The notes under the pieces were generated by a model. It saw only the letters and a program-made list of their open reading frames with translations. It was not told where the DNA came from and made no database searches. This document shows positions 1 to 28,622 of a stretch of DNA of 28,622 nucleotides, piece by piece. Each line of letters opens with the position of its first letter. Position 1 is the first letter of the stretch. The position numbers and the translations under genes are program-made. Source of the stretch: Bacteroidota bacterium (GTDB taxonomy: Bacteria > Bacteroidota > Bacteroidia > Bacteroidales > GCA-2748055); the NCBI GenBank assembly GCA_024244665.1, contig JAAEOI010000155.1, forward strand, positions 1 through 28,622, in the 5' to 3' direction.

Positions 1-4
1 AGAG

Positions 5-78
5 TGAACGAGAGAGGAGTCGAACCCCCAACCTCCTGATCCGTAGTCAGGTGCTCTATCCAGTTGAGCTACTCGTCC
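5..78 (-). tRNA. tRNA-Arg (anticodon ACG)
   Basis: Read on the minus strand, the sequence folds as a cloverleaf. The 7-bp acceptor stem is GGACGAG with CTCGTTC and contains one G-U pair. The D arm has the usual AGCTC and GAGC strands. The anticodon stem CCTGA/TCAGG encloses the 7-base loop CTACGGA, which gives anticodon ACG. The T arm contains GGTTCGACTCC. The discriminator base is A, and no CCA follows in the DNA, so CCA would be added after transcription. An ACG anticodon is normally deaminated to ICG by TadA and reads CGU, CGC and CGA. No other tRNA is visible beside it. Confidence 0.95.
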
Positions 79-150
79 GGTAATGGGGTGCAAATTTAAT
101 TAAATTGTGCCAATTCCAAAACACTTTACTTAACTTTCAAGTTCCATTTA

Positions 151-158
151 TATATTTG
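151..158 (+). promoter_or_regulatory. Candidate Bacteroidota minus-7 promoter element for the AsmA-like gene
   Basis: TATATTTG matches the Bacteroidota consensus TAnnTTTG exactly and ends 15 bases before the ATG at 174, so the leader would be very short. No good TTTG minus-33 element sits 19-20 bases upstream, so the call rests on the minus-7 element and its position. Confidence 0.45.
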
Positions 159-173
159 ATTAAAACCCAAGCC

Positions 174-2987
174 ATGAAAAAAGTTCTCCGGATCCTGTTT
201 ATCACCATTGGCGTGATACTGCTTCTGCTTTTTCTGATACCTGTACTGTTTAAATCAAAGATTGAAACCACTGTTAAAGAGAAGATTAATGAGAGTGTAT
301 ATGCCACGGTGGATTGGTCCCGTTTCAGTCTCTCCCTGTTCCGGGGCTTTCCCGATCTGAGTATCAACCTGCACCTGGTTTCGGTAGTGGGGCTGGAGCC
401 CTTTGAAGGGGATACCCTTGTGGGATTAAAACGCTTCGAGGTCAGGGTCAATCCTTTCAGTGCCATTAGGAAGGATTTACAGGTGAAATCAGTCCTGCTG
501 GACCACCCGCTTATTAACGGGATTGTGCTGGAGGATGGAACTGCAAACTGGGATATTACGGAAGTGGTTGATGAGGAGCTTATAGAGGTTACTGAGGAAG
601 AGGTAGGCGAGGGGAGTTCCATGGCTGTTTCCCTGGAAAAATTTGCTATTAAAAATGGACGTATCTTTTATAATGATGCGGCGATGGGTGCCGAGGCAGC
701 CATGGAGGTTTTTAACCTGGAGCTGGCTGGTGATTTCTCTATGGAGGAGACCAAGCTTAAATTGAGCATCTCTGTTCATGGAATCGATGTCCGGTATGGA
801 GGAATCCGGTATATGAGGGGAGGGAGTTTCGGGCTTGACCTGCTTGCTGCCGCCAATATGGTGGAGAATCGCTATACGATGCTTAAAAATGAGATCCGGA
901 TCAATGGACTGACGCTTGGAACAGAGGGCGTGGTGCTAATGATGGATGATGGCGGGATGGATATGGATATGCGTTTCTTTTGCCGGGAAACTTCCTTTCA
1001 GACCCTGCTCTCCCTGGTCCCTTCCATCTATCTGAATGATTTTGAGGCCCTGGAAGCAAAAGGTACACTTCTGCTCGAAGGGGAGGTGAAAGGAGTGATG
1101 AAAGATTCTCTTATGCCCGATGCTCTTATAAAACTGGAGGTTACAGACGGATTTTTCTCCTACCCCGATTTGCCCAAAGATGTTTCTGATGTGCAGCTTA
1201 AGCTGCTGGCCAACTATAATGGAAAGGATATGGACCTTACAACGGTCGATCTGGAGAAGTTTCACATCTCTCTGGGTGGAAATCCTTTTAATGCCAGACT
1301 TCATGTAGACCATCCTGTAAGCGATATGCATGTGGATGGTGAATTGAAAGGACTCATCGATCTCGGCTCTTTGCAGGATATGGTTCCTATGGAGGAACTG
1401 GACCTGGAGGGCCGGATGACCGTCGATGTGAGGGTGGATACCCGAATGTCATATATTGAGCAGGAGAATTATGAAGAGGTTGACCTGCAGGGCTTGTTGC
1501 TGGTGGAAGGAGTGCAGGTGGAGACTTCGGATATCCCGGTACCCGTGCAGCTCAGTAAACTGGAGATGATTTTTAGTCCCAGGTATGTTGATCTGACCGG
1601 AGTTGACCTGCAGATGGGTCGGTCTGACCTGCGCCTGGAAGGTTCGCTTTCCAATTTCATCCCCTATGTTTTTAAGGGAGAAACTGTGTCGGGGGCGCTA
1701 TCAGTCTCTTCATCGTTACTCGATGCAAATGAACTGATGCCTGAAATTACTGAAGAAGCAATTTCGGATGATGATAATCCGGAAGGGGAGCCTGCCGACT
1801 CCCTGGCCATTCCGGCCCAGGTGAAGATTCCGGAGAATATTGATTTTGCCCTCGACCTTGATATGAAAGAGGTGATCTATGACAGAATCGTGATAGATAA
1901 TATCCTTGGCAAGGTGAAGGTAAGTGAAGGAGTAGCAGAGCTTGCCGGATTAGAGCTGGATTTGATCGGGGGCAGCGTTACTGCCACCGGGAGCGTTGAT
2001 ACGAGAGATGAATATGCCGGGGCGGATCTCTCCCTGGATATGCTCGGTGTGGACATCCCCACTGCATATTCAACCTTTGTGGCTGTGGAGAGGCTGGCTC
2101 CAATGGCCAAATACTGTATGGGATCGGCCAATATTAAACTGGACTACAAATCACAGCTGGATGCATCTTTCTCCCCCTTGTATGAATCGGTCTATGCCAA
2201 TGGACAGATCTTCACAAAGGATCTGCATGTCCATAATACTAAATCCTTTGTCCGCCTCAGTGAACTTCTGAAGAATGAGAAATTTCGCGAGATGGCCCCC
2301 GACGATATGAATATCAAATTCCGGATCAGGGATGGGAAAGTGATTGTGGATCCGTTTGTTATGGCCTTTGCCGATTCACGGATGACTATCTCCGGGCTGC
2401 ACGGGATTGACCTGTCGCTGGACTACCTGCTGGATATGGAGATAGCCAAAACCGACCTGGGAACAGGGGCGAGAGATATGATGAACGGGGTATCTGCCCT
2501 GGCGTCTTCGGCCGGGATTGCTATACCCGAATCAGATTTCGTAAAGATCAGGGCGAAAATCACCGGGACCTTCAGTGATCCGAAGATATCCACGGATTTG
2601 AGTGGAAATCTGGAAGCGGGAAAGTCCAGGGTAAAAGAGATTGTTGAAGAACGGATTATTGAAGAAGTGGAGAAGGTGGAAGAGGAGGTCCGTGAGGAGG
2701 CCTCGGAAAAGGCTGATGAGATTATTACTGAGGCTGAGGCGGAAGTGGAGCGTATTATGGAGGATGCCAGGAAAGCAGGGGAGGATCTTGTTAAGGAAGC
2801 AGAGAAGCAGGGGGAGAATCTTATGAAGGAAGCCGGGAGCAATCCGCTGAAGAAGATTGCCGCACGGAAGGCAGCGGATGAGCTGGTGCGACAGGCAAAA
2901 AAGCAGTCAGAGAATCTTCTCAGGGAGGCGAAGCTCAAAGCGGATGAGGTGATGGAGACTGCCAGAGGAGAGGCAGAGCGAATTTGA
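174..2987 (+). CDS. AsmA-like inner-membrane/periplasmic protein with a long hendecad-repeat tail
   Basis: This 937-residue protein belongs to the AsmA/TamB-like group. These are bridge-type proteins anchored in the inner membrane by one N-terminal helix, thought to move phospholipid or to help outer-membrane assembly. Residues 5-24 form a hydrophobic anchor. A long beta-rich region follows, with the AsmA pattern of repeated amphipathic strands and a C-terminal AsmA domain at about residues 590-810. From about residue 812 the composition changes to a Glu/Lys/Ala-rich helix of about 125 residues built of 11-residue repeats such as ARKAGEDLVKE and AEKQGENLMKE. ATG 174 was chosen because it places the membrane anchor at the N-terminus; an in-frame ATG at 105 would add 23 residues before it. 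The gene stands alone, facing the rplS terminator. The substrate is unknown, and the family call is firmer than any role. Confidence 0.85.
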   Translation: MKKVLRILFITIGVILLLLFLIPVLFKSKIETTVKEKINESVYATVDWSRFSLSLFRGFPDLSINLHLVSVVGLEPFEGDTLVGLKRFEVRVNPFSAIRKDLQVKSVLLDHPLINGIVLEDGTANWDITEVVDEELIEVTEEEVGEGSSMAVSLEKFAIKNGRIFYNDAAMGAEAAMEVFNLELAGDFSMEETKLKLSISVHGIDVRYGGIRYMRGGSFGLDLLAAANMVENRYTMLKNEIRINGLTLGTEGVVLMMDDGGMDMDMRFFCRETSFQTLLSLVPSIYLNDFEALEAKGTLLLEGEVKGVMKDSLMPDALIKLEVTDGFFSYPDLPKDVSDVQLKLLANYNGKDMDLTTVDLEKFHISLGGNPFNARLHVDHPVSDMHVDGELKGLIDLGSLQDMVPMEELDLEGRMTVDVRVDTRMSYIEQENYEEVDLQGLLLVEGVQVETSDIPVPVQLSKLEMIFSPRYVDLTGVDLQMGRSDLRLEGSLSNFIPYVFKGETVSGALSVSSSLLDANELMPEITEEAISDDDNPEGEPADSLAIPAQVKIPENIDFALDLDMKEVIYDRIVIDNILGKVKVSEGVAELAGLELDLIGGSVTATGSVDTRDEYAGADLSLDMLGVDIPTAYSTFVAVERLAPMAKYCMGSANIKLDYKSQLDASFSPLYESVYANGQIFTKDLHVHNTKSFVRLSELLKNEKFREMAPDDMNIKFRIRDGKVIVDPFVMAFADSRMTISGLHGIDLSLDYLLDMEIAKTDLGTGARDMMNGVSALASSAGIAIPESDFVKIRAKITGTFSDPKISTDLSGNLEAGKSRVKEIVEERIIEEVEKVEEEVREEASEKADEIITEAEAEVERIMEDARKAGEDLVKEAEKQGENLMKEAGSNPLKKIAARKAADELVRQAKKQSENLLREAKLKADEVMETARGEAERI

Positions 2988-2994
2988 TGAGAAC

Positions 2995-3029
2995 AAAAAA
3001 AAGAGGCCGCCCGGTAGGGGCAGCCTCTT
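2995..3029 (-). terminator. Intrinsic terminator of rplS
   Basis: On the minus strand a hairpin has a perfect 7-bp outer stem (AAGAGGC with GCCTCTT), one mismatch and an inner GCCC/GGGC stem. Eight T residues follow. It lies 24 bases past the rplS stop codon. On the plus strand the sequence after the hairpin is not T-rich, so it should act mainly on rplS transcripts. Confidence 0.85.
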
Positions 3030-3053
3030 ACAAAATACTCTACAGGGATTCCT

Positions 3054-3401
3054 TTAGAATCTCTTCTCCTTGATACGTGCTTTCTTACCGGTAAGCTCGC
3101 GGAAGTAGAAGATGCGCGCCCTTCTGACGCGTCCGTGTTTGTTGATGTCAATCTTCTCAATAAAAGGTGAAGTGACAGGAAAGATCCTCTCAACACCAAT
3201 ATTTCCTGACATTTTCCGAACCGTAAAAGTTTCAGTAAGTCCTTTGCCACGGCGCTGGATTACAACTCCCCTGTACTGCTGGACACGTTCTTTATTTCCC
3301 TCTCTAATTTTGTAATGAACAGTAATGGTATCCCCCGCACTGAATTTGGGTAATTCATTCTGGGAGGCATATTCCTGGTCAACAACCTTCATTAAATCCA
3401 T
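3054..3401 (-). CDS. rplS: 50S ribosomal protein bL19
   Basis: bL19 binds 23S rRNA at the interface between the ribosomal subunits. The 115-residue product has family hallmarks: [10 protein letters not shown] near the start, then [29 protein letters not shown] and the basic C-terminus [11 protein letters not shown]. The start at 3401 (MDLMKVV) gives the normal family length. An in-frame ATG at 3446 would add 15 residues not expected in the family and would sit on the promoter. It appears to be a single-gene unit with its own promoter just upstream and a strong terminator just downstream. In many bacteria rplS is last in an rpsP-rimM-trmD-rplS operon, so it has been separated from those partners here. 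Confidence 0.97.
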
Positions 3402-3443
3402 GATTCTATCTTTATTATATTGTAAGCCTGATTTAACAGGTCG

Positions 3444-3475
3444 CAAAATTACAAATTAAATTCGTATTTGACTAA
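3444..3475 (-). promoter_or_regulatory. Bacteroidota-type promoter of rplS
   Basis: On the minus strand TAATTTTG (3444-3451) matches the minus-7 consensus TAnnTTTG exactly. TTAG, three of four matches to TTTG, lies 20 bases upstream at 3472-3475. The leader to the ATG at 3401 would be about 37 bases and contains only a weak CCTG/CAGG inverted repeat. Confidence 0.6.
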
Positions 3476-3491
3476 TGCAAGATGCCTTTTA

Positions 3492-3509
3492 TTAACAATT
3501 CCCTGTTAA
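3492..3509 (-). terminator. Weak hairpin after the dipeptidase gene
   Basis: Directly after the dipeptidase stop codon, the minus strand reads TTAACA, a 6-base loop, then TGTTAA, a perfect but AT-rich 6-bp inverted repeat. It is followed by TAAAAGG rather than a T run, so it is at best a weak terminator. Confidence 0.3.
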
Positions 3510-5195
3510 CTAATGAGCATCCCCTTTGGGCATCTTCAGGTTCTTGCCGGCATCTTCTACCACATTTCCTTTCCACTGTTCTGAATATCCCGGCTGGTCA
3601 GGTCCAAGCGGATAGCCGTCTTCGCTGCGAAGAAAAACTCCGTTCTCCTCTTTTTTAATATTCCCGTCGATGTATTTCACCAGCAGAAATTGTCCAAGTT
3701 CCTTATAACGCTGAACAGTATAGTCCCCCATATTCACCGAATAGTTGGTGATGAACTCCCTCGCCATTTCAGGATTGGTTTCGTGGAGGACTGCTGCGGC
3801 TGCATCAATGGCTGCCACCTCAGTGATGTATTTCTCTTCAAGCTCTGTCTGAACTTTCCTGACATCCTCCATCATTACATTATACCTCAGGTAGCTGAAG
3901 TTGGATACGAAGCTGAAGGCCCAGAAGGCAGCGGTTTCAGAGTAGGAAAGCAGGTCACCGTTCCCAACTGCATATGATTCAGGTACGCGGGTCATTCCGC
4001 AGTACATGGGGACGTAAGTGGTGGAAGCTGCGTCATCGATTCCAAACCAGAAGATCCCGCCTAGCCAGTCAGGCTTCATGGAGCGACACTCGGCCACAAA
4101 TGAAAATCCGGTCTGTTGCGTGGCAGTTGCTCTTTCATTCACATACATCTTTCCGTCATATTCCCAGGTGAGGGGGCGCCACCGGTAGGGGAGGCCAAAA
4201 GGTCCGGCTCCTGCATCCTTGCTCATGTCAAGTTCGGTTCCCTCCAGGTGATCCCTCATGAAATTCATTAGGTCCTTATTGGAGATCTTGCGGTTGGGTT
4301 TAATGTAGAGAGGCATCCTGTTCTCCAGCTCTTCACCTTTCACATAGCTGAAATACTGCTCCATATCATCGTTGATCTCCTTGAAGAATGACCATACCCT
4401 CATATCGCAGAAGCGAGCAGATTCAAAATTGATTGGTGCATAGGTGTCGGAGAAGCTGAAATCGGCATCTGTTCCTTCGTAATACCCTTTTTCTCTTGCA
4501 AATTCAATCACATCTGGGGCATAGAGGCAGGTTTCCGCATCGTCCAGCGGGAATTGGCGGATCCTTGCCTGGTTGGCATGACCACTTACATATCCGTCGG
4601 GAATCCTGACCGCGACCCAGACAGCGCCTTTATTCTTATTATAGGTTTCCCCCCTTTTTGTGACCATTTCAGTTCCCTTTCCAATCAGCTCCATAATCCA
4701 TACTTCATTCGGATCAGCGATGGAAAAGGACTCTCCGGAGCTACAGTACCCGTATTTGGCAATTAGTTTTCCCATGATATTTATCGCCTCACGGGCTGTG
4801 CGTGCCCTTTGAAGGGTGATGTAGATCAGGCTCCCGTAATCGATCAGCCCGGTACTGTCTACTAATTCGCTTCTGCCCCCGTAGGTGGTTTCGCCAATGG
4901 CCACCTGGTGTTCATTCATGTTCCCCACCACCGAGAATGTGTGTGAGAGTTGCGGGATGCGCCCCAGGAATTTATTGGTGTCCCATTCATAAACATCCAG
5001 CATGGCTCCCGGAGGATAGTCCGCTGCAGGTCTGAAATAGAGTTCACCATATAAAACATGGGCATCGGCCGCATAGGTGATCATGGATGTTCCGTTGACA
5101 GATGCTCCTGGCGTCACCAGGAAATTTGTACAGGCAAATGCAGTTCCACCCCACAGGCTCAGCCCTAAAACGATAGCAATTATTCCTTTTTTCAT
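3510..5195 (-). CDS. Secreted C69-family dipeptidase
   Basis: The 561-residue protein is a member of peptidase family C69 (PepD-like), an N-terminal nucleophile hydrolase that cleaves dipeptides. A signal peptide with a hydrophobic core covers residues 5-17 and ends AFA. The next residue, Cys22 in CTNFLVTPGA, matches the catalytic cysteine that must become the free N-terminus, so signal cleavage itself may expose the nucleophile. Other family features include the early SMITYAADAH segment, GNMNEHQVAIGETT, a SIADPNEVWIMELIGKG stretch, and a C-terminal region with WxF/WLGGIFWFGIDDAAST. It probably works in the periplasm on imported or self-derived peptides. It has its own leader region and is followed by rplS on the same strand with a separate promoter, so it is likely a single-gene unit. 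Confidence 0.92.
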   Translation of the reverse strand: MKKGIIAIVLGLSLWGGTAFACTNFLVTPGASVNGTSMITYAADAHVLYGELYFRPAADYPPGAMLDVYEWDTNKFLGRIPQLSHTFSVVGNMNEHQVAIGETTYGGRSELVDSTGLIDYGSLIYITLQRARTAREAINIMGKLIAKYGYCSSGESFSIADPNEVWIMELIGKGTEMVTKRGETYNKNKGAVWVAVRIPDGYVSGHANQARIRQFPLDDAETCLYAPDVIEFAREKGYYEGTDADFSFSDTYAPINFESARFCDMRVWSFFKEINDDMEQYFSYVKGEELENRMPLYIKPNRKISNKDLMNFMRDHLEGTELDMSKDAGAGPFGLPYRWRPLTWEYDGKMYVNERATATQQTGFSFVAECRSMKPDWLGGIFWFGIDDAASTTYVPMYCGMTRVPESYAVGNGDLLSYSETAAFWAFSFVSNFSYLRYNVMMEDVRKVQTELEEKYITEVAAIDAAAAVLHETNPEMAREFITNYSVNMGDYTVQRYKELGQFLLVKYIDGNIKKEENGVFLRSEDGYPLGPDQPGYSEQWKGNVVEDAGKNLKMPKGDAH

Positions 5196-5262
5196 TTGAA
5201 CTCTTATTTATTTACAATTATTCCTTTTTATCCCTGAGCACTGACCCCTGCCCAAGAAGCGT

Positions 5263-5293
5263 CAAAGATTTCACTTTTTAAATAAACTACCAA
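5263..5293 (-). promoter_or_regulatory. Possible promoter of the dipeptidase gene
   Basis: On the minus strand AATCTTTG (5263-5270) matches TAnnTTTG at all but one fixed base, and TTGG (5290-5293) lies 19 bases upstream. The leader would be about 60 bases. This is a tentative call. Confidence 0.3.
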
Positions 5294-5324
5294 CTGATCC
5301 TGTTTAAACCACACTTTCTCTCTA

Positions 5325-6470
5325 TCAGAATACATAGTTAAGGATCTCCTCCCTTTCACCATCCGAGAGCGCATGATGCATCCCTCCAGTGTTATTCCGA
5401 TTCATCAGTTGCAGGATCTCATCTTTGCGGGATCGGTCTATCCCGGCATCCTGGCATCGAACGGGGCATCCCAGTCCGGCAAAGAACTCCTTGAAAGCCT
5501 GGTTGATCAGATCCACATCTTCAGTGTCGAACAATTCTCTCCCCAGGAATCGGATCCTCTCCCCGGTCCTTTTTTCCATGACTTTTATCCAGGCAGGATA
5601 GAGGATGGAGAGCGATGCTCCATGTGGGGTGTCATAGAGGAAGGATAGGGTATGGCCCAGGAGATGCGCCCCCCAGTCGCCCGATCTTCTTCCATACATA
5701 GTCATGTTGTTCAATGCATTCGTGGCGGCCCACATAATTCTGGCTCGCAGTACATAATCCCCCGGATTTTGCATCAGGGCGGGTCCAAACTCAAAAGCCT
5801 CCCGGATGATGGAGATTACGAAGCGGTCCGACAACGATGCATCACCCTCTCCAAACCATGCCTCCAGGCAGTGTGCGATCAGGTCCACAACACCATAGGC
5901 GGTATGGTTGGCAGGCACGGAAAGCGTGTAAGCGGGGTCCAGGAATGAGTGCGCCGGATAGATCAGCTCATTTCTGTAACCGATCTTCTTTCGGGTTTCA
6001 CTGTCCTGCAATACGGCAGTCCCGTTCATTTCTGTTCCTGTGGCTGCGAGGGTCAGAACAGCCAGAAGGGGAAGGGCAGAGGAGGGCCTGTACTGAGCGG
6101 TCATGACCTCCCATGCATCGCATCCTTCTGCAATACAAATAGCTATGATCTTGGCTGAATCAATCACGCTTCCTCCCCCTACGGCAACTACCATGTCAAC
6201 ATCCTTTCCCCTTCCCAGTTCAGTTGCAGATCTTACATCTTCTACCCGTGGATTGGGCCTGATTCCGTCATATTCAGTAATTGTGATCCCCTGCTTCTCA
6301 AGCTGTTTAACGGTATCCGAATAACTGTCATTTCGTTTTACAGAGCCTCCGCCATAGACAAGGAGGGCGTGTTTTCCAAACGCAGAAGCAGATGCTCCAA
6401 GCTCACTGACTACATCTTTACCAAAATGTAGCCTGGTTGGATTGAAAGCGGTGAAGTTTATCATGTTCAT
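5325..6470 (-). CDS. Iron-type (BdhA/YqhD-like) NAD(P)H-dependent alcohol dehydrogenase
   Basis: This 381-residue protein is a group III metal-dependent alcohol dehydrogenase of the butanol dehydrogenase/YqhD branch, which reduces aldehydes with NAD(P)H. GGGS at 98-101 is the nucleotide-binding turn. The expected metal ligands are Asp196, His200, His269 and His283, each shifted by two from the E. coli YqhD positions. GHTLSFLYDTPHGASLSI matches the family signature around the last histidines. The start codon overlaps the anmK stop by four bases (ATGA), so the two are translationally linked. The operon order is M23 peptidase, anmK, this gene. Pairing with peptidoglycan recycling has no obvious biochemical reason and may just be shared expression. 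The natural substrate cannot be read from the sequence. Confidence 0.93.
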   Translation of the reverse strand: MNMINFTAFNPTRLHFGKDVVSELGASASAFGKHALLVYGGGSVKRNDSYSDTVKQLEKQGITITEYDGIRPNPRVEDVRSATELGRGKDVDMVVAVGGGSVIDSAKIIAICIAEGCDAWEVMTAQYRPSSALPLLAVLTLAATGTEMNGTAVLQDSETRKKIGYRNELIYPAHSFLDPAYTLSVPANHTAYGVVDLIAHCLEAWFGEGDASLSDRFVISIIREAFEFGPALMQNPGDYVLRARIMWAATNALNNMTMYGRRSGDWGAHLLGHTLSFLYDTPHGASLSILYPAWIKVMEKRTGERIRFLGRELFDTEDVDLINQAFKEFFAGLGCPVRCQDAGIDRSRKDEILQLMNRNNTGGMHHALSDGEREEILNYVF

Positions 6471-7543
6471 TTGTTTTTTAACAGTTGATGTATGATTCCG
6501 GCCGAAAGGTCGGTCTTTCCGCCGGTGACGCTGGAGAGGCAGTTTACCTCACAACGGTATCTCAGCAGTCCGAGAAATGCAAATATAAGGGCCTCTTTGA
6601 AATTTACAAGCTCTGTCGGGGGGACAATGATCTCAGCTTTGGAGTGGAACCTGATCCGTTCCACCAGGGTAAGGTTCAGTGCTCCGCCTCCTGTTAACAG
6701 TACACTGTCTGCACAAGCCAGTGCCACAGACGATGAAAGCTGAATCGCTATGTGTTCTACCATGCTTGCCATCAGGTCGGGAGGGCTGAGACCGGGGTGT
6801 GCTGAGTGTGGAATAAAAACCTCCTGGAACCACTCTTTTCCCAGCGACTTCGGGGGTGGCTGCCTGTAGTACTCCAGTGTGTTCAGTTGGAGAAGGAAGC
6901 TTTGGTCTATGCTGCCCATGGCAGCCATTTCTCCATCCCTGTCAAAATCCAGGCCCTCCAGGGCAGCAATCCGGTTCAGTGCCAGGTTGGCAGGTCCCAC
7001 GTCAAAGGCAATTCTCCGGCCAAAAGGATCCTCAAAAGAGATATTTGCAAATCCGCCCAGATTGAGACAGGCATCATATGCACCGAAGAGCAGCCGGTCT
7101 CCGATGGGTACAAGTGGTGCACCCTGCCCGCCCTGCTCCACATCCTCCCTCCTGAAATCGTTAATTACAGTGACTCCTGTGCGGTCAGCCATAATTCCCC
7201 CGTGTCCTGCCTGGAAGGTGATCCCCTTTTCCGGCTCATGGAATAGTGTGTGTCCGTGAGATGCAATAAGTTCAGGTCTTGCCCCGTGTCTTTTATGAAA
7301 GTCATTCAGCACTTTTGCAAAGTGCTCCCCCAGCGTTCCGTCCAGCTCCATGATTTCATCCATTTCAAGTCCGGCCCAATTCTCAAGCCTGTTTTTCAGT
7401 TTGGAGGGATAAGGGATGGTTTCAGAGTGAATGATCTTTGAATCCCACGCTTCATTATCCTTACAGAATTCACAGAAGGCCATATCCACCCCGTCCATGG
7501 AGGATCCTGACATGATTCCCGTTACTCTGTATCTTTCTGGCAT
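6467..7543 (-). CDS. anmK: Anhydro-N-acetylmuramic acid kinase
   Basis: AnmK opens and phosphorylates 1,6-anhydro-MurNAc, released by cell-wall turnover, to give MurNAc-6-phosphate in the peptidoglycan recycling pathway. The 358-residue protein has the N-terminal GIMSGSSMDGVD motif (residues 9-20, ATPase phosphate loop), the SHGHT segment (95-99), QGGQGAPLVPIGD (137-149), and FDVGPAN with the predicted catalytic Asp181. A C-terminal LTGGGALN segment completes the ASKHA sugar-kinase fold. Length is normal for the family. The gene starts 7 bases after the M23 peptidase stop and overlaps the dehydrogenase start, so all three are probably on one transcript. A cell-wall hydrolase and a recycling kinase in one operon fits muropeptide turnover. 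Confidence 0.97.
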   Translation of the reverse strand: MPERYRVTGIMSGSSMDGVDMAFCEFCKDNEAWDSKIIHSETIPYPSKLKNRLENWAGLEMDEIMELDGTLGEHFAKVLNDFHKRHGARPELIASHGHTLFHEPEKGITFQAGHGGIMADRTGVTVINDFRREDVEQGGQGAPLVPIGDRLLFGAYDACLNLGGFANISFEDPFGRRIAFDVGPANLALNRIAALEGLDFDRDGEMAAMGSIDQSFLLQLNTLEYYRQPPPKSLGKEWFQEVFIPHSAHPGLSPPDLMASMVEHIAIQLSSSVALACADSVLLTGGGALNLTLVERIRFHSKAEIIVPPTELVNFKEALIFAFLGLLRYRCEVNCLSSVTGGKTDLSAGIIHQLLKNK

Positions 7544-7550
7544 AGCTGTC

Positions 7551-9266
7551 TTACCATGTAAAGATGGTATGGTACAAATTTACATTTCCCTGCGAATCGG
7601 AGACATAGAGTTCGAGCTCATGTTCCTGGTTTCTGGAAAGTTTCTCTTTGTCAAAGGTGTAGGTCAACAGGTCATTTTTCGGATCATATTCAAACAGTGC
7701 CCACCGGTTATTGATATAGCCTTCGTATTTTTCAATGTCCGACAGGTCATCCCTGATGATATAACGGAGCGATTTCCGGTCCGACTGGTTTGAAGCGCGC
7801 GATCCGTTCAGGGGAATAATCTCAGGGGGGAGGGTGTCCAGTGAAACAGAATACACACCGAAACAATCCAGGGAGGCCGTCAAACGTCCCTTGATGTACT
7901 TCCCGCCTGCCGAGACAAACTTCTCTTCTTCGGGGTCATAGCTCACAAAAATCAGTTTGTTCCGAAGCTCCGGTTCAACCTCAGGTGCCGGAACTGAAAG
8001 TGTAAAGGATTTATGAAGTGGAGTTTTGATACTGTGGATATGGTAAGCAGGTGAAAGGAATCCGTTGGTTGGCGGAGTTTTCAAGTAGGTAAACTCAATA
8101 TCCTCATAAAGGGATTTTGCGGCGATCTCAACCCTCATTCCTTCTTCTTCGTAGATAGAGGCTTCATTGAATTTAATCACCCTTGAATCCTCTTTCCCTG
8201 GAATAGAAGGCTCTTTTATACCTGCTTTACCAGTAAGGCTGAAAGAGAGCTCTGAGCTGTTCCCGGCCACATCAGCCGCAACAACCTTTATGGAGCGGCT
8301 TCCTGCCTCGTTAATCTCAAGGATCCCCTCGTTTTCCAGCTTCCTGTAGATACGTAGCTGATCATTGGGCAAGCGGTAGAGGCGATGTGGTTTCCTTCCC
8401 GAGCTCATGATCTCTCCATAGTCAATGTGGGCGTTGATATACCTGGTTTCAGAAAATGAAAACTCATCCATTTCATGTTGGTAGAAAAGCTGCTCATCTC
8501 GGTAACCTTCAAGGGAGAAGATACCGCATCGGTTTCCTGCACCGTTCAGGTAGTCGTATACTTCAACCCCGATGCCAATCCTGCCGCTGACCTTGATTGA
8601 GGTCCCCCAGGGAACCGTGTAGACACCCTGGTCATATACCAGCTCAAAGGAGTGTTTTTCCGCTTTACCGTTCACAAATGAGCCATGCCCCAGCGGATAG
8701 ATATAGAGCTTGTGAAACCTGGGGGCGATTCGGTCCTCAATTTCGAAACCGTACTGCAGGACGTTGAGGGGGTGCTGGTTTGCAGAATTCCGGATTTCGA
8801 AGTGCAGGTGGGGTCCCATTGAGCCACCTGAATTACCTGAATAGGCAATGAAGTCACCCTTTTCCAGGGGGAACTCTTCTGGTTTAAGATAGATGTCAAC
8901 CCGGTGTGATTGCCGGCGATACTGTATCCCCTTCACATATTTTTCAATATCTTCACGGTACCTGTCCAGGTGACCATATACCGAAGTATGGCCATCGGGA
9001 TGAGCCAGGTAGACCGATCTTCCATACCCGTTGGCCTGAACCTTGATCCTGGAAATGTATCCCGATTCTATGGTGCTGACATGGTGCCCGGTGGTCCCCT
9101 GGGTTTTTATGTCGATTCCTGAATGGAAGTGGTCAGATCGGATCTCCCCGAAGTTCCCGGAGAGGTATATGGGTATTGTCAGCGGCGGGTAATACCGGGA
9201 TAAGGGTTGTCCAAAAGATTGTAATACTGCTACTTGAAATAAGAGAATGAGAATAATTTTATGCAT
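7551..9266 (-). CDS. Secreted M23-family metallopeptidase (LytM/peptidoglycan endopeptidase type) with a long C-terminal region
   Basis: The 571-residue protein begins with a signal peptide (hydrophobic residues 4-16, probable cut after FGQ at 20). The zinc peptidase core is N-terminal, with HxxxD at His48-Asp52 (HFHSGID), YGHL at 97-100 and HLH at 153-155 (GPHLHFEIR). All three zinc ligands, and the His99 expected in the active site, are present, so it should be active rather than a degenerate activator. Residues 170-571 are beta-rich and hold no domain I can name; the segment at about 255-335 (ending VVAADVAGNSSELSFSL) looks like an immunoglobulin-like module. It is first in a minus-strand operon with anmK and the dehydrogenase and has a good upstream promoter. 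It likely cuts peptide cross-links of peptidoglycan in the periplasm. Confidence 0.93.
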   Translation of the reverse strand: MHKIILILLFQVAVLQSFGQPLSRYYPPLTIPIYLSGNFGEIRSDHFHSGIDIKTQGTTGHHVSTIESGYISRIKVQANGYGRSVYLAHPDGHTSVYGHLDRYREDIEKYVKGIQYRRQSHRVDIYLKPEEFPLEKGDFIAYSGNSGGSMGPHLHFEIRNSANQHPLNVLQYGFEIEDRIAPRFHKLYIYPLGHGSFVNGKAEKHSFELVYDQGVYTVPWGTSIKVSGRIGIGVEVYDYLNGAGNRCGIFSLEGYRDEQLFYQHEMDEFSFSETRYINAHIDYGEIMSSGRKPHRLYRLPNDQLRIYRKLENEGILEINEAGSRSIKVVAADVAGNSSELSFSLTGKAGIKEPSIPGKEDSRVIKFNEASIYEEEGMRVEIAAKSLYEDIEFTYLKTPPTNGFLSPAYHIHSIKTPLHKSFTLSVPAPEVEPELRNKLIFVSYDPEEEKFVSAGGKYIKGRLTASLDCFGVYSVSLDTLPPEIIPLNGSRASNQSDRKSLRYIIRDDLSDIEKYEGYINNRWALFEYDPKNDLLTYTFDKEKLSRNQEHELELYVSDSQGNVNLYHTIFTW

Positions 9267-9292
9267 ATTCAGCCTTCGTTTTTATGGAAATC

Positions 9293-9323
9293 CAAAGCTA
9301 TGGTTTTATGTCATAATTGAAAA
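9293..9323 (-). promoter_or_regulatory. Bacteroidota-type promoter of the M23 peptidase-anmK operon
   Basis: On the minus strand TAGCTTTG (9293-9300) is an exact TAnnTTTG element. TTTT (9320-9323) matches three of four bases of the minus-33 TTTG at 19-base spacing. The leader to the ATG at 9266 would be about 20 bases. Confidence 0.65.
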
Positions 9324-9354
9324 CAGCTCCCCTTCCATATTGTTAAAATAATTT

Positions 9355-9362
9355 TATATTTG
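9355..9362 (+). promoter_or_regulatory. Candidate minus-7 element of the coiled-coil gene-zapA operon
   Basis: TATATTTG is an exact TAnnTTTG match 21 bases before the ATG at 9384. The minus-33 region is not recognisable. It lies back to back with the promoter of the divergent M23 peptidase operon in a 117-base gap. Confidence 0.5.
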
Positions 9363-9383
9363 TAATTATTATATCTCTGCTAA

Positions 9384-9680
9384 ATGAGTGTTGAACAGGC
9401 TGAAATACTGGAAGGGATCAAGGAAAAAATTTCCTCGGTGAAGGTGTTGCTGCAGGAGCAGAAGGACCATAGCCAGGAGTTAAGTGTTCAGAATGAAGCA
9501 CTTCAGCAAGATGTTCAACAAAAGCAGTCGAGAATAGATGAATTAGAGGAAAAGAACCAGAAATTAGCGTTGGTTAAGGGTATCATGGCCGAGAGTGAAA
9601 ACAGCGATGATGCCAGGATGAGAATAAATAAAATTGTGCGGGAGATTGACAAGTGTATTGCTCTTTTAAACAGATCATAA
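9384..9680 (+). CDS. Small coiled-coil protein upstream of zapA (ZapB-like candidate)
   Basis: The 98-residue protein is almost wholly helical. Residues 1-70 show a heptad pattern with few helix breakers (runs such as QEQKDHSQELSVQNEALQQD), and a second short helix follows at about 75-96 ending CIALLNRS. It has no signal peptide or membrane segment, so it should be cytoplasmic. The zapA start lies 7 bases after its stop, so the two are almost certainly co-transcribed. By size and shape it resembles ZapB, a small coiled coil that binds ZapA in the division ring of gammaproteobacteria. Helical low-complexity sequences converge easily, so homology to ZapB is not shown. The partnership is inferred from the operon alone. 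Confidence 0.8.
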   Translation: MSVEQAEILEGIKEKISSVKVLLQEQKDHSQELSVQNEALQQDVQQKQSRIDELEEKNQKLALVKGIMAESENSDDARMRINKIVREIDKCIALLNRS

Positions 9681-9687
9681 GGGGATT

Positions 9688-9972
9688 ATGAATGAACAGC
9701 TTTCCATAAAGGTACAGATTGCGGAACGTTTTTATCCCCTAAAAATAAAACGGACAGACGAGGAGAAGATTAGAAAGGCGGCAAGGCTCATCAATGACAA
9801 GGTCCTTAAGTACAAACAGAGATATTCAGATAAGGACACGCAGGATTTTGTAGCCATGGCAGCACTTCAGTTTGTAATTAATTTATTGGATTGCGAACAA
9901 CAACAAAATGTTGTATCTTTGGAAAAGGAGCTGGTTGATTTGAGTAGTGAGTTGGATCAGTTATTGAAATAA
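9688..9972 (+). CDS. zapA: Cell division protein ZapA
   Basis: ZapA binds FtsZ and cross-links its protofilaments in the division ring. The 94-residue protein has the family's layout: a short N-terminal beta-hairpin domain (IKVQIAERFYPLKI), the RKAARLINDKV helix at about 29-39, then a long helix through DTQDFVAMAALQFVINLLD and a C-terminal coiled coil that mediates tetramer formation. Length is typical. It follows the coiled-coil gene by 7 bases, and the 6S-like RNA starts about 30 bases after its stop. The order zapA then 6S RNA is also seen in E. coli, where zapA precedes ssrS, although the next gene here is rny. Confidence 0.93.
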   Translation: MNEQLSIKVQIAERFYPLKIKRTDEEKIRKAARLINDKVLKYKQRYSDKDTQDFVAMAALQFVINLLDCEQQQNVVSLEKELVDLSSELDQLLK

Positions 9973-10002
9973 GAGTAATAGCGTTCTTTACATATAATGA
10001 TA

Positions 10003-10205
10003 TTGCCCGCATTGTTTCTTCAATTATTTTTGAAACTCAACATTTATTAAATTGGAACAAAGCTCGGGTTATAAAGAGCAGGCCAAAATTTCGGTTCGCC
10101 GGAATACTGATACGTCGGTCATTGGAAACTTGATATAACTTGGCGGTTCCACCCATGTAAGATTGGGGTTTTAATAAAATTTTGAGGAAATATGCGGGTT
10201 TTTTT
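10003..10205 (+). ncRNA. ssrS: 6S-like RNA
   Basis: This gap between zapA and rny folds into one long rod. The closing stem is CCCGCAT (10006-10012) with ATGCGGG (10192-10198), directly followed by seven T residues, so the 3' end is also a terminator. Further in, CTCAA (10036-10040) pairs with TTGAG (10182-10186), and ATTAAA (10046-10051) with TTTAAT (10170-10175). TGGAAC (10053-10058) pairs with GTTCCA (10146-10151). Opposite a nearly empty 5' strand, the 3' strand 10151-10170 forms its own small hairpin (ACCCA/TGGGGT). A small hairpin on the 3' side of the central bubble is a hallmark of 6S RNA. The apical arm has GTTATA/TATAAC and a TTCG-capped hairpin (10089-10104). 6S RNA mimics an open promoter and binds housekeeping RNA polymerase. 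The 5' end is estimated. Confidence 0.8.
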
Positions 10206-10226
10206 ATTGTCTAAAATGAAATACCT

Positions 10227-11801
10227 ATGGAACTGTTAATGCAATCAATGGTGCTACAAACAACCATGGTTCCTTACTTTCTGATCGGAGGAGTTTCGTT
10301 GCTGGTGGGTACGGGTATTGCATTTCTTCTGGTGAATGCCGTCGTGAAGAAAAAGAGCAATAACCTTGTGAAAGAGGCAGAAGGAGAAGCCGAAATGATC
10401 AAGCAGCAGAAGATTCTCCAGGCGAAGGAGAAGTTTCTTCAACTGAAGGAGGAGCATGAGAAAATCATCAATGAGAAAAATAGTAAGTTAAATCAGCGTG
10501 AGAATGAAGTAAAGCAGAAGGAGTTTTCCATTTCACAGAAGCAGGAGGATCTGCAGCGAAAAAGGAATGAAGTTGATTCTGTTCGGGAGAACTTAAATGT
10601 GCAAATCTCTGTTGTAGAGAAGAAGAAAGAGGAACTGGAGAAGTCTCACCGGATGCAGGTTGAGCAGCTTGAAGCAATCTCCGGACTTTCAGCCGATGAA
10701 GCGAAAGAACAGCTGGTTGAATCCCTGAAAGAGGAGGCTAAAACCGATGCCATGTCCCTGATCAATGAGATTGTGGATGAGGCTAAGATGACTGCCGGCA
10801 AGGAGGCCAAAAACATTGTCATTAAATCCATTCAGCGAGTGGCCAGTGAAACTGCCATAGAAAACGCTGTGACTGTTTTTCATATTGAGTCGGATGAACT
10901 GAAAGGCCGGATCATCGGCCGTGAAGGCCGTAATATCCGGGCATTGGAGGCTGCTACCGGAGTGGAGGTGATTGTGGATGACACTCCTGAGGCCATTATC
11001 CTCTCAGCATTTGATCCTGTTCGTCGTGAGATTGCAAGGCTGTCTCTGCACCAGCTGGTGACCGATGGCCGGATACACCCTGCACGCATCGAAGAGGTGG
11101 TGGCAAAAACCAGGAAACAGATCGAGGAGGAGATTATCGAGGTGGGTAAACGTACCGCCATTGACCTTGGTATTCATGGGCTGCACCCCGAATTGACCAG
11201 GATGATTGGAAGAATGAAATACCGCTCCTCATACGGACAGAACCTTTTACAGCACTCAAGGGAGGTTGCTAACCTTTGTGCCATCATGGCCACCGAGCTT
11301 GGGATAAATGCCAAGTTAGCCAGGCGCGCAGGTTTACTGCACGATATTGGTAAGGTGCCCGATGATGAGCCGGAGATACCACATGCTGTATTCGGCATGA
11401 AACTGGCTGAGAAATTTAAGGAGAAGGCTGAGGTATGCAACGCCATTGGTTCCCACCACGACGAAGTTGAAATGACCACGCTGCTGGCACCCATCGTTCA
11501 GGTATGTGATGCCATTTCAGGTGCGAGGCCGGGAGCAAGGCGGGAAGTAGTGGAGTCCTATATCAAGCGCCTGAAGGAGCTGGAGGCTATGGCACTGTCA
11601 TATCCCGGAGTTTTGAAAACTTATGCAATCCAGGCAGGTCGTGAACTGAGGGTTATTGTGGGAAGCGAAAAGGTATCTGACAAGGATGCAGAGAGCCTGT
11701 CCTACGATATTGCCAGGAAGATTCAGGATGAGATGACCTATCCCGGCCAGGTAAAGATTACTGTGATCAGAGAGACCAGGGCCATCAGCTACGCGAAATA
11801 G
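10227..11801 (+). CDS. rny: Ribonuclease Y
   Basis: RNase Y is a membrane-anchored endoribonuclease that starts mRNA decay. The 524-residue protein has the full family order: an N-terminal membrane helix (about residues 15-36), a long charged coiled coil (about 38-165), a KH RNA-binding domain with [15 protein letters not shown] at about 227-241, and an HD domain with [12 protein letters not shown] and the metal-binding His372-Asp373 in LLHDIGK. Length matches the family. The ATG at 10227 is used because it precedes the anchor; a later ATG (MVPYF, residue 14) would also leave the anchor intact. The 6S-like RNA terminator ends 21 bases before the start, leaving little room for a separate promoter, so rny may depend on read-through past it or on a promoter inside the RNA gene. 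Confidence 0.97.
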
Positions 11802-11813
11802 TTACAAATATTG

Positions 11814-11830
11814 ACATGTCTTTTACATGT
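11814..11830 (+). terminator. Small inverted repeat after rny
   Basis: ACATGT, a 5-base loop CTTTT and a second ACATGT form a perfect 6-bp hairpin 13 bases after the rny stop. No clear T run follows (GTTTGGTATTT). It could be a weak terminator or, since each ACATGT is itself a palindrome, a binding site upstream of the epimerase gene. Confidence 0.3.
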
Positions 11831-11876
11831 GTTTGGTATTTAACTAACTTCAATCTGAATTAATAATACAAGACTC

Positions 11877-12926
11877 ATGAAGAGGGTTTTAATAACAGGA
11901 ACTGCCGGTTTCATAGGGTTTCACCTTGCCCGCCGGCTGCTCGAGAGTGGTTACCATGTGACCGGGCTCGACATCATCAATGACTACTATGATGTGGAGT
12001 TGAAGTATTCCCGGCTGGAACTATCCGGAATTTCCAGGGAAGAAATCACCTATAACAAAATTGTAAGTAGTTCGAAGTATCCCAATTACCACTTTATCCA
12101 GCTTCAACTGGAGGACAGGGATTCAATTTCTGAACTTTTTAAAGCTTCCGAATTTGATGTGGTGGTTAACTTAGCTGCCCAGGCCGGGGTCAGGTACAGC
12201 CTTACCCATCCCCAGGTTTACCTGGACAGCAATATTACTGGTTTCCTGAATATCCTTGAGGCATGTCGTCAATACCCGGTTGAGAACCTGATTTATGCCA
12301 GCAGTTCAAGTGTATACGGGCTGAATAAGGGGATGCCGTTCCAGGTGAGCTCCAACGTGGACCATCCTGTGAGCCTCTATGCAGCAAGTAAAAAGAGCAA
12401 TGAGTTAATGGCCCATACCTACAGCCACCTCTTTGGTATTCCCACCATCGGCCTGCGCTTCTTTACCGTCTACGGCCCATGGGGAAGGCCCGATATGGCT
12501 CTGTTTATCTTTACAAAGGCAATCAGGGAAGGGAAATCCATCCAGGTGTTCAACCACGGAAAGATGGAGCGCGATTTCACATACATCGATGATATTGTAG
12601 GAGGTATTGAAAGAATGGTGCCAAAGCCACCCCGTGCCGGTGAGGATTGGGATCCCCTTCATCCCGATCCCTCTTCATCATCAGCACCATACCGGATCTA
12701 CAATATCGGGAACAACAATCCAGTAAAGCTTACCCATTTCATTGAGACCATCGAAAAGTCGCTTGGGAAAAAGGCAGAGAAAGAGATGATGCCCATTCAA
12801 CCAGGTGATGTGGAGAAGACCTGGGCAGATGTTTCAGCGCTGGCCAGGGACTACGATTATAACCCCGGCACTTCGGTAGAGTATGGGATCGGGAAGTTCA
12901 TAGAATGGTACAACTCCTACTACTGA
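11877..12926 (+). CDS. NAD-dependent epimerase, UDP-glucuronate 4-epimerase type
   Basis: This 349-residue short-chain dehydrogenase/reductase-fold sugar-nucleotide epimerase probably converts UDP-glucuronate to UDP-galacturonate for capsule, exopolysaccharide or LPS. Residues 8-14 (GTAGFIG) form the Rossmann loop. The catalytic residues are Ser143/144 in ASSSSVYG and Tyr168-x3-Lys172 in YAASKKSNELMAH. AAQAGVRYS (100-108) and RFFTVYGPWGRPDMALF are typical of the UDP-GlcA 4-epimerase (CapI/LspL) branch. RDFTYIDDIV follows as in close relatives. It has no surrounding polysaccharide cluster. Its last tyrosine codon and stop (TACTGA) are the first six bases of the heptamer array that follows, so the C-terminus may have been set by that repeat. 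Confidence 0.9.
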   Translation: MKRVLITGTAGFIGFHLARRLLESGYHVTGLDIINDYYDVELKYSRLELSGISREEITYNKIVSSSKYPNYHFIQLQLEDRDSISELFKASEFDVVVNLAAQAGVRYSLTHPQVYLDSNITGFLNILEACRQYPVENLIYASSSSVYGLNKGMPFQVSSNVDHPVSLYAASKKSNELMAHTYSHLFGIPTIGLRFFTVYGPWGRPDMALFIFTKAIREGKSIQVFNHGKMERDFTYIDDIVGGIERMVPKPPRAGEDWDPLHPDPSSSSAPYRIYNIGNNNPVKLTHFIETIEKSLGKKAEKEMMPIQPGDVEKTWADVSALARDYDYNPGTSVEYGIGKFIEWYNSYY

Positions 12927-13011
12927 GAACTGAGCACTGAGCACTGTGTACTGAGTACTGCCTACTGTGTACTGCCTACTGAGTACTGAGTACTGAGTAC
13001 TGAGTACTGAG
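12921..13011. repeat. Heptanucleotide tandem array, 13 units of xACTGxx (consensus TACTGAG)
   Basis: Thirteen 7-base units lie end to end without spacers. Seven are TACTGAG (units 1, 5 and 9-13). The others are AACTGAG, CACTGAG, CACTGTG, TACTGTG and two of TACTGCC. The ACTG core is invariant, while variation is limited to the first base and the last two. The last five units are identical, which suggests recent expansion at the right end, while units 2-8 have drifted. The array starts inside the epimerase stop region and ends 3 bases before the end of the convergent SirB1-like gene, so it fills the whole gap. Adjacent TACTGAG units create AGTACT palindromes. Confidence 0.97.
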
Positions 13012-13014
13012 GTG

Positions 13015-13878
13015 TTAATTCTGTTTATCTTTCATCAGATTTTTGATAAGTTCCGCATTCTCGGTCTGACCCGACCGGTCATATGCATACCGGAGGTTGA
13101 TCAGCAGACGCTCGATGATATCGATGTTTGAACAGGGAGTGTAGTAATACTCGCTCTCTTCAATATTCATCTGTTTCAGAAACGATTTCAGCTCTTTTAA
13201 CCCAAGCACAGCACCCTTATCCGATGGATTGATATAGAACAAGATCCCATTTGGATCATCATGGAAGTCAGGATCATAATAGCAGAGCACAAAATTTCTT
13301 GGCAGGTTGACCCCGTATACGGGCAGGTTTAACCTTCGTGCCAGTTCCGTGTAAATCAGCCCAAGCAATACCGGGCTTCCCTTTCGGGTGTCAAGAACGT
13401 GGTTGATGAGGTAGAGATAGGGGGTATGCGCCTTTTTCAGGCTCCTGTCAAATTTATGGATCTCATAGAAAAAATAGTTGATTACCCTTACCTTTTCAAG
13501 AGCAGTCAGCTGATTGTTCAGCTCCAGCCATATGTCCTTTTTCATCTTCTCGATCAGGGCATCCAATGATCCGAATTCCAGATCCGGGTATTGGAGCATC
13601 GCAGCCAGGTATGCTCCCTGGAGTAGATCTTCACCACCTGAGGTCCTCCAGGTGTGCAGATCAGTTGCCAGCTTGTTGAACTGTATTGTTTTGATTACAT
13701 GTTCAATACGGTCCTGGAGGTCGGGTTTCAGGGTGAGCTCCCACCTTCTTTCAAGCGGTGTAACCGCGCCTGCACCCAGCTCAATCAGGCGATTGGAGAC
13801 TGTATTGAACACCTGCTTGTCAGGGTCCTCCAACAGGCTTATTAATGCTTCCAGTTCCCGCAGTTGAAGTTCAGTCAT
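13015..13878 (-). CDS. SirB1/transglutaminase-like family protein
   Basis: The 287-residue protein matches the SirB1 N-terminal/transglutaminase-like superfamily (Transglut_core2 type). Residues 1-70 are helical with a HEAT-like look (LISLLEDPDKQVFNTVSNRLIE). The core at about 85-225 includes VRVINYFFYE, the diagnostic RKGSPVLLGLIYTELARRLNLPVYGVNLP, and NFVLCYYD. At the place where many relatives have His (as in PGHF) this protein has Asn (LPRNF), so catalytic activity is doubtful. The C-terminal segment (about 250-285) looks like a helical-repeat hairpin. No signal peptide is seen. The start overlaps the end of the nucleoside phosphorylase by 8 bases, so the two are co-translated. The function of this family is not established. 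Confidence 0.82.
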   Translation of the reverse strand: MTELQLRELEALISLLEDPDKQVFNTVSNRLIELGAGAVTPLERRWELTLKPDLQDRIEHVIKTIQFNKLATDLHTWRTSGGEDLLQGAYLAAMLQYPDLEFGSLDALIEKMKKDIWLELNNQLTALEKVRVINYFFYEIHKFDRSLKKAHTPYLYLINHVLDTRKGSPVLLGLIYTELARRLNLPVYGVNLPRNFVLCYYDPDFHDDPNGILFYINPSDKGAVLGLKELKSFLKQMNIEESEYYYTPCSNIDIIERLLINLRYAYDRSGQTENAELIKNLMKDKQN

Positions 13879-14752
13879 TTTCTACCAGTTTATCAAGAGT
13901 CATGCGGATCAGCCCATCAACATGAGGTTTGTAATCCTCCAGGAACGATTTTGTGATCCGGTTGGCAATGGCAATGCACATTGTCAGCGCTTGATGGCCC
14001 ATCATAGCAGCGAGGGCGTAGAGGGCCGAGCACTCCATTTCAAAATTGTTAATGCGTAGTCCCTCGTATTTGAATGTATCAATTTTGTCAATCAGCCTCT
14101 CATCGAAGGGCCTGAGGCGGATCCCCCTTACCTGCGGGGCATAGAACCCCGGGGTCGAAATCGTAATTCCGGAGTGGCCCGCCTCATTCTCAAAATGCGC
14201 AGCGAGCCGTGGGGAGCACTTAATGAAATAGGGGTGGGGGAGTGCTTCTTTCCAGGAGGTATGCTTCATAAATTCATCACTAATACCGGGAATGGTAACC
14301 GGGGTTTCATCTTTGTAGTAGTGATACAGTCCGTCAAATCCACAAGATATCCTTGAGAGAATGATAGCACCGGCGTTTATCTCCGGATGTAATGCACCGC
14401 TTGTCCCCAGCCTGATAAGGCGCAGGACCGATTTTGCAGGTTTGATCTCCCGCCGCACAAGGTCCACATTCACAAGGGCATCAAGTTCATTTAAAACGAT
14501 ATCGATGTTATCGGTGCCGATCCCGGTGGACAGGACTGTGATTCGTTTTCCTTTATAGAGGCCGGTATGTGTTACAAATTCGCGATTCTCTTTTTGAACC
14601 TCTATGATCTTGAAATTATCGGATACCTGCCTTACCCTACCGGGATCACCCACCAGTATTACCGTACGGGCGATGTCACCGGGCAGAAGGTGCAGGTGAT
14701 ATATGCTCCCGTCCGGGTTCAGGATCAGGTCAGTATGTGAATTTGGCCCCAT
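13871..14752 (-). CDS. Nucleoside phosphorylase, uridine phosphorylase-like
   Basis: This enzyme of the PNP/UDP family cleaves nucleosides with phosphate to free base and ribose-1-phosphate, for pyrimidine (or purine) salvage. The 293-residue protein carries VGDPGRV (34-40, phosphate loop), STGIGTDNIDI (75-85), LGTSGAL (115-121) and NNFEMECSAL (235-244), where Glu238-Met239-Glu240 bind the ribose. FYAPQ near 203 sits at the place of the uracil-contacting loop of uridine phosphorylase. Udp is the best guess for specificity, but sequence alone does not separate uridine from other nucleosides. The gene overlaps the SirB1-like gene by 8 bases downstream and is divergent from the prohibitin gene across a 90-base gap. 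Confidence 0.87.
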   Translation of the reverse strand: MGPNSHTDLILNPDGSIYHLHLLPGDIARTVILVGDPGRVRQVSDNFKIIEVQKENREFVTHTGLYKGKRITVLSTGIGTDNIDIVLNELDALVNVDLVRREIKPAKSVLRLIRLGTSGALHPEINAGAIILSRISCGFDGLYHYYKDETPVTIPGISDEFMKHTSWKEALPHPYFIKCSPRLAAHFENEAGHSGITISTPGFYAPQVRGIRLRPFDERLIDKIDTFKYEGLRINNFEMECSALYALAAMMGHQALTMCIAIANRITKSFLEDYKPHVDGLIRMTLDKLVEND

Positions 14753-14842
14753 CTTTTTATTCAGTAGATCATTTATGATAAAAATAGTGTAATTTTATGC
14801 CTGCTTTGAAATTATTTACACACAATACTTAAAGTCATTATT

Positions 14843-15655
14843 ATGAAAAGAGCACAGTATATGATTATAAGCGTAGTGGCCGTTGTGGTGCTGCTGCTTA
14901 TTTTTGGTAGTCAGATGTTTTATGTCCTTAAACCTGGTGAGAGGGCTGTTATTTTTAAGAAGTTTGGAGGCGGCCTTGACAAGGAGAACATCTTTGTTCC
15001 CGGCTTTCAGGTGGTTGCTCCCTGGAACGACCTGATCCGTTATGACGTGAGGGAACAGAAGGCCGAGGAGACTATGGATGTACTGGACAAAGGCGGACTT
15101 TCCATCAATGTGGACGTAACCATTATCTTCAACCCATTCTACAACAAGATTGGTGACCTGCATGAGAACATTGGTACCAATTTTGTATCAGTAATGGTCA
15201 TTCCCAATGTCAGGTCCTCAGTAAGGGCTATAACCGGTCGCTATACAGCAGAGGAGATCTACTCCACCAAAAGGGGAGAAGTAGAGGCTGAGATCATCGA
15301 ATCCACCCGTAAGGCTCTGGCTGAAAAAAACATTGAAATGAAAGACCTTTTGATCCGGTCCATTACACTGCCTGAGAAGATCAAATCTGCCATCGAGAGC
15401 AAATTGCAGCAGCAACAGGAGGCACTGGCCTATCAGTACCGGCTTGACCGGGAGAAGAGTGAAGCAGAAAGGCTCAGGATTGAGGCCCAGGGTATTGCAG
15501 ATTACAACCGCATTATCAGTCAGTCCCTTACACCTAACATCCTGAAGCAAAAAGGTATTGACGCCACATTGGCATTATCTGAATCAGCGAATAGCAAAAT
15601 AGTTGTCGTGGGTAGCGGAAAAGATGGCCTGCCCCTGATCCTTGGTAATAATTAA
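14843..15655 (+). CDS. Prohibitin (SPFH/band 7) family membrane protein
   Basis: The 270-residue protein has one N-terminal membrane helix (about residues 7-22) followed by an SPFH domain (about 26-190), with the prohibitin-type segments PGERAVIFKKFGG, VPGFQVVAPW and DVREQK. A charged helical region with QQQQEALAYQYRLDREK and SEAERLRIEAQG follows and would form the coiled coil used for ring assembly. It ends with a short hydrophobic tail (LPLILGNN). Prohibitins assemble into large membrane rings that scaffold proteases or organise membrane domains. No ftsH or hflK lies beside it. The DUF4293 membrane protein follows after 11 bases, so the two are probably one operon. Confidence 0.92.
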   Translation: MKRAQYMIISVVAVVVLLLIFGSQMFYVLKPGERAVIFKKFGGGLDKENIFVPGFQVVAPWNDLIRYDVREQKAEETMDVLDKGGLSINVDVTIIFNPFYNKIGDLHENIGTNFVSVMVIPNVRSSVRAITGRYTAEEIYSTKRGEVEAEIIESTRKALAEKNIEMKDLLIRSITLPEKIKSAIESKLQQQQEALAYQYRLDREKSEAERLRIEAQGIADYNRIISQSLTPNILKQKGIDATLALSESANSKIVVVGSGKDGLPLILGNN

Positions 15656-15666
15656 ACCAGCGGAGC

Positions 15667-16125
15667 ATGCTGCAGCGATCACAGACCCTCTATCTTCTGG
15701 GGGTCTTTATTCTGACAATCCTGATGTTCACCGGTGCCATTGCTGATTTCACCGGGGACGACGGGGTACTCACTTTGAAACATTCAGGAGTATTTAACAG
15801 CCAGGGGGAGAGGATGGAACTCTCCACCTGGCCTTTAACCCTTTTTTTCGCCCTGGTTTCGGGACTCGCTTTTATCAATGTATTCTCGTACAAAAACAGG
15901 GTCAGGCAGATGCGGATCTGTATATTCCTGATCCTTGTCAGCTTTGGAATGGCAGGAATAATGTTCTTCTATACCTGGGTGGCAGGCAACAAGTTTGAAG
16001 CTGTACAAACCTTATATCAATGGAGGTTTGTCATCCCTCCTATAGTAATTATTCTGCTCTACCTGGCATTCAGGGGGATACGGAAGGATGAACTGATGGT
16101 AAAGGCCTACGACCGGATCAGATGA
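15667..16125 (+). CDS. DUF4293 family four-helix membrane protein
   Basis: The 152-residue protein has four predicted membrane helices at about residues 8-25, 56-74, 80-102 and 117-135, with a short polar loop between helices 1 and 2. The N-terminal [10 protein letters not shown] and the C-terminal [14 protein letters not shown] match the pattern of DUF4293, a family largely confined to Bacteroidota. Its function is unknown. It follows the prohibitin gene by 11 bases on the same strand. Its last 8 bases overlap the end of the convergent pyrI gene, leaving no space for a terminator between them. Confidence 0.85.
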
Positions 16126-16573
16126 TTTCGATGTTGTCCTGGTCGGTGATCTTTTCGCAATAGTGGCATTTCAATTTGACTTCCGATTTTGACACCACGT
16201 TAAACCGGGTGGTAACCTCTTCATTATTGGTAATACACTTCGGGTTTACACACTTTACAATGCCAACTATTTCATCGGGGATCGCCACTACTTTCTTTTC
16301 AACTACCTCGTAGTTACGGATAATATTGAGTTTTGCACAGGGTGCTACCAGTGCTATTTTGTTGATCTCATCATCCTGGAAAAAGACTTCCGACAGTTTG
16401 ATGATCCCTTTTTTACCCAGTTTTTCACTTTCCAGGCTGTTCCCGATGGTGATCATGGTTTCAAGGGTATCCAGTTTCAGGATGGAGACCACCTTAAACA
16501 GAACTTCGGCAGGTACATGATCAATAACGGTCCCGTTTTTGATGGCGCTTACTGATAATCGTTTATCTTTCAT
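16118..16573 (-). CDS. pyrI: Aspartate carbamoyltransferase regulatory subunit
   Basis: PyrI binds CTP or ATP and passes the signal to the catalytic subunit PyrB in the first committed step of pyrimidine synthesis. The 151-residue protein has the allosteric domain ([16 protein letters not shown] at the start, then [13 protein letters not shown]) and a zinc domain with Cys108, Cys113, Cys136 and Cys139. This is the usual C-x4-C...C-x2-C arrangement that holds it to PyrB. The nucleotide-contacting Lys/His region near the N-terminus looks intact. It follows pyrB by 27 bases on the same strand. A separate pyrI gene implies a class B-type, E. coli-like dodecamer. Confidence 0.97.
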
Positions 16574-16600
16574 CTTCTCGGCTTGTAAGATTTTACTGTT

Positions 16601-17509
16601 CTATTTGATTCCCAGGATGGCACTGAGGATGGCCATGCGAGTGTAGACTCCGTTCCGGGCCTGGTCAAAGTAATATGCATGCGGACTATCATCCACATCC
16701 GTGTGGATCTCATTAACACGGGGCAGGGGATGAAGTACCTTCATGGACTCCTTACATCCTTCAAGCATCTCCCTGCGGAGGATGTACGCATTTTTTACCC
16801 TCTCATATTCAATAGGATCGGTAAACCGTTCCTGCTGAACCCTGGTCATGTATATGATGTCTGCTTCGTCCAGGAATTCATTAAGGTCCCTGCCTTCATA
16901 ATAATTCAGGCCGATTTCGTCCAGATGGAGCTTGTAGGCAGGGGGCATCTTCAGCTCCTCCGGGGAGATGAAAAAGAAGGTGGTGTTGAATTTTGACATG
17001 GCCTGGAGCAGTGAATGGACAGTCCGCCCGTATTTCAGGTCCCCGACCATGAAGATTTTCAGATTCTCCAGCGTACCCTGTGTCTTAAGGATGGAGTACA
17101 TATCCAGGAGGGTCTGCGTGGGATGCTGATTGGCTCCATCGCCTGCATTCACAATAGGTACTGATGATACTTCGCTGGCCAGTCTGGCACTTCCTTCCAG
17201 GGGATGCCGCATCACAATCAGGTCGGCATAGTTGCTTACCATTTTTATGGTATCGTGTAACGTCTCACCCTTTGAGGCGCTTGTAGCTCCTGAATCACTG
17301 AAGCCCACAACCCTTCCGCTCAGTCCGTTAATGGCTGTTTCAAAGCTTAAGCGGGTTCTTGTGGATGGTTCAAAAAAGAGCGTTGAGATCACATATCCAT
17401 TCAGGATATCCTGCCTGGGATTCTTTTCAAATTCAGCAGACAGTTCAAGGATGCGCATGTATTCATCCTTACTGAAATCGTTGATGGAAACAAGGTGTTT
17501 GTTCTTCAT
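16601..17509 (-). CDS. pyrB: Aspartate carbamoyltransferase catalytic subunit
   Basis: PyrB joins carbamoyl phosphate and aspartate to give N-carbamoyl-aspartate. The 302-residue protein has the carbamoyl phosphate loop FEPSTRTR (46-53), SASKGET with Lys80 supplied to the neighbouring subunit's site, MRHPLEG (100-106), DGANQHPTQ (124-132) and the C-terminal HPLPRVNEI. All expected active-site residues are visible. It is first in the pyrB-pyrI unit, with an exact minus-7 promoter element 18 bases upstream of the ATG. I see no leader peptide or attenuator of the E. coli pyrBI kind in the 79-base upstream gap. Confidence 0.98.
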
Positions 17510-17527
17510 GGAGGCATTGGTTTATTA

Positions 17528-17535
17528 CAAATATA
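17528..17535 (-). promoter_or_regulatory. Candidate minus-7 element of the pyrB-pyrI operon
   Basis: TATATTTG on the minus strand is an exact match to TAnnTTTG, 18 bases before the pyrB ATG, giving a leader of about 12 bases. The minus-33 position is not conserved. Such a short leader leaves no room for attenuation. Confidence 0.5.
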
Positions 17536-17588
17536 ATACTGAACGATTTGAGGTATTCTTATTGTTTATAACATATAATAACTTACAA

Positions 17589-18191
17589 TTACTCATCTGT
17601 GATAATTTTGCACCCCTCAAGCTTGGAAAGCCTGAGGGTAACTGCTGGGATGTGACGGCTCCAGACCCGCAATTTGAGTGTGCATGTAAGATCAAAATGC
17701 TGATTTTCAAATGCAAGGTCAAACTCCTTAATGAGCTTCATCACTCCATTCATTGCTTCATAGGGAAACTGCAGCTCTATCTGTTGCTCCACCCTTTTCT
17801 CTATGATGTTTGCCCTCTCCAGGGCCTCTGCTGTTGCGCTCCTGTAGGCAGAGATCAGTCCGCCCACACCCAGTAGCGTGCCACCGAAATACCTGACCAC
17901 CACCACCAGGATATCGGTTAGGTCCCACTTTTGTATCTGTCCGAAAATGGGCCTCCCTGCACTTCCCGATGGCTCCCCGTCATCATTGATCCGGTACCGT
18001 TCCATATCTGCTCCAAGCCTCCATGCGAAACTGTGGTGCCTGGCATCGTGATACTCTTTTCTAAGATGGGCCATCTTCTCCCTGATCTCATCCTCCGATA
18101 CCACCGGGAACACCAGTGCAATGAATCTGCTGCCGCGGTCCTTGAACTGGCCCTCCGAATCCGATGATATGGTATGGTAGAGATCGTTCAT
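17589..18191 (-). CDS. YigZ/IMPACT family protein
   Basis: The 200-residue protein belongs to the UPF0029/IMPACT family, with the N-terminal domain at about 15-125 and the C-terminal DUF1949-type domain at about 140-195. Diagnostic segments are KDRGSRFIA, ARHHSFAWRLG, NDDGEPSGSAGRPI and VVVRYFGGTLLGVGGLISAY. Its role is uncertain; the eukaryotic relative IMPACT regulates the translation kinase GCN2, but bacteria lack that partner. The ATG directly abuts the stop of the EamA transporter gene (TAG followed by ATG), so translation is likely coupled. It is a cytoplasmic protein with no signal peptide. Confidence 0.93.
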   Translation of the reverse strand: MNDLYHTISSDSEGQFKDRGSRFIALVFPVVSEDEIREKMAHLRKEYHDARHHSFAWRLGADMERYRINDDGEPSGSAGRPIFGQIQKWDLTDILVVVVRYFGGTLLGVGGLISAYRSATAEALERANIIEKRVEQQIELQFPYEAMNGVMKLIKEFDLAFENQHFDLTCTLKLRVWSRHIPAVTLRLSKLEGCKIITDE

Positions 18192-19073
18192 CTATCCCAT
18201 TGAAAAAAGAATGAGTGCAAAGGCTGAAAGTGAAATTCCCACCCAGTTCACAGGCTTCAAACGCTCTCCGAATATCAGGAGCCCGGCCATAACACTGAGT
18301 GCCACGATCCCGGTATTGTTAATACCGAAGATTACAGAGCTGTCAATTTGCCCCCCGTCCCGCGATGTGAAATTCAATGCCCTGACAATGAAGAAGATGG
18401 ATCCGAAATTTACAGCACCCAGCAGGATCCCCCAGCCCCAGACGGCAGGCCTGAGTAAACTGCGGTAGTATTTGGGAGTGAAAATCAGCACCAGTATCCC
18501 GGCAATAAATGCATTAAGAAACAGTACGGCACTAAAGAGTGCAGTATGATTGTCACTGACATAATGGTGCTGGGCATATTTTACGAGCGAATCGACAATG
18601 CCCATTCCAACAAAAAGGATTAGCGGTATGTAGACTGCGGCCCGGCCCTTCATCCCCTCCATGGGATTGTATACAGTGAGAGCCACACCACACAGAGTGA
18701 AAAGTATGGCAACGGCCTTCACCAGCGAAAGCCTGTCGCCCGAATCAATCAACATCGAGAATAGGATGGGGAATATAACAGACATTTTACTGGCAACTGT
18801 AGTCACAGAGATTCCGGCCTTTTTTGAAGATTGGGCCACCAGGAAAAACATCACGATGAAAAGGATCCCGATTAGGATGCTTGAGGGCAGCCACTCCATT
18901 TTCATGATCCTGTCAATGCTTGGCTGACCCGGGTTGATCAGGAATCCTAGAATTGTGGCAAGCAGGTAGTTGATGACGATCACAGGGAAAGAGGGGATGC
19001 CGAGCCTGTCAATTGACTTAAAAACTATGAAAATACCTGTTGAAGAGAGTATACAGAGCAGTAAGAAATGCAT
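18192..19073 (-). CDS. EamA/DMT-family transporter
   Basis: The 293-residue protein is an integral membrane protein with about ten hydrophobic helices in two homologous halves, as expected of the drug/metabolite transporter superfamily. The first half includes SVIFPILFSML and the second half the equivalent NNTGIVALSVMAGLLIFGERLKPVNWVGI, where the FGERL motif near the last loop is typical of EamA domains. The substrate cannot be read from the sequence. It lies directly upstream of the YigZ-family gene without a gap. It is downstream of dnaA on the same strand but separated by a strong terminator, so it needs its own promoter; I see no clear one in the short gap. Confidence 0.88.
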   Translation of the reverse strand: MHFLLLCILSSTGIFIVFKSIDRLGIPSFPVIVINYLLATILGFLINPGQPSIDRIMKMEWLPSSILIGILFIVMFFLVAQSSKKAGISVTTVASKMSVIFPILFSMLIDSGDRLSLVKAVAILFTLCGVALTVYNPMEGMKGRAAVYIPLILFVGMGIVDSLVKYAQHHYVSDNHTALFSAVLFLNAFIAGILVLIFTPKYYRSLLRPAVWGWGILLGAVNFGSIFFIVRALNFTSRDGGQIDSSVIFGINNTGIVALSVMAGLLIFGERLKPVNWVGISLSAFALILFSMG

Positions 19074-19088
19074 TCAGAATTTCAGATT

Positions 19089-19120
19089 AAAAAAAAACAG
19101 GTCCCACTGGAACCTGTTTT
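19089..19120 (-). terminator. Intrinsic terminator of dnaA
   Basis: On the minus strand AAACAGGT pairs with ACCTGTTT around a 9-base loop, and nine T residues follow. It starts 8 bases after the dnaA stop codon and lies just before the EamA gene. Confidence 0.9.
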
Positions 19121-19127
19121 CATGTTG

Positions 19128-20549
19128 CTACATTTTTAACTTTTTCTCTATCTCGTCGACCTGAAGCCGGAACCGTTTATCTGTTTCTATCAGGTTATTC
19201 ACCGTTTTACAGGCATGCAGTACAGTAGCATGGTCCTTTCCCCCGATCTGTGACCCGATGGTGGCCAGAGAGGATTTTGTCAGGGTCTTGGAGAAGAACA
19301 TAGCTACCTGCCTGGCCTGGACAATCTCCCGCTTGCGCGTTTTGGATTGTAACAGTTCGAGGCCAATGTTGTAATAGTTGCATACCACCTTCTGTATGTA
19401 GTCGATGGAGATCTCGCGTTTGGTGCTCTTGATCAGCTTATCGATCATCTCCTTGGTAAGCTCCAGTGTGATCTCTTTCTTATTCAGGGTGGACTGTGCC
19501 AGAAGGGAGATCAGGGCTCCTTCAAGTTCCCGGATATTGTCCGAGATATGAGTGGCAATATATTCCAGGACGTCTTCCGGCAGGTCGATGCCGTCGTTGT
19601 AGGTCTTCTTCTTCAGGATGGCCATCCTGGTTTCGAAATCAGGAATCTGCAGATCGGCCGAAAGGCCCCATTTGAACCTGCTCAGAAGACGCGATTCCAT
19701 ACCCTGAAGTTCAACCGGAGGCTTGTCCGATGTGAGGATCAGTTGTTTGCCGCTCTGGTGGAGATGGTTGAATATGTGAAAGAAAGTATCCTGTGTTTTC
19801 TCCTTACCTGCGAATTCGTGCACATCATCAATAATCAGCACATCGATCATCTGGTAGAAATGGAGAAAATCATTTTTATTGTTGTTCCTGATGGCATCCA
19901 CAAATTGGGTCTGGAACTTGTTGGCGTTCACATACAGCACAGTTTTATCGGAGAAGAGCTCTTTTACCTCAATTCCTATGGCCTGCGCCAGGTGTGTTTT
20001 ACCCAATCCGCTGTCACCATAAATCAGCAGGGGATTAAACGCAGTGCCTCCGGGATTCTTTGCCACTGCGTAACCAGCTGATCTGGCAAGCCTGTTGCAT
20101 TCACCCTCAATGAAGTTATCAAACGAGTTTTCCGGATTCAGCCTTGGATCGATGTCCAGTTTCTTCAGGCCGGGAATCACGAATGGATTTTTAATTGTAT
20201 TCTCATCTGCATCAATGGGAACCGATACAGGGGTGTTTTTTATCTCTTTGCTGCTACGGGCGGGAAACTTTACAGTGTAAGGTTTGTTGTTGCTGTAGCT
20301 GTTGTTCTGCATGACTACATTATACTCCAGCTTGGCTTCCGAACCCAATTCCTTTTTAACCACCTTACGGAGAATATCTATGTATTGTTCCTCAAGGTAC
20401 TCGTAAAAGAAGGGACTGGGAACCTGGATGGTTAGCACGTCTCCATCAAGCTTTAGGGGAACAATTGGCTCAAACCAAGTGCGAAAACTTATTGAGGGAA
20501 CGTTGTCTTTTATAACACTCAGACAATTGTTCCAAATGCGATCATGCAT
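19128..20549 (-). CDS. dnaA: Chromosomal replication initiator protein DnaA
   Basis: DnaA binds origin boxes and opens the origin in its ATP form. All four domains of the 473-residue protein are visible: domain I (1-85) with IWNNCLSVIKDNVPSISFRTWF, a short linker, the AAA+ core with Walker A GDSGLGKT (178-185) and Walker B VLIIDDVH (237-244), and the DNA-binding domain with the signature DHATVLHACKTV near 443-454. The usual signature has R or K after HAC, and Lys is present. Length is typical. Neither dnaN nor recF is adjacent, which is common in Bacteroidota. It is a single gene with a strong terminator, and its 336-base upstream region may hold regulatory sites. Confidence 0.99.
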   Translation of the reverse strand: MHDRIWNNCLSVIKDNVPSISFRTWFEPIVPLKLDGDVLTIQVPSPFFYEYLEEQYIDILRKVVKKELGSEAKLEYNVVMQNNSYSNNKPYTVKFPARSSKEIKNTPVSVPIDADENTIKNPFVIPGLKKLDIDPRLNPENSFDNFIEGECNRLARSAGYAVAKNPGGTAFNPLLIYGDSGLGKTHLAQAIGIEVKELFSDKTVLYVNANKFQTQFVDAIRNNNKNDFLHFYQMIDVLIIDDVHEFAGKEKTQDTFFHIFNHLHQSGKQLILTSDKPPVELQGMESRLLSRFKWGLSADLQIPDFETRMAILKKKTYNDGIDLPEDVLEYIATHISDNIRELEGALISLLAQSTLNKKEITLELTKEMIDKLIKSTKREISIDYIQKVVCNYYNIGLELLQSKTRKREIVQARQVAMFFSKTLTKSSLATIGSQIGGKDHATVLHACKTVNNLIETDKRFRLQVDEIEKKLKM

Positions 20550-20885
20550 TACAAACGTCGATTTTAGGGTTGATTCAAATACATTTTTTGCTTGTGGGAT
20601 TCCCTAAACAAAGATTGTGAAAAAAAAGTAGAAAAAAAACTCCAAAGCGCTTGAAAATTTCATATAGGTTATATAGGTGTTAAGGTCAACCCTTTATGAA
20701 ATGAATAAATATGATAAAAATGTTAACCCATTGAAATACAGACGAATGCAGACTATTGATAGTGAAATCGATCTTAATAAATTGTATTTGAAACCTTTAG
20801 CATTTTCAATTCAATTTTTGATTCAATCAGTGTGTCAATAATGGCGGTTGGCTGGTCAATAAAAAGTGGTCAGTTATCAAAAAAA
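20550..20885. other. Non-coding region upstream of dnaA (336 bases)
   Basis: This AT-rich gap between the dnaA start and the end of mlaD is the longest non-coding stretch in the window. I see no convincing reading frame, RNA fold or exact Bacteroidota promoter in it. Visible structures are two copies of the palindrome TTGATTCAA (20570-20578 and 20818-20826), two ATATAGGT repeats 9 bases apart (20662-20669 and 20671-20678), and two A8 tracts near 20621-20640. No exact DnaA box (TTATCCACA) is present; the best partial matches, TTTTTCACA and TTATTGACA on the minus strand, each differ at one fixed base. It may hold the dnaA promoter and autoregulatory sites. An origin is possible but not supported. 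Confidence 0.5.
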
Positions 20886-21815
20886 TCACCTCTTAGATCT
20901 TCCGAAAAGCGAGATTTGAACATAATTTTCAGGATTTTCGTTCAGATCCCTGACGAGGCTGTCCAAATCGGCAATCAAAACGGCAAAGCTTTCATGCAAG
21001 GTGTCGGAATGGAGAAATTTCCCTGCACTTCCCTCTCCCGAGTTAAGCTGTTCCAACAGGCTGCTGAATTGTGAGAGTGCCGATGTCATTCCGGACGAAA
21101 GGGTGTCAAGTCCGGCACGGTCAAGGCTCTCGCTGATCGAATTCAGGTTTCTTATGAGTGAAGCCATCTCATCCTTCTCTTCATCCAGTACCCCTGTAAA
21201 CGACTCAAGGTTCCTGAAGCTTTCATCGAGCAATCCTCCGGTGGAGAGTGAGGCACTCAGGGAAGTGCTCAGGTCAGCCAGGTTTTCCAGTGTACGGGAC
21301 AATGTTTCCTGTGAAAGGAGCCGGTCCATCTGTCTGGAAAGGGAATCCAGTGATACAGCAAGCATGTCTGTTTTTTCAAGAATAGGGAAGAGGCGCGACT
21401 GCAGGCTTGAGATGAAATCTTCTTCCACCATGCCCCTGATGGTATCATGATGCTGCATCTCCGGCTGTCTGCCGGAGGGCCTGATTTTTATTACACTGGT
21501 CCCGAGGAGGTCTGCACTGGCAAGGGCGGCAACTGAACCTGCACCTAAGACATACTGTTTTTCAATGCTCAGGATGATTTTTATGGGGGGCACTTCATTG
21601 GTCCGCAATACCACGTCTTCAACATATCCTACCTTTACCCCGTTGATCAGGACAGGGGAGGAGGATGCTACTCCTCCCGATTCGGGGTAGAAGGTGTAGA
21701 GGGTATAGATACTGTTGAATATATTCCTGCCTTTCAGGTAGTTGATTCCCCAGATCAGAACAGCAATGGTTGCAATTCCGATAATCCCCACTCTTGCCTC
21801 GTTGCTGATCTTCAT
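20886..21815 (-). CDS. MlaD/MCE-domain lipid transport protein
   Basis: The 309-residue protein has one N-terminal membrane helix (about 9-26) and an MCE domain (about 37-115) with PVLINGVKVGYVEDVVL and ASADLLGTSVIKI, followed by a long helical region rich in Ser and Leu (about 130-290). MCE proteins form hexameric rings or tunnels that carry phospholipids between inner and outer membrane for an ABC transporter. The partner genes mlaE and mlaF are not in this window. It follows amiC with one base between stop and start, so the two are one operon. The long helical region is consistent with a periplasm-spanning needle, but that is inference. Confidence 0.9.
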   Translation of the reverse strand: MKISNEARVGIIGIATIAVLIWGINYLKGRNIFNSIYTLYTFYPESGGVASSSPVLINGVKVGYVEDVVLRTNEVPPIKIILSIEKQYVLGAGSVAALASADLLGTSVIKIRPSGRQPEMQHHDTIRGMVEEDFISSLQSRLFPILEKTDMLAVSLDSLSRQMDRLLSQETLSRTLENLADLSTSLSASLSTGGLLDESFRNLESFTGVLDEEKDEMASLIRNLNSISESLDRAGLDTLSSGMTSALSQFSSLLEQLNSGEGSAGKFLHSDTLHESFAVLIADLDSLVRDLNENPENYVQISLFGRSKR

Positions 21816-21816
21816 T

Positions 21817-22968
21817 TTACCGGTTTATTTCTTCGATGGCCTCACTCAAAGGTATGATCTTTTTATTCTTAAGTGCAACGATGAAGGCATCCGGGAAATC
21901 TTTTTTCACAAGCAGGCAATGATCAAGTACCTCCTGGTAGTTGGATTCCTGTCCCACCAAATATTTATACCATCTTCCGTCATCCACAATGCTTACATCC
22001 GCATATCCCTTAAATGATGCGGGATCAGTGGAAGACCTGGTCTTGGAGGAGGCAACCTGGATGGCGAATACCACCTGGTTAGCCGTGGCCGGGGCAGGAG
22101 TGGGTGTCCTGCTTAGGACCGGTTTTGTAGCTATGGTCTCCTCCACGGCCACAGTCAGGTTGCTCCGCCGGTCAATCTCCTCCTTATACTCACGGAAACC
22201 CCTGTAAATGGCTGAAGCGATAATGTCTTGCCCATTATTGGTCATCAGGTACCTCTCCTCTTCAGCATTGGATATAAAACCGGTCTCCACAAGCACCCCC
22301 GGCATTGAGGTTTGCGCAAGTACATAGATCCCCTGCTCCCTGACCCCAAGGTCTTTTCTGCCTGCCCTTTCACGGAATTGGTCCTGAACAAAGTCTCCGA
22401 ATTCAATACTCTGTTTGAAATAGGTCTTCTGCATCAGGGAAAACATGATATGGGATTCGGTCGATTTGGGATCGAAGCCTTCATACCTGATTTCGTAATC
22501 CTCTTCCAGGAGGATCACAGAGTTCTCCCGGACCGCCACATCAAAGTTTTCATCGGCCCTGTGCTGGCCAAGCACCAGGGTCAGGGTGCCCCTGGCTGAT
22601 GAGCGGTCGAGGGCATTCACATGAATTGAGAGAAAAAGGTCTGCTTCCGCTTGATTTGCTATTTCGGCTCGTTTCCACAGCTCCACAAAAACATCTTTTT
22701 TCCGGGTGTAGATCACCTCCACATCCTTCATATTTTGCTCGATATAGTTCCCCAGCTTCAATGCAATAGAGAGTGCTATATCCTTCTCTTTTCCCTTTTT
22801 GCCTTCGGCTCCAGGGTCTTTCCCTCCGTGACCTGCGTCGATCACAACAGTGTGGATTCCGCCGTTCATTTTATTATCTCCACCTGCGAAAATTGTCCAT
22901 GTGCAGCAAATTCCTAAAATAGTTGAAACAAGAAACCGTTGAATTGACCGTTTTATATTTATTGGCAT
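21817..22968 (-). CDS. N-acetylmuramoyl-L-alanine amidase with C-terminal SPOR domain
   Basis: This zinc amidase (Amidase_3, AmiC-like) cuts the bond between MurNAc and the stem peptide. The 383-residue protein has an N-terminal signal segment (about 9-28) and an amidase core with His47 in DAGHGGKDPGA, Glu61 in KGKEKD, His116 in LSIHVNA and the catalytic glutamate in VETGFISN. A Thr/Pro/Ala-rich linker leads to a SPOR domain at the C-terminus (FAIQVASSKT to VALKNKKIIPL), which binds denuded glycan at the septum and points to a division role. ATG 22968 is preferred because it gives a normal signal peptide; an upstream in-frame ATG (23064) would run into the divergent lptD. Its operon partner is mlaD. 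Confidence 0.93.
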   Translation of the reverse strand: MPINIKRSIQRFLVSTILGICCTWTIFAGGDNKMNGGIHTVVIDAGHGGKDPGAEGKKGKEKDIALSIALKLGNYIEQNMKDVEVIYTRKKDVFVELWKRAEIANQAEADLFLSIHVNALDRSSARGTLTLVLGQHRADENFDVAVRENSVILLEEDYEIRYEGFDPKSTESHIMFSLMQKTYFKQSIEFGDFVQDQFRERAGRKDLGVREQGIYVLAQTSMPGVLVETGFISNAEEERYLMTNNGQDIIASAIYRGFREYKEEIDRRSNLTVAVEETIATKPVLSRTPTPAPATANQVVFAIQVASSKTRSSTDPASFKGYADVSIVDDGRWYKYLVGQESNYQEVLDHCLLVKKDFPDAFIVALKNKKIIPLSEAIEEINR

Positions 22969-23029
22969 TACCTTTGTGTTTAGCTTATACATTCTGCTAC
23001 AACAGTACAAAATAACAGATTTATTCAGA

Positions 23030-25753
23030 TTGCGCACCGACCAGATAAAGATACTTTTCATCATCTTACTAACTGTTTTAGCAGGAGGATTATTGCAGGC
23101 TCAGCAGCCTGATTCAATTGATGGCCCCCGTCCCGAGCCCCTCACTGACAGTCTGTTGATGACCCTGGATTCAGCCTATGCAGAAGTTGTGGTTGCCGAC
23201 ACCCTTACTGCAGATTCCACTGTAGTTAGTCCGGAAAAGGGAAGTAAAATCGCTTCCGAGGTGAAATATAATGCCGTTGATTCGCTGATTTTCTCACTCG
23301 ACGAGGGTTTGGTTGAACTCTATGGCGATGCGATTATTACCTTTGAGGAGATTGAGTTAACCGCCGATTACATCCGTTATGAGATGGAAAAGAACCTGGT
23401 GGTGGCATACGGAATGCCCGACTCAGCAGGTGCAATTGCAGGGAAACCTGTCTTTACAGACCCCAGCGGCTCCTTTGAATCGAAGGAGTTGAAATACAAT
23501 TTTAAAACAAAGAAAGGCTTTATCGAAGCTGTGGTTACCGAACAGGAGGGAGGGTACCTCCATTCGGAACAGACCAAGTTGCAGACCAACGGGCACATAC
23601 ACCTGAAAGACGGGAAGTATACCACCTGTGATGCGCCACTCCCCCATTTTTACATCGCCCTTACTAAAGGGATCTCCATACCTGGTGATAAGATTATATC
23701 GGGGGCTGCCTATCTTGTGATCCAGGAGGTTCCCCTTCCCCTTGGCATCCCGTTTGGTTTTTTTCCCAATTCGACAACCAAAACCTCGGGGATACTGATC
23801 CCCAAATACGGGGAGGAGAACCGCCGGGGTTTCTACATGCGTGAAGGAGGTTACTACTTTGCGATGAATGAATATATGGACATGAGGGTCACAGGCGATC
23901 TTTATTCCAATGGTACATGGGGATTCAGGTTGGGAAGTAATTATAAGGTGAACTACAGGTTCTCGGGAAATCTGAGCCTGAAGTATTTTAAAAACATTTC
24001 TGGTTATAAGGGTATTGAGGGGCTCTACAGTGTGAGCAGGGATTATGCTATCGGCTGGAGCCACAGCCAGGATTCCAGGGCTAACCCGACCAGTTCATTC
24101 AGGGCCAGTGTCAATCTTTCCAGTTCAGCCTATGACAAAAACCACACGCGGAATATCAATAGCGTGATGACCAATACAAAGCAATCGAGTATCTCATATG
24201 CAAAATCGTGGCCCAACAGTCCTTTCAACCTGAGTGCCTCCCTGAACCACTCCCAGAACAGCAATACCCAGGGGGTGAACATGACCCTTCCGAAGATTTC
24301 CCTGAATATGGGCCGGATCACCCCATTTAAGCGTAAGCAGGCCACCGGGCCCAAGAGGTGGTATGAAGATATCCAGCTGAGTTACACCAGTATCCTGGAA
24401 AACCGGATCAGCACTGTCGATACCTTACTTTTCACCAGTGCTGTCTGGGATGACATGAAGAACGGGTACAAACACTCCATTCCGTTAAGCCTCAGCATTA
24501 AACCCTTCAGGAAAACACCGATGCTGCAGAGTTTTGCCATCACCCCTTCCATGAACTACAACGGGATGATCTATACGCGGCAGAAGCTGAAATTCGTTTC
24601 CGATTATGATGAGGTGGACGACGGGAGCGGGGGCATCATTTATAATCCCATCGTGACCGATTCCATGATCAATAAGCTCTCCTATGCACACTCGCTCTTT
24701 CCCAGCTTCAGTTCGGGTGTCTCTCCCAAACTCTACGGGATGTACCAGTTCAAGGGAGACGGAAGAATGGAGGCGATCAGGCACGTAATGACCCCTTCGG
24801 CCAGCTTTTCTTACGTGCCCGACATGTCATCTTTCCAGACAGATTATTACAGACCGGTCTATGATGATATCAACATGGATACCCTGGAGTTATATTCAAT
24901 ATATGAGGGCCAGATCTATGGTACTCCCACTTCCCGGGGTGCCTCGGGCTCTCTGAACCTTTCGCTGCGGAACAATATTGAGGCCAAGATGCGTTCGAAG
25001 AACGATACAGTAGATGAGGTGGAGAAGGTGAAACTGCTGGACAACCTTAGTTTCAGTACAAGCCTGAACCTTTTTCATAAAGACACCCTCACTCCGGCAT
25101 GGCGCCCGGTTAGTTTTAACGGGAGTACAAGAATCTTAAATAACAAACTGAATATCTCATTCAGGGGTGTCATGGATCCCTTTGGATATGATGAAAGCAG
25201 ATCCCGTACGCGTGAAACCTGGTATTCCCAGACCGGGAAACCGCTTCGCCTGACCAATGCCAGTGTTTCAGCCGGATTCTCATTCAAATCGAAGCAGGGG
25301 AAGGGGGATCAGGACGATGGCGACCGGGAATCCCAGTTAAATAATCCGGATATGGAAAGTGAAGACCCCATGGGGGCCTATGACCCGAGAGTGGAGGAAT
25401 ACTATGGCGATTATGTGGATTTTGATATCCCGTGGTCGGTCCGGGTCGATTACAGTTTTAGCTATTCAAAACCAAAAGATGTTTCCAGGGTGATTCAGAC
25501 CGTCAGGGCTTCAGGCGACTTCAGCCTTACACCCAACTGGAAGATCGGTTTTAATTCAGGGTATGACCTGGACCGCAAGCAGTTCACAACCACCAACCTG
25601 AGTATATACAGGGACCTGCACTGCTGGGAGATGCGCATATCGGTGGTTCCCTTTGGTAATTACAAATCCTATAACTTCCAGATAAATGCCAAGTCTTCCA
25701 TTCTTTCCGACCTGAAGTACAACAAACGGAAGTCGTGGCAGGATAATTTCTAA
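23030..25753 (+). CDS. lptD: Outer-membrane LPS-assembly protein LptD
   Basis: LptD forms the outer-membrane barrel that inserts LPS. The product is 907 residues from the TTG at 23030. That start puts the basic/hydrophobic signal peptide (RTDQIKILFIILLTVLAGG) at the N-terminus with a likely cut at LQA-QQ. A GTG at 22976 would add 18 residues and leave only 7 bases to amiC. The N-terminal half (about 80-230) has an OstA/LptA-like beta-jellyroll (GDAIITFEEIELTADYIRYE, then KLQTNGHIHLKDGKYTTCD). The remainder is a beta-barrel ending in Phe, as outer-membrane barrels do. I see only two cysteines, Cys200 and Cys865, which could form one link between the jellyroll side and the barrel. ridA follows after 7 bases. 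Bacteroidota lptD is usually annotated as a putative LPS assembly protein. Confidence 0.88.
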   Translation: MRTDQIKILFIILLTVLAGGLLQAQQPDSIDGPRPEPLTDSLLMTLDSAYAEVVVADTLTADSTVVSPEKGSKIASEVKYNAVDSLIFSLDEGLVELYGDAIITFEEIELTADYIRYEMEKNLVVAYGMPDSAGAIAGKPVFTDPSGSFESKELKYNFKTKKGFIEAVVTEQEGGYLHSEQTKLQTNGHIHLKDGKYTTCDAPLPHFYIALTKGISIPGDKIISGAAYLVIQEVPLPLGIPFGFFPNSTTKTSGILIPKYGEENRRGFYMREGGYYFAMNEYMDMRVTGDLYSNGTWGFRLGSNYKVNYRFSGNLSLKYFKNISGYKGIEGLYSVSRDYAIGWSHSQDSRANPTSSFRASVNLSSSAYDKNHTRNINSVMTNTKQSSISYAKSWPNSPFNLSASLNHSQNSNTQGVNMTLPKISLNMGRITPFKRKQATGPKRWYEDIQLSYTSILENRISTVDTLLFTSAVWDDMKNGYKHSIPLSLSIKPFRKTPMLQSFAITPSMNYNGMIYTRQKLKFVSDYDEVDDGSGGIIYNPIVTDSMINKLSYAHSLFPSFSSGVSPKLYGMYQFKGDGRMEAIRHVMTPSASFSYVPDMSSFQTDYYRPVYDDINMDTLELYSIYEGQIYGTPTSRGASGSLNLSLRNNIEAKMRSKNDTVDEVEKVKLLDNLSFSTSLNLFHKDTLTPAWRPVSFNGSTRILNNKLNISFRGVMDPFGYDESRSRTRETWYSQTGKPLRLTNASVSAGFSFKSKQGKGDQDDGDRESQLNNPDMESEDPMGAYDPRVEEYYGDYVDFDIPWSVRVDYSFSYSKPKDVSRVIQTVRASGDFSLTPNWKIGFNSGYDLDRKQFTTTNLSIYRDLHCWEMRISVVPFGNYKSYNFQINAKSSILSDLKYNKRKSWQDNF

Positions 25754-25760
25754 ACCTGAA

Positions 25761-26141
25761 ATGATGAAGAAGATTATTCACACCAATGAGGCACCTGCTG
25801 CAGTGGGACCCTATTCACAGGCAGTTGAAGCAAACGGGACCATCTATATTTCTGGCCAGGTCCCCATCGATCCCCGGACCGGAAAAGTTGTTGAAGGGGG
25901 CATTACGGAGCAGACCGAACAGGTAATGAAGAACATCGGAAAGATCCTGGAGGCGGCCGGCTGTACCTATGATAATGTGGTGAAGTCAACCTGCCTGCTC
26001 TCGGATATGACCAATTTTAAAGCTATGAACGTGGTATATGCAATGTGCTATCCTTCAGGTCAGCCCGCCAGGTCAGCATTTGCAGTAAAAGAGCTGCCTC
26101 TGGGAGTACTGATTGAGATTGAATCCATTGCTGTAAAATAG
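25761..26141 (+). CDS. ridA: RidA family reactive intermediate deaminase
   Basis: RidA hydrolyses reactive enamine/imine intermediates released by PLP enzymes, protecting other enzymes from damage. The 126-residue protein has the family sequence throughout: NEAPAAVGPYSQAV near the start, IYISGQVPIDP, GGITEQTEQVMKNI, CTYDNVVKSTCLLSDM, and the catalytic arginine in QPARSAFAVKELP. Length is normal for a trimer-forming member. Two ATGs are adjacent at 25761 and 25764, and either could be used. It follows lptD by 7 bases and is probably co-transcribed. No functional link to LPS assembly is evident. Confidence 0.96.
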   Translation: MMKKIIHTNEAPAAVGPYSQAVEANGTIYISGQVPIDPRTGKVVEGGITEQTEQVMKNIGKILEAAGCTYDNVVKSTCLLSDMTNFKAMNVVYAMCYPSGQPARSAFAVKELPLGVLIEIESIAVK

Positions 26142-26174
26142 GGCGGCTCCGGGATAGTACTCTTAGCAGGAGAC

Positions 26175-26205
26175 AAAAAAAAACCGCCCGGAGACCCGGA
26201 CGGTT
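26175..26205 (-). terminator. Intrinsic terminator of the rpsF-rpsR-rplI operon
   Basis: On the minus strand AACCGTCCGG pairs with CCGGGCGGTT over 10 bp, with one G-T pair and a 4-base loop, and nine T residues follow. It starts 23 bases after the rplI stop codon. ridA ends on the other strand just beyond it. The plus-strand side is followed by ATATATATTATT, so some bidirectional use is possible. Confidence 0.92.
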
Positions 26206-26228
26206 ATATATATTATTATAGAGAGAAT

Positions 26229-26675
26229 CTATTCGGAGACAATCTCGAAGGGGATATCCACACGTACTTCCTTGTGCAATTTGACGGTAGCTGAGTAGCT
26301 TCCTATCTCCTTGATCAGGTCATCTTTGATGGAGATATTCTTCCTTTCAATTTCGAAACCTTTAGCTGTCAGGGCCTCGGCTATCTGGATGGTGTTGACC
26401 GATCCGAAGATTTTACCCTTGGTGCTGGTTTTAGCTCCAATGGAAAGGGATACGCTCTTCATCTCTTCTGCCATCTTCAGTGCAGCATCCTTCATCTCAG
26501 CCTCTTTATGGGCACGCTGACGGAGAATTTCCGCATGTACCTTTTTGTTCTGGGCTGTAGCATTAATTGCATAGCCTTTGGGGATCAAATAGTTCCTGGC
26601 ATACCCATCCTTAACGGCCACGATATCGTCTTTGTGTCCCAGATTGGTCATGTCTTGTTTTAAGATCACATTCAT
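26229..26675 (-). CDS. rplI: 50S ribosomal protein bL9
   Basis: bL9 is an elongated protein at the base of the L1 stalk. The 148-residue product has the N-terminal RNA-binding domain with MNVILKQDMTNLGHKDDIVAVKDGYARNYL (signature at about 13-30), a long connecting helix (about 40-75) and the C-terminal domain from about 82. Length is normal. It is the last gene of the rpsF-rpsR-rplI operon and is preceded by an AGGAGG sequence 7 bases before the ATG, a strong Shine-Dalgarno sequence that most genes here lack. The intrinsic terminator follows closely. Confidence 0.98.
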   Translation of the reverse strand: MNVILKQDMTNLGHKDDIVAVKDGYARNYLIPKGYAINATAQNKKVHAEILRQRAHKEAEMKDAALKMAEEMKSVSLSIGAKTSTKGKIFGSVNTIQIAEALTAKGFEIERKNISIKDDLIKEIGSYSATVKLHKEVRVDIPFEIVSE

Positions 26676-26682
26676 TTCTCTT

Positions 26683-26688
26683 CCTCCT
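26683..26688 (-). promoter_or_regulatory. Strong Shine-Dalgarno sequence of rplI
   Basis: AGGAGG lies 7 bases before the rplI ATG and starts right after the rpsR stop codon. A shorter AGGAG (26968-26972) sits 8 bases before the rpsR ATG. Most other starts in the window have no such sequence. Confidence 0.8.
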
Positions 26689-26689
26689 T

Positions 26690-26959
26690 TTACTTTAACA
26701 TGTCAGTTACATAGGGAAGCAGTGCCAGGTGACGTGCACGCTTAATGGCCACTGCCACTTTTCTCTGATACTTAAGTGAGGTTCCGGTCAGGCGCCTGGG
26801 AAGAATCTTACCCTGCTCATTCAGGAACTTCTTAAGGAATTCGGGATCCTTGTAATCGATGTATTTGATCCGGTTCTTCCTGAACCTACAATACTTCTTC
26901 TTTTTAATCTCTACCGTTGGCGGAGTTAAATATCTGATTTCTGAATTGTCTTGTGCCAT
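26690..26959 (-). CDS. rpsR: 30S ribosomal protein bS18
   Basis: bS18 forms a pair with bS6 on the platform of the small subunit. The 89-residue protein has the conserved core [22 protein letters not shown], then [31 protein letters not shown]. The roughly 20 N-terminal residues ([20 protein letters not shown]) precede the core. Its ATG overlaps the rpsF stop by one base (TAATG), so translation is coupled to bS6, its binding partner. In Bacteroidota bS18, with bS6 and bS21, helps to hide the anti-Shine-Dalgarno tail of 16S rRNA. Confidence 0.98.
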
Positions 26960-27315
26960 TATGCTTTCTCCTGTTTTTGTTCTGCTGATTTTCTGGCTCT
27001 TTTCTTCTCTGCATAGACCACGGCATATTTTTCCATCTTCATGGTCAGAAAACGGAGGATGCGCTCGTCCCTGCGGAATTCGGTTTCGAGTTTGGCAATA
27101 GTGTCAGGTTCAGCTCTGAACTCAACCATGTGGTAAAATCCTGTGGATTTCTTCTGAATCGGATAGGCGAGTTTCTTCAAACCCCAGTCCTCTTCATAAA
27201 CGATCTCACCTTTGTTATTGGTGATTACTTTCTTGAATTTGCTGACCGCTTCCTTCATCTGAATTTCAGACAAAACGGGAGTAGCAATGAAAACGGTCTC
27301 GTATTGGTTCAACAT
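26959..27315 (-). CDS. rpsF: 30S ribosomal protein bS6
   Basis: bS6 binds bS18 and the central domain of 16S rRNA. The 118-residue product has the family start [15 protein letters not shown], then [21 protein letters not shown] and [12 protein letters not shown], with a basic tail ([15 protein letters not shown]). ATG 27315 was chosen because it gives the normal N-terminus; an in-frame ATG at 27378 would add 21 residues and lie upstream of the promoter. It is first in the rpsF-rpsR-rplI operon. No ssb or priB lies between rpsF and rpsR, unlike in many Proteobacteria and Firmicutes. Confidence 0.97.
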
Positions 27316-27347
27316 GTATAAAGATTTAGTTATTAAAAAATCGACTG

Positions 27348-27379
27348 CAAAAGTAGAAACTTTTTGATAAAGAGGCAAG
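27348..27379 (-). promoter_or_regulatory. Bacteroidota-type promoter of the rpsF operon
   Basis: On the minus strand TACTTTTG (27348-27355) is an exact TAnnTTTG match, and CTTG (27376-27379), three of four matches to TTTG, lies 20 bases upstream. The leader to the rpsF ATG would be about 26 bases. Confidence 0.65.
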
Positions 27380-27458
27380 AAACATCGGCTTTTTCCTCGA
27401 TCGCGGGCGATATTTTTTCTATGACTTTTAACTCATAGTTGCTATCTTAGCGGCTTCT

Positions 27459-28622
27459 ATGGACAAATATATAGTCTCTGCAAGAAAATACAGACCTTCG
27501 ACCTTTAGTGATGTGGTTGGGCAGTCCTCGATTTCCACTACTCTGAAGAACTCTATTCTTAATCATCACCTTGGACACGCCTACCTTTTCAGTGGACCCA
27601 GGGGTGTGGGGAAGACAACCTGTGCGCGGATTTTTGCCCGGACCATCAACTGTTCCAATATAACGGAAGCCGGTGAGGCATGCAACGAGTGCGAGTCATG
27701 TCTCTCTTTCAACGAGAACCGGTCCTACAGCATTCATGAACTGGATGCAGCATCCAATAATTCGGTAGATGACATCAGGATGCTCACCGAGAAGGTGCGG
27801 ATACCACCCCAGATCGGGTCTTACAGCATTTATATAATAGATGAGGTGCACATGTTGTCCCAACAGGCTTTTAATGCTTTCCTGAAGACACTTGAGGAGC
27901 CGCCTGCTCATGCGGTATTTATACTGGCCACCACCGAGAAACATAAGATCATTCCCACCATTCTCTCGAGGTGCCAGATATTTGATTTCAACCGTATCGG
28001 TGTGGAGGATGCCGTGGCTCATCTTAAGTCGATTGCTGAAAAGGAGTCTCTCGCTTACGAGGAGGATGCACTTCATGTGGTTGCACAAAAGGCTGATGGT
28101 GCCATGCGTGATGCCCTTTCCATCTTCGACCAGGTAGTTAGTTTTTCGGGCGATACCATCACCTATCAGAATGTTATCAAGAACCTTAATATCCTGGATT
28201 ACGAGTACTTCTTCAGGCTTACTTTCAGTGCCCTTGAAGGGAATGCCCCTTCCATGTTGCTCCTCTTTAACGAGGTGCTGGGAAAAGGGTTCGATGCACG
28301 AAACTTCATTAACGGGTATGCAGCCCATCTCCGCGATTTGATGGTTTGCAAGGACCCGGAGACTGTCGGTCTGATGGAAGTGGGGGCAGGGATCAGGGAA
28401 AAGTACCTCTCACAATCCAAACAGGTACCGCTTCCCTTTCTATACGAGGGTCTGGATATCTGCAACCAGGCTGATATACAGTTCAGGGCCAGCCGGAATC
28501 AGCGCCTGACCATTGAACTTGCACTTGTGAAGCTGGCTAATCTCTCAGGGGAGCAAAAAAAAAAAAAACAACTAGCCGAAGCAGCGCCTCCCCCCCCGGT
28601 AACAAAAAAAACCCCCCCGCCG
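27459..28622 (+). CDS. dnaX: DNA polymerase III subunit gamma/tau, N-terminal part (cut by the window edge)
   Basis: DnaX is the motor of the clamp loader. The visible 388 codons stay open to the edge. They show the AAA+ core with Walker A GPRGVGKTT (about 46-54), a zinc-binding module with cysteines in CNECESC (about 76-82), Walker B IIDEVHML, the sensor region LATTEKHKI and the SRC motif. The helical collar domain III runs to about residue 362 and ends RLTIELALVKLANLSGEQ. A Lys-rich then Ala/Pro-rich linker begins there, encoded partly by a run of 14 A. This is where a tau-specific C-terminal region would start. The gene is divergent from rpsF over a 143-base gap, and no promoter is convincing for it. 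The C-terminal domains are not in the window. Confidence 0.96.
   Translation, partial: MDKYIVSARKYRPSTFSDVVGQSSISTTLKNSILNHHLGHAYLFSGPRGVGKTTCARIFARTINCSNITEAGEACNECESCLSFNENRSYSIHELDAASNNSVDDIRMLTEKVRIPPQIGSYSIYIIDEVHMLSQQAFNAFLKTLEEPPAHAVFILATTEKHKIIPTILSRCQIFDFNRIGVEDAVAHLKSIAEKESLAYEEDALHVVAQKADGAMRDALSIFDQVVSFSGDTITYQNVIKNLNILDYEYFFRLTFSALEGNAPSMLLLFNEVLGKGFDARNFINGYAAHLRDLMVCKDPETVGLMEVGAGIREKYLSQSKQVPLPFLYEGLDICNQADIQFRASRNQRLTIELALVKLANLSGEQKKKKQLAEAAPPPPVTKKTPPP
28555..28575 (+). other. A14 homopolymer in dnaX with an out-of-frame TAG: candidate slippage site
   Basis: Fourteen consecutive A residues (28555-28568) follow codon 365. In the normal frame they encode Gln and four Lys, and the frame stays open. 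If the transcript had 13 or 16 A, the next codons would be AAC and TAG (28573-28575), ending the protein at about 371-372 residues, just after domain III. Nearby homopolymers are C8 (28590-28597), A8 (28604-28611) and C7 (28612-28618). No stem-loop of the E. coli dnaX type is seen after the run. Confidence 0.6.

What the first reader, a model, noticed from the sequence alone, without database searches (positions are those of the whole stretch)
28551..28622. A 14-adenine run at the core/linker boundary of dnaX could make a gamma-like short form by slippage
Seen: A14 (28555-28568) comes right after the AAA+ and collar domains. The zero frame is open and encodes a plausible Lys/Ala/Pro linker. 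Losing one A, or gaining two, puts TAG at 28573-28575 in frame, giving a protein of about 371-372 residues without tau domains. Gaining one A leaves the other frame open to the window edge. Known: Thermus thermophilus makes its short DnaX by RNA polymerase slippage on a run of nine A, and E. coli uses a ribosomal frameshift at A AAA AAG plus a stem-loop. Inference: this organism uses slippage on a longer run to set a gamma/tau ratio. A run of 14 A is hard for selection to keep unless it is used, because replication slippage would also mutate it. The cluster of long homopolymers at the window edge could also reflect sequencing or assembly error.
Basis: partly seen in the sequence, partly recalled or inferred. 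Interest (0 to 1): 0.72.

Follow-up and report, generated by a model that had tools for sequence, protein, structure and literature searches.

The report
Poly-A slippage switch in dnaX
A run of 14 adenines in a bacterial DNA-replication gene is very probably a built-in slip point that lets one gene make a long and a short protein; many relatives in the Bacteroidota keep such a run, most often of ten adenines, although the reading frame around it keeps changing.

Summary
In detail: A14 (28555-28568) follows the AAA+ and collar domains of dnaX. The zero frame stays open to the contig end; losing one A (or gaining two) gives a 371-372-residue gamma-like protein.

Of 265 non-duplicate Bacteroidota dnaX loci (window included), 170 have an A run of at least 8 at this boundary, 107 of them exactly 10. 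The first 1,020 nt of the same genes hold three A9 runs and none longer. Of 161 run loci with enough flank, the tau tail is in the zero frame in 102, needs one extra A in 49 and one fewer in 10, with at least 31 changes on a tree. I over-sampled short frames in 40 regions; all three states remain without them. In the 102 tau-in-frame genes both other frames stop within 6 codons in 81%, against 15% at control positions.

Changing direction, near stops in both other frames and weak ribosomal stimulators favour RNA-polymerase slippage over ribosomal frameshifting. The kind is known: Thermus thermophilus dnaX and the two-ORF dnaX genes of Antonov 2013. A14 is the longest run in my set, but its length is unproven at a homopolymer-rich contig end. 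No RNA or protein data were available.

The parts
27459..28622 (+). dnaX, 5' part (388 codons; contig ends before the stop): DNA polymerase III gamma/tau
   Evidence: Pfam AAA+, lid and domain III; NCBIfam NF011531 698.6 bits over cut-off 685; E. coli gamma/tau chains
28555..28568 (+). A14 run, proposed slippage site at the collar/linker boundary (codons 366-370)
   Evidence: 170 of 265 loci have a run of at least 8 A at this boundary
28573..28575 (+). TAG that ends the gamma-like form after loss of one A or gain of two
   Evidence: the same place holds TAA in L089
28569..28622 (+). start of the tau linker in the zero frame; the frame reached by +1 A is also open here (about 18 codons)
   Evidence: the TGA that closes this frame in L089 is absent in the window
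28547..28553 (+). AGGGGAG, weak Shine-Dalgarno-like purine stretch just before the run, probably not functional
   Evidence: seen by eye in the sequence; such stretches precede only a minority of runs

Best explanation
The A14 run is a programmed slippage site. RNA polymerase copying the run makes mRNAs with varying numbers of A. mRNAs with 14 (or 14 plus or minus multiples of 3) A give tau, the full clamp-loader/organiser subunit. mRNAs with 13, 16 and so on reach the TAG at 28573 and give a gamma-like 371-372-residue subunit with the AAA+ and collar domains but no tau tail. mRNAs with 12, 15 and so on read a third frame that is open to the contig end and probably stops soon after. Shown: the run, the frames, conservation of the run and of stops in both non-tau frames in relatives, interchange of zero-frame state among relatives, and selection on tails that only a frame change can express. 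Inferred: that the slip happens in transcription, that both proteins are made in this organism, and their ratio.
For: Run length peaks at 10: A8 4, A9 18, A10 107, A11 35, A12 2, A13 3, A14 1 of 265 loci, 95 below 8. Controls: the first 1,020 nt of the 265 genes (270,300 nt) hold four A8, three A9, none longer; 158,738 nt of linker and tail hold 45 A8, 5 A9, 2 A10, 1 A11. The nucleotide run, not one peptide, is kept: among 107 A10 loci it starts in codon phase 2, 1 and 0 in 52, 44 and 11. Both non-tau frames stop within 6 codons in 81.4% of 102 tau-in-frame genes, against 15.3% at control positions of the same genes; with one representative per 80%-identity cluster, 53 of 64 against 10.5 expected. 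Three zero-frame states (102/49/10 of 161) with at least 31 changes on the core tree; for example L169 (A10) and L170 (A11), 92% identical, need opposite directions. In tails behind a zero-frame stop dN is far below dS in the four pairs of nine that gave both values: 0.033/0.36, 0.092/1.26, 0.12/1.87, 0.17/1.52. Unconserved direction marks transcriptional realignment by the rule of Antonov 2013 (passages). Bacteroidia ribosomes fail to recognise Shine-Dalgarno sequences (PMC9976891, abstract and passages). No Rfam family matches at 27400-28622.
Against: No RNA, protein or raw-read data. Ninety-five of 265 loci have no run of 8 or more, so it is dispensable in parts of the phylum. Among out-of-frame genes +1 A exceeds -1 A by 49 to 10 (40 to 3 without the hand-picked regions), which a ribosomal -1 shift would also produce. 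Shine-Dalgarno-like sequence precedes the run more often than elsewhere in the gene or at the same place in runless genes (27.7% of 166 against 10.2% of windows and 6.3% of 95). Downstream folding is slightly stronger than in a control stretch (z below -2 in 14.4% against 8.1% of 160). In the window itself one of the two alternative frames lacks a near stop. PMC4320859 says that T. thermophilus dnaX also carries a translational frameshift signature, so the two mechanisms are not cleanly separable by sequence.
Confidence: 0.8

Rival explanations
1. Ribosomal frameshifting on the A run (E. coli style -1 shift) makes the short or long form, with the mRNA itself uniform.
For: Any such A run contains slippery A_AAA_AAA; +1 A states outnumber -1 A states 49 to 10; modest excess of SD-like purines and of downstream structure; Atkins 2016 mentions a Chlorobium dnaX with E. 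coli-like potential stimulators (passages).
Against: In the window a -1 ribosomal shift enters a frame open to the contig end, not one with a near stop. Stops are placed near in the other direction too (57 of 64 cluster representatives against 22.6 expected), and 10 of 161 loci need the opposite direction. SD-like strength is not higher in +1 A genes (10 of 49) than in tau-in-frame genes (30 of 99), and Bacteroidia ribosomes ignore SD. A run of 10 is longer than a heptamer needs.
Confidence: 0.13
2. The A14 count, or the end of the contig, is a sequencing or assembly error; the gene there has a run nearer 10 or 11. (Independent of the choice of mechanism.)
For: C8, A8 and C7 runs crowd the last 33 bases of a contig that ends there. 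No other of the 265 loci has more than 13 A.
Against: A14 equals the A11 of the closest relative plus one codon, so the frame is the same; loci with A12 (2) and A13 (3) exist. A smaller true count would leave the slippage reading unchanged.
Confidence: 0.3
3. A phase-variable contingency tract: DNA-level slippage switches tau on and off between cells, as in surface-protein genes.
For: Run length and frame do change between close relatives.
Against: A length peak at 10 with stops placed in both other frames suits a steady supply of two proteins; a replication gene has no obvious use for on/off switching. Tails remain under purifying selection where the genome encodes gamma. Reads are needed to exclude it.
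Confidence: 0.04
4. No function: a lysine-rich linker that happens to be AAA-rich.
For: Lysine is common there; 95 of 265 loci lack a run.
Against: Length peak at 10, three codon phases, stop placement, and absence of longer runs in the core.
Confidence: 0.03

Closest known systems
Thermus thermophilus dnaX, transcriptional slippage on A9 (Larsen 2000, seen only as described in passages of PMC1088944, PMC4320859 and PMC5009743)
   Same: Tau in the zero frame, gamma from mRNAs with altered A count; two gamma forms, the -1 stop two codons on and the -2 stop sixteen codons on, much like the window's near TAG and longer open frame
   Different: Run of nine, seven-eighths of the way along the coding sequence; here A14 at codon 366, in a gene of 573-605 codons in the closest tau-in-frame genomes, right at the end of the collar
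Two-ORF dnaX genes of Antonov et al. 2013 (PMC3711429, passages): 17 genes, 12 genera, nine with A10
   Same: Same A10 type of run, and tau made by recoding; like the 49 loci here that need one more A. Which nine species is in a supplementary figure I could not see
   Different: The window has tau in the zero frame. They report one direction only (-1); here three zero-frame states interchange among relatives
Escherichia coli dnaX -1 ribosomal frameshift
   Same: One gene, two clamp-loader proteins of the same kinds
   Different: A_AAA_AAG plus SD and stem-loop, at the ribosome (PMC3711429); gamma about 431 residues (recalled; one search lists an E. coli chain of 431) against 371 here
Long-kept frameshifts in homopolymers of insect endosymbionts, still functional through slippage (Tamas 2008, Wernegreen 2010; seen only as cited in a passage of PMC3971599)
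   Same: Genomic frame out of register, gene still under selection
   Different: There a repair of broken genes; here stops on both sides and a second product suggest a built-in use

Membership tests
T. thermophilus-type dnaX transcriptional slippage | Homopolymer A run of at least 9 in dnaX after the clamp-loader core | tested here: met
   A14
T. thermophilus-type dnaX transcriptional slippage | Tau encoded in the zero frame across the run | tested here: inconclusive
   Open to the contig end only; met in the closest relative L089, 605 codons
T. thermophilus-type dnaX transcriptional slippage | Near stops in both other frames | tested here: inconclusive
   One stop two codons after the run; the other frame open for the about 18 codons left in the contig. 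Met within 6 codons in 81.4% of 102 tau-in-frame relatives
T. thermophilus-type dnaX transcriptional slippage | mRNAs heterogeneous in A count, DNA not; gamma and tau proteins both present | not testable with these tools
   No RNA, reads or proteomics
Antonov two-ORF dnaX | Zero frame ends just after the run; tau needs a frame change | tested here: not met
   Not in the window; met in 59 of 161 resolved relatives
E. coli-type dnaX -1 ribosomal frameshift | A_AAA_AAG followed by a near stop in the -1 frame | tested here: not met
   Run followed by CAA; -1 ribosomal frame open to the contig end
E. coli-type dnaX -1 ribosomal frameshift | Functional upstream SD and downstream stem-loop | tested here: inconclusive
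   AGGGGAG upstream but the class does not use SD; no Rfam match; the window's own 54 bases downstream were not folded alone

The most novel reading that the evidence does not exclude
In much of the Bacteroidota dnaX is a frame-indifferent gene: polymerase slippage on the run spreads transcripts over all three frames so thoroughly that selection fixes the stops around the run and a length near 10, but hardly the genomic reading frame, which drifts by single-base changes (tau in frame, +1 or -1) in an essential replication gene.
Probability: 0.45. Interest if true: 0.72.

Novelty: new member of a known kind. Interest (0 to 1): 0.55.

Why it matters
If true, a core replication protein of many species in a major bacterial phylum is expressed through programmed polymerase infidelity. 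Gene callers stop at gamma wherever the genome happens to be out of frame: of the 120 best-matching database proteins, 11 besides the window are only 370-383 residues long, though at least one (P0043, named partial) may simply be cut by a contig end. The loss of the run in a clade around Bacteroides and elsewhere gives a natural test of what gamma is for. The changing direction also bears on a question that the 2013 survey settled for dnaX by likeness to T. thermophilus: polymerase or ribosome.

Tried and rejected
E. coli-like frameshift element: no Rfam match in 27400-28622; SD-like purines exceed controls but occur in a minority of loci and do not follow the frame state. My reversed anti-SD control (27.1% against 11.5%) was uninformative because the motif is nearly the same read backwards; a scrambled one gave 4.8% against 7.4%. 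Downstream RNA structure: mean z -0.49 against -0.34 in a control stretch, too weak to carry a claim. Own-genome search: no genome is held for the window. Literature searches: in the capped listings I saw no paper on dnaX slippage in Bacteroidota other than Antonov 2013 and the Atkins 2016 review; one search checked one endosymbiont paper, which only notes dnaX as present. Only openly licensed papers are held, so this is not proof of absence. Structure prediction was not run.

Sampling limits: loci are mostly the best matches of each search (80 of 590; at most 30 loci per genome search), not a random draw. Of the 40 regions fetched had a short open frame and were over-sampled by my choice. Without those regions the counts are 93 / 40 / 3 of 136 resolved. 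Dropped before counting: 5 fetched loci without a hit (other ATPase genes brought in), 11 duplicates, 6 with a cut core. Three run loci with no long frame (L123, L181, L282) and 6 with short flank, the window among them, are outside the 161. The 11 dN/dS pairs were chosen by hand as close pairs: 9 out-of-frame pairs, of which 5 gave no dS (saturated), and 2 tau-in-frame pairs, of which 1 gave none. FastTree over 265 rows with some long branches and 84 of 260 inner branches under 80 support: change counts are approximate. Stop distances are counted from the codon at the run's end and may be off by one.

Full report
What is there. The window's last gene is the 5' part of dnaX, starting at ATG 27459. 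It holds an A14 run at 28555-28568 and is cut by the contig end at 28622. Pfam and NCBIfam agree on DnaX, and comparison with solved E. coli gamma chains puts the run at about the end of collar domain III. The window is evidently a whole contig: the protein database lists this protein from a single contig of 28,622 bases.

Relatives. After dropping 5 fetched loci without a hit, 11 duplicates and 6 cut cores, 265 dnaX loci remained, the window included. A run of at least 8 A lies at the boundary in 170 of 265, with a peak at exactly 10 (107). Elsewhere in the same genes A runs fall off steeply: none in the first 1,020 nt passes 9, and three reach 10 or more in the linkers and tails. The run starts in all three codon phases and encodes EKKK, EKKN, LKKK, SKKK and other peptides, so nucleotides rather than residues are conserved. 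The set fetched around G281 has no run in 24 loci, the one around G250 has 8 in 30. Five named isolates of Bacteroides, Phocaeicola and Mediterranea that I listed have none. Three MAGs labelled Bacteroides (L003 A10, L006 A10, L007 A11) do have one, but sit apart from that clade on the tree, so their labels are doubtful.

Frames. Of 161 run loci with enough flank, tau lies in the zero frame in 102, one extra A away in 49 and one A fewer away in 10. Leaving out the 40 regions, 18 of which had short frames and were over-sampled, gives 93, 40 and 3 of 136. On a FastTree tree of the cores at least 31 changes of state are needed; pairs at 92% and 94% core identity differ in state. Named isolates with gamma in the zero frame include three Carboxylicivirga, Sunxiuqinia dokdonensis and Breznakibacter xylanolyticus DSM 6779. 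Next to the window, database proteins P0013 and P0014 (92% identical over 95% of the query) end as gamma while P0002-P0011 (551-617 residues) run on as tau.

Selection. In the 102 tau-in-frame genes both other frames stop within 6 codons in 81.4%, against 15.3% at control positions; one representative per 80% cluster gives 53 of 64 against 10.5 expected. Tails lying out of frame keep dN well below dS in the four of nine pairs where both could be computed; in the other five dS was saturated. So these tails are translated, and ending the alternative frames quickly is favoured in both directions.

Mechanism. A ribosomal -1 shift would need only one alternative frame to stop near, a fixed direction and usually stimulators. 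Here both directions are prepared, direction changes between close relatives, Bacteroidia ribosomes do not recognise SD sequences (PMC9976891, abstract and passages), and no known element is found. Antonov 2013 (passages) reasons that unconserved direction marks transcriptional realignment. Against this stand the excess of +1 A over -1 A states, a minority of SD-like stretches that is nevertheless above controls, and a slight excess of downstream structure; an insertion bias of the polymerase, or some ribosomal contribution, would explain the first. In the window the -1 ribosomal frame has no near stop, so a polymerase losing one A, or adding two, is the simplest route to gamma.

Known or new. 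T. thermophilus dnaX makes gamma by polymerase slippage on nine A (PMC1088944 and PMC4320859, passages). Antonov 2013 found 17 two-ORF dnaX genes, nine with A10, where tau needs recoding. [quoted passage not shown] The window is therefore a new member of a known kind. What I did not see described in the listings and passages is the reach across the phylum, the interchange of all three states, and the double stop placement.

What stays open: RNA evidence, the ratio of the two proteins, the true run length in this contig, and what, if anything, replaces gamma in the runless clades.

Noticed in passing
28590-28618: C8, A8 and C7 runs within the last 33 bases of the contig; the start of the closest relative's linker (L089) shows no such runs. 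Either a Pro/Lys linker or poor end sequence.
   Followed up: partly
L010, L012, L016, L020, L060, L066, L067, L073, L080, about codons 372-378 of dnaX: Bacteroides-group dnaX lacks the A run but keeps a near-identical GGGCGTAGCCCTAA (or GGGCGTGGCCCTAA) stretch near the same boundary, a small inverted repeat; could be a protein motif or a different signal.
   Followed up: partly
L123, L282: A10 run present but no frame reads beyond about 50 codons after the run start. Second frame change, assembly error or decay not told apart.
   Followed up: no
L003, L006, L007: MAGs labelled Bacteroides whose dnaX carries the run and falls outside the Bacteroides clade of the core tree; labels probably wrong.
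   Followed up: no
tails of proteins listed: Most full-length relatives listed carry Pfam entry PF28557 in the precomputed domain list; it did not appear in the scan with the Pfam copy on hand and is probably the Bacteroidota tau tail domain (inference).
   Followed up: no
20620-20639 and 20879-20885: Two A8 runs and an A7 run upstream of dnaA (19128-20549, - strand), possibly part of a replication origin.
   Followed up: no
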